Source of the DNA: an uncultured bacterium
GTDB taxonomy: Bacteria > Verrucomicrobiota > Kiritimatiellia > PWTM01
Reading direction: 5' to 3'
DNA: 47,092 nt
NCBI GenBank assembly: GCA_937139365.1
Contig: CAKZPT010000098.1
Span: forward strand, 1-47,092
A program made the translations under genes and the position numbers. Numbering within the stretch: the first letter of the stretch is position 1; each line of letters opens with the position of its first letter. Below, in pieces: positions 1 to 47,092 of the stretch. The notes under the pieces are model-generated. The model was not told the DNA's origin and ran no database searches. It saw only the letters and a program-made list of their open reading frames with translations.

Positions 1-542
1 TGCAGGTGCGCCGGCGACTGCGGAAGCGGACGGCGCGCGGGAATCGGGAGCCGCTGATCCAGCCGAGGGGGATGCACCAGGTCTGGGCGACGGATTTCAT
101 GAGCGGCCAACTGGCGGACGGGCGGCGGGTGATCCGGGCGCTGGAAGAACTGCGGGAAGTGCTGGGGCCGCCTGAACGGATCATGACGGACAACGGTCCG
201 GAGTTCACCTCTCGGGCGATGGATCGGTGGGCGCATGCGCGGGACGTGAAGCTGCAGTTTATTGAGCCGGGACGGCCGGTGCAGAATGGGTACATGGAGA
301 GTTTCAACGAGAAGTTTCGGGATGTGAAGGACGCGCGACAATTGACGGAGGAGTACCGCACGGACTACAACCAACAGCGACCGCACAGCGCGCTCGGCAA
401 TCTGACGCCGGAAGAATTCATCCGCCGAGTGGCGGGCGCCGCCCCCCATGGGGGGCGGGAGGGAGGGGAATCCGCGACCGGACTCCCGAAGGTTAACCTG
501 GAAACAATGCCGGCTGGACTCTCACCGGACGTGTTCCAGTAA
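1..542 (+). pseudogene. IS3-family transposase (OrfB, DDE integrase core), decayed and cut by the window edge
   Basis: The open frame enters from the left edge (codons run in frame from base 3; a GTG lies at 6). It ends at 540-542. Counting from that GTG, the integrase core is recognisable: first Asp in VWATDF (D30), second Asp in TDNGPEFTSRA (D62), Glu in YMESFNEKFRD (E98), then the usual tail RTDYNQQRPHSALGNLTPEEF. Two stretches normal for IS3 OrfB are missing in frame. About 25 residues are lost between LADGRR and VIRALEEL, and roughly ten after FRD. The DDE residues survive, but loss of the core strand segment makes activity unlikely. The C-terminal extension after EEFIRR is not typical core sequence. 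A GGGGGAAGGTCA stretch at 545-556 may be the right terminal repeat. The family assignment is confident; the inactive status is inference. Confidence 0.85.
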
Positions 543-793
543 ATGGGGGAAGGTCATGGAAAATCCATGCGACCTGTTTACTTCTGCTGCCGGAGGAGAT
601 TCATGCGGCACGAAGCGATGGGCCGTTCGTTTTTCTTCGATCGAGCGGCCAAGCCACAGGAACGCTTTGTCCGAGGCCGATCCTCAGGCGCTATTGGCTA
701 GGCCCAGGTTCGGCTCCTCCCGTTCACCGGCTGTCGCCCCGTTCCCACACCGCTTCGCTTGAAGCCCGGTCGGCGGTCCCCGATGATGAGCCC
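543..793. other. Intergenic gap between the IS remnant and plsY
   Basis: No credible gene is seen. A small perfect hairpin, CATGGA-AAA-TCCATG, lies at 555-569 directly after the possible IS end. The reading frames here show no recognisable domain. The promoter of the plsY-gpsA group should lie in this gap, but no convincing -35/-10 pair was recognised. Confidence 0.5.
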
Positions 794-1447
794 GTGACCC
801 CGTGGCTCTGGGCTCAGGTGTTGGCCGCCTCGTATGCGGCCGGGTCGATCCCCTTCGCCTGGCTGATCGCGAAGGCGAAGGGGGTGGACATCCGTACCGT
901 CGGCAGCGGCAACGTGGGCGCGACGAACGTCGCCCGCTCGATCGGTCCGGTGTGGGGCGTCCTCACCTTCGTGCTCGACGCCGTCAAGGGCGCGGCGCCG
1001 GCCCTGGTCGCGCCGGCGGTCGTTCGACAGTGGACCGGCGAGGCGGCGCCGCCGGCCCTCGGCTTGGTCTGCGGCCTGGCGGCGGTCGCTGGCCACACGT
1101 GGCCTGTGTTTCTGCGGTTCAAAGGCGGCAAGGGCGTCGCGACGAGCGCCGGCGTTCTTCTCGCGGCCGCCCCCGGCGCGGCCGCCGCCGGTCTTGCGGT
1201 GTGGCTGGCCGCAGCATTCGTCTTCCGCTACGTCTCGGTCGCCTCCATCGCAGCGGCCATGGCGACGCCTCTGGCCGCATGGATCTTATACGGGGCGGCG
1301 GACCGTGTCCGGCCCGGTCTATTGACGGCCATGGGTGCGTTGATCATCTGGCGGCACCGGTCGAACGTTGAGCGGCTCCTGGCCGGCACCGAACCGCAGA
1401 TCGGCGGGCGCAAAAGTGGCCCAGCCGGCGTCGTGCGTGGGGATTGA
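794..1447 (+). CDS. plsY: Acyl-phosphate:glycerol-3-phosphate acyltransferase PlsY
   Basis: PlsY is an integral inner-membrane enzyme that moves the acyl chain from acyl-phosphate to glycerol-3-phosphate, the first step of phospholipid synthesis. The 217-residue product has the family's length and multi-pass hydrophobic pattern. Signature blocks appear in order: GSIPFAWLIAK near the N-terminus, GSGNVGATNVAR (about 37-48), GHTWPVFLRFKGGKGVAT (about 101-118), SVASIAAA, and WRHRSNVERLLAGTEPQIG at the C-terminus. The glycine-rich loops are the substrate-binding loops of the family. The start is a GTG at 794, chosen because hydrophobic PlsY sequence begins immediately. gpsA follows 10 bases downstream on the same strand and makes this enzyme's acceptor substrate, so the two are probably co-transcribed. 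Confidence 0.95.
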   Translation: MTPWLWAQVLAASYAAGSIPFAWLIAKAKGVDIRTVGSGNVGATNVARSIGPVWGVLTFVLDAVKGAAPALVAPAVVRQWTGEAAPPALGLVCGLAAVAGHTWPVFLRFKGGKGVATSAGVLLAAAPGAAAAGLAVWLAAAFVFRYVSVASIAAAMATPLAAWILYGAADRVRPGLLTAMGALIIWRHRSNVERLLAGTEPQIGGRKSGPAGVVRGD

Positions 1448-1457
1448 GGCGCGCCAT

Positions 1458-2474
1458 ATGGGGAGGGCAGCGATCATCGGCGACGGGGCATGGGGCACCG
1501 CCCTGGCCCTTCTCCTGCGCGAGCGCGGCCACCACGTCCGCGTCTGGAGCCCCTTCCCTGACCTGGTCGAGCGCATCGCCGGCAGCGGCCGCAACGAACT
1601 CCGACTGCCCGGCGTGCCGTTGCCGTCCGATATCGAGTGGACCGCGGATCCCGCCGCCGCCACCGCCGGCGCCGAACTGGTCGTGTGGGCGGTGCCGTCG
1701 CGTTACGCGCCCGATGTCCTGCCGCAGTTTTCGGGGCTCGCCTCCGCGAACGCCCTGTGGGTCAGCGCGACCAAGGGCCTGCATCCGACGCAGAGCTGGC
1801 GGATGACCGAGGCGATCGAGCGCCTGCTCGGCAGCGGCCCCGTCGTCGCACTCTCCGGCCCGAGCTTCGCCGAGGAGGTTGCCCGCGGGGCGCCGACGGC
1901 CGTTGTCGCCGCCTGCCGCGACGGCCGCCACGCGGAGGCCACCCGCGACTGGTTTGCCAGCCCGCGGTTCCGCGTCTACACGTCCGACGACGTCGTCGGG
2001 GTCGAGCTGGGCGGTGTGCTCAAAAACGTCATCGCGATCGCCGCCGGCGCCTGCGACGGCCTCGGCCTGGGAGCCAACGCCAAGGCCGCGCTTGTAACCC
2101 GGGGGCTGGCGGAGATTAGCCGGTTGGGAGTCGCGCTGGGCGCCCACCCGGCCACCTTCGCAGGCCTGAGCGGCGTCGGCGACCTGATGCTCACCTGCTA
2201 TGGGCGCCTCAGCCGCAACCGCGAATTCGGCGAACGTCTGGGCCGTGGAGAGAGCCCCCCGGACATCCTCGCCCGAATGGCGGGCGTCGCGGAGGGCGTG
2301 ACCAACTGCGCCCACGCCGCCACGCTGGCCCGCGAGATGGGCGTGGACATGCCCATCGCCGAGGCGGTGCGCGATGTCATCGCCGGCGCCCTGACGCCAA
2401 TGGAGGCAGTCGAACGGCTGATGCAGCGCGACCCCCGCCCCGAGCGAGACCACTGGCCGTCGGCCACTACATAA
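1458..2474 (+). CDS. gpsA: NAD(P)+-dependent glycerol-3-phosphate dehydrogenase GpsA
   Basis: GpsA is a cytoplasmic enzyme that reduces dihydroxyacetone phosphate to sn-glycerol-3-phosphate, the backbone of phospholipids. The start is the ATG at 1458, giving MGRAAIIGDGAWGTALA. A longer open frame exists upstream, but it overlaps plsY and lacks homology. The Rossmann nucleotide site is GDGAWGTALA (residues 8-17), a variant of the usual GAGSWGTALA. Further family blocks are SATKGLHP, ALSGPSFAEEVARGAPTAVV, LGGVLKNVIAIAAG (with the catalytic Lys), GLSGVGDLMLTC and SRNREFGERLG. The length, 338 residues, is normal. It sits 10 bases behind plsY and 11 bases ahead of a lipoprotein gene, which suggests one transcript. 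Confidence 0.96.
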   Translation: MGRAAIIGDGAWGTALALLLRERGHHVRVWSPFPDLVERIAGSGRNELRLPGVPLPSDIEWTADPAAATAGAELVVWAVPSRYAPDVLPQFSGLASANALWVSATKGLHPTQSWRMTEAIERLLGSGPVVALSGPSFAEEVARGAPTAVVAACRDGRHAEATRDWFASPRFRVYTSDDVVGVELGGVLKNVIAIAAGACDGLGLGANAKAALVTRGLAEISRLGVALGAHPATFAGLSGVGDLMLTCYGRLSRNREFGERLGRGESPPDILARMAGVAEGVTNCAHAATLAREMGVDMPIAEAVRDVIAGALTPMEAVERLMQRDPRPERDHWPSATT

Positions 2475-2485
2475 GGAATCCCACG

Positions 2486-3511
2486 ATGAAACCCCTGACC
2501 CTGCTCGTCGTCGCGCTGTCGGCCGCTTTGCTGGCGGCGGCCTGCCGCGGGCCGCGATCCATTCAGACCACGCCGGAGGGCCGGACGGTCTCGGGCCTCA
2601 TGAACTCGGAGCGCGAGGTGCAGGCCTATATTGCCCGTGCCCTCGATCCGCGCGAATTCGCGATCACCGTGACCCTGGACGAGGACAACGCGCCGCGCTT
2701 CATCAACGCCCATCGGCCGCGGCCGGGCCTGCAGGCGGTCGCGCCGCTCGCCGGTCCGCCCCACACGCGCCTATCGCTGGTCGGAGGCCTGATCAACGGG
2801 CGCCCCGCCCGCATCTTGGTGGACCCGACCTCGGCGGCCAACTGGACCTCCATCGAACGTGCCCGCGCGTTCGGCCTCTCGCCGCTCGGCCCGCCGCTGG
2901 TCTACGGCGTGCCCGAGCACGTCCTCGACTCCATCCGCGGCGCGCTTTCCATCGCCCCGACGCTGCAGGTGGACGTCATGCCCGTGGACGCGGTGCTCTT
3001 CTACGCGCGCGCGATGCGCGGCCCCCTCTGGCCACTGAGCCGGTCGGCCGCCGCCCAGGAGGCCGACTTTGTCGTCGGATGGAGTTTTCTGCGCGCCTTC
3101 GAGTACGTCCGGTGGGACTTCGCCGCCGCCGTGCTGGTGTTCTCCACCCAGCCCCTCAACCCCGACGCCGCGGAGCACGTACTGGCCCGATTGCCTCTGG
3201 AAAAGGGGTACTCCGCGCTGGTGGTGAAGGGCACGCTCGAGGGCAAAACCCGTCCGTTTTTAATCGACCTGGCCGGGGACTTTCAGTTGGCCCTGGACGA
3301 GGCGGACATGGCGCCGGTGCGTCAGGTCACCCTGGGCGACGTCGTGCTGCGCGAACTGCGCGCGACGACGCTCAAGGAGCACGGCCTGGGCTTCCCCGGC
3401 CTAGCCCGCCTCGGGTTGCGCGCGATCGGGCGGTTCAACGTAACGCTGGACAACCACCGCAACGAACTGTGGATCGAGCCCCCGACGAGGACGGACGCAA
3501 GCGAGCCGTGA
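2486..3511 (+). CDS. Lipoprotein with two degenerate retropepsin-like aspartyl-protease domains
   Basis: The N-terminus MKPLTLLVVALSAALLAAAC is a lipoprotein signal peptide with the lipidated Cys at position 20. The product is therefore probably membrane-anchored and periplasmic. The body of 341 residues looks like two clan-AA (retropepsin/gag-like) folds. The first runs LVGGLINGRPARILVDPTS (about 98-116), where the catalytic D-T/S-G motif has become D113-P-T. The second runs GKTRPFLIDLAGDFQLAL (about 253-270), where D261-L-A replaces it. Each is followed by the flap and strand pattern seen in the neighbour. Loss of the canonical Gly suggests a non-catalytic or divergent member. Its stop overlaps the start of the next gene (GTGA, 3508-3511), so the two are translationally coupled. 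The function is unknown, and the fold call is from motif pattern only. Confidence 0.7.
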   Translation: MKPLTLLVVALSAALLAAACRGPRSIQTTPEGRTVSGLMNSEREVQAYIARALDPREFAITVTLDEDNAPRFINAHRPRPGLQAVAPLAGPPHTRLSLVGGLINGRPARILVDPTSAANWTSIERARAFGLSPLGPPLVYGVPEHVLDSIRGALSIAPTLQVDVMPVDAVLFYARAMRGPLWPLSRSAAAQEADFVVGWSFLRAFEYVRWDFAAAVLVFSTQPLNPDAAEHVLARLPLEKGYSALVVKGTLEGKTRPFLIDLAGDFQLALDEADMAPVRQVTLGDVVLRELRATTLKEHGLGFPGLARLGLRAIGRFNVTLDNHRNELWIEPPTRTDASEP

Positions 3512-4415
3512 GGGGCGCCGGGTCGATCTCGGTCGGTCGCGTCGCGCGAACGGCGGCGACGCTCCTGGCCATCGGCGGATGTCGTGGGACGGTGCCGAAG
3601 GGGGCGGTCACGTGGGAGATCGCCGGCCACAATCCCCGACCGCCGCCCGTGGTGCGTGTCTCGATCGGCGGCCGGACGGTCCTGGCGCTCGTGGACACGG
3701 GCGCGTCGTTCTCGTTGCTGGATGCCCACGGCGCCCGGCGGCTGGGCATCACGGCAGCCACCGGTTCCACCGCTGTGGCGCAGGGGCTCGGCGCCTCCAC
3801 ACCGATTCGTTCCGCGACCCTTGATCGCCTCGAGTTTGGGGCGATTCGCCTGGAACAGATTTCGGTGGGGGTGGCCGGTCCGGACGTATACGTCGGACCC
3901 CATGGCTGGCTGGGCGGCCGGCGCGTGGAGATGGCTCTGGGGATGGACGTGCTGTCCCGTTGTGGCGCGATGACGTGGGACGGACCTGCCATGCGGATCG
4001 TCTTCGGGAGCGTGGGCGCCGGCGGGACGCCTGTGCCGATGCGGTCGGAACACTGGCCGTTGCCGGTTGTGCCGGCGCACGTGGTGATGTGGAGATGCCG
4101 GCGGTGCTCGACACCGGCGGCGAGTTCGGGCTATGGGTGCCCGGTCCCCTTGCGCGGAAGGCGGGCCTTCCGTCGCCGCCGCTCGACGCCCGGCCGGTGA
4201 TCGCGCACGGCCTAGGCGGCCGCGCCGTTGCCTTGCCGGCCGGCCGCGTATCGCTTGAGATCGGCCCTCGCCGCTGGCCTTCCGTGCCCCTGCTTGTCGG
4301 GGCCACCGGAGCAGGCCACGCCGATCTGCCGTTTGCGCTGGTTGGGCGCGGAGTGCTCGATCGGGAACGGATCGTTTTCGACTTCGCCGGCCGTCACATT
4401 ATTTGGCCCGACTGA
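3508..4415 (+). pseudogene. Retropepsin-like aspartyl-protease lipoprotein, interrupted by one frameshift
   Basis: Reading starts at GTG 3508, which overlaps the upstream stop. It gives a signal peptide with lipobox LLAIGGC (Cys 25) and then VRVSIGGRTVLALVDTGAS, a canonical retropepsin DTG (D63-T-G) with the usual hydrophobic run before it. Homology continues in this frame to about 4080. It then resumes in another frame as MPAVLDTGGEFGLWVPGPLA, a second intact DTG, and ends with LVGRGVLDRERIVFDFAGR at 4415. The break lies at GTGGTGATG (4081-4089): one missing base, or a duplicated GT, restores a single product of about 300 residues with two DTG-bearing halves. If intact, this would be the active partner of the degenerate protein encoded upstream. 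Real mutation and sequencing error cannot be told apart here. Confidence 0.7.
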
Positions 4416-4472
4416 GCCCGCCCCAACGCGCAGGGTCGAAGACGAACGCAATCCTCCGCGCGCGAGAGGGGG

Positions 4473-5833
4473 TCAGCGCGGGCCCTCGAAGCGCGGCGGG
4501 ATGTGGAGTCTCAGCCATTCCTCGAGCGGGGCCGTCAAGGCGGCCACGCGATCGGGATGTTGTGCGGCAAGGTCGCGGCGCTCGCCGATGTCGTCCGCCA
4601 GGTTGTACAACTCGGCCGACCGGGTCCTGTGCCGCACCAACTTTCAGTTTCCTTCGCGGACGGCCTCGTTCTCGCCCCTCTTCCAAAACAACCGCTCGTG
4701 CGGCGGGCCGCGTTATTCCCCGACGAGATGGGGAAGGAGATCCACGCCGTCGATCGGGCGATCCCGGGGAATGGACGCGCCGGCCGCGACTGCCGCGGTC
4801 GTGAAAATGTCGAGGCAGATCACGGGCTCCGCGTACGCGCCTGGCTTAAGTCGCGCGGGCCAGCGGACGACGAATGGCACGCGGATCCCTCCCTCGTACA
4901 CGCTGCCCTTGCCGCCGCGCAGGGGGCCGTTGCTGGCCACCAGATTCTTCGGCGGCCCGCCAATCGGGCCACCGTTGTCGCTGAGGAAGAACACAAGGGT
5001 GTTTGTCGGCAACGCCCGTCTCCTCCAGGGCGCGCATGACCTCGCCGATCGCGTCGTCCATCAGACTGACCATCGCCGCGTAGACGGCCCGGTTGGAGTG
5101 CCCCGACAGGTGGGCGAACTTCGCAACGCGCTCCGGCGGCGCCTTGGAGGGGGTGTGGGGCGCGTTGAACGCCAGATACAGGAACCAGGGCCATCCGGCG
5201 GCGCCACGAACGGCCCGTGGACGGGGGTGAAGGCGCAATAAAGAAATCACGGGCTGCCCGCGTGGCGGTCGATGAACGCCTCCGCCTCGCGGCCGAACGC
5301 GATCGTGTGATCCTCCGGCACGAGGGCCGGCGCCCGGTTGCGTCACATCGGCACGGGCTGGCCGTCCTTGCCGGCCCCGATCCCATTCGGCAGCAGGCCG
5401 TAGAATTCATCGAACCCCCGTGCGTTGAACAGGTACTCGGGCTTGTCTTGGCCGAGGTGCCACTTGCCGACGATGCCGGTTGCATAGCCAAGCGCTTTCA
5501 TGCGGTCGGCGAAAGTGCAGATCGACAGGTCGAGCCCTTCACGGACGGTCGTGGTCCCTCGTAGTTCGCGTCCAACCCGAACCGTTGCTGGTAGCGGCCG
5601 CTGAGCAGCGCGGCCCGGCTGGGACTGCAGACGCAGGCGGTGACGTAGCCGTTCTCGAAACGCACGCCGTTTTTCGCGATCGAGTCGATATGGAGGGTCG
5701 GACACTGCGTGTTGCCGGTCACGCCGAGGTCCGCACACCCCAGGTCGTCGCCATAAAGGATAAGAATGTTCGGCTGGACGGCCGCCCACGCAAGTCCGGC
5801 CGTGAACGCCAATCCACCGGCGTTCCACACCAT
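4473..5833 (-). pseudogene. Formylglycine-dependent sulfatase, heavily degraded
   Basis: The N-terminus (ATG at 5833) has a signal-like stretch, the metal-binding VQPNILILYGDDLG and the formylglycine site C69-S-P-S-R. Intact relatives are about 450-500 residues and hydrolyse sulfate esters of polysaccharides in the periplasm. Here the gene changes frame near 5550, meets in-frame stops at 5343-5345 and 5247-5249, and shifts again near 5195 and near 5015. It then meets stops at 4713-4715 and 4644-4646; the last lies where GNWKL is expected, so Trp has become stop. Recognisable later blocks are GIVGKWHLG, FLYLAFNAPHTP, FFLSDNGG and a C-terminal ELYNLADDIGE ending at 4473. Seven lesions exclude a functional enzyme. 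It converges on the retropepsin pair and follows the HAD gene by 209 bases. Confidence 0.92.
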
Positions 5834-6042
5834 ATGTGCGTCCCCCCGAGTCTCAGTGCGACGGCGTGGCATCGTTCACCCGTCCGGCCACCAGACACGA
5901 CCTGCCACGGCGACCGAATAACCAACGGGGGGCCATCCTGTTATTGCATCTCCCCTCCGCGCCCGAAACTCCAGCGCCTGGCCTCGGGTCGGTGCCGCGC
6001 CCGCAATTGGCGCCCGCGACCGCCGGCGGACGGGGTTCCGGC

Positions 6043-6719
6043 TCAGGACCTTCCCGCCTCGCGCTCCGGGTCCGGACCAAGTTCCCGCGCGATGTCGACC
6101 ACCGCCAGCTCATCCAGCGAGCGCACGATGCGGTGCGCCCGGCGGAGACGTTCGGGGGGATGGGTTGTTGCCACCGCAATCACCAGCGCCCCCGCATCCC
6201 GGCCGGCTTCGATGCCGGCGGGTGAGTCCTCGAACACCGCGCAACGGGTCGGGGAAATCCCCAGACGGGCCGCCGCCTTGAGGAACACTTCCGGATCGGG
6301 TTTGCCCTTCTCCACGTCCTCGGCGGCGACGATGTCGACGAAGCCGTCGAGGTCGGTGAGGTTCAACAGGGTTTCGATGTTCAGCCGGTGGGTGGACGAG
6401 GCGATGACCCGCGGCACACCGGCCGCGTCGAGTCGGCCGAGCCAATCGCGAACGCCGGGCAGCGGCGCGACCCCCTGCGCGCGGGCCAGTTCGCGAAAGA
6501 TCTCCTCCTTGCGGAGCGAGATCTGGCGCGCCTCGCCGGGGTCGGCCGTCCATCGAAGCAGCTCCGCGATAATTCGTTCGTTCTTCATGCCGAACCCACG
6601 GTGAAAATGATCCGGAGGAAGGGGCCGGCCGAGCTCGGCGGCAAGAATTTCCCAGCTCCGCTCGTGGCAGGCGGAGGTGTCGGCCAGGACGCCGTCCCAG
6701 TCGAAGATGGCCCCCCACT

Positions 6720-6723
<4 letters not shown>
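6043..6723 (-). CDS. HAD-superfamily phosphatase / beta-phosphoglucomutase-like
   Basis: This is a 226-residue haloacid-dehalogenase hydrolase of the phosphoglucomutase/phosphoglycolate-phosphatase type. Motif I is FDWDGVLADT, with nucleophile D8 and acid/base D10. Motif II is the Ser/Thr of VIASSTH, motif III the Lys of EKGKPDPEVF, and motif IV VFEDSPAGIEAGRDAG. A helical cap with GFGMKNERII lies between motifs I and II, typical of subfamily I with a C1 cap. The start is the ATG at 6723, which overlaps the stop of the lipoamide dehydrogenase gene in an ATGA quartet, so translation is probably coupled. A longer upstream frame is ignored because it only shadows that gene. The substrate cannot be told; sugar phosphates are usual for this group. 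Confidence 0.88.
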
Positions 6724-8138
<1,415 letters not shown>

Positions 8139-8201
8139 GTTCGGGTCCTCGCGATGGTCGCACACTATACCGCGACGGCGTCGCGTTTCGACCGCGAAGG
8201 A

Positions 8202-9212
8202 TCAGATTTCAAAGTCCGGCGGCGGGGGCGGCGTCGGGGCGTCCTGGTCGGCCTTGGAGCGGATGTGGACGTGGGTCTGGCCGACGGTCACGATGCTGTT
8301 GGGGGGAACGCTGTGGGTGAGGAACACATTGCCGCCGATGGTCGAGCCGCGCCCGATCACGGTGCTGCCGCCGAGGATGGTGGCGTTGGCGTAGATGACC
8401 ACGTCGTCTTCGACGGTGGGGTGGCGCTGGACGTGTTTGACGGGATTGCCTTGCGCATCGAGGGGGAAGCTGCGCGCGCCCAAGGTGACGCCCTGGTAGA
8501 GCTTGACGCGGTCGCCGATGATGGCGGTCTCGCCAATGACGACGCCGGTCGCGTGGTCGATGAAGAAGGAGCGGCCGATTCGGGCGCCGGGGTGGATGTC
8601 CACGCCGGTCTGGGCGTGGGTCCACTCGCTCATGATGCGGGGGACGACGGGCACGTCGCGGCGGTGCAACTCGTGGGCAAGGCGGTGGGAGGCGATCGCA
8701 AGCAGGCCGGGGTAGGCGAGCTGGATCTCGGCAAATGTCAGTGCGGCCGGATCGCCCTCATAGGCGGCGCGCACGTCTTCGATCAGCGTCGCGCGCACGT
8801 CGGGGAGGGCCTCGAAGAACTCGCGGGCGATGCGGAACGAGTGCGCGCGGATGTCCGACTCCGGCGGGACATGCTCCATGCGCCCGGCGGCCCCGCGCCA
8901 CCGGAACGGCAACGCGCGCTCGATCTCCGGCCGCAGGAAGCGCCAGGCCGCGCTGAGCCGGCGCATCAGAAAGATGCCGATCTCGTCACCCTGGCTGTCG
9001 GAGGGAAACATCCTTCCCGGGAACATCGCGTCGAGGAGGACCCGAAGCCCCTCGACCACGCGCGTGCCGTCGGGGTAGTCGCGCAGCAGGCTGTCGGGCC
9101 GGTCCTCCCCGTTGTCGGTGTAGAGGGCGCGCAGCCGAGCGACCGTCCCGCACAGGCAGTGCTCGATTTCATCGCCAATGCAGGGCGGAGGGATGGGGGG
9201 ACGGTCGCTCAC
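8202..9212 (-). CDS. cysE: Serine O-acetyltransferase (long, EpsC/CysE type)
   Basis: The enzyme acetylates L-serine with acetyl-CoA, the committing step to cysteine, in the cytoplasm. The N-terminal half (about 1-190) is the alpha-helical region, including EDVRAAYEGDPAALTFAEI. It is followed by the left-handed beta-helix of hexapeptide repeats: GVDIHPGARIGRSFFIDHAT, GVVIGETAIIGDRVKLYQGV, then the catalytic-loop block with TLGARSFP and HPTVEDDVVIYANATILGG. The conserved catalytic Asp-His pair falls in FIDHATG. At 336 residues it is longer than enteric CysE (about 270), as in the plant/anaerobe-type long forms. The start is GTG 9212; no better ATG precedes the homologous region. It is 21 bases behind the azoreductase-like gene. 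No cysK is in view. Confidence 0.9.
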   Translation of the reverse strand: MSDRPPIPPPCIGDEIEHCLCGTVARLRALYTDNGEDRPDSLLRDYPDGTRVVEGLRVLLDAMFPGRMFPSDSQGDEIGIFLMRRLSAAWRFLRPEIERALPFRWRGAAGRMEHVPPESDIRAHSFRIAREFFEALPDVRATLIEDVRAAYEGDPAALTFAEIQLAYPGLLAIASHRLAHELHRRDVPVVPRIMSEWTHAQTGVDIHPGARIGRSFFIDHATGVVIGETAIIGDRVKLYQGVTLGARSFPLDAQGNPVKHVQRHPTVEDDVVIYANATILGGSTVIGRGSTIGGNVFLTHSVPPNSIVTVGQTHVHIRSKADQDAPTPPPPPDFEI

Positions 9213-9233
9213 GGCGCCGGCCGGCGGGTTCGC

Positions 9234-9902
9234 TCAGGTGGCCGAGGGCGCGAGGTCGGCGGCAATCTCCTCGGCGAGGTCGCCCGCGGCCTCGAGGGCA
9301 GTCTGCTTGCGCTGCTCGTGGTCGCCGAAGATCAGGGCCGTCTGTCCATCCGCCCAGGCGATGCGCAGGTTCTGGACGCCGACAAACGCGAACGCGCTGC
9401 GGATCATCGGCGTGAGCGCGTCGCGGGGATCGCCCTCGGTGTAGACGCCGCCGGAGGCGACCAGCAGCACGACGCTGCGGAGCTTGTGACGGGGACGGAC
9501 GTTGAGGCCGCCGCCCTCGGCCAGTCCGATGTCGAACGTGCGACCGGGCGAGAGCACCATGTCCAGCCACGCCTTCAGGATGGCCGGCGGGCCGAAGTTC
9601 CACATCGGCATGGTCAGGACCAACACGTCGGCCTGGTTGAACAACTCGGCATGGCGGTTGGCGTACTCGGCGGCCTTGGCCTCCTCCTTTGTGACCTTGT
9701 GGGTCGGATCGAACGCCGCCAGCCAAATGCCCCGCCAGGCCGTGTACGAGAGATACGGGGGCGGATCCTGATAGAGGTCGATGTTGTTGATCTCCGCGTC
9801 GGGATTGAGCTCCACGAGCCGCGAGATGAACGCGATCGAAAGCTGCTTGCTGACGGAATCCTCCGCCGGCTTCGGGTTTGCGCATACGTGCAAAACGTTC
9901 AT
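9234..9902 (-). CDS. FMN-dependent NAD(P)H oxidoreductase, AzoR/flavodoxin-like fold
   Basis: This is a 222-residue flavodoxin-fold protein of the FMN-dependent NADH:quinone oxidoreductase/azoreductase family. Such enzymes reduce quinones and azo dyes by two electrons in the cytosol. Supporting blocks: the N-terminal strand and phosphate loop VLHVCANPKPAEDSVSKQL; the FMN-contacting MPMWNFGPPAILKAWLDM (about 97-114); and the second flavin loop LLVASGGVYTEGDP with the GGxY signature. The start is the ATG at 9902. It ends 21 bases before the serine acetyltransferase gene, and the kinase gene ends 43 bases upstream, so all could share a transcript. The physiological substrate is unknown; protection against quinone stress is typical. 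Confidence 0.88.
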   Translation of the reverse strand: MNVLHVCANPKPAEDSVSKQLSIAFISRLVELNPDAEINNIDLYQDPPPYLSYTAWRGIWLAAFDPTHKVTKEEAKAAEYANRHAELFNQADVLVLTMPMWNFGPPAILKAWLDMVLSPGRTFDIGLAEGGGLNVRPRHKLRSVVLLVASGGVYTEGDPRDALTPMIRSAFAFVGVQNLRIAWADGQTALIFGDHEQRKQTALEAAGDLAEEIAADLAPSAT

Positions 9903-9945
9903 CCGGTCCTCTGCTAGTTGGTTCCGTGTTCCTTCGGCCCCGCCG

Positions 9946-11148
9946 TCAGGCCATCAGCCCTTCCAAGGCCGACAGCGACACCGATCCCGCCGGCTGCAGC
10001 TTGGCCATGTAGCTTTCCAGGTCCCGATAGTACTCGGAATCCTTTCCGGCGATTGTAAGCTGCTTGTGCAGCAACGCAAGTCCCATTGGGCCGGACTCGG
10101 CCTCGTCACAGCGCTGGTAACGCCGGCTGGGATCCGGATCGAGGAACTTCGTCAGCACAGCGACGAAGTCGCGGTTGCGGCGCACGTGCGGCGGTAGCAT
10201 GTCGGGCAGGCGCTTCGGCAGCTCCATCTTGAACTGCAGCAACTGGGCCTCGTTCATCCGGCTGTAGTCCACGAGGCTTTCGCCTCGTAGAAGCTCCAGC
10301 CCGACCAGGCCGAGGCTGTAGATGTCCGAGGCCACCAGGTAGCGCTCGCGCCGGTGGCTCTCCGGGGCCATATAGAGGGGGCTGCCCAGCAGCATCGTAG
10401 CCTTCTCGTTGATCACGTTCGCCCGGCCGTAGTCCACCAGCTTGATGTTGCCGATCATGTCGCACATGATGTTGGCGGGCTTCACGTCGCAGTGCACGAA
10501 GCCGGCGTCGTGCAGGGCCTCGAGGCCGCGCAGGGCGGAGCGCATGATGTACAGCGCCACGCCGGGCTGGATGCGGACCTTGCCCTCCTCGAAGCGGAAG
10601 ATCACGTCGGCAAACCGCTCCCACTCCTCCGGGGACGACTTCCGGCGTGCCGTGTCGAAATGGTTCCCGTAGATGAGACGGTGGAGGTCGAGCCCGTCGA
10701 TGGCCTCCATCTGCACATAGCCGATACCATCTTCCTCATCGTACACGTCCCGGCCGACGAGGTTGGGCGCGTTGACCGTCTGGAGTCGAGAGATCTGCGA
10801 GGCGATGCGGCCCATGTCGGTCCAGTACTGGCGCGGCGTCGCGTAGATCGAGGGATCGAACAGCTTGATCGCGTGGCGGGTCAGGCAGCCCCGGGCCCCG
10901 TGGCGCAGCCCCAGGAAGACGACGCCCTGCCTCCCGCGCCCCAGCTCGCGGACGAAACGGAACGCGACGGGGTAGTAGATCGTCCGGGACTGGATGATGG
11001 CCCGGTATTTCTCGATCAACTGGCTCATCGCCCGTCCGGCGGCCGGCTCCGCCGCGGTCCGGGTGTCCGCCACCGTCGCCATCCCGGCCTGCCGGGCAAC
11101 CGCCTCCGCCGTGGGCGGCGGGCCTTCGGGTGTCCAAATCTCATTCAT
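9946..11148 (-). CDS. Hanks-type serine/threonine protein kinase, soluble
   Basis: This 400-residue eukaryotic-like kinase has no membrane segment and no PASTA or other sensor domain. The glycine loop is LGRGRQGVVFLG (69-80), the ATP-anchoring Lys is in AIKLF (K95), the catalytic loop is HCDVKPANIMCD (219-230; D221, K223), the metal site is DYG (239-241) instead of DFG, and the APE motif is MAPE (260-263). HCD for HRD is a common variant that lacks the activating Arg, suggesting control other than classical activation-loop phosphorylation. About 45 N-terminal residues precede the kinase domain. The C-terminal tail after about 340 contains RRYQRCDEAESGPMGLALLH, as in planctomycete-like kinases. 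Neighbours give no clear substrate. The start is the ATG at 11148. Confidence 0.92.
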   Translation of the reverse strand: MNEIWTPEGPPPTAEAVARQAGMATVADTRTAAEPAAGRAMSQLIEKYRAIIQSRTIYYPVAFRFVRELGRGRQGVVFLGLRHGARGCLTRHAIKLFDPSIYATPRQYWTDMGRIASQISRLQTVNAPNLVGRDVYDEEDGIGYVQMEAIDGLDLHRLIYGNHFDTARRKSSPEEWERFADVIFRFEEGKVRIQPGVALYIMRSALRGLEALHDAGFVHCDVKPANIMCDMIGNIKLVDYGRANVINEKATMLLGSPLYMAPESHRRERYLVASDIYSLGLVGLELLRGESLVDYSRMNEAQLLQFKMELPKRLPDMLPPHVRRNRDFVAVLTKFLDPDPSRRYQRCDEAESGPMGLALLHKQLTIAGKDSEYYRDLESYMAKLQPAGSVSLSALEGLMA

Positions 11149-11434
11149 CAGGGCAAGAGTGTACGGCCGGGCTCCTGCGGATGCAAAGTGCGTCGACCAG
11201 CCGCGCCATCTCCCGGACGGAACCGCGGCCCCGAGTCCCTCGTCCCCAAGAGATTGCGCATTCTCCGTCGGGCCGGCTCCACCGCCCTATGGAGGCGCCG
11301 CGATGCGCACGGCATAAGCCGCGCGGGGGAAAGACCGGCCACACCCCGGCGCCCGCGACCGGCGGCCGCCAAGCCGGCGGTGGTCGCCATCGTCCGCTTA
11401 TGATCGGAACGGCCGATCCGAGGCGTCCGCCGGC
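11149..11434. other. Gap between the GspK-like gene and the kinase
   Basis: There are 286 bases without a convincing gene. Open frames cross it on both strands, but they have the composition expected of random GC-rich sequence and no recognisable motif. No clear hairpin terminator or promoter pair was recognised. Confidence 0.4.
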
Positions 11435-12409
11435 TCACGACTCCCATCGCACAACGCGCACGACACCGTCCGGAGCCCGATGAACGAGGGCCTGGACTGT
11501 GACGGCCTGTCGTGGCCCAACTGCCTCCGCTTCGACTTGGAACCATTCGCTCCGGACATCCAACCATGGAAGCAGCCGGGTCAGGCGGATGGGGTCGGCC
11601 AGTGCGGCCAGGCTTTCGAGGGAACGGATCGGCGCGGCCTCGCGGAGGGTCACGACATAGTGTGCGACGTGCCGTTGGCCCCGCCCAAGCAACGCCAGCA
11701 GCAACGGTTCGGGCGCGGTGTTGAGGTTGACCGGCGTGACGCGGCGTCGCGGACCGGGAAGGACAGTCAGGAGATCGCGCGGGGAGGCCCGCTCGCCCGG
11801 CGGGACCGCGCCAAGGGAGGGGTCCACGATCCAGGCGCCGGAAAACCCCGCGATCCATCGGAGTTCGTCCAGGTCGAGCAGCGGCCGGTTGGGTGGCGCT
11901 CGCGGCGGGCGGAGCTCGGCGTAGGCGGGTGCTTCCGCGGGGCCGTCGTTGTCGGCGTCGACCCAGTCGGACAGCGCCCCAATCCGATCGCGCGGCCCCG
12001 GATCCCCGCACAGCAGGAGGAGGTCGGCGAGGATATCGGCGGCGGGCAAGCGGGGCGCGGATGGCGGCTCCACGGCGAGGTTGTTGAGATCGAAGCGGGC
12101 CTGCTCGTCGGCCACCCGGACGCGGATCAGAACGCCGTCGGGGGCGCGAAGGGTCTCGGGCCGGGCCCAGGGCTCGTCCGGGTGATCCACCAGCAGGTCC
12201 TCGTCGTCGGCCAGCCGCGCCATGGCGCGGCGCACGGCGTCGGCGGCAACGGCGGCCAGCCGACGGCGTTCGAGCGTGGCTCGGGCGGCCGCCGCCTCGG
12301 CGCGGGCCTCTCGCGCCAGGGCGACCGCGACCAGGACGAGCACGCCCAACGTCGCGAGGGTCAGCACGAGCGCGCTGCCGCCGCGGCGCCGGTGACGGGA
12401 GGGCCCCAT
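11435..12409 (-). CDS. gspK: Type II secretion minor pseudopilin, GspK-like
   Basis: The 324-residue product begins RRRGGSALVLTLATLGVLVLVAVALA, a type IV prepilin-like leader: basic residues, Gly, then a hydrophobic helix that would be the pseudopilus spine. Unlike most pseudopilins, GspK lacks the Glu at +5 and has a large globular domain, as here. The conserved GspK block LSDWVDADNDG (Asp-rich, metal-binding region), the following Pro-rich LRPPRAPPNRPLLDLDELRW, VNLNTAPEPLLLALLG and the C-terminal RSEWFQVEA fit the family. It would cap the pseudopilus tip in the inner membrane/periplasm. No other gsp gene is within the window. The glycosyltransferase-like gene ends 16 bases upstream, suggesting co-transcription. 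The family call is good; membership in a full type II system is inferred. Confidence 0.85.
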   Translation of the reverse strand: MGPSRHRRRGGSALVLTLATLGVLVLVAVALAREARAEAAAARATLERRRLAAVAADAVRRAMARLADDEDLLVDHPDEPWARPETLRAPDGVLIRVRVADEQARFDLNNLAVEPPSAPRLPAADILADLLLLCGDPGPRDRIGALSDWVDADNDGPAEAPAYAELRPPRAPPNRPLLDLDELRWIAGFSGAWIVDPSLGAVPPGERASPRDLLTVLPGPRRRVTPVNLNTAPEPLLLALLGRGQRHVAHYVVTLREAAPIRSLESLAALADPIRLTRLLPWLDVRSEWFQVEAEAVGPRQAVTVQALVHRAPDGVVRVVRWES

Positions 12410-12425
12410 CGGACCGGTTGCGGCC

Positions 12426-14150
12426 TCAGCGACCTCCCCACCGGACGCGGTCGGAGAGGAAGAGCTGGTCCATGTTGTTCAGCGGCAGCCCGTACATCAG
12501 CGGAAAATCGCTCGGGATCCGGCCCTGCAGGATCGGGAACCAGTTCTTGTAGGGGCCGGTGAGCAGCACCCGGACAAAGGGCAGGTCGCGGGTCAGGGTC
12601 GTGAAGTAGAGGCCCCGGATTCCCTTGTGGTAGTCGTTGATCTCGTAGAACTCCTCGAGCGTGATGGGGACGTAGATCGAGTTGCGCTCCCCGTACCACG
12701 CAGTGGCCCAGGGCATGTCCGTGCACATCGTCTCGTTCGGCTCGAGCAGCCCGCTGACGAACCGCACAAAGGTGGGCAAGTAGGGCGGGTACGGAATCGG
12801 CTCGGCCGGCGGCAGCAAGCCGGCGGCGAAAGGCGCGGCGGACAGCGAGACGACGAACGCCGTGGCGGCGATCTGCGCGATCCTGAGCTGCCACTGCAGC
12901 CGGTCCAGCATCACGAAGAAAAAGGCGAGGCCGTAGGCCGCCATGATCGGCCAGAAGAGGTGGAGCAGCCGAAAGGCGGACTCGAACACCGTCGAAACGA
13001 CGAACAGGCTGAGCAGGGACACCCCCACCGCCCACCGGAAGCGCCGCGTTTCGCGCCGGACAAACCGGAAGAGAAACGTCGTAAAGAACAGCGGGAGCAG
13101 TAGGCCCTCGCCCAGCCGGCCCAAATCGTGACGGTACAGGTCGGAGACGCGTCGCGCCATTTTCGCGGCGACGGCGCGGCGGACGGCGCCGAAGGTCAGC
13201 GCGGTCTTCATCGTCCGGTCCATGGCGTCGCCCTCGGACAGCGCGCTGTTGTGGAGCGCCGTCCGCGGGGCGTCGCCCCACAGGGCGCCGCAGACGCGGT
13301 AATTGCGGTATAGCCAGGGGGCGAGCACCGCACCCACCGCCACCAGGAACGCGACTGCTGGTCCCGCCATTCGGCTGCGGAACACGAACCCGATGTAGAG
13401 GAGCATGCCCGGGATCAACGCTAGCGCCGCGTAGCGCGTCAACGCCGCCAACCCCGCGAAGACGGCGGCCAGCAGCAGGAACATCGGCCAGCCGCGCACC
13501 GGCGCCGTCGCCTCGCCGGGCTCGCTCATCCGCATCAGAAAGTACCAGGCGCCCAGCCCGAACCACCACGCCACGGGTAGACCGATCCCCGCCAGGCTGT
13601 CCTCCCACACCATCCGGCTGAGGAAGAATACGACCAACGTCAGCCGGGCCACCCTCACGCTGAACAACCGCCGCGCAATCAGGTAGGCGAAGATGCCCGA
13701 CAGAAGCACGAACAGATGGTTCAGCGGCATGATGCACCACTGCTCGGGCGTGTACACCTGTCCCGGCTGGACGGAGTCCCCGGAAAAGGCCTTCGAAGCC
13801 GGCGCGAAGGCCGCGGCCAGCAGGATCGGATATAGCGGGGGATGCCGGATGTCCGGATGACGCTCGATCTGCGCGCTCCTCGCCGGGCTGTTGCGAATCA
13901 GAAACTGCATCGAGCTCGGTCGAACGCACCGGGTGACAAAGCTCTTTTCTCGCAGCAGATTGCGCCCCAATTGGGCCAGCTCCATCGCCTCCGCCTCCTT
14001 GAGGCCGCGGAAACGTACCGCCGTGAACCACAGGATCAGCGCAAAAAGAACGATGAGGCCGAGGACGAACTGGACGATGCGCAGTCCGATCCCGGTGTCG
14101 ATGTTGTACACCAGGTCCTGGATTTTGACTTCGACCGGCTTGGTTTCCAT
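12426..14150 (-). CDS. Multi-pass membrane protein, ArnT/PMT-like glycosyltransferase (GT-C fold)
   Basis: This inner-membrane protein of about 574 residues has some ten or more hydrophobic helices. The first cytoplasmic-to-periplasmic loop contains RGLKEAEAMELAQLGRNLLR followed by HPDIRHPPLYPILLAA. The pattern of an acidic residue after the first helix and an HPPLYP motif is characteristic of GT-C enzymes that take sugars from polyprenyl-phosphate donors. The C-terminal 100 residues are soluble (MCTDMPWATAWYGERNSIYV onwards) and probably face the periplasm. The acceptor is unknown. The start is the ATG at 14150 (METKP); a TTG four codons earlier is possible. GspK follows 16 bases downstream. 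The undecaprenyl-phosphate sugar transferase at 20.8-22.3 kb belongs to the same broad pathway type. Confidence 0.72.
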   Translation of the reverse strand: METKPVEVKIQDLVYNIDTGIGLRIVQFVLGLIVLFALILWFTAVRFRGLKEAEAMELAQLGRNLLREKSFVTRCVRPSSMQFLIRNSPARSAQIERHPDIRHPPLYPILLAAAFAPASKAFSGDSVQPGQVYTPEQWCIMPLNHLFVLLSGIFAYLIARRLFSVRVARLTLVVFFLSRMVWEDSLAGIGLPVAWWFGLGAWYFLMRMSEPGEATAPVRGWPMFLLLAAVFAGLAALTRYAALALIPGMLLYIGFVFRSRMAGPAVAFLVAVGAVLAPWLYRNYRVCGALWGDAPRTALHNSALSEGDAMDRTMKTALTFGAVRRAVAAKMARRVSDLYRHDLGRLGEGLLLPLFFTTFLFRFVRRETRRFRWAVGVSLLSLFVVSTVFESAFRLLHLFWPIMAAYGLAFFFVMLDRLQWQLRIAQIAATAFVVSLSAAPFAAGLLPPAEPIPYPPYLPTFVRFVSGLLEPNETMCTDMPWATAWYGERNSIYVPITLEEFYEINDYHKGIRGLYFTTLTRDLPFVRVLLTGPYKNWFPILQGRIPSDFPLMYGLPLNNMDQLFLSDRVRWGGR

Positions 14151-14390
14151 GACTGAAGCCAAAAGACGCTACCCGCGCCCCTCCCCAAAAGCAAGCGACC
14201 GGGCGCCGGAGGGGGATGTGCGGCGCAATCGCAAACTCCGCCGCCCGGCCGCTCCGAAATGGGTCATCCGCTCGCAAGCCGCAGGCCGAGGGCCGGGCAG
14301 AGGACTCGGCGTTGCCCGCCGTCGCCTGCGGCGAGGAACTTCCCCGGCCTCCCGCGTTGCGCGAGCGGCCCCGTCCCGTATATTGGACCC

Positions 14391-14936
14391 GTGAAACTGG
14401 CCCTGCGCTATTACGGCGATCCTGTGCTCAAAACGCCCGCACGAACCGTCCGGAAGGTGGACGAGCGTATCCGGCAACTCGCCGCCGACATGATCGAGAC
14501 CATGCGCGCCGAAGGCGGCATCGGGTTGGCGGCGCAGCAGGTCGGCGTAACCGACTCGATCTGCGTGATCGAGGTGCCCCCCGCCATGGAGGAAGCCCCA
14601 ACGGCCCGACCGGACCTGCCGATGCCGCTGGTGCTCCTCAACCCGCGGGTCATCGCCGAGTCGGCGGAAACGGAGACGGCCGAGGAAGGCTGCCTGAGTT
14701 TTCGCGATATCCGCGCCCCAATCTGCCGTCCGCGGGAGGTCACCGTTCGCTGGCTGGGCCTGGATGGTGCGGAGCAGGAGGCGCGCCTCGGCGGACTGCT
14801 GGGCCGCTGCGTCCAGCACGAGATGGACCACCTCGCGGGGGTGCTGATCAGCGACCGCATGTCCGCCGTCAAGCGGATCGCGCTCGCAGGGCGGCTGAAA
14901 CGCCTGCAACGCGAAACGGCCGCCCTTCTTGGGTAA
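14391..14936 (+). CDS. def: Peptide deformylase
   Basis: The enzyme removes the N-formyl group from nascent proteins and uses a metal bound by one Cys and two His. All three motifs are present: GGIGLAAQQVG (about 42-52), EEGCLSFRD (metal ligand C101) and QHEMDHLAG (H143, catalytic E144, H147). The length of 181 residues is normal for the bacterial type I enzyme. The start is the GTG at 14391, giving (M)KLALRYYGDPVL, where family homology begins; the frame is open further upstream but without homology. fmt is not next to it, and the flanking genes are on the opposite strand, so it appears monocistronic. The 240-base gap before it shows nothing else recognisable. Confidence 0.95.
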   Translation: MKLALRYYGDPVLKTPARTVRKVDERIRQLAADMIETMRAEGGIGLAAQQVGVTDSICVIEVPPAMEEAPTARPDLPMPLVLLNPRVIAESAETETAEEGCLSFRDIRAPICRPREVTVRWLGLDGAEQEARLGGLLGRCVQHEMDHLAGVLISDRMSAVKRIALAGRLKRLQRETAALLG

Positions 14937-15053
14937 GCCGCCGACGGGCCGCAGGCCGCTCATGGGCCGTTCCCTCGGCCCGGAAAGGGCCGGCCTGATG
15001 CGGCGGGCTTCCCCCCCCCACAGGCGGCGTGAGGCCCGGGCGGGCGGAGCAGG

Positions 15054-15584
15054 TCATCGTGGCGCCCGACGGACCCCGGCGACACGCCCCGCTTTTGCGG
15101 CCGCCCGTTCGCGCTCCGGCCACCGCCGCCAGGGGCGCTCCGCGAGCGAAGCGTTGTCGAAACGGCGATCGTGCGTGACCTCGACCGCCACCCACGGTGG
15201 CGGCACCACCCGCTCGTCGGAGCGGCGCAGTTCCACCTCCGCCAGGATCAATCCGCGGTTGTCGCCCTCGAAGACGTCCACCTCCCACCGGCGGCCGTCC
15301 CAACGTCGGACAAACCTCCTCTTGACCACGCCGCCGGCCGCGCATAGCAGTCGTTCCAGCTCACGGCCGAGCGCTCGGGGGACCGCACCCTCGATCTCGC
15401 GCCGCGAGATGCCCCGATGGCCGCTCTTCAGCGTGACCACGTAGCGTCCCCCCTCGCAACGAACGCGCCCGATTCCCCCACCTTCGGGGAGGCGGAAATA
15501 AAACTGCCGGATCCGTCGTCCCCGGCCGCGGCGGGGTACCGCGTCGGGCGTCGCCAGGTATTTCCGCTCAATTTCGCGCGCCAT
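15054..15584 (-). CDS. CYTH-domain protein (inorganic triphosphatase / class IV adenylate cyclase superfamily)
   Basis: The 176-residue protein starts MAREIERKYLA, the ExExK signature (E4, E6, K8) of the CYTH triphosphate-tunnel metalloenzymes. Later charged strands fit the tunnel: GRVRCEGGRYVVTLKSG, RREIEGAVPRALG and RWEVDVFEGDNRGLILAEVE, with alternating Arg/Lys/Glu that bind triphosphate and divalent metal. Most bacterial members of this short form hydrolyse inorganic triphosphate; some make cAMP. The ATG at 15584 was chosen over upstream starts because homology begins there. The C-terminal 25 residues are very rich in Arg and Ala and may be disordered. It is convergent with def and divergent from the URO-D-like gene. 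The superfamily is certain; the reaction is not. Confidence 0.88.
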   Translation of the reverse strand: MAREIERKYLATPDAVPRRGRGRRIRQFYFRLPEGGGIGRVRCEGGRYVVTLKSGHRGISRREIEGAVPRALGRELERLLCAAGGVVKRRFVRRWDGRRWEVDVFEGDNRGLILAEVELRRSDERVVPPPWVAVEVTHDRRFDNASLAERPWRRWPERERAAAKAGRVAGVRRAPR

Positions 15585-15666
15585 AACTGCAAGGTTGACC
15601 CGACCGGCGCCGGGGGGCAAGCTGAGGGGCGGGGACCGGGCATCGCCGCGGCCCCAGAGGTAGCGC

Positions 15667-16714
15667 ATGCCGCAGGCAGAGTGGATGGTCGAACGGGTCC
15701 GCCGCATCCGGACCCGCGAGCGCTCGGGCGCAATGGCTGCGTGGATCGTGGACTCTCCGTGGCTGCCCGGCTACGCGGGCGTCCCGCACCTCGATTTTTA
15801 TTTCGATCCCGACACGTGGATGGCCGTCTACGAACGGGCTCAGCGCTACCTGGACGGCTGCGCGCTTCTGCCCGGGGGCTGGATCGAGTTCGGGATGGCG
15901 GCCGAGCCGTCGGGGTTCGGCGCGCCGGTGCCGTGGAACCGAAACGCAACCCCGGACGTGCGCCACCACCCCCGCCGGCCTCGCGGGACTGGCGGCGATG
16001 GCCCCGCCCGATCCCGAGCGCGACGGCCTGATGCCGGCCATCCTTTCGGCCTACGAGCGCCTTGCCCCGCGGATGGCCCGCGCGGGGTTTCCGCCGCGCG
16101 TGGGCGCGGCCCGCGGGCCCCTGGCGATCGCGGCCCACCTGCTCGGCGTCACGGAATTTCTGGTGGCCAGCCAGACCGACCGCGGGGACGTTGGCCGTTT
16201 GCTGGACCTCACGACGGAGTTGTGCATCGCCTGGCTGGCCGCGCAACTGGCGAGGATGGATTCGCCGCTGGGCATCCTCGTGCTGGACGACCTGGTGGGC
16301 ATGCTCGGCCCCGACGACGCGGAGGAGTTTGCCTGTCCCAGACTGCGCCGGGTGTTCGGCACATTCTCGGGCCTCGTCCGATTCTTTCACAACGACACCC
16401 CGAACCCTGCGGTCTACGAGGGTCTGGGCGGATGCGGAATCGACGCGTTCAACCTATCGCACAAGGCCGACCTGGCCGACGCCGGACGGCGGCTGGGGCC
16501 GGGCGTGGTGTTGATGGGCAACCTGCCGCCCCTCGACCTGTTGGCGCGCGGCACGCCGGCGGAGTGCCGCGCCGCGGCCGAGGCGCTGCTGGCCCGGGTG
16601 GCGGAGGTGGGCCCGATTGTGATTTCGGCGGGCGGCGGGGTCTCGCCTGGAACTCCAGTAGAAAACCTACAGGCGGTGGTTGCCGCCGTCCGCGCGTCCG
16701 GAGGGGTGGCTTGA
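15667..16714 (+). pseudogene. Uroporphyrinogen-decarboxylase-superfamily protein, split by a single frameshift
   Basis: The first part (15667 to about 15970) encodes MPQAEWMVERVRRIR followed by PHLDFYFDPDTWMAVYERAQ and WIEFGMAAEPSGFGA. The rest, in the next frame to 16714, encodes PPDPERDGLMP, a TIM-barrel body, RFFHNDTPNPAVYEGLGGCG and NLSHKADLADAG. Together they make about 349 residues matching URO-D/MtaA-like proteins, which in anaerobes and planctomycete-type bacteria are often corrinoid methyltransferases rather than haem enzymes. The break falls in a run of five C (15969-15973); dropping one C gives a continuous protein through HHPAGLAGLAAM. This is the kind of place where sequencing or replication slips. 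No haem genes adjoin, so a haem role is unlikely. The gene may be intact in the organism. Confidence 0.8.
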
Positions 16715-16745
16715 AATGGTCAGGCGGTTCACTAGGGTTGCGGGG

Positions 16746-17345
16746 ATGAGGCGCCGCGGACATCCGGTGCGATGGCCGGCGCCGCTGGTGGCGGCGATGG
16801 CGGGGGGATGTGTCACCTACATGGGCGATGACCTGGCCGCCGTGCAGCTCCGGCATCAGGAGGACCTGCGCCAGATCCAGGAGCAGATCCGAATGGTGCA
16901 CGGCCGCGTCGAGGCGCTGGAGATGGAGGCGCAACGCCTGGCCGGCGAGATGGAGGCCGTGCGCCGCCTGGCCGCCAGCGCATCGGACGGCGCGTTACGG
17001 GCCGGCCAGGCCCGGCTTCAGGAGCTGGAGAACCGCCTCTCGCGGCTGGACGCGGCGCGGGAGAGCGACCGGCAGGCGATCGTGGACGAGCTGAGCCGGC
17101 GCGTGGCCGATCTGCTCAAACGGTCGACCCCCGCGCCGACTCAGGCCGCCCGCCCCGCCGCGCGCCGACCCACGGCGTCGGGAGCGACGACCGGCTACGA
17201 GCACGTGGTCCAGCCGGGCGAGACGCTGTCGGCGATCGCGGCCGCGTACGGCGTCAGCGTCTCGGTGATCGCCCAGGAAAATGGCATTGCGGACCCCCTC
17301 AAACTGCGGGCGGGCCAGAAGCTGTTCATCCCGGAGAAGCGGTGA
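16746..17345 (+). CDS. Lipoprotein with coiled coil and C-terminal LysM peptidoglycan-binding domain
   Basis: Starting at ATG 16746, the product has an Arg-rich n-region, a hydrophobic stretch and lipobox VAAMAGGC with Cys at 22. It should therefore be a lipoprotein. Residues about 30-120 are charged and heptad-like (HQEDLRQIQEQIRMVHGRVE, LQELENRLSRLDAA), indicating a coiled coil. After a Pro/Ala linker comes LysM: YEHVVQPGETLSAIAAAYGV through RAGQKLFIPEKR at the end. The architecture resembles envelope spacers such as NlpD-like or OmpA-independent cell-wall tethers. An in-frame ATG at 16716 is possible but would put the Cys late at 32. The gene follows the URO-D frame by 31 bases and precedes the GYF/coiled-coil gene by 16, so it is probably one transcript with Prc. 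Confidence 0.85.
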   Translation: MRRRGHPVRWPAPLVAAMAGGCVTYMGDDLAAVQLRHQEDLRQIQEQIRMVHGRVEALEMEAQRLAGEMEAVRRLAASASDGALRAGQARLQELENRLSRLDAARESDRQAIVDELSRRVADLLKRSTPAPTQAARPAARRPTASGATTGYEHVVQPGETLSAIAAAYGVSVSVIAQENGIADPLKLRAGQKLFIPEKR

Positions 17346-17361
17346 GCCGGGGCTGGTCATC

Positions 17362-18609
17362 GTGACAATCTCCCGCTATTGGTACCTTCGAAAGGACGGA
17401 GGCGCCACGTATGGCCCCGTCGCGGAGGAGGTCCTTTGCGCATGGGCGGCGGAGGGCCGCGTGGCCCCGGAGGACTATATTTCGGCCGACGGCGATAACT
17501 GGCGGGCACCCTTCGAGCTGGCGTCGCTCGAGATGGTCTGGTGCCTCGAGTTGCCGGACGGTCTGGAGTATGGGCCGGCCCATCGCGAGGCGTTCGAGGG
17601 AATGCTGAGGGAGGGGGCCCTGTCGCCGCCGGTCCGGCTGCGGCATGCCGTCACCGGCGAGCGGCTGGTGCTGGGCGCGGAGGCAGACATCGCGGCGGAG
17701 GCGCCGCGCAAGGGCGACACCCAGCGCATTGCCGACACTGGGGCGCCACCCTCGGCCGCGCAGGATGCGTCCGCGGCGGAGGCGCCCCTGTCCGCCGAGA
17801 TGTTCTCCAGCCCCTCCCGTGTCCCGCCGGAAGTCGCCGTGGAGGAGGATCAGTCGTCGGCCTCCGAGGGCGGCCCTACCGCAGCCGTGATGGATATGTT
17901 CGTGGAGCCTGGCGGCGGGGTCGCGGCACAGCCTTCGCCGGCTTCCGACGGCGCCGCCCCGACTTCGACAGCGCCGCCGCAACCGACGCTGACGTGGCAG
18001 GCGATCGCCCGGGAACGCGACCACTTCGAGCGCGAAACGACCCGGTGGAGGGCGATGTTCGAGTCCGAAGCCGCCGCCCACGCCGCGACGGCGCGCCGTC
18101 TAGAGGAGGCGGAGCGCCGGGCTGAACACGACCGTCTGGCGGCCGACGCCGAGCGCGATGACTTGAGGCGCCGCGTGGCCGAACTCGAGCGCGAGGTCGA
18201 TCGGGCGGCCGGCGCCACGGGCGTCGCCGACGCGCGGCTGGTGGACGCCTACCATGAGCTGGTCCGCAACTACGACCTGTTGGTCCGCGAGCTGTCCGCG
18301 AAGCGGGAAGATCTTCGCCTGGCGCTCGAAACGGCGGAGGCGCTCCGTCGGGAGCACGACCAGACGGTATCGATCGCCCGGGAACAGGCGGCCCGGGAAC
18401 GCGCGGCCGCCGAGCAGATCCGCCATCGCTTTGAGGAACTCGAACAGGCCCATCTCGAGCTGTTGAAATCGTACCGAGAACTGAACGATCGTTACATCCG
18501 TCTGCGCGACTCGGGCAGCCCGCCGCCCCAGGTGTCCGGCCCCTCGCCGGACCCCGCGGCAGGCCCCTCCGGGCCGTCGGCGGGCCCCCGGGTGCGGCTG
18601 TGGCGATGA
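17362..18609 (+). CDS. GYF_2-like domain protein with long coiled coil
   Basis: The 415-residue product starts at GTG 17362 (VTISRYWYLRKDGG). The N-terminal 55 residues, RYWYLRKDGGATYGPVAEEV to DGDNWRAPFELASLEM, match the GYF_2 pattern (W-Y, G-x-x-Y-G-P, then a W). This is a small protein-binding fold. A second, weaker copy may follow (LELPDGLEYGPAHREAFEGM, about 58-77). A low-complexity Ala/Pro/Glu linker (about 110-210) leads to a charged coiled coil (about 215-385) with repeats such as RRVAELEREVDRA and RHRFEELEQAHLELLKSYRE. The C-terminus is Pro/Gly/Ser-rich. No signal peptide is visible, so it is probably cytoplasmic or peripherally bound. It sits between the LysM lipoprotein and Prc. 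The domain call is from motif; the function is unknown. Confidence 0.72.
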   Translation: MTISRYWYLRKDGGATYGPVAEEVLCAWAAEGRVAPEDYISADGDNWRAPFELASLEMVWCLELPDGLEYGPAHREAFEGMLREGALSPPVRLRHAVTGERLVLGAEADIAAEAPRKGDTQRIADTGAPPSAAQDASAAEAPLSAEMFSSPSRVPPEVAVEEDQSSASEGGPTAAVMDMFVEPGGGVAAQPSPASDGAAPTSTAPPQPTLTWQAIARERDHFERETTRWRAMFESEAAAHAATARRLEEAERRAEHDRLAADAERDDLRRRVAELEREVDRAAGATGVADARLVDAYHELVRNYDLLVRELSAKREDLRLALETAEALRREHDQTVSIAREQAARERAAAEQIRHRFEELEQAHLELLKSYRELNDRYIRLRDSGSPPPQVSGPSPDPAAGPSGPSAGPRVRLWR

Positions 18610-18634
18610 ACGCCCGTCGGCAGCGACCGGTCCA

Positions 18635-20854
18635 ATGGAACACATGACAACGATCCCCCATGCCCGCCTCGAGCGGCGGACTTGTGTTCGCCGCGTCGCC
18701 GCCGTCCTTGCCGCCGTGCTGTGCGTCACGGCGGGCGCCGCACCGTCCGCCACGGTCACCAACGCGTCCGCCTCGGCAGAGGAGCTGCTCTCGGCCGGGC
18801 GCAAGGCCGCGCGGGTGTTGGCCGCGATGCTTCCCCGCACCCATCTCGGCCATGCGGAGCTCGACGACGCGATTGCGGCGCGTGCGCTTGATCTGTACGT
18901 GGATTCCCTCGATTTCGATCGGACCTATTTCAGGGCCGGGGATGTCGAGGAGTTCCGCCGCGACGCGAGCCGGCTGGACGACATGTTGAAGGCGGGCGAT
19001 CTCTCGTTCGCATTCCGCGTCCACGAGCGGTTCATGGACCGACTGCGCAACCGGCTCGAGTTCGTGGACCGGCTGTTGGCCGCAGGGGTGGACGTGACCA
19101 ACCAGGGGATGTACGTCTGGCGGCGCCGCGACGCGCCGCGGGCGGCCAGCGAGGCGGAGTGGGACGATCTCTGGCGTCGCAAAATCAGCAACGAATACGT
19201 CGCCCGCCTGGTGGCGATCGACTTGGCCCGGACCTCCGTCCGCACCAACGCGCCGCCCGCGGAGACCGGCGGGGCGGAGCGTCCCGCGGAGCCCAACCTG
19301 CTCGATGCCGAAGGCGACCGGAAGGATCTCCACCTGACTCCCGAGGATTTCATCCGCAAGCGCTACCGCCAGTTCCGGATGGTGCTGGAGGACAGCGACG
19401 AGGAGTCGGTGATCGACCGGTTCCTTTCGGCGTTTACGCAGGCCTACGATCCGCATTCCGAATACATGACCGCGGCGCGAACGGAGGATTTCGACATCGC
19501 GATGCGGTTGTCGCTAGTCGGCATTGGCGCGCAGCTTAGCAGCGAAGACGGCGCCGCGAAGATCGAGCGGTTGATCCCCGGTGGGCCGGCCGAGCGGGAC
19601 GGGCGGCTGCAGGTCGGGGACAGGATCATCGCCGTCGGCCAAGGCGACGAGGAGCCCGTGGACGTGCTGCACTGGCCGCTCTACAAGATCGTGCGGCTGA
19701 TCCGGGGCGAGAAGGGGACGCGGGTGACCCTGGTCTACTGGCCGGCGACCGACGTTTCGGGTGCGACGGAGAAACGCGTCACGCTGGTGCGCGACGAGGT
19801 CCGGCTGGAGGAGCAGGCCGCGAAGAGCCGTATCCGCGAGGTGCTCGGCCCCGACGGACGCGCTCGCCGGATCGGCGTGCTGTCGCTGCCCGAGTTCTAC
19901 GCGGACTTTAAGGCCCGCAGCGGCGAGGCCCGCCGCAGTGCCGCGGACGTGCGCCGGCTGCTGCGGGAGCTTCAAGCCCAATTGGTGGACGGCCTGGTCC
20001 TCGATCTGCGCAACAACGGCGGGGGATCGCTGCCGGACGCGATCGAGATCGCGGGGCTGTTCATCAAGGGCGGCCCCATCGTCCAGGTCCGTGACGCCCG
20101 CGGCGTCCAAGTGCTCAGCGACCCCGACCCGGAGCAGGTGTACGCCGGCCCCCTCGCCGTGCTGGTCAACCGGTCCAGCGCCTCCGCCTCGGAGATCGTC
20201 GCCGCCGCGCTGCAGGACCACGGCCGCGCGCTGATCGTCGGCGACCGCAAGACCCACGGGAAGGGGACGGTTCAGACCCTGTTGCCACTCGATCACCGCA
20301 ACGCGGCGCTCGGTTCGTTGAAGGTCACCACCGCGGCGTTCTACCGCATCACCGGCGGCTCGACCCAGATCCGCGGGGTCGCGTCCGACATTGTGATCCC
20401 TTCCTTTCTAGATGTGATGGAAATCGGCGAGGAGTTCCTGCCCCATGCGCTGCCGTGGTCGGTGATCGACCCGGTTTTCTTCACCGTCTTGCTCGACCAA
20501 CTGCCGCCGCTCGATGTGCTGCGGGAGCGGTCTGAGCGGCGCCGCAGCGAGACGGCCGCGTTCCGGGTGCGGTCCGACATGATCGCCCGTTTTCAGCAGC
20601 GCATGAACGCGGCGGAGATCTCGCTGAACCTGTCCAACCGCGTGGCGACCTCCCGCGCCGACCGGGAGCTGGACGAGGCGCAGCGGCAGGCGATGGAGGT
20701 CGGCAAGAACGACGACGAGCAGGCCGACACCCGAGACCTGGTGCTCCAGGAGGCGATCAACATCCTGGTGGACGTCATCCGCTGGCGCGAGGCGACCCGC
20801 ACACTGGAGGCGGTCGCCGCGCGCGACCTCACCCCGGCGTCGGCCGTTCAGTAG
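18635..20854 (+). CDS. prc: Carboxy-terminal (tail-specific) processing protease, S41 family
   Basis: Prc is a periplasmic serine protease that trims or degrades proteins from their C-termini, including cell-wall enzymes. The 739-residue product has an N-terminal signal (VAAVLAAVLCVTAGA). A helical N-domain follows with FIRKRYRQF and AYDPHSEYM. The PDZ domain spans about 270-360 (GIGAQLSSEDGAAKIERLIP, LQVGDRIIAVGQG). The S41 catalytic core contains LVLDLRNNGGGS, NRSSASASEIVAA with probable nucleophile S517, and RKTHGKGTVQ with probable Lys base K543. The C-terminal helical extension is typical of the long Prc type. An alternative start is ATG 18644. The LysM lipoprotein two genes upstream may act as an adaptor, as NlpI does for E. 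coli Prc; that is inference. Its last 7 bases overlap the convergent gene. Confidence 0.94.
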   Translation: MEHMTTIPHARLERRTCVRRVAAVLAAVLCVTAGAAPSATVTNASASAEELLSAGRKAARVLAAMLPRTHLGHAELDDAIAARALDLYVDSLDFDRTYFRAGDVEEFRRDASRLDDMLKAGDLSFAFRVHERFMDRLRNRLEFVDRLLAAGVDVTNQGMYVWRRRDAPRAASEAEWDDLWRRKISNEYVARLVAIDLARTSVRTNAPPAETGGAERPAEPNLLDAEGDRKDLHLTPEDFIRKRYRQFRMVLEDSDEESVIDRFLSAFTQAYDPHSEYMTAARTEDFDIAMRLSLVGIGAQLSSEDGAAKIERLIPGGPAERDGRLQVGDRIIAVGQGDEEPVDVLHWPLYKIVRLIRGEKGTRVTLVYWPATDVSGATEKRVTLVRDEVRLEEQAAKSRIREVLGPDGRARRIGVLSLPEFYADFKARSGEARRSAADVRRLLRELQAQLVDGLVLDLRNNGGGSLPDAIEIAGLFIKGGPIVQVRDARGVQVLSDPDPEQVYAGPLAVLVNRSSASASEIVAAALQDHGRALIVGDRKTHGKGTVQTLLPLDHRNAALGSLKVTTAAFYRITGGSTQIRGVASDIVIPSFLDVMEIGEEFLPHALPWSVIDPVFFTVLLDQLPPLDVLRERSERRRSETAAFRVRSDMIARFQQRMNAAEISLNLSNRVATSRADRELDEAQRQAMEVGKNDDEQADTRDLVLQEAINILVDVIRWREATRTLEAVAARDLTPASAVQ

Positions 20855-22272
20855 GCGTTGGCGCGCGCGCCGAAGGAGCGCGCGAGGATCTTGAAATCCA
20901 GCGCCAGCGACCAGTTCTCGAGGTACCAGAGGTCGTAGCGGATCCGCTCGTTCAGGTCGGTCTGTCCCCTCAAACCGTGAATCTGGGCCCATCCCGTCAT
21001 GCCCGGTTTCGAGGCGTGGCGCCACATGTAGCGGCCGATCTCGTCACGGAACCTCTCCACGAACTCCGGGCGTTCGGGGCGAGGACCGACCAGGCTCATC
21101 TCGCCCTTCAGAACGTTCCACAACTGCGGCAGCTCGTCGAGGTTCCACCGCCGGAGGAAGGCCCCGAACCGCGTGCGACGGGGGTCGTCGGGCCGGGTCC
21201 AGACCGGTCCGCTCTCCGCCTCGGCGTTCGCCACCATCGTACGCAGTTTGTAGAGCACAAACGGCCGGCCGTTCTCGCCGCAGCGGACCTGTCGGTAGAA
21301 CGCCGGCCCCGGGGACGTGCGCCGGATAGTCCAAGCGGCGACCAGGAGAAACGGCGCCGTCAACGCCAGCCCGACCGCCGCGCCGACCACGTCCTCGATC
21401 CGCTTCAGGACGCGGTTCCAGAAATAATCGAGCGGCCAGGGCGCCATGCCCAGCAGGGCGACGTCGCCCACCTGCCGGACTTCGACGCGGCTGGTCAGCA
21501 GGCGGAACACATCCGGCACCATCGAGAACCCCGCCAGTTGCCGCTCGGCCTCCAGAAGGATCTCCGTCAGGCGGTCGGCCGACAACATGGACGGATTGGA
21601 TACGACCACCTCGTCCACGCCCAGCCGATCCATCCAGGATCCCAGCTCGGCCGCCGGTCCGAGGACCTCCCCCGGCCGGATGCCGTCCGCTGGGCCCGCT
21701 TCGCCGCACGAGAGAAAGCCGACGACGTTGGCGCGCAGCCTCGGCTCACGGCGGAGCGTTTCCCGCAGCGAGGCCGCCACGGACCCGCAGCCGACGATCA
21801 GCACGTTCCGCTTGCGCGCTTGATGGCGCGCCCAATGCCGTTCCAGCTGGAACAGGATGTTGCGTTCCACCAGCAGCACCACCGTCACCGTGACGAAGGC
21901 GATCGCCGCCACCAGACGCGAGAAGGGCGGCTCGGTCCGGATCGCAAACGCCAGGGCTGTGGCCAGGAGCGCTCCGATGGCCGACGCTCGGACCAGCCGG
22001 GGGATCTTGTCGGTGAAATGGCCGTCCTGGGGGCGCGCGTACAGTTTCAGCGACTGGAAGAGGAACAGATCGAGGATCGCGACCACGCCGGCCGCGTAGA
22101 GGTACATCGCCCGCGGGGGATGGCCGCGCGGCACGGAGATCCAGCCGGAATCGAAACGGATCCAGACGGCCAGCAGAAACCCGCCAACGACGGCCAGGGC
22201 ATCCGCCACCGCCGCCATCGCGCTACAAAGGACGTCGAAGGTGTCCCGATGCCGGCCGCGCATGGACGCCAT
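20848..22272 (-). CDS. Undecaprenyl-phosphate sugar-1-phosphate transferase (WcaJ/PssY-like, polyprenol phosphotransferase)
   Basis: This 474-residue inner-membrane enzyme starts exopolysaccharide or O-unit synthesis by moving a sugar phosphate from a UDP-sugar to undecaprenyl phosphate. The N-terminal third has about four membrane helices ([19 protein letters not shown] onwards). The middle has a Rossmann-like CoA-binding-type segment ([18 protein letters not shown]). The C-terminal catalytic domain begins near [20 protein letters not shown] and includes [44 protein letters not shown] and [12 protein letters not shown], all signature blocks. It ends [14 protein letters not shown]. The start is the ATG at 22272; an ATG at 22263 is possible. 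It is convergent with prc, with stop codons interlocking at 20848-20854. No other polysaccharide gene lies beside it. Confidence 0.93.
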
Positions 22273-22318
22273 CGTACCGGCGGCGACGGACCTTCACAAG
22301 GAGCCGGCGACGGCCTTC

Positions 22319-23710
22319 TTAGGCGCTCGGGTGGAGCTGGACGTCCCAGCCCAAATACACAGCCCATGCCTCCGCCACCGCGCGGGCGACACGGCCGGGC
22401 GTCACCGCGACGTGATGCTCGAACCCCTCGCGGCAGATGTAGTGCAGCAGCGAGGGGAGGGCGGGAATCCGCGCCACTCCGTAGCCTCCGAACGTCTTGA
22501 GCGACGCCGCTTCGAAATGCCTCTCCCCGGCGTATCCGCGGATGCGGCCGGCGAGGTCGTCGGTCGTCAGCCGGCCGAACGTGAACGGCCCCGGCCGGAT
22601 GCGCCCCTCGACGGTGCCGAACGCGTTGTCGCGCCCGACGGTCCCCGCGATGATCTCCTGGCACCTCATCCTGGGCGACTCCAGCAGCCCCGCGGGCAGG
22701 CAGGCCTCGGGGTCGTCCCCGAAGTTGTTGTTCCAGTCCAGCAACGCCGACTGGCGGCCCGACGCCAGCCGCAGCGAGAGCATGGCCACCGCGCCGGCCG
22801 CGTCCACCTCGCAGGCGCATGGCAAAAGACGTTGACTCCACATGCTCATCACGGTACAGGGTTCGACCCCGAAGTACTCCTCCAAGGCCGTCCAGCACTG
22901 GACCGCGGCAGCGGTCACGCCCTCGGACTCCATCCACGCCTCTACCACCGCCGCCAGTCGCGCCATCCTCCGTCGCGCCCTTGCGGGAACGCCCCCGGCC
23001 GGGACGTACGCCTCGATGTCGCGCAGTTTGCGCCGAACCGCCGGATCGCGGTCCCCCAGCCGCTCGCAGCGCCCGAGGATGTCCGAGAGGTCCACCGTCT
23101 CCACCGAGATGCCCGAGGCCTCGAGCAGCTTCTCGCTGCACCGGACCGTCTTGAACGCCCCCGGTCGGGCCCCGATCGCCCCGATCCGCGCGCCCCGGAG
23201 CCCGCGCATCACCCGGCAGACCGCCGCAAACGCTTGAAGCTCCGCGTCGAACTCCGGCGACGCCGGATCGAGCGTATGGGCACCGGTCAGTGAATATCGG
23301 ATGCCGTACTGGCGCAGATTGTTGCAAACCGAAATCTTGCCGCAAAAGCTGTCTCGCCGCCGGTCCACGCCCATCCGGTCCGGCGAGTCGGGAAATGCGT
23401 GGACGAGCACCGGGACCTGCAGGCCGGACCAGCGCACCGCATCTGCCGCCGCGCGCTCGTCCCCGAAGTTCAGGAGGGTGATCAGGATGCCATCGATCGC
23501 GGCGGCGTGATGACGGAACAAGTCGGCACACTTCCGCGCATCCGCTGGCGTTTCCACGCCTCCGTGCTTGGTGTCCCGCGGCGACAACGCGACGGCCGCG
23601 ATGCCGGCCCGCTTCAACGCGGCCAGGACCGCCTCGCGCCCCTCGCGACAAAGCGCGTCGGGGAAGAACCCCCGGTTGCCCACCAGCACGCCCAACGTCG
23701 TCTTGTTCAA
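22319..23710 (-). CDS. L-fucose/L-arabinose isomerase-like protein
   Basis: The 463-residue product has the three-domain layout of the fucose isomerase family: an N-terminal Rossmann-like part (TLGVLVGNRGFFPDALCREG), GILITLLNFGDERAA, a central part with CWTALEEYFGVEPC (Glu as likely metal ligand), and LLDWNNNFGDDPEACLP (Asp ligand). The C-terminal barrel has an expected His in HYICREGFEHHVAVTPG. Such enzymes interconvert aldoses and ketoses using Mn2+. Many planctomycete- and verrucomicrobia-type relatives act on unknown sugars. The frame starts at TTG 23710; the nearby ATG in ATGCATTGA is out of frame and two codons long. A purine-rich GGGGAT lies just upstream. A promoter and a palindrome sit upstream (separate entries). 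Substrate unknown. Confidence 0.85.
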   Translation of the reverse strand: MNKTTLGVLVGNRGFFPDALCREGREAVLAALKRAGIAAVALSPRDTKHGGVETPADARKCADLFRHHAAAIDGILITLLNFGDERAAADAVRWSGLQVPVLVHAFPDSPDRMGVDRRRDSFCGKISVCNNLRQYGIRYSLTGAHTLDPASPEFDAELQAFAAVCRVMRGLRGARIGAIGARPGAFKTVRCSEKLLEASGISVETVDLSDILGRCERLGDRDPAVRRKLRDIEAYVPAGGVPARARRRMARLAAVVEAWMESEGVTAAAVQCWTALEEYFGVEPCTVMSMWSQRLLPCACEVDAAGAVAMLSLRLASGRQSALLDWNNNFGDDPEACLPAGLLESPRMRCQEIIAGTVGRDNAFGTVEGRIRPGPFTFGRLTTDDLAGRIRGYAGERHFEAASLKTFGGYGVARIPALPSLLHYICREGFEHHVAVTPGRVARAVAEAWAVYLGWDVQLHPSA

Positions 23711-23763
23711 TGCATCCCCAGCCCCAGCGCCGTTTGTTCAACGTTCTTTCTGGTGGCTGATTC

Positions 23764-23794
23764 TTAATACCCATAAATATGTGCCTCATGTCAA
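23764..23794 (-). promoter_or_regulatory. Candidate promoter of the isomerase-like gene
   Basis: On the minus strand TTGACA (23794-23789) and TATTAA (23769-23764) are separated by 19 bases. They lie in a locally AT-rich pocket about 55 bases upstream of the TTG start. The -35 is perfect; the spacer is long and the -10 imperfect. Confidence 0.4.
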
Positions 23795-23804
23795 CGGCGA
23801 CTGG

Positions 23805-23823
23805 GTTTCCACAACGTGGGAAC
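23805..23823. promoter_or_regulatory. Palindromic possible operator upstream of the -35
   Basis: GTTTCCAC-AAC-GTGGGAAC is an imperfect palindrome with 8-base arms and one mismatch. It begins 10 bases upstream of the candidate -35 box. The position suits an activator or repressor site for the sugar isomerase gene. No cognate regulator gene is adjacent. Confidence 0.3.
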
Positions 23824-23974
23824 GCAACGGGCCGATGTAGATCGTCGCGAGCCGCCTCGAAAAGGAACCGGAGGGGCCACCTTCGTACTGCCGGATGTGT
23901 GCGGGCAACCCCAAGTGGACGGCGCGGCACGCCGGCTGGGTACAACGAGACGGCGAGAGGGGTCGGCCGGAAAA

Positions 23975-24048
23975 TGGTTGCCGGACTAGGATTCGAACCT
24001 AGACAAGCAGATCCAGAGTCTGCGGTGCTACCATTACACCATCCGGCA
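23975..24048 (-). tRNA. tRNA-Gln (anticodon CUG)
   Basis: A full cloverleaf folds on the minus strand, 74 nt including an encoded CCA: acceptor TGCCGGA/TCCGGCA with discriminator A, D-arm GTG/CAC with AATGGTAG in the loop, anticodon stem GCAGA/TCTGC with loop CTCTGGA (anticodon CTG at 24016-24014), and T-arm CTAGG-TTCGAAT-CCTAG. It reads CAG codons, which fit this GC-rich genome. Confidence 0.96.
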
Positions 24049-24107
24049 GCCGGCGGAAATGATCCGACTCAGCGGCCGGATCGTCAAGCGGAGGTCGTTC
24101 GGCCGGA

Positions 24108-24444
24108 TCACCCGATCGCCTCCCCGCCCCGCTCGCCGGTGCGGATGCGGATGGACGCCGGCAGATCAAGGATCTTGCCGTCTCCGATCTTGCCCGTACG
24201 CGCGCCGCGGATGATCGCGTCCACGGTCGGCTGAACGAAATTGTCGTTGACGGCGATCTGCAACTTGACCTTCTTCAGCAGGTTCACCTCGGCGCACGCG
24301 CCCCGATGATGCTCCTCGTAGCCCATTTGGTGGCCGCAGCCGATCACATTCAGGGCCGTTCATCTTGTACACCTCGGCCGCGGCCAGCGCATTTTTTGCA
24401 TCCGTCAGCTTGTCCGGCTGGATGATGGCGATGATCAGTTTCAT
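24108..24444 (-). pseudogene. P-II family nitrogen regulator with a one-base frameshift
   Basis: The N-terminal part (from ATG 24444) reads MKLIIAIIQPDKLTDAKNAL up to VYKMN. After a shift near 24352-24357 the other frame continues [19 protein letters not shown], then [20 protein letters not shown] and [11 protein letters not shown], and ends [13 protein letters not shown]. The sum is 111 residues, the exact size of P-II, which binds ATP/ADP and 2-oxoglutarate and gates ammonium transporters. Deleting one base in the GGCC at the junction restores [10 protein letters not shown]. The T-loop carries EEHHRGA where enteric GlnB has the uridylylated Tyr in LYRGAEY, so classical uridylylation is not expected. 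It lies just downstream of the ammonium-transporter stump, the usual amt-glnK order. It may be a real lesion or a sequencing slip. Confidence 0.88.
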
Positions 24445-24466
24445 GGCCTCTCCGTTCTGGCGTCCG

Positions 24467-24568
24467 TCACCTCGTCAGGAATCCCTGGAAGTCGGGGTAG
24501 GCCTCCATGCCGTGCTCGCCGACGTCGAGCCCGAGCAGTTCCTCCTCCCGGCTGACCCGCCACCCACT
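24467..24568 (-). pseudogene. C-terminal stump of an ammonium transporter (Amt)
   Basis: Immediately upstream of the P-II gene, the minus strand reads SGWRVSREEELLGLDVG and then EHGMEAYPDFQGFLTR before a TGA at 24469-24467. The pattern S-x-E-E-E-x-x-G-L-D-x-x-E-H-G-x-x-A-Y is the cytoplasmic C-terminal tail of Amt/AmtB transporters, the part that P-II proteins contact. Only about 34 codons survive. Upstream of about 24568 the sequence changes abruptly to an AT-richer stretch (24569-24681, with AAAAATAGAAAAGG and TGTTAAAACAAC) of unknown origin, and then glmS. The transporter body has been deleted or replaced. The 23-base spacing to the P-II start fits a former amt-glnK operon. Confidence 0.82.
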
Positions 24569-24681
24569 TGCAAACCGTGGACAAAAATAGAAAAGGAACT
24601 TTGTTAAAACAACTGCGTGGTTACAACGACCCGATGTTTTTATTGCTAGGCCCTATCCAAGGACGGCCGCAAGGAGGAGGG

Positions 24682-26526
24682 TCATTCGACGGTGACGCTC
24701 TTGGCGAGATTGCGGGGCTGGTCGATTTCGCAGCCGCGCACGCGGGCAACGTGGTAGGCGAGGAGCTGCAGGGCAACGGCGGCGGGGATGGGGGCCACGA
24801 GGGGCGAACAGGGCGGAAGCCAGATGACGTCTTCGACCATCGAGGCGATCGTGGAGTCGCCGTCGGTGGCCAGCGCGATCACGGGCGCATGGCGGGCGCG
24901 GCATTCCTGGATGTTGCCGATCATCTTGTCGCGGCCGGGCACGTCCAACGCGAGGGCGACGACGGGCACGGAGGGCTCGAGGAGCGCGATCGGGCCGTGT
25001 TTAAGCTCGGCCGCGTGGTAGCCCTCGGCGTGCGCGTAGCTGATCTCCTTCAGCTTAAGGGCGCCCTCGAGCGCCACGGGGTAGAGGTGGCCGCGGCCGA
25101 TGAAGAAGACATCGCGGGCGGCGGCGTATTTTTCCGCCACGGCGGCAATGCGATCGTTGCGTTCGAGCACGCGCGCAACGAGGTCGGGCGTCGAGGCGAT
25201 CGCCTCGCCGATGCGCTCGCCTTCCTCACGGCAGAGGCGGCGACACCGGGCGAACTTGAGGGCGATCAGCAGCAGCACTACAACCTGGCAAGTGAACGCC
25301 TTGGTCGAGGCCACACCGATCTCGGGGCCGGCGTGGAGGTAAACCCCGCGGCCGGTCTCGCGGGCGATGGTCGAACCGACGACGTTGCAGATGCCGGCCA
25401 GCGCTGCCCCCTTCTGGCGGGCCTCGCGGACGGCCGCCAGCGTGTCGGCGGTCTCCCCGGACTGGCTAATCGCAACGACCAGGTCGTGCGGCGAGAGGAT
25501 CGGGTTGCGGTATCGGAATTCGGCCGCCTGTTCCACGGAGGTCGGCAGGTCGGCAAGGTCCTCGAAATAGAGCCGACCGACCATCCCGGCGTGCAGCGAG
25601 GTGCCGCAAGCGACGAGGACCACGCGCCGGACCTGGGCGATCTCGCGCGGATCCATCGCCAGGCCGCCCAACTTGGCCGACCCCGTCGCCGGATCGAGCC
25701 GCCCGCGCATCGCGTTACGGAGGGCTTCGGGCTGTTCGAAGATCTCCTTGAGCATGAAGTGCTCGTAGCCGCTCTTCTCCGCGGTGTGCACATCCCAGTC
25801 GAGCTGGGCGACCTGTCGCGAGACGGGCACGTTCTGGGCGGTCCGGACGTCTATGGAGCCGGCCGTGACGATGGCAACGTCGTCGTCATCGAGATAGATC
25901 ACCCGGTTGGTGTGCGCGACGATCGCCGCCGCGTCGCTGGCGACGATGGTCTCGCTATCCCCCATGCCCAGCACGATTGGGCTGCCGCGGCGGACCACCC
26001 AGATCCGGTCGGGATGATCGGCGTGCACCACGGCCACGCCGAGCGTACCTTCGACCTGGCGCAGGGCCGCGCAGATGGCGGAGAGGACGTCGTTCTCCTC
26101 CGCGAGCACCCCGATCAGGTGCGCGAGGACCTCGGTGTCGGTCTGGGACGTGAAGACGTGGCCCCGGGCCTCGAGCTGCCGCTTGAGGTCGGCATAGTTT
26201 TCGATGATGCCATTGTGAACGATCGCCAGGCGTCCGCAGTGGTCCGTGTGCGGATGGGCGTTGACCTCGGTCGGCGGCCCGTGGGTGGCCCAGCGGGTGT
26301 GCGCAATGCCGCACTGCGACCCGGCCGCCGAGGTCCCCATCCACTCGGCGCGGACGCGCTCCTCGAGACGCTGGATCTTTCCCGGCGTCTTCAGCACGCG
26401 CAGCCCGCCGGGCGCGGCCACCACGATGCCGGCCGAGTCATAGCCTCGGTACTCCAGCCGCCGAAGGCCCGGGATCAGCACCTCCAGTGCGGGCCGGGGT
26501 CCGACATAACCGACGATCCCGCACAT
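24682..26526 (-). CDS. glmS: Glutamine-fructose-6-phosphate aminotransferase (isomerising)
   Basis: GlmS makes glucosamine-6-phosphate from fructose-6-phosphate and glutamine, the entry to peptidoglycan amino sugars. The ATG at 26526 gives MCGIVGYVGPRPA, with Cys2 becoming the N-terminal nucleophile after Met removal. Glutaminase domain blocks: RLEYRGYDSAG, HTRWATHGPPTEVNAHPH and HNGIIENY. The first sugar-isomerase (SIS) domain has ACGTSLHAGM and ISQSGETADTL. The second has FIGRGHLYPVALEGALKLKE and ELKHGPIALLE. The C-terminus LAKSVTVE carries the conserved catalytic Lys. It has 614 residues, as usual. It lies 13 bases downstream of glmM. No glmS ribozyme-like leader is expected in so short a gap, so control must act at glmM or post-transcriptionally. 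Confidence 0.97.
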   Translation of the reverse strand: MCGIVGYVGPRPALEVLIPGLRRLEYRGYDSAGIVVAAPGGLRVLKTPGKIQRLEERVRAEWMGTSAAGSQCGIAHTRWATHGPPTEVNAHPHTDHCGRLAIVHNGIIENYADLKRQLEARGHVFTSQTDTEVLAHLIGVLAEENDVLSAICAALRQVEGTLGVAVVHADHPDRIWVVRRGSPIVLGMGDSETIVASDAAAIVAHTNRVIYLDDDDVAIVTAGSIDVRTAQNVPVSRQVAQLDWDVHTAEKSGYEHFMLKEIFEQPEALRNAMRGRLDPATGSAKLGGLAMDPREIAQVRRVVLVACGTSLHAGMVGRLYFEDLADLPTSVEQAAEFRYRNPILSPHDLVVAISQSGETADTLAAVREARQKGAALAGICNVVGSTIARETGRGVYLHAGPEIGVASTKAFTCQVVVLLLIALKFARCRRLCREEGERIGEAIASTPDLVARVLERNDRIAAVAEKYAAARDVFFIGRGHLYPVALEGALKLKEISYAHAEGYHAAELKHGPIALLEPSVPVVALALDVPGRDKMIGNIQECRARHAPVIALATDGDSTIASMVEDVIWLPPCSPLVAPIPAAVALQLLAYHVARVRGCEIDQPRNLAKSVTVE

Positions 26527-26539
26527 CGCTACCTCCTCC

Positions 26540-27892
26540 TCAAGCGCGGAGTTCGCGCCGCAGGACCTCCACCAGCCGCCCGGTCCATCGCTCGACGTCG
26601 ACCGCCGACCGGGCCTCCACCAGCACACGCACCTTGGGCTCGGTGCCGGAATACCGGACCACGACCCGGCCGCCGTCGCCGAGGGCCGCGCGGGCGCGGT
26701 CGAGCTCGGCGACGACCTCTGGAAGGGTGTCCAGCGGAACCCGTTCGGGCACCGAAAAACTGACTAGACGCTGCGGGTATTCGGTCATGCAGTCCGCCAG
26801 CTCGGCCAGCGTCCGGCCGGTCCGCTTCATCAACCGCAGCACCTGCAGGGCTGTGATGATGCCGTCGCCGGTGGTGGCGTAGTCCATGAAGATCACGTGG
26901 CCGGACTTTTCGCCGCCGAGGTTGCAGCCGCTTGCCCGCATCGCCTCGATGACGTGACGGTCGCCCACGTCGGTGGTGACCACCCGGATACCCCGCCGGG
27001 CCATGGCCTCGTGCAAGCCCAGGTTGCTCATTGAGGTGACCACCAAGGTCGCCTCGCGCAGGAGCCCCCGCTCGTGGAAGTCGATCGCGCACATCGCGAG
27101 GATCCGGTCGCCGTCCACGACGGCGCCGGAGGCGTCGGTGAAGATCACGCGGTCGGCGTCGCCGTCCAGCGCGATGCCGACGTCGGCGCCGTGCTGGCAG
27201 ACGAGCGCGCCGACGGTCCCGGGGTGCAGCGCGCCGCAACCGTTGTTGATGTTGTAGCCGTCCGGGGAGGTATAGGCCTTGACGACCTTTGCCCCGAGTT
27301 CCTCGAAGATCCACGGGCCGATGCGGAACGCCGCGCCGTTGCTACAGTCCAGCACGATGTGCAACCCCGAGAGGTTCTGGTTGCCGATGGTGCTTTTGGC
27401 GAACTCGATGTAACGGCCGCGGGCGTCCTCGATGCGGTACGCCTTGCCCATGATGTCGCTGCGGATGTGCTCACCGGTGAGGTCGCCATTCAACACGTGG
27501 CGTTCGATGGCCGCCTCGAGGTCGTCGGAGAGCTTAAACCCCTCGCCGTCGAAGATCTTGATGCCGTTGTCGTCGAACGGGTTGTGGGAGGCGGTCAGCA
27601 TGATCCCGACCGTGGCGGCCATCGAACGGGTCAGCCGCGCCACGGCGGGCGTGGGCAGCACACCGACGAGGAACACGTCCATGCCCATCGAGACCAACCC
27701 GCTGGTCAGGGCTGTTTCCAGCATGTAGCCGGATAGGCGCGTGTCCTTCCCCAGCACGGCACGCCGGCTCCCGTGCCCGGAGGCGCCGAACACGTGCGCG
27801 ATCGCCTTGCCGGCCTGCAGGGCCACCTCGGGCGTGATCGGATGGTAGTTGGCCCGCCCGCGGATGCCATCGGTGCCGAACAATCGTTCCAT
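26540..27892 (-). CDS. glmM: Phosphoglucosamine mutase
   Basis: GlmM converts glucosamine-6-phosphate to glucosamine-1-phosphate for UDP-GlcNAc synthesis. From the ATG at 27892 the product starts MERLFGTDGIRGRANYHPIT. The phosphoserine site is TASHNPFDDNG (S102), the metal loop ALDGDADRVIFTD, the sugar-specificity loop GGEKSGHVIF, and the phosphate-binding C-terminal loop VRYSGTEPKVRVLVEA. The length of 450 residues matches the family. glmS follows after 13 bases, so consecutive pathway enzymes are co-transcribed; the order of reactions is GlmS then GlmM. The 180-base divergent gap upstream (27893-28072) must hold promoters for this operon and for the exported protein on the other strand, but none stood out. 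Confidence 0.97.
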   Translation of the reverse strand: MERLFGTDGIRGRANYHPITPEVALQAGKAIAHVFGASGHGSRRAVLGKDTRLSGYMLETALTSGLVSMGMDVFLVGVLPTPAVARLTRSMAATVGIMLTASHNPFDDNGIKIFDGEGFKLSDDLEAAIERHVLNGDLTGEHIRSDIMGKAYRIEDARGRYIEFAKSTIGNQNLSGLHIVLDCSNGAAFRIGPWIFEELGAKVVKAYTSPDGYNINNGCGALHPGTVGALVCQHGADVGIALDGDADRVIFTDASGAVVDGDRILAMCAIDFHERGLLREATLVVTSMSNLGLHEAMARRGIRVVTTDVGDRHVIEAMRASGCNLGGEKSGHVIFMDYATTGDGIITALQVLRLMKRTGRTLAELADCMTEYPQRLVSFSVPERVPLDTLPEVVAELDRARAALGDGGRVVVRYSGTEPKVRVLVEARSAVDVERWTGRLVEVLRRELRA

Positions 27893-28072
27893 CGGAAAAG
27901 CTTTCTCCGTGCATCGTGCCGGCGCGGCTCCTGCGTCGCACGGCTCACGGCCAGTATACCCCCGCCCCCGGACGCCGTCGAACACGGCCCCCAGTCCACT
28001 CGTTTCCGTTTGATTCGCGGCGGATTTGGCCTAGGATTCGCTCGACCAGGGGAGGCCGAGGATCGAGGAGCG

Positions 28073-28717
28073 ATGACACGCCACGATCGGACTGTGGATG
28101 GGGTTGCGGTCGCGTGGGTCATCTTGAGCGCGGTCGCGTCCGCCGCCGACGGGCCCACCGCCGCGGCCACGCCGGACCAGCGGTACGCCGCCCTTTCGCT
28201 GACGAACCTGCCTCCGCTGGAGGAGGTTCTGCAGGCCGCCTTCGAACGGGGCGCGGCCGAGATCCCCGACGTGCCCGACTGGAGCCGCCAGATGCGCCGG
28301 GCCGTCTGGGTGCCGCGCCTAGAAGTGCGCTACGGCATGGGCGAGGCGCGGTTCCGCGACTACGCGATCGTGGACCGGCGCGAATGGACGACGGGGAGCG
28401 AAACGGAACGCGAGCGGGAGACTAGCCGTTCGGGCGGCGCGACGTACGGGCCGGCGGGCGACCTGCTGGACACCTCCGCGTCGGGCGGACGCCGCGACAG
28501 CTCGCGATCACGCTCGTTCTCGTCGGTGACGGAGCTGGGACCGGACAGCTTCAACATCGGGGAGCATCCGCGCTGGCTACAGGCGTGGGAGGTGGCGCTG
28601 TTGTGGGACCTCTCGCTGCTGTTCTTCCGCCCCGAGGAGATCGACGCGGCCCGCGCGCGGAGCCTGGAGGACAGCGCCGGCCGAATGCTCGCATGGATCC
28701 GCGAGGCCGCCGGCTAG
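28073..28717 (+). CDS. Unknown exported protein
   Basis: The 214-residue product starts at ATG 28073, with GAGGAG 5 bases upstream as a good ribosome-binding site. The N-terminus has a basic stretch, a short hydrophobic core (VAVAWVILSAVASAA) and a possible signal-peptidase site around ASAADG. The mature part contains LPPLEEVLQAAFERGA and WVPRLEVRYGMGE, then a Ser/Arg-rich low-complexity middle (about 110-155). It ends in WLQAWEVALLWDLSLLFFRP and an amphipathic helix. The phrase W-x-V-x-L-x-W-D-L-S-x-L-x-F recalls outer-membrane strand-like motifs in uncharacterised proteins, but I do not recognise a family. It stands alone on the plus strand, and its TAG stop interlocks with the recD2 stop (CTAG, 28714-28717). 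Confidence 0.72.
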   Translation: MTRHDRTVDGVAVAWVILSAVASAADGPTAAATPDQRYAALSLTNLPPLEEVLQAAFERGAAEIPDVPDWSRQMRRAVWVPRLEVRYGMGEARFRDYAIVDRREWTTGSETERERETSRSGGATYGPAGDLLDTSASGGRRDSSRSRSFSSVTELGPDSFNIGEHPRWLQAWEVALLWDLSLLFFRPEEIDAARARSLEDSAGRMLAWIREAAG

Positions 28718-30933
28718 TCGCGGTCCAGCGGCGCCCGCTCCTCGGGCGGACCGTGCCGCAGCCACTCCTTTAGCAACGTGACGCGATCGGCGACCTCGGC
28801 CCGCCGCACGGCGATGGCCAGGGCACGGGGCGATCCGATTAAAACCACCAGCCGGCGGCCCCGCGTGACGGCCGTGTAGAGTAGGTTCCGCTGCAACATC
28901 ACGAAATGCTGGGTGTGCAGCGGCATCGCCACGCAGGGGTACTCGCTGCCCTGGCTTTTGTGAACCGTGATCGCGTAGGCCGGGGTCAACCCGTCCAATT
29001 CGCCGAACGAGTAGGCGACGACCCGCTCGTCGAACCGGACACGGACTTCTCCCTCCTCTTCCCGAATCTCGACCACCCGGCCGATGTCGCCGTTGAACAC
29101 GTCGCGGTCGTAGTCGTTTTCGACCTGCATCACCTTATCCCCCACCCGGAACAGGACGCCAAATCGCTCCGGGCCGGCCCCGTGGGGGTTGAGTGCCTGT
29201 TGTAGAACGGCGTTGAGATTGCGCGCGCCCAGCTCGCCGCGCTGCATCGGCGTCAGCACCTGGACGTCATCGAACGGATCGAACCCGAACCGCTTCGGGA
29301 TGCGATCGCGGACCAGCCGGACCAGCCGGTCCAGCACATCTGCCGGTTCCTCGGCCTCGACAAAATAGAAATCCGTTTTTTCGGCGGGCGGGACCTGGGG
29401 GATCTCGGGCATCTGGCCGGCGTGGATGCGGTGGGCATTCTCGACGATATGGCTTCGAGCAGCCTGACGGAAGATGTGGGTCAGGCGCGCCACGGGGACG
29501 ATCCCCGAGTCGATGAGATCGCGCAGCACCATGCCCGGACCGACCGGCGGAAGCTGGTCGGCGTCGCCGACGAAGACCATCGCCGCGTGGGATGCCACCG
29601 CGCGGACGAGGTGGTCGGCCAGCGCCACGTCGAGCATGCTGCTTTCGTCTACGACGACCCAATCTGCCGGCAACGGCCGCTCGGGGCCATGGCGGAAGCC
29701 GCCGGCGGGGTCCACCTCCAGGAGCCGGTGGATCGTGCTGGCGGGGGCGCCGGCGCTCTCGGACAAGCGCTTGGCCGCCCGGCCGGTCGGGGCGCACAGC
29801 GCGATGCGGAGCCGATGCTGACGGGCGGCGAGGATGAGGGCGCGGATCAGCGTCGTCTTGCCCACGCCCGGCCCGCCCGTGATGACGGACACCTTCGCCG
29901 TCAGCGCCATGGCGAGCGCGTCGCGCTGGGCGGGGGCCAGGTGGAGGTTCAGGTGGCGTTCGATCCATGCCATCAGCGGCGCCGCCGCGCCGGTCGGCAG
30001 CGGATGGGCGCCGGCTCGGAGGCGGCCCAGCCGCGCGGCGAGGTCTCGTTCGGCCGCGTCGAGCCACGGCAGGTAGATCAGCGGCACGCCGCCCGGCGCC
30101 TCGCGGCGCACGAGGCGGCCTTCGGCCAGCTCGTCGGCCAGCGCGGCCCGGAGACGGTCGGGTTCGAGCTCCAGCGTCGCGGCGGCCCGCTCGACCAACC
30201 CGTCGGCCGGCCAGGCGCAGTGCCCCTCCTCGGTCAGTTCGGCGAGCACGTGCGTCAGGCCGGCCCGAGCCCGAAGCATCGAATCGCGCGGCACCCCGAG
30301 CCGCTGCGCGATGCGGTCGGCGCCGGCGAAGCCGATCCCGCGGATGTCGCGCGCCAGCCGGTACGGATCGAGCCGGATCGTTTCGATCGCGCGATCACCG
30401 TACGCCTGATGGATGCGAAACGCCCGCGCGGGGCTGACGCCGTGGCTGAACAAGAAGGTCATGATGTCGCGGACCGCCCGCTGGCGGGACCAGGCCTCGC
30501 GGATCCGTTCGCGCCGCGTCGGGCCGATGCCCTCCACCTCCAGCAGGCGCGCCGACTGTCGTTCGATCACATCGAACACACTCCGCCCGAACTTCCGCAC
30601 CAGGCGGCGGGCATACTCCGGTCCGATGCCGCGGATCATCCCCGAGGCCAGGTACTTCTCGATCCCCTCCAACGTGTCCGGCGGGGCCTGCCGGACCTCG
30701 GTGGCCTCGAACTGGCGGCCGAACTTCGGATGGACGATCCACGCCCCGCGCGCTTCGATCCACTCGCCGGGGTTGATCTCCGGTGCCTTCGCGACGACAG
30801 CGACCTCGCCGCGGTGCCCACGGGCGCGGACCCGCAGCGCATGGAAGCCGCTCTCGGGGTTGCGGTAGGTGACCCGCTCGACGTAACCGGCCAGGGTCTC
30901 GTGCGGCGGCGGCGCGGCGCGGGGGCCGTTCAC
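28714..30933 (-). CDS. recD2: ATP-dependent DNA helicase RecD2 (RecD-like, SF1B)
   Basis: RecD2 is a 5'-3' SF1B helicase found without RecBC and tied to DNA repair and fork protection. The start is the GTG at 30933, in GTGA overlap with the preceding stop; an in-frame extension upstream is ignored. The N-terminal region (ETLAGYVERVTYRNPESGFH) and helix-hairpin-helix repeats (LEGIEKYLASGMIRGIGPEY, LLEVEGIGPTRRERI, DIRGIGFAGADRIAQ) are typical of RecD2. Helicase motifs: I ITGGPGVGKTTLIRAL, Ia CAPTGRAAKRL, II VVVDESSMLD, III FVGDADQLPPVG, IV QVLTPMQRG, V ITVHKSQGSEYP, VI LLYTAVTRGRRLV. The 739-residue length is usual. It is the last gene of an nrdR-unknown-recD2 overlap cluster. Confidence 0.95.
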   Translation of the reverse strand: MNGPRAAPPPHETLAGYVERVTYRNPESGFHALRVRARGHRGEVAVVAKAPEINPGEWIEARGAWIVHPKFGRQFEATEVRQAPPDTLEGIEKYLASGMIRGIGPEYARRLVRKFGRSVFDVIERQSARLLEVEGIGPTRRERIREAWSRQRAVRDIMTFLFSHGVSPARAFRIHQAYGDRAIETIRLDPYRLARDIRGIGFAGADRIAQRLGVPRDSMLRARAGLTHVLAELTEEGHCAWPADGLVERAAATLELEPDRLRAALADELAEGRLVRREAPGGVPLIYLPWLDAAERDLAARLGRLRAGAHPLPTGAAAPLMAWIERHLNLHLAPAQRDALAMALTAKVSVITGGPGVGKTTLIRALILAARQHRLRIALCAPTGRAAKRLSESAGAPASTIHRLLEVDPAGGFRHGPERPLPADWVVVDESSMLDVALADHLVRAVASHAAMVFVGDADQLPPVGPGMVLRDLIDSGIVPVARLTHIFRQAARSHIVENAHRIHAGQMPEIPQVPPAEKTDFYFVEAEEPADVLDRLVRLVRDRIPKRFGFDPFDDVQVLTPMQRGELGARNLNAVLQQALNPHGAGPERFGVLFRVGDKVMQVENDYDRDVFNGDIGRVVEIREEEGEVRVRFDERVVAYSFGELDGLTPAYAITVHKSQGSEYPCVAMPLHTQHFVMLQRNLLYTAVTRGRRLVVLIGSPRALAIAVRRAEVADRVTLLKEWLRHGPPEERAPLDRD

Positions 30934-31493
30934 GTCCGGCACACCAGGACCTCGGCGGGACCTGCGGCGCCGCGGGCGCTGCGGGCGGCGTCGAGCGCCG
31001 TGCGGCAGATGCGGGCCAGCCCCTCGGGCGACGGCGCGCCCTCGCGGGATCCCGCCGACGGGAAGTCCCACAACACCAACAGCGGCGAATCCTCCGCCGG
31101 CCACAGGTCGGCAAGCGCCTCGGCCACCCGCCGCAGGCGCATCTCCGCCCACAGCTCCAGCGGCTCGTCGAGCAGGGGAGCGACTCGCAGGCTCCATGCC
31201 GTCCGACCCGGTCGAACCGCTGGCACGGCCTGACGCAGCCAGCCCCGCCACGCCAGCCGGCGGACCTCCGGACGGCCCGCGTGGCGGGCCGCCTCGAGCG
31301 CCGAGCCGAGCCGCCGGTTCAGCGCGGCATCCGCGCCCCCGTCCGCCGGGCCGAGGCCCGCGGCGCGCGCCGCCTCGCGGCACAGCCAGGCGGTCTCGGC
31401 CTCTCCGGCCGACTCGCCGGGAAACTCCCGCCGCCGAAACACGGCCACCGCCCGCAGCACGTCGGGGTCCGCCGCGAAGGTCGGTCGGTTCAT
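30930..31493 (-). CDS. Unknown protein coupled between nrdR and recD2
   Basis: This 187-residue protein is overlapped on both sides: its ATG shares ATGA with the nrdR stop (31493-31490), and its stop shares GTGA with the recD2 start (30933-30930). Such coupling makes it a real gene. It is rich in Arg, Ala, Glu and Leu. The N-terminal half looks helical (DVLRAVAVFRRREF, EAETAWLCREAARAAG). The C-terminal half alternates strands and helices, with LRVAPLLDEPLELWAEMRLR, SPLLVLWDFPSAG and AEVLVCRT, possibly a small alpha/beta fold. No signal peptide or membrane helix is visible. I do not recognise a family. Position suggests a link to RecD2 or to nucleotide control, which is inference. Confidence 0.8.
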   Translation of the reverse strand: MNRPTFAADPDVLRAVAVFRRREFPGESAGEAETAWLCREAARAAGLGPADGGADAALNRRLGSALEAARHAGRPEVRRLAWRGWLRQAVPAVRPGRTAWSLRVAPLLDEPLELWAEMRLRRVAEALADLWPAEDSPLLVLWDFPSAGSREGAPSPEGLARICRTALDAARSARGAAGPAEVLVCRT

Positions 31494-31945
31494 TCCCGCC
31501 CCATCAGCTCCTCGACCTCGCTGACGAACTGGGTCACGTCCCGAAAACGGCGGTAGACGGAGGCAAACCGCACGTAGGCGACGTCATCAAGCTTCTGCAG
31601 CCGGTCCATGATCTTTTGGCCAATGACCACGCTGGGAACCTCGCGGTCGTACTCGGCCTCGAGCTCTCCGATCACCGCGTCCACGAGGGCCTCGGCGTCG
31701 TCGACGCCGATCGGCCGCTTCTCGCAGGCCCGCAGCACCCCGTTGAGCATCTTGTCGCGCGAGAGTTCCTCGTGGCGGCCATCGCGCTTGATCACCCGCA
31801 GCGACTGCCGGGCAACCTCCTCGTAGGTCGTGAAGCGAAAACCGCAACCGAGGCAAACGCGTCGCCGGCGGATCGCGGCGCCGCCGCGCGCCGCGCGGCT
31901 GTCGATCACCTTGTCGTCCTGTGAACTACAGCGGGGGCAACGCAT
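31490..31945 (-). CDS. nrdR: Transcriptional repressor NrdR
   Basis: NrdR represses ribonucleotide reductase genes by sensing ATP/dATP through its ATP-cone. The ATG at 31945 gives MRCPRCSSQDDKVIDSR, a zinc ribbon with C3, C6, C31 and C34 (the second pair in RRVCLGCGFRFTTYE). The ATP-cone follows with LRVIKRDGRHEELSRDKMLN, GVLRACEKRPI and YVRFASVYRRFRDVTQF near the end. The length of 151 residues is standard. A GTG two codons upstream is a less likely start. No ribonucleotide reductase gene is in view. Its stop overlaps the start of the unknown gene (ATGA). A strong hairpin at 32024-32054 separates it from the upstream mini-gene. Confidence 0.96.
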   Translation of the reverse strand: MRCPRCSSQDDKVIDSRAARGGAAIRRRRVCLGCGFRFTTYEEVARQSLRVIKRDGRHEELSRDKMLNGVLRACEKRPIGVDDAEALVDAVIGELEAEYDREVPSVVIGQKIMDRLQKLDDVAYVRFASVYRRFRDVTQFVSEVEELMGRE

Positions 31946-32023
31946 CGACACATCGCCTCAGTCGCCTGGTGCTTGTGCTAACCGGCGCCGGCCCAGGAGT
32001 CAAGCGCGGCGGGGCGAACAATG

Positions 32024-32054
32024 AAGAAGCGGCGGAACGCGTCCGCCGCTTCTT
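32024..32054. terminator. Perfect 13-bp hairpin terminator
   Basis: AAGAAGCGGCGGA at 32024-32036 pairs without mismatch with TCCGCCGCTTCTT at 32042-32054 around the 5-base loop ACGCG. It sits 45 bases past the stop of the Lys/Ala mini-gene on the minus strand and ahead of nrdR. No long U-tract follows in either direction, but the A/T-rich base of the stem would supply TTCTT on both strands. Confidence 0.8.
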
Positions 32055-32099
32055 GTCGTATCGGTCGCCGCCCGTCCCGCGACGGGCGGCCCGTCGAGC

Positions 32100-32159
32100 T
32101 TACTTCTTCTTCGCGGCCTTCTTCGCGGGCTTCTTCGCGGCCTTCTTCTTCGCGGGCAT
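32100..32159 (-). CDS. 19-residue Lys/Ala mini-protein (histone-H1-tail-like)
   Basis: From ATG 32159 the peptide is MPAKKKAAKKPAKKAAKKK, then TAA. Eleven of nineteen residues are Lys. A very strong ribosome-binding site, AAAGGGGGG, lies just upstream with a suitable gap. A promoter (32363-32390) and a perfect terminator (32024-32054) frame it. KKAAKK repeats are typical of short H1-like DNA-binding proteins found in several phyla, but those are usually 60 residues or longer. An in-frame ATG at 32348 would make an 82-residue basic protein, whose N-terminal part looks like random GC-rich sequence. Either a truly tiny nucleoid peptide or a leader/ncRNA unit is possible. Confidence 0.6.
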   Translation of the reverse strand: MPAKKKAAKKPAKKAAKKK

Positions 32160-32362
32160 GCGGTGTTCCCCCCTTTCATCCCGGACTGTTCGGTCCGGAT
32201 CGTTCACATCGGTGCGCGCCGGACAAGGCCGGCGTTCGCGAGCGAACCGTCGTGGTCGTGGGATCGAAAAGGGGGAGATGCGGAGACGGAGCGGGCGCAC
32301 ACCGGACGATCTTCCTCGAACCGAGGCCGTCACGCGCGCGTTCGTCACTCATGTTGGCGCTA

Positions 32363-32411
32363 CATATAAGGATTTTTTTCTGCACGTCAATGTCGGCGAA
32401 GAAAAATTTTT
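32363..32411 (-). promoter_or_regulatory. Strong sigma70-like promoter with A/T-rich UP element
   Basis: The minus strand carries TTGACG (32390-32385), a 16-base spacer and TATATG (32368-32363). AAAAATTTTT at 32411-32402 lies 12-21 bases upstream of the -35, where an UP element would sit. It begins only 8 bases beyond the tadC stop and points at the Lys/Ala mini-gene, giving a leader of about 195 nt. Confidence 0.6.
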
Positions 32412-32418
32412 GCGCAGC

Positions 32419-33354
32419 TCAGAGGCCGTGCTCGATCACCTGGACGGCGATCGGTCCGAGCAGGATCAGGAAGACCGCGGGGAAGATGAAGCCGATCAGC
32501 GGAAAGAGCAGTTTCACCGGTGCCTCGTTCGCGAGTTTCTCCGCGTTGAGGAAGCGGCGCACGCGCATCTGGTCGGCCTGGATGCGGAGGATCGCACCGA
32601 TGCTGACGCCGAGTTCGTCGGCCTGGACGAGGGCGTTCGTGACGGCGCGCACGTCGGGCTGTTGCACTCGGTCGGCCATGTCGCGGAGCGCTTCGCGCCG
32701 CGTCTTCCCGAGCTGCACCTCGCGAAAGACGCGGATCAGCTCCTCGTTGAGCGCGTCGATCTCGCGCCGGTCGATGATCCGCTTGATCGCGGTCATAAAA
32801 TCGAGGCCGGCCTCGACCGAGAGGGTGAGCAAATCGAGGACAAACGGCAGCGCCCGCTGGATCTGCAGGTGGCGGTCGCCGAGCCGTCGCTGGAGCCACA
32901 GGGAGGGCTGGACGAACCAGTAGAGCAGCAGGAGTACGTCGAAGAGCACGGCGCGCTGCGCCAGCGCGCGGCCGACGAGGCCGGGGATGCGCGCGAGCCC
33001 CGAGTGGATCGCCAGCACGGTCAGGGGACCGAACACGGCCGGCAGCAGGATGCGGAGGGCCAGCATCTCCCGGCCGCTGAGCAGTCCTTCGAAGCCGGCG
33101 GCGACGAGGCGCCGGTCGTGGTCCTCGCGCATCCGCGCGAACGCCGGCCGGTTGATGATCCGAGCGAAGTTCGGCGCAAAGGGCAACAGCAGGCGATAGA
33201 GGAGCGGAATGCGCCGCTCGCGACGGCGGCCGTCGGCGAGGGTGACGTAGGTGACGTCGGCGAGGATCCGCCCCACCTGCCACGCCAACAACGCCACCGC
33301 GACCGCCCAGAGGAAGCCGAGGAGGGCGTCGGCGATGGGCCATCGGTCGGTCAT
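32419..33354 (-). CDS. tadC: Tad pilus inner-membrane protein TadC
   Basis: TadC forms, with TadB, the polytopic inner-membrane platform on which the Tad/Flp pilus ATPase works. The 311-residue product starts at ATG 33354 ([14 protein letters not shown]). It has an N-terminal helix, further helices around 100-150 (ILLPAVFGPLTVLAIHSG, VLLLLYWFVQPSLWL) and two at the end (LLFPLIGFIFPAVFLILLGP). The cytoplasmic T2SF-type domain includes ALPFVLDLLTLSVEAGLDFM, TAIKRII and QADELGVSIGAILRIQADQM, the classic pattern for GspF-like proteins. Its start overlaps the tadB stop (ATGA). It is last in the cpaB-cpaF-tadB-tadC group; the mini-gene promoter begins right after it. Confidence 0.93.
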   Translation of the reverse strand: MTDRWPIADALLGFLWAVAVALLAWQVGRILADVTYVTLADGRRRERRIPLLYRLLLPFAPNFARIINRPAFARMREDHDRRLVAAGFEGLLSGREMLALRILLPAVFGPLTVLAIHSGLARIPGLVGRALAQRAVLFDVLLLLYWFVQPSLWLQRRLGDRHLQIQRALPFVLDLLTLSVEAGLDFMTAIKRIIDRREIDALNEELIRVFREVQLGKTRREALRDMADRVQQPDVRAVTNALVQADELGVSIGAILRIQADQMRVRRFLNAEKLANEAPVKLLFPLIGFIFPAVFLILLGPIAVQVIEHGL

Positions 33355-34237
33355 ACGCGGATGTCCACGATGCGCCGGATGATCAACGCGCCTCCGGCCA
33401 CCAGCAGGCCGGCCAGCACGATCAGCGCGACGCCGATCCGCGACGCGAAGAAGGCCTGCATCATCTTCGGGTCCACCATGCTCATCAGGAACAGCAGCGC
33501 CACCGGCATCAGGCCGACGACGATCCCTTGCAGCCGACCCTGTGCGGTCAGCGAGCGGATTCGCTGCTGGATGCGCATCCGTTCCCGGATCGTCGCGGCG
33601 ATCTTCTCGAAGACCTCCGTCAGGTTGCCGCCGGTGGTCCGGGCGATCTCGATCGCCTGGTTCATCAGGATCAGGTCCTCGGAGCCCACCCGTTCCTCCA
33701 TGTTGCGCAGGGCGTCCTCGAAGCGAACGCCCACGCGGACCTGCTGCAGGAACAGCGAGAACTCCTGCGAGATCGGGTTCTGGTTCTGCTTCACGACCGA
33801 CTCGAACGCCTGCAGGATGCTGAAGCCTGCCTTCAACGCGCTGCTCATGCCGATCAAGGTGTCCACCAGTTGTTGGTTGAAGCGCGCGATGCGGCGGCGA
33901 CGAAGGAACCACAGCAGCATTCGCGGCGCGAACAGCGTCAGCACCGCCCCGGTCGTGGCGAAGACCAGGCCGCGGACGACGCCGGCCCGGGACCCCAGGT
34001 CGCCGAACAGCAGGTAGAAGAGCCCGAACACCGCCGCCGCCCCCATCCGCGCCAGGTCGGCGATCCGGCGCGGGGGGATGAAGAGGAAGAGGTCTTCGAA
34101 TTGGCGGGCCGTGTCGGCGGAAAACGTCCGCGAATACTGGTCCATGCCTTCGCGAAGGGCCCCGAGGGCGGCGTAGGCCAGCAGGCCGAAACAGACCGCG
34201 TACAGCGCCGGGATGGCCGCCAGTCCGATCCAGCCGC

Positions 34238-34241
<4 letters not shown>
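33351..34241 (-). CDS. tadB: Tad pilus inner-membrane protein TadB
   Basis: TadB is the partner of TadC, a GspF-like inner-membrane assembly factor for Flp pili. The 296-residue product has hydrophobic helices at the N-terminus ([20 protein letters not shown]), around 65-110 and at the C-terminus ([19 protein letters not shown]). The T2SF domain between them has [53 protein letters not shown] and [18 protein letters not shown]. The start is the ATG at 34241, overlapping the cpaF stop by four bases; its own stop overlaps the tadC start the same way. Equal coupling along the set suggests stoichiometric synthesis. Confidence 0.94.
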
Positions 34242-35926
<1,685 letters not shown>

Positions 35927-35930
35927 CGTC

Positions 35931-36734
35931 TCATTCCTGTTTGTGCCGGATGCTGCGCTGGCGGAAGAGGTTCAACTCCGGCAGTTTGGTCTGGAGGTGC
36001 TGGAAGTTGACCGAGGGCAGGTCCTTCTCGAAGCTGACGTCCTCCGGATTGCGCAACGTCAGCGTCAGTTGCCCCTTCATGTTCTGCGCGAAGACCAACA
36101 GCTCGGCCTCGCGGGGCGTCACCTCGAGCGTCACGGAGCTGAAGCTAGTCGGCCGGCCTTCGAACGCCGACTGGTATCCCCCTTCGGAGCGGGCCAGACG
36201 GGTGCCGGTGGCCAGGATCGAGACGTCCTGCAGGATCGTCAACGTGACCGACTCCATCTGGCCGGGGGTCGTTTTGGAGGGCATGGTGAAGGTGCCGAGG
36301 ATGTCCACGCGATCGTTGGGCTGGACTAGCCCGCTGACGGCCGCCTCCCCTGCGATGGCCAGCGAGACCGCGCGCATACCGGGTTTGATCATCGGCGAGA
36401 GGCCGTACCGCAGACGCTCGGGGATATCCACCGCCGACCACAGCAGCGGGTCGTTGCGACGCACCATGTACCGGAGCTTCTTGCCCAGCACCGTATTGAG
36501 GTCGTCGGGCAGCACGGCCTGCCCGCCAACGGCGGATTTGAAGACCGACTTTTGCGCCAGGACTTCCTGCGTCAGGACCGCGCCGGCCGGCAGGTCCTCG
36601 GTGACGACGATCGTCTTGATCTTCTCGGCACCGGCGTAAAGTTTGTCCCTCTCGGCCTGGAGGTATCGATGGGTCATCGCGAAGGCGACGACGCCGATCA
36701 GAACGGCGACCAACAAGATCGCTTTTTGCTTCAT
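35931..36734 (-). CDS. cpaB: Tad pilus assembly protein CpaB/RcpC
   Basis: CpaB is a periplasmic protein anchored by one helix that assists the Tad secretin. The ATG at 36734 gives [20 protein letters not shown], a signal anchor; a GGAG lies 8 bases upstream. A GTG three codons earlier is less likely. The SAF-like domain follows: [20 protein letters not shown] and LLWSAVDIP. The CpaB/RcpC C-terminal domain includes [46 protein letters not shown] and [20 protein letters not shown]. It has 267 residues. It heads the cpaB-cpaF-tadB-tadC group. The secretin (cpaC), pilin (flp) and prepilin peptidase (cpaA) are not nearby, so the pilus locus is split. The 103-base gap to dnaA shows no obvious promoter. 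Confidence 0.92.
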
Positions 36735-36837
36735 GCGCTGCACTCCGCGGCGGCCCGCTCCCGGCGGCCGGCGGCATTATTTGCCAGCGAAGGCGCGCAC
36801 ACAAGCCCGGCGCGGCCGGCGTGAGGCCGCTCGGGGA

Positions 36838-38178
36838 TCAGTCCACGCCCAGCCGCCGGCGAAGAGTCTGGATCGCCTCGGCGAACGTCGGATCGTGGCG
36901 GACGCGCTCGGCGACGAGGCGGCAGGCGTGGAGCACCGTCGCGTGGTTCTTGCCGAACGCCTCGCCGATGGCGGGCAGCGACTGGCCGGTCAGGGCGCGG
37001 CACAGATACATCGCGACCTGCCGGGGCACGACGACCGTCTGCATCCGCCGCGAGCCGGTCAGGTCCGACGGCCGCACGTCGTAGTACTCGGCGACGGCCC
37101 GCTGGATCGCCTCCACGGTCGGCGGCGCGGCCGCGGCGCGGTCCAGACACCCGCGCAGGATCTGCAGGGCCGTCTCGCGGTTCACGGGCGCACCCTGCAG
37201 CCCGGCGTAGGCCGCCACGCTCTTCAACGCCCCCTCCATCTTCCGGATGTTGTTGCGGATGTTCTCGGCGATGAACGCGATCACCTCGTCGGCCACCTGC
37301 AGGTTCATCATCTCCGCCTTGCGCCGGAGGATGGCGATCCGGGTCTCGACGTCCGGCGGCTCGATCTGGGCGGTGACGCCCCACTCGAATCGCGACACCA
37401 GCCGGCGATCCAGCTTCTGGATCTCCCCCGGCGGCCGGTCGCAGGTCAGTACGATCTGACGGCCCCGATTGTGGAGCTCGTTGAACATGTGGAAGAACTC
37501 CTCCTGCAGGCCGTTGCGGCCGGAGAGGAAGTGGACGTCGTCGATCAGCAGCACGTCCACGCCACGGTACTTGCGGCGGAACACGACCATCTGGTTGTAC
37601 TGAAGCGACTCGATGTACTCGTTGAGGAACGCCTCTGCCGAGGTGTAGCACACGGTCGCCGTGCGGGAGGTGCGCAGGATGTGGTGGCCGATCGCCTGCA
37701 TCAGGTGCGTCTTGCCCAGCCCCGACCCGCCGTAGATCAGCAGTGGGTTGTAGGCCCGCCCCGGCGTCTGCGCCACCGCCATGCAGGCGGCGTGGGCAAA
37801 GGTGTTCGAGGGGCCGAGCACAAAGGTCTCGAACGTGAACCCCTTGTCCAGCGGGATCGAGATCGAGTCCCGGGGCGACGGGGTCGCCGGCCGCGGCGAC
37901 GGCCGCGCAGGCGTTTCCGGTTCCGGCCGCCCCGACGCGCGCAACGTCACCTTCAGCGGCCGTCCCGCCACCGCCTCGATCGCCGAGCAGATCAGCGGAA
38001 GATAGTTGTCCTCCAGCCAGAACGCGTAGAAATCGTTCGGCACGCGCAGCGTTAGCACGTCGCCCTCCATCGTGTCTGGCTCGACGATCGAGATCCACTT
38101 CTCGAACACCTCGCCGGACACCTGGCGCGCGAGCGCCTCCCGCGTCCGCTCCCACAGGGCCTGGATGCCCGTCTCCAT
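36838..38178 (-). CDS. dnaA: Chromosomal replication initiator DnaA
   Basis: DnaA binds origin boxes, melts DNA and loads the helicase. The start is the second ATG (38178), six bases after GGAGGAG; the ATG at 38184 abuts that site. Domain I is METGIQALWERTREALARQV onward; a Pro/Ser linker spans about 82-105. AAA+ domain III has Walker A GGSGLGKTH (150-158), Walker B VLLIDDVHFLSG, sensor 1 IVLTCDRPPGEI and the arginine-finger region LVSRFEWGV. DNA-binding domain IV carries GSRRMQTVVVPRQVAMYLCR and the signature AFGKNHATVLHACR. The 446-residue length is standard. The DnaA-box cluster directly upstream (38198-38270) suggests both autoregulation and an origin. Confidence 0.97.
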   Translation of the reverse strand: METGIQALWERTREALARQVSGEVFEKWISIVEPDTMEGDVLTLRVPNDFYAFWLEDNYLPLICSAIEAVAGRPLKVTLRASGRPEPETPARPSPRPATPSPRDSISIPLDKGFTFETFVLGPSNTFAHAACMAVAQTPGRAYNPLLIYGGSGLGKTHLMQAIGHHILRTSRTATVCYTSAEAFLNEYIESLQYNQMVVFRRKYRGVDVLLIDDVHFLSGRNGLQEEFFHMFNELHNRGRQIVLTCDRPPGEIQKLDRRLVSRFEWGVTAQIEPPDVETRIAILRRKAEMMNLQVADEVIAFIAENIRNNIRKMEGALKSVAAYAGLQGAPVNRETALQILRGCLDRAAAAPPTVEAIQRAVAEYYDVRPSDLTGSRRMQTVVVPRQVAMYLCRALTGQSLPAIGEAFGKNHATVLHACRLVAERVRHDPTFAEAIQTLRRRLGVD

Positions 38179-38550
38179 CCGCATCTCCTCCGCCCGTTTC
38201 TTCACAACAAACCCCGAACAAAATCGTAAAAATCGCCACGGCCGCCCGGGTTGTTCACAGGTTGTCCACAGGTCCCTGTCCCAGCCCCGCAGCACGCGCG
38301 GGAGCGTACCGATCGCCCTGCCGGATGCGCAACTCCGCCAAGCAAAAAAGAATCGGCTGGAAAAGAACCCACAACCCGTGGAGGTGGCTACCTCCTGGAC
38401 CCAACATACGGGATGGCCGTTGTGCCAACATCCGATGTCGGCCGCAGATGCGCGCAATCCCGACGCTGGGGGTCCGGGCGCGCAACCTGCGATTTTTCAA
38501 CGAAAAAACAGGGCGCACTACGGGCTTCATTAACAGTCCATCCCAGTTCC
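38179..38550. other. oriC: Candidate replication origin between dnaA and murA
   Basis: This 372-base gene-free stretch lies directly upstream of dnaA. Three DnaA-box-like nonamers on the plus strand cluster near dnaA: TTCTTCACA (38198-38206), TTGTTCACA (38251-38259) and TTGTCCACA (38262-38270), each one or two changes from TTATCCACA. A pocket with ACAAAATCGTAAAAATCG lies between them. Farther away are a small hairpin GGAGGT-GGCT-ACCTCC (38380-38395) and an AT dyad TTTTTC-AAC-GAAAAA (about 38493-38507) that could be a murA terminator or an unwinding element. Location beside dnaA is the commonest place for oriC, but skew analysis cannot be done by eye. Confidence 0.55.
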
Positions 38551-39828
38551 CTATTCCCGGACAATGTCCGCCCCCAACCCTGCCAGCCGGGCCTCCAGCC
38601 GTTCGTAGCCACGATCGACCACCTCCGCCCCCTCAATTCGGCTCACCCCGCGAGCGCACAACGCCGCCACCACCATGCTCACGCCCGCGCGGATGTCGGG
38701 GCTGGCCACGGAGGTGGCGTGAAGGCGCGCCGGCCCCGACACCAGCACGCGATGCGGATCGCACACGACGATGTGCGCTCCCATCTCGATCAGCCGATCC
38801 ACGAAATACAGCCGGCTCTCGAACATCTTCTCGAACAGCAGCGTCGTCCCCCGCGCCTGCGTCGCCATCACGATCGCGATGCTCATCAGATCGGAGGGAA
38901 ACGCCGGCCAGGGGCCGTCCTCGATCTTCGGGATCGGTCCATGCAACGCCGGCCGCGCCCGAAGACGGCGGCACGGTGGCTGGACGAGGGCGCCGCCCTC
39001 CCACCGCCACTCCACGCCGAACAGATCGAACGGACGCCGGCAGACCGCGCAGCACAGCCGATCGGGCGGCGAGTCGACCGTCAGCGCTCCCCCGGTGAGG
39101 GCCGAGGCGGCCAGAAAACTCCCCATCTCAATGTGATCCGGGCCCACCTCCGCCTCCGCGCCGCGCAGCCGCTCACGGCCACGCACGGTGAGGCAGTGAG
39201 TGCCTTCCCCTTCGATCTCCGCGCCCATCGCCCGCAGCAGACGGATCAAATCCTGCACGTGGGGCTCACAGGCGGCGTTGAACATCCGGGCCTCGCCCGG
39301 CGTCAGCGCCGCGGCCATCAGGGCGTTTTCCGTAGCCGTGACGCTCGCCTCGTCGAACAGGATCTCCGCCTGCTTCGGCTGTGCGCGACGCCGAAAGGTG
39401 TGCACGGGTCCCAGCTCGGTCTCGATGCCGAGCGATCGCAACGCGAGGACGTGGGCGTCCAGGCGCCGGCGGCCGATCACATCGCCGCCAGGGGGCGGCA
39501 GCGCCGCTCGCCCGGCACGCGCCGCCATCGGCCCGGCCAGCAGGATGGAGGCGCGGATCCGCCGGCACAACGCTTCCGGAAACCTCCGACGGCGGAGCCG
39601 CCGCGCCCGAAGACGGACGACGTCCATCCGCCGCTCGATCTCCACGCCCACCGACTCCAGCAGGTCGAGCATCACCCGCACGTCCAGGATGTCGGGGACA
39701 TTGCGCAGCGTGACCGGCTCGTCGGTCAACAGCGACGCGGCGAGCATCGGCAGCGCGGCGTTCTTGTTGCCACTGGGGCGATAGCGACCGGTCAACGGCC
39801 GGCCGCCGCGAATGATGAATCGGGCCAT
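38551..39828 (-). CDS. murA: UDP-N-acetylglucosamine 1-carboxyvinyltransferase MurA, Cys-to-Asp variant
   Basis: MurA adds enolpyruvate to UDP-GlcNAc, the first committed step of peptidoglycan synthesis. The ATG at 39828 gives MARFIIRGGRPLTGRYRPSG, then NKNAALPMLAASLL with the conserved K22-N23. The active-site loop reads PPPGGDVIGRRRLDAHV: D116 stands where E. coli has Cys115 (GGCAIG). Other blocks: EILFDEASVTATENALMAAA, PHVQDLIRLLRAMGAEIEGE, the DLMS segment and SPDIRAGVSMVVAAL near the end. Asp at this position is known from Mycobacterium and Chlamydia and makes MurA insensitive to fosfomycin. The length of 425 residues is normal. The nearest upstream gene is feoB, separated by a terminator-like hairpin, so murA needs its own promoter. 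Confidence 0.93.
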   Translation of the reverse strand: MARFIIRGGRPLTGRYRPSGNKNAALPMLAASLLTDEPVTLRNVPDILDVRVMLDLLESVGVEIERRMDVVRLRARRLRRRRFPEALCRRIRASILLAGPMAARAGRAALPPPGGDVIGRRRLDAHVLALRSLGIETELGPVHTFRRRAQPKQAEILFDEASVTATENALMAAALTPGEARMFNAACEPHVQDLIRLLRAMGAEIEGEGTHCLTVRGRERLRGAEAEVGPDHIEMGSFLAASALTGGALTVDSPPDRLCCAVCRRPFDLFGVEWRWEGGALVQPPCRRLRARPALHGPIPKIEDGPWPAFPSDLMSIAIVMATQARGTTLLFEKMFESRLYFVDRLIEMGAHIVVCDPHRVLVSGPARLHATSVASPDIRAGVSMVVAALCARGVSRIEGAEVVDRGYERLEARLAGLGADIVRE

Positions 39829-39918
39829 GCCCCGTTTATACCGGACCTGGGCCGACCTCCAAAACCGCATCGCGCCCTGTCGCCGCCGGCTCTGCATGTC
39901 CGCGGTGGCCGGCTAAGC

Positions 39919-39965
39919 GTCCAACCTTTGGAATGGAGCGGCCTGCAGGCTTCCAATGGTTGGAC
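39919..39965. terminator. Long inverted repeat, probable feoB terminator
   Basis: GTCCAACCTTTGGAA (39919-39933) and TTCCAATGGTTGGAC (39951-39965) pair at 14 of 15 positions around a 17-base loop that itself contains CCTGCAGG. It lies 40 bases past the feoB stop and 91 bases before the murA start. No T-run follows on the minus strand, so it may be a factor-assisted or bidirectional structure, or a dispersed repeat unit. Confidence 0.6.
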
Positions 39966-40004
39966 CTCCCCGGCCCGCGCCGCCGTCCACGGCGGGCCGG
40001 CCGG

Positions 40005-42227
40005 TCACAGCGCAAGTTGGCGAGCCACAAACGCGACCAGCCCGCAAAGTACCACGCCGACGGCGATGGGCATCAGCGTCGCCAGGGCGGTCCACTTCGC
40101 GCTTCGAGTTTCCCGATAAATCGTGAAGATCGTCGTCGAACAGGGATTGTGGCACAGACTGAATAGCATCAGGCACACCCCCGTCAGCGGCGTCCATCCG
40201 GCCTGGCGGAGGAACGCCGAGAGGGCCGACGGATCGTCGATTTCGAACAGCCGACCTGCGGCGGCCGCGCCGGGTACCGCCAATCCCAGCAAGGAGGTCA
40301 ACACCAGAATGGTGGGCACGACGATCTCGTTGGCCGGGATCGCGACCAGGTACGCGGCGAGGATCACGCCGTTGAGGCCGATGGCCCGACCGGTGGCGTC
40401 CAGCGCGCGCACGAGGTGGGCCGCCAGCGTCTCGCCGCCGGCCCGAAGGTGGCACAACAGCCACAGCACGATGCCCGCGGGCAGTGCGAACACCACCGCG
40501 CGCCATAGCACGATCAGGGTGCGGTCCACCAGCGAGGTGTACAGCGTGCGAAGGACGTCCGGCGGTCGGTACGGCGGCAACTCGAGGCTGAACGCGGACG
40601 GCTCGCCCCGCAGGACGGTGCGGGACAACGCCCACGAGGCGGCGAACGTCAGCCCGACCCCCAGCAGCGCGATGCCGAGGACGGACAGCGAGGCGACCAG
40701 GCCGGCGATCGCGGGGGGCGCCAGCGCGCCGAGAAAGATCGTGGCCATCAGGAACTGGGTTGGCCACCGGCCGTTGCAGAGGGAGAAATTGTTGGTGAGG
40801 ATCGCGATGAGCCGCTCGCGTGGGGAGTCGATGATCCGCGTCGCGACAACGCCCGCGGCGTTGCAGCCCCACCCCATCGTCATCGTCAGCGCCTGGCGGC
40901 CGTGTGCCCCGACGCGGCGAAACCAAGCGTCGAGGTTGAAGGCGACGCGCGGCAGGTAACCGAAGTCTTCGAGGATGGTGAATAGCGGAAAAAAGATGGC
41001 CATCGGCGGCAGCATGACGCTGACCACCCAGGCCGTGGTCAAGTAGGCTCCGTCCACCAGCACGCCGCGCAGCCATACCGCCCACCCGAGGCGCTCGGCC
41101 AGCGCGCCGAGCACGGTGTGACCGCGGTCTACGAGGAGCGAGAAGAGCAGGCGGGACGGCACGTTGGCGCCCTCGATCGTAATCCACAGAACCAGCCCGA
41201 GCAGCGCGACCATCGTCGGATAACCGGTGGCGGGATGGGTGAGAAAACGGTCCAGCCGGCGTTCCCACGCTTGACGCAACGACGGCCGCACGGCGCGCAC
41301 GTGCCGGCCAGCCAACCGGGCCGCCTCGCCGTAGATCTGTTCGATCCAGCGGTCGTGGACATCGGCGGGCAGGGTCCATCGCAGCGCCCGGGCCTTGCGG
41401 AGGAGGGCCTCGGCCACGGCGCGGTCGGCGGCGGCGTCGGGCGGCGCAGTGGAACGGACGGCGGCCAGATCGCGCAGCCGGCCCTCGCGGACGGCGGAGA
41501 CGATCGCCTCGTCGTCCTCGAGAAGCCGCAGGGCGATCCACGGCCGGCCCGGCAGCCCCCGCACCCAGGCGGCGAGGTCCCGGCTGAGTTCATCCACGGC
41601 CGCCCCCAGCGCCGGGACGGGATGCGGCATGGGGCGGGGACGCGGATCTACCCGCCCCTCCGCGACATCGCGGATGGCCACCAGTAAAGCATCGATCCCC
41701 TCGCCCCGGCGGGCGGACGTGAGCACAACCGGGATTCCAAGATCGCGCGAGAGGCCGTCGGCGTCGACCTCCAGCCCGTGCGCGCGGGCTTCGTCCACGA
41801 GGTTGACGCAGAGGACCGCGCGGTCGACCACCTGAAACACCTGGAGCAGAAGGCAGAGATTGCGCTCGAGGCGGGAGGCGTCGGCGACAACGACGGTCAC
41901 CGCAGGCCGCCCGAACAGCAGGAAGTCCCGGGCTACCTCCTCGTCCGGTGACGCGGAGACCAGCGAATAGGTGCCGGGCAGGTCCACGATCCGGTAGCGC
42001 CGGCCCTCGTACGTGAACGACCCTTCCGCGCGGACGACGGTTTTGCCGGTCCAGTTCCCCGTGTGCTGGCGGAGGCCCGTCAGCGCGTTGAACACGGTGG
42101 TCTTACCGGTGTTCGGATTGCCGGCGAGGGCGACGACAAAATCGGCGCCGTCCGTCTCCGTGCCGAGCCGGCGTAGCCCCCCGGCAACGGGGCAGCGACG
42201 GCAGGCCTCTGGAATCCGGGGGCTCAT
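40005..42227 (-). CDS. feoB: Ferrous iron transporter FeoB
   Basis: FeoB is the inner-membrane Fe2+ importer with a cytosolic GTPase domain. G-protein motifs: G1 GNPNTGKT (36-43), switch I around NWTGKTVV, G3 DLPGTYSL (82-89), and a G4 that reads CVNLVDEA, where NLVD replaces the usual NMxD. The membrane part starts after about 340 with two Gate regions; PPMAIFFPLFTILEDFGYLP and RVAFNLDAWFRRVGAHGRQA lead to the conserved GWGCNAAGVVATRII and later FSLCHNPCSTTIFTIYRE with its Cys residues. The length, 740 residues, is normal. The N-terminus has extra Cys residues (CRRCPVAGG). The start overlaps the stop of the DtxR-FeoA regulator (ATGA at 42227-42224), so iron-sensing and uptake are translationally coupled. 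No separate feoA or feoC is present. Confidence 0.96.
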   Translation of the reverse strand: MSPRIPEACRRCPVAGGLRRLGTETDGADFVVALAGNPNTGKTTVFNALTGLRQHTGNWTGKTVVRAEGSFTYEGRRYRIVDLPGTYSLVSASPDEEVARDFLLFGRPAVTVVVADASRLERNLCLLLQVFQVVDRAVLCVNLVDEARAHGLEVDADGLSRDLGIPVVLTSARRGEGIDALLVAIRDVAEGRVDPRPRPMPHPVPALGAAVDELSRDLAAWVRGLPGRPWIALRLLEDDEAIVSAVREGRLRDLAAVRSTAPPDAAADRAVAEALLRKARALRWTLPADVHDRWIEQIYGEAARLAGRHVRAVRPSLRQAWERRLDRFLTHPATGYPTMVALLGLVLWITIEGANVPSRLLFSLLVDRGHTVLGALAERLGWAVWLRGVLVDGAYLTTAWVVSVMLPPMAIFFPLFTILEDFGYLPRVAFNLDAWFRRVGAHGRQALTMTMGWGCNAAGVVATRIIDSPRERLIAILTNNFSLCNGRWPTQFLMATIFLGALAPPAIAGLVASLSVLGIALLGVGLTFAASWALSRTVLRGEPSAFSLELPPYRPPDVLRTLYTSLVDRTLIVLWRAVVFALPAGIVLWLLCHLRAGGETLAAHLVRALDATGRAIGLNGVILAAYLVAIPANEIVVPTILVLTSLLGLAVPGAAAAGRLFEIDDPSALSAFLRQAGWTPLTGVCLMLFSLCHNPCSTTIFTIYRETRSAKWTALATLMPIAVGVVLCGLVAFVARQLAL

Positions 42228-43150
42228 CCGCCCTCCTCGGCGGGGCGGATGAGGATCCCCTGCGCCTGTTCCCGGCGCAAAGCGATGACTCCGCCGCGGA
42301 TGCGGTAGGCCACGGGATCACCGGCGGGACTGACCATTTCGACTTCGACGGTCGAGCCCGGCACAAAGCCGAGGTGGAGCAGACGATCGCGCATCAGGCC
42401 GCGTACGCGGAAGGAGAGCCCGGAGACGACGGCCCGTTCGCCAAGCCGAAGGTCCGAGAGCCGGCGGATGCGTTCGTCGAACGCCGCGCCGGCCGGCAGC
42501 TCCTCCACGGTCAATTGGCGAGCTTCGGCGATGGAAAGGGCAATGTCTCGCCCCTCCATCCGGAGGCGGACGCCATCCCGGTCCATGTCCAGCACCCGGA
42601 GCTGGACGCCGACGGAAAATCCTTCGTCGACCAGCCGCCGGTACCTTTCGGCGGGCTCGTCCTCGACATGCACGACGCGGCCGGCCCACCCGCTCGAGCA
42701 TTCAGAGAGGGGCCGGCCGCGGGGCGGCGGGGCGTCGCCGGTCGCCGGCGGAATCGGGTCACCGTGCGGATCGTAGGCCGGCTGACCGAGCGAGGTGGCC
42801 AAGGCCGCGGTCTGGTCGGGCGTCAGGCGATGTTCAACCTCGTGCGCGCGGCGGTGCCACTCGGTCTCGGGCAGCCCGGTGGACCGGGCCAGCCAGGTTT
42901 CGTAGAGGCGGTGGGCGCGGACGACATAGGCGGCGTGGCGGCGGCCCTCGTCGCTCAACCGCGGCGGATCTCCCTCCACCCAGCCGGTGCGGCGCAACTC
43001 CTCCAGCAAGTCGCCGGCACGCTTTTGCGTCAACTCCAGGGCGCCAGCCAGGCGAAGCGGATGCGGCGCTTCGCCGCGCTCCTCCCATTCGAGAAGGAGC
43101 TTGAGAGCATCCTCGACACACTCCCGCCGGAAACCGCGCCGCGGGCTCAT
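42224..43150 (-). CDS. DtxR-family metalloregulator fused to two FeoA-like SH3 domains
   Basis: The 308-residue protein starts at ATG 43150 (MSPRRGFRRECVEDAL). Residues about 8-75 form the winged helix (LRLAGALELTQKRAGDLLEE, LRRTGWVEG). The dimer/metal domain is HRLYETWLARSTGLPETEWH then RRAHEVEHRLTP. By alignment with DtxR, the ligands H80, E84, H99, E106 and H107 are kept and the regulatory Cys becomes H103. Two FeoA/SH3 domains follow: LSECSSGWAGRVVHVEDEPA to about 217, and LSDLRLGERAVVSGLSFRVR to the end (HLGFVPGSTVEV, YRIRGGVIALRREQA). Its stop overlaps feoB. The natural reading is an iron-responsive repressor of its own operon whose C-terminal domains replace stand-alone FeoA. The architecture is seen; the regulatory loop is inference. 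Confidence 0.88.
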   Translation of the reverse strand: MSPRRGFRRECVEDALKLLLEWEERGEAPHPLRLAGALELTQKRAGDLLEELRRTGWVEGDPPRLSDEGRRHAAYVVRAHRLYETWLARSTGLPETEWHRRAHEVEHRLTPDQTAALATSLGQPAYDPHGDPIPPATGDAPPPRGRPLSECSSGWAGRVVHVEDEPAERYRRLVDEGFSVGVQLRVLDMDRDGVRLRMEGRDIALSIAEARQLTVEELPAGAAFDERIRRLSDLRLGERAVVSGLSFRVRGLMRDRLLHLGFVPGSTVEVEMVSPAGDPVAYRIRGGVIALRREQAQGILIRPAEEGG

Positions 43151-43154
43151 AGGG

Positions 43155-43182
43155 GAAGTGTAGACCACCGTCCCCACACTTC
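43155..43182. promoter_or_regulatory. 7-bp dyad at the start of the regulator-feoB operon
   Basis: GAAGTGT (43155-43161) and ACACTTC (43176-43182) form a perfect inverted repeat with a 14-base spacer, ending 4 bases before the ATG of the DtxR-FeoA gene. It could be an autoregulatory operator or an mRNA hairpin over the ribosome-binding site (minus-strand AAGTGTGGGGAC to ACACTTCCCCT). Confidence 0.35.
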
Positions 43183-43220
43183 AAGGAACGGGCGGCCAGA
43201 TCCGCGCGACGGCGGCGAAC

Positions 43221-43511
43221 TTAGAGAAAGGTGCCGACCTCGTCGAGAATCGCCGGCACATCCGCCGGCGTTACGTTGGAAAACCAGCGTCCGGCGGGAT
43301 GGATCATCACGTTTGGGCCACGGGCGCATAGTCCCATGCACCCCGAATGCGAGACGCGGACCCGCCCCTTCCACCCCCGCTGCGCGACGCCGGCCTTCAA
43401 CAGGTCTTTCAACGTCATGCCCAGACCGTTGCCGCACGCCTTCGAGCCATCGGCACGCTCGTTGACGCAGACCCAGATGTGCGCCGCGTACGGCGCAGGC
43501 TGCCCTTGCAC
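43221..43511 (-). CDS. Thioredoxin-like [2Fe-2S] ferredoxin
   Basis: This 96-residue protein has the four-Cys pattern of thioredoxin-fold [2Fe-2S] ferredoxins (Aquifex Fd1/NuoE-like): C15 and C26 in WVCVNERADGSKACGNG, C58 and C62 in SHSGCMGLCARGPNVMIHP. It is a small cytoplasmic electron carrier. The start is the GTG at 43511, supported by GGGAGG seven bases upstream. It ends 70 bases before the DtxR-FeoA start and begins 19 bases after the outer-membrane-protein gene, with which it probably shares a transcript. Redox partners are not evident. Its place beside an iron-uptake operon suggests iron-linked expression, but no shared site is proven. Confidence 0.88.
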   Translation of the reverse strand: MQGQPAPYAAHIWVCVNERADGSKACGNGLGMTLKDLLKAGVAQRGWKGRVRVSHSGCMGLCARGPNVMIHPAGRWFSNVTPADVPAILDEVGTFL

Positions 43512-43530
43512 GGCCGGGCCTCCCGCGCGT

Positions 43531-44289
43531 TCAGCGCATCGTCCAGCTGAGCTTGGCGCCGACGATGAGGTTGTCGTCCACGTCGCCGAACTCGGTGCCC
43601 CCGTACAGGCCGATCAGCCAACGCTCGGCCGGACGGTAGATCAGTCCGCCCAGCGCAAGGGTCCGGTCGTCGAGTGCGTCCCCGCTCCACGACTCGTACA
43701 TGACCTCGGCAAGAAGGCTGAACTCGGGCCGGAACGTGTACACCAGCGCGCCGCCGAGCTGGAGGCTGTTGTCCGTCTCCGAGCGCGCGACGAAGCCAAT
43801 GTCGGCCACGAAGTCCCAGTCGTCCTCGACCGTCGTGCCCAGCGACAGGCCGAACTTCAACCGCGTTTCGCCTGCGCCGAGCCCCTCCTCCTCGTCGCCG
43901 GTCGGCAGGGCGAGGCGGGCGTAGGGCATGACATAGGGATAGCCCAGGGCGCCCTGCCAGCCCATCAGGTCGGCGCCGACGACAATGTCGCCCAGCCCGT
44001 AGCTGTCGCTGCCCCCCAACTCCGTCCGCGCCAAAGGCACGGCAAGGTTGAGGCTGAAGTCGTGGGAGAGCGCCAACCGCAGGTAGGGTTCGAGTGCCCC
44101 GTAGTTGTCGTCCGACTGCGGCGAATCCGTCTCCGTGATTTCCTGATACACGGTGCGGAGCCCCATCTCAGGCTGGCGCGTCTGGGGAATTTTCCCCTCC
44201 TGCACCACAAGCGTCCGCATCGGGTCGCCCCACGCGCTCATCACACCGGCCGCGGCCGCGGCCACAATCGCCCATTGCAGCGTTCTCAT
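43531..44289 (-). CDS. Outer-membrane beta-barrel protein (MetA-pathway/transporter-like)
   Basis: From the ATG at 44289 (MRTLQWAIVAAAAAGVMSAW) the 252-residue product has a signal peptide with probable cleavage after the Ala/Gly-rich stretch. The mature part consists of alternating amphipathic strands: LEPYLRLALSHDFSLNLAVP, LGDIVVGADLMGW, YPYVMPYARLALPTGD, LKFGLSLGTTVEDDWDFVAD and AERWLIGLYGGTEFGD, with a C-terminal VGAKLSWTMR suited to barrel assembly. This pattern matches small barrels annotated as MetA-pathway phenol-degradation-like or putative transporters. No specific substrate can be given. The ferredoxin gene follows after 19 bases. A longer start upstream adds only a charged, non-homologous extension. 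Confidence 0.78.
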   Translation of the reverse strand: MRTLQWAIVAAAAAGVMSAWGDPMRTLVVQEGKIPQTRQPEMGLRTVYQEITETDSPQSDDNYGALEPYLRLALSHDFSLNLAVPLARTELGGSDSYGLGDIVVGADLMGWQGALGYPYVMPYARLALPTGDEEEGLGAGETRLKFGLSLGTTVEDDWDFVADIGFVARSETDNSLQLGGALVYTFRPEFSLLAEVMYESWSGDALDDRTLALGGLIYRPAERWLIGLYGGTEFGDVDDNLIVGAKLSWTMR

Positions 44290-44423
44290 GCGTCTAGTGG
44301 TCCTTTCCCGGGCGACGTCCTCTCGCCCCGCAGTCGCCAACGTACCGCATCGTACCCCGCGTCTTCAAGCCGCGCGGATAGGCCGGCAAGGGAGAGGCAG
44401 GAAGCCGGAGCCGGTGTCTATTC

Positions 44424-44819
44424 TCAGTCCCGGCGTCCCTCGAGGTAGTGAATCCACTGCGCGGCCGCGTAGATGAGATGGGCATGTCCGCCCGAATCCG
44501 CAAACCGGTCGAACGGCACGCCGGGGAGGACCGATTGGCAACCGATGCCCGTCGGCATGTAACCGTATTCGTCCAGGATCGCCTCCCAGGTGCGAAGCCC
44601 TCCGCCCAGTTCGCGCTCCAGCTCCGCGCGGATCGCCTCCGCCGACGGCAACGCGTCGTCGGCGCCGCCGGCCGCAAGAGAGCCGGCCGGATCGCGGCGC
44701 GCGGCTAAGGCGTGCACCGTCGGAAAAAAGTTCGTCGCCGCAATCCGGCGGCACGCCTCGTCCCACAGCGTCGGCCATTGACGAAGTGATAGGGGAGCAT
44801 CCCCCCATCGTGTGGACAA
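44424..44819 (-). pseudogene. C-terminal fragment of an unknown protein, cut by an IS element
   Basis: An open frame of 131 codons runs to a stop at 44424. Its only available upstream start, TTG at 44819, lies inside the probable terminal repeat of the neighbouring IS (TTG TCC ACA reads the repeat). The gene has therefore probably lost its 5' end. The sequence has LRQWPTLWDEACRRIAATNF, a linker, ERELGGGLRTWEAILDEYGY and a C-terminal HAHLIYAAAQWIHYLEG. It looks globular and mostly helical, with GCQSVLPGVPFDRFADSGGH as the most distinctive part. I do not recognise the family. It could still be expressed if the IS end supplies a start, but truncation is the simpler reading. Confidence 0.5.
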
Positions 44820-45973
44820 TTTCGGCGCTAGAATAAGCTAAGGCTTCCTGGTCATTCCACCTCCATCTTTGTCTCCCCTGCGCGCCCCCTCGGGGGGGGG
44901 GCGAAGGGCGCGCGCGCCGGCGGTTAGTTCCCCCCGAATCAGACCGCCGCCAGAGTCTTTTCCTCCAACCCTTGGTGCGGCCGTTCGCAGTTGTAGAACC
45001 GAAAGCACCGCCCCAGCCCCTCCTGCGCCGCCAGCCCATCGGGGTAATCGCGCAGGTACACGTCCTCGTACTTCACGCTCCCCCACAACCGCTCGATGAA
45101 CAGGTTGTCCAGCACCCGCCCCCTCCTATCCTCCAAGACCGCCATGCAGACGCCCGCGTCCATCGAGTTCGACAGCTCCCCAGCCAGCACGTAGCGGCTG
45201 AACCAGATCGCCACCCAATACAGGTGGCCTCGTCGCGTCGGAACACTAGGTAATCTCCGCACACCCGACCTGATCGGGCCGGCCAATTCCCAGCCCCTCT
45301 AGCAGGAAGGATATACCCGATGCGTCGGATGTGGCCGACTCGTATGTGGCCCAGGCACAACGGCTTGCAACCCCATCACCCGCATCAGACGCGCCACCCG
45401 TTTCTCGTTGACCTCCCATCCCTGCTGCCGCAGCCAGGCGGTCATGCGCGGCGAGCCATAGAACGGACGCTTCAGGTACGACTCGTCGATCAGCGGCAGG
45501 TTCGCTGCCGTTTCGGTCGCCATCGGCTCGTAGTCGTAGTTCGAGCGGGGCCATCCCGACAACGGACACTGCCGGACGATCGACAACCGGGGATGGCCGG
45601 GGTCGATCCATGGACGTTTGCTCTCCGCCGGCAGGCTCAAAGCTTTTTTTGAGCCAGTCCACCTCCATCTTCAGTCGCCCAATCTCCTTGTACGGCGGCG
45701 CCGTGATCTCCTCTTTCCGGCGCCCGTTCGTCCCCTGGCCCGCGCTGAAGATCGCAGGGGCCCCCTCCAACAGTGGCCGCTTCCAGTGGGCGATAACCGT
45801 GGGGTACACCCCGAACGCCGCTCACTGAGCGTCCGCACGCCCTTCACGGCTTCCGCTGCCGCCTTCGCCGTGAACTCCTCCGAATGCCGCGGCCGCCTCC
45901 TCTTCCGTTCCATCGAACCTCTCCCGTTCTCTAGTCACTGTGCCACAATCTTGGCTTAACAACCTGTCCAAAA
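44811..45973 (-). mobile_element. Decayed IS3-family insertion sequence
   Basis: The element contains orfA/orfB remnants in the usual order on the minus strand. Possible terminal repeats are TGTGGACAATTTCGGC at the low-coordinate end (44811) and, inverted, TTTTGGACAGGTTGTTAAGC near 45973; they match only partly, so the ends are approximate. A run of ten G at 44892-44901 sits in a GC hairpin (GCGCGCCC at 44880-44887, GGGCGCGC at 44906-44913) between the left end and orfB. No target duplication was recognised. It is a different IS3 subgroup from the remnant at the window's left edge. Confidence 0.7.
44939..45913 (-). pseudogene. IS3 orfA-orfB transposase genes, frameshifted and internally deleted
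   Basis: OrfA begins at ATG 45913 (MERKRRRPRHSEEFTAKAAA, the HTH start). It shifts frame near 45820 and continues YPTVIAHWKRPLLEGAPAIF, then EIGRLKMEVDWLKK. At an A7 tract (45650-45644) reading passes to OrfB: SLPAESKRPWIDPGHPRLSI, YLKRPFYGSPRMTAWLRQQG and GLQAVVPGPHTSRPHPTHRV. Another shift near 45295 leads to LPTRRGHLYWVAIWFSRYVL with FIERLWGSVKYEDVYLRDYP and a C-terminal YNCERPHQGLEEKTLAAV. Between MAVLED and RRGRVLDN the block with the second catalytic Asp (D-x-G-x-Q-F) is deleted. The transposase is therefore dead. The A7 tract is in the place where IS3 elements carry their programmed frameshift, but here the frame change has the wrong sign for a simple -1 slip. Confidence 0.85.
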
Positions 45974-46267
45974 AACGGGCGGGGAACTTCCAGGAGCCGT
46001 TTCGAATCCCCTTTTGACACGATCGACCATCAAAACGCTCGAAAATCCTTCCAGCCGTCCCTTCGCGCCTCCTTGCCGACCGCGTTTCAGGGCCACAGCA
46101 CACTCGGTTCCAGCGGGATGCCGCTCTGGAGCCCGGGGCATCGTCGATCTTGCGGCAGATCGCGCCTTGGCGCACGGTAAAGAGGGTCCGGTGTGACGCC
46201 ACGGCGACCCGGTGAGCGTCACGCTGGATCATCACCCCCACTGGAGCTAGGCTGGAGGTTCGTTGCC
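45974..46267. other. Gene-free stretch between the IS and the glycosidase-like gene
   Basis: No recognisable gene, RNA or repeat is seen. A weak purine-rich site (CTGGAGGTTCGTTGCC) precedes the ATG at 46268. If the fragment at 44424-44819 once continued across the IS, its other half is not recognisable here. Confidence 0.4.
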
Positions 46268-47092
46268 ATGAAAACCGCCATCATGCTGGGAATCGCAGGG
46301 CTTCTGACCATGTGCGGCGCCCACGCGGCGGCGGGGGAAGCTGCTGACACGCCGCGGACCGCCAGGATGGGGATCAACCTCGCCGGCCCGGCGGACTGGA
46401 ACGCCGAACTGCCCTTCGTGGACGTCTTTCGGCAGTCCCGTCCGTGGATCAGCCAGCGCGAGGGCGCGGCGTGGGGTGCCGGCCCGCAGCTCGACCTCGA
46501 CGAACTCGGCTGGGTGCAGTTGCTGGCGGCCGGCTGTTACGCGGAAACGATGCTCTGCACCGTCGGCAAGGGGCACTACCCCGGCGGCCGATACCTTGTT
46601 CTCTACGAAGGCGAGGGCCGACTTGAGGCGCGCAACGCCGAAGTGCGCGAACGCGGTCCGGGCCGCCTCGTCGTCGAGGCGGACCCGGCACGGGGAGGTT
46701 GGTCGCTCCAGCTCCGGGCCACCCACCCCTCCAACCACGTCCGTAACATTCGGGTCACCATGCCCGGCTTCGAAGCGACCTGGGAGCAGGATCCGTTCCA
46801 CCCCGCGTTTCTCGCTCGATGGCGGGGGTTCGCATGCATCCGATTCATGGACTGGATGCACACCAACGGATCGGAGGTCCGCACATGGGCCGACCGCCCC
46901 ACCCTTCGTCACGCGACGTTTTCTTGCCGTGGCGTCGCGCTCGAATGGACGATCGAGCTGTGCAATCGACTGGGCGCCGATCCATGGTTCTGCATGCCGC
47001 ACATGGCGGACGACAACTACGTGCGGAGTTTCGCCGTGATGGTAAAGGAACGCCTGGATCCATCGCGGAGGGTGTACGTCGAGTACTCGAAC
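46268..47092 (+). CDS. Secreted glycosidase-like protein, N-terminal part (runs off the window)
   Basis: From the ATG at 46268 the frame stays open to the last base (275 codons), so the gene is incomplete. The N-terminus MKTAIMLGIAGLLTMCGAHA is a signal peptide. A GGAGG lies 11 bases upstream. The mature part has MGINLAGPADWNAELPFVDV, then a beta-rich stretch (HYPGGRYLVLYEGEGRLEAR), then RGFACIRFMDWMHTNGSEVR, GADPWFCMPHMADDNYVRSF and VYVEYSN at the edge. The order of a W-D/N strand, W-x-H-P/MPH and EYSN is that of clan-GH-A-like proteins common in planctomycete- and verrucomicrobia-type genomes; the putative acid Glu would come just before or after the edge. Substrate unknown. Polysaccharide breakdown would fit the sulfatase and fucose-isomerase-like genes. 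Confidence 0.75.
   Translation, partial: MKTAIMLGIAGLLTMCGAHAAAGEAADTPRTARMGINLAGPADWNAELPFVDVFRQSRPWISQREGAAWGAGPQLDLDELGWVQLLAAGCYAETMLCTVGKGHYPGGRYLVLYEGEGRLEARNAEVRERGPGRLVVEADPARGGWSLQLRATHPSNHVRNIRVTMPGFEATWEQDPFHPAFLARWRGFACIRFMDWMHTNGSEVRTWADRPTLRHATFSCRGVALEWTIELCNRLGADPWFCMPHMADDNYVRSFAVMVKERLDPSRRVYVEYSN

Follow-up and report, generated by a model that had tools for sequence, protein, structure and literature searches.

A short open reading frame (ORF) rich in lysine and alanine (K/A), on the minus strand of a contig from an uncultured member of the Kiritimatiellia, represents a real and separate gene, whose 19-residue product would probably be a free-standing histone H1-like K/A/P tail that most likely binds DNA, RNA or polyphosphate electrostatically. 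Direct support comes from the structure of the gene, its conservation, its coding signature, the length variation of its homologs and, in part of the clade, the covariation of a hairpin adjacent to its Shine-Dalgarno (SD) sequence. The whole stretch of DNA that was analysed, hereafter designated as the window, is 47,092 nucleotides long. A limited search of the open-licence literature returned no description of this gene.

Organization of the unit

The first-pass annotation had described a promoter, a leader of about 195 nt, an SD sequence, a 19-codon ORF and a hairpin. All of these elements were located between positions 32024 and 32411 of the minus strand, the strand being absent from that description, and the leader is predicted at nearly the same length. 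The elements, with the evidence on which each was placed, are as follows:

32401 to 32411, minus strand: UP-like A/T-rich stretch AAAAATTTTTC (direct reading of the sequence)
32385 to 32390, minus strand: −35 hexamer TTGACG (direct reading and recurrence in K/A loci)
32363 to 32368, minus strand: −10 hexamer TATATG, spacer of 16 nt (direct reading and recurrence in family f1)
32160 to 32355, minus strand: predicted leader of about 196 nt (comparison with the leaders of relatives)
32180 to 32199, minus strand: SD-adjacent hairpin TCCGGAC-CGAACA-GTCCGGG, directly 5′ of the SD sequence (compensatory changes)
32168 to 32176, minus strand: SD sequence AAAGGGGGG (ATG 8 nt downstream)
32100 to 32159, minus strand: ORF MPAKKKAAKKPAKKAAKKK, 19 aa, net charge +10 (translation and relatives)
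32024 to 32054, minus strand: perfect 13-bp inverted repeat with a loop of 5 nt, terminator-like, with a poor T-tract

The SD sequence had been called very strong, and the pattern AAGGGGGGA-N2-8-ATG indeed occurs once in the 47-kb window against 0.03 occurrences expected. The related pattern AAAGGGGGG-N2-9-ATG has two occurrences in the 2.8-Mb assembly, the reversed control pattern giving one match. A consensus scan for promoters (cut-off of 9/12 and a −10 hexamer ending in T) did not flag the K/A promoter on the minus strand because its −10 hexamer ends in G, and an intrinsic-terminator scan did not flag the 13-bp hairpin because of its poor T-tract; thus, neither element is a textbook one. 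Hairpins homologous to the terminator-like one occupy the same position in sister species. The fold of the predicted transcript (343 nt) gave a weak signal, with a z-score of −2.01 and 6 of 100 shuffles equally low. As judged from sequence comparison, the unit is beyond chance, with synonymous-only change relative to two sister species, the same promoter and the same neighbours.

Conservation and coding signature

Searches using the DNA of the whole unit matched 24 of 58 relatives, its own genome counted, and the best matches set in at the SD-proximal hairpin, slightly upstream of it or within the ORF rather than in the 5′ leader. K/A ORFs were defined by a content of at least 33% K and at least 85% K, A, P, T, V, R, S and M. 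Conservation of the ORF in relatives, on which the first-pass annotation had made its case depend, was found: after duplicate removal, the 159 sequences (158 loci and the window) yielded 36 distinct K/A ORFs, 17 to 107 aa in length, a ratio that is not a frequency since the set includes loci fetched for matching the unit. In the window's family, these ORFs are mostly 17-28 aa long, with one of 84 aa. K/A-like DNA occurs somewhere in 143 of 268 genomes of the class, a count that includes the tails of unrelated proteins, and the only K/A DNA match in the window's own genome is the ORF of the unit.

Codon comparisons with the window revealed 15 identical and 4 synonymous codons in sister L021, and 14 identical and 5 synonymous codons in L022, with no nonsynonymous codon and one in-frame gap in each case; the third sister, L036, has 12 identical, 4 synonymous and 4 nonsynonymous codons, with 2 gaps. 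These figures bear on the view that the transcript is a small RNA in which the ORF is incidental. Its size of about 330 nt and its hairpin end would suit such an RNA, but substitutions that are synonymous only, together with an in-frame codon indel, relative to L021 and L022 while the leader diverges, leave this view with hardly any credibility. Distant short homologs keep their charge (+9 to +15 among the 15 listed) rather than the exact sequence. Profile searches with the short peptides, which are too short for HMMER statistics, gave matches in 2 of 193 genomes of the class; with so few profile matches, the case for homology is based on DNA similarity together with position. By its pattern of substitution and recurrence, the K/A ORF is a real, separate small-protein gene conserved as a protein.

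Promoter recurrence and leader

The putative K/A promoter recurs across families. TTGACG was the best −35 hexamer in 27 of the 36 K/A loci, a raw count for which only hexamers starting with TTGA were searched; another TTGA hexamer was present in five loci and none in four, two of which have less than 90 nt upstream. TTGACG-N16-TATA was found in seven of the nine family f1 loci. The two nearest relatives lack the UP-like stretch, the A+T content of their 25 nt before the −35 hexamer being 0.28 and 0.40. Predicted leaders range from 68 to 317 nt across K/A loci, and a long leader is common among relatives. Within the genus, clear conservation of the leader is limited to its last 45 nt or so, and the region 5′ of the SD-adjacent hairpin shows none.

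This distribution is relevant to another proposal of the first-pass annotation, a structured RNA, in which the leader would be riboswitch-like or sequester the SD sequence and the peptide would be the regulated product. In the window, the predicted cost of opening the SD sequence is 17.2 kcal/mol, which none of the 20 leader shuffles reached, and at most 1 of 20 shuffles was as costly in 5 of 21 loci, namely the window, L022, L128, L129 and L131; the covariation of the SD-adjacent hairpin (see below) would also be compatible with a regulatory RNA. However, opening costs 2.1 kcal/mol in sister L021, where 17 of 20 shuffles are equally costly, and the non-conserved remainder of the leader argues against a riboswitch-like RNA; an Rfam search at gathering scores gave no match in the unit, the sole match in the window being a tRNA elsewhere. 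The proposal was thus largely not borne out, a short SD-adjacent hairpin being all that is kept of the leader, and we regard a structured regulatory RNA as improbable. SD sequestration as a conserved rule was ruled out by the open SD sequence of L021.

The leader also contains CCCCCTTTT (32267 to 32275, minus strand), which is complementary to the SD sequence and forms a strong predicted SD-blocking helix. An open frame of 58 codons (32176 to 32352, minus strand) runs through most of the leader and ends at a TGA that overlaps the SD sequence. Similar frames occur in two sisters (51-58 codons, window included), with a start near the predicted transcription start and the same end. A coding upstream ORF was ruled out, as the middle of the frame shows no conservation and the stop is absent from sister L036.

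The SD-adjacent hairpin

Stems were scored when perfect, with a score of at least 15, and ending 0-8 nt before the SD sequence. By this rule, 23 of 35 K/A loci have a stem, including all nine of family f1. Positions drawn at random from these loci gave 188 of 2100, a control that takes no account of the loci's shared ancestry. The corresponding figure for SD-ATG sites in these loci was 31 of 89, K/A genes themselves included, so that the contrast with other genes is weaker than the contrast with random positions. In an initial stem test based on composition shuffles, p was < 0.05 in 19 of 35 loci and < 0.01 in 5 of 35.

Among three genus members, two double compensatory changes were found in the seven pairs, a result reached by 55 of 500 shuffles. 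The covariation score of a model-fitted alignment of 14 matches was reached by none of 500 shuffles, with both-side changes in six of seven pairs and 93.3% of cells pairing, in an alignment that leans toward its own structure and in which at least one match, L030:5941, lies away from any K/A start. Sliding the stem alignment lowered the score from 0.333 to 0.111 or less. MAFFT alignments of 8 and 23 leaders misregistered the stems and were excluded from the pair counts.

Of an out-of-sample set of 20 newly fetched loci, 12 could be scored and a single one had a stem, a rate not above that of random positions (53/720); among the unscored loci, four had no K/A ORF by the rule and four had no SD sequence by the pattern. 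Stems were missing by the rule in the f30, f16 and f26 loci of this set, as they were in the six f12 loci of the earlier set of 35. Given these absences, the predicted hairpin is a trait of part of the clade and not of the K/A gene as such. The covariance check of the leader suggested in the first-pass annotation came out differently for its two parts, the SD-adjacent hairpin being maintained through compensatory changes in f1 and some other families and the remaining leader showing no conservation. Stems are visible by eye in L190, a scored miss, and in the unscored L200, both excluded by the loop limit or the SD pattern.

Genomic neighbourhood and nrdR

Upstream of the unit, on the same strand, are genes that we take to be homologs of CpaB, CpaF, TadB and TadC from a Tad/Flp pilus operon; downstream, also on the same strand, are presumably NrdR and a RecD2-like helicase. 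The TadC gene is directly upstream in all nine f1 loci. Among the best 80 relatives of this TadC in GTDB genomes, the labels are Kiritimatiellae, Lentisphaerae, PVC group, Verrucomicrobia or simply uncultured bacterium, with three Deltaproteobacteria/Myxococcus records among the weakest; from these labels, the clade is taken to be the class Kiritimatiellae. Stretches centred on nrdR were drawn from its better matches within the class, window included, and were considered usable when at least 450 nt were available upstream; 18 of the 59 usable stretches have a same-strand K/A ORF no more than 700 nt 5′ of nrdR, a figure that is less biased than the 36 of 159 given above.

The lysine or ribosome-stalling leader envisaged by the first-pass annotation would here be a leader peptide or attenuator of nrdR, ribosomes on the lysine-rich ORF setting the fold of the downstream hairpin. 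The position of nrdR after the ORF in these 18 stretches would agree with such a mechanism, as would the presence of a hairpin after the ORF, seen in the window as well as in most f1 relatives. However, a separate TTGAC promoter-like site precedes the nrdR start, 3′ of the K/A ORF, in 14 of the 18 loci, the two genes are about 17 kb apart on the same contig in sister species G002 and about 217 kb apart in G001, and the ORF ranges from 17 to 107 codons. Attenuation would have nrdR transcribed by read-through only, which is at odds with these promoter-like sites and separated genes, and to our knowledge nrdR has no tie to lysine. An attenuator of nrdR is thus very unlikely.

Proposed function and comparison with known proteins

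With its 19 residues, almost exclusively K, A and P, and a charge of +10, the peptide has an H1-like composition. A Pfam scan matched an 81-aa homolog to HC2 (E 2.2e-5) with 25.1 bits, short of the curated cut-off of 40 bits; two other long homologs scored 11-12 bits, and three short homologs (22-28 aa) gave no match. Composition, charge, length variation and this sub-threshold HC2 match favour the bacterial H1-like class, for a low-complexity sequence in which convergence is possible. The genome has two HU/IHF-type genes whose translations are without K/A tails, and the peptide as a copied HU tail was ruled out.

Long homologs of the proposed H1-like peptide resemble chlamydial Hc2 (HctB, PF07382) and Bordetella BpH1 in having lysine-rich repeats, here AKKKV/PAKK units, and the spread of ORF lengths from 17 to 107 aa may reflect a variable number of such units. 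According to the passages of PMC2848022 dealing with Hc2, the size of this protein varies by the number of its lysine-rich repeats (K/A/V/P/T) and its length is 165-237 aa, whereas the ORFs described here seldom exceed 28 aa in the window's family and reach at most 107 aa in the set of 36; K/A homologs also score below the HC2 cut-off. The C-terminal domains of Pseudomonas AlgP and PhaF are likewise K/P/A-rich, disordered and basic DNA-binding tails, and AlgP K/P/A repeat peptides bind DNA in vitro, as stated in the relevant part of PMC9239181. There, the tail belongs to a larger protein, whereas here it is the whole protein and its binding is presumed. In the chlamydial hctA/IhtA system, a histone-like mRNA is reportedly under translational control, the regulator being a trans-acting sRNA, unlike the hairpin in cis considered here.

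A housekeeping-type promoter would produce an mRNA of about 330 nt, in which the short hairpin may set off the very strong SD sequence, by keeping it open or by stabilising the mRNA, for ribosomes to make the peptide. This possibly abundant, low-molecular-weight binder would then localise to the nucleoid or another polyanion and neutralise its charge. In related species, additional K/A repeats would lengthen the product of this gene, as in Hc2/BpH1-type proteins. Among the three products considered by the first-pass annotation, an abundant nucleoid peptide fits best, as the protein is conserved and appears to vary in length by K/A units like H1-like proteins, a fit that concerns the nucleoid part of the proposal.

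The main partner might instead be RNA, ribosomes or polyphosphate rather than chromosomal DNA, making the peptide AlgP-like or RNA-chaperone-like. Composition alone cannot tell these ligands apart; AlgP, a K/P/A-repeat protein, was found at polyphosphate granules (in the relevant part of PMC9239181), and Hc2 is said to bind RNA with higher affinity than Hc1 (in the passages of PMC2848022 cited above). Nothing specific speaks for such a partner, and, in the comparison of neighbours, no gene linked to polyphosphate or encoding a ribosomal protein could be recognised; we consider it unlikely, if the most plausible of the alternatives. A bolder and rather doubtful extension of the H1-like reading is that of a nucleoid protein reduced, in this family, to a single peptide of about 18-28 aa, with the covarying SD hairpin as the target of autoregulation by the peptide itself, so that output would match free polyanion. 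If true, few of the chromatin proteins proposed so far, in any cell, would be as small as this one.

ORFs this short fall below usual gene-calling limits, and a clade-wide basic peptide can thus be missed. A nucleoid peptide of this kind would illustrate how little sequence an H1-like function needs, and the natural length series (17 to more than 100 aa, often beside nrdR) would allow direct testing of repeat number.

Related sequences elsewhere in the phylum

Searches across the phylum matched K/A DNA in 71 of 194 genomes. Among the 30 loci returned, 22 were examined (17 from other classes and 5 from the same class), most of which are tails of long proteins; neither nrdR nor other neighbour proteins had a match at any of them. 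The occurrence of the K/A gene outside the class was rejected on these grounds. K/A/P-rich C-terminal tails of long, otherwise unrelated proteins were observed in L208, L209, L210, L211, L214, L222, L224 and L228, and look like a recurrent add-on. Such Verrucomicrobiota tails have the same K/A/P composition as the peptide but extend the C-termini of long ORFs instead of having genes of their own. Short free-standing K/A ORFs were seen in three of the 17 loci from other classes (L212, L213 and L227), with no nrdR match in the stretch. In family f31, the K/A-rich ORFs of L195 (from 638) and L202 (from 681, both in minus-strand count) contain cysteine pairs or runs (CC, CCC), an unusual feature for a histone-like protein.
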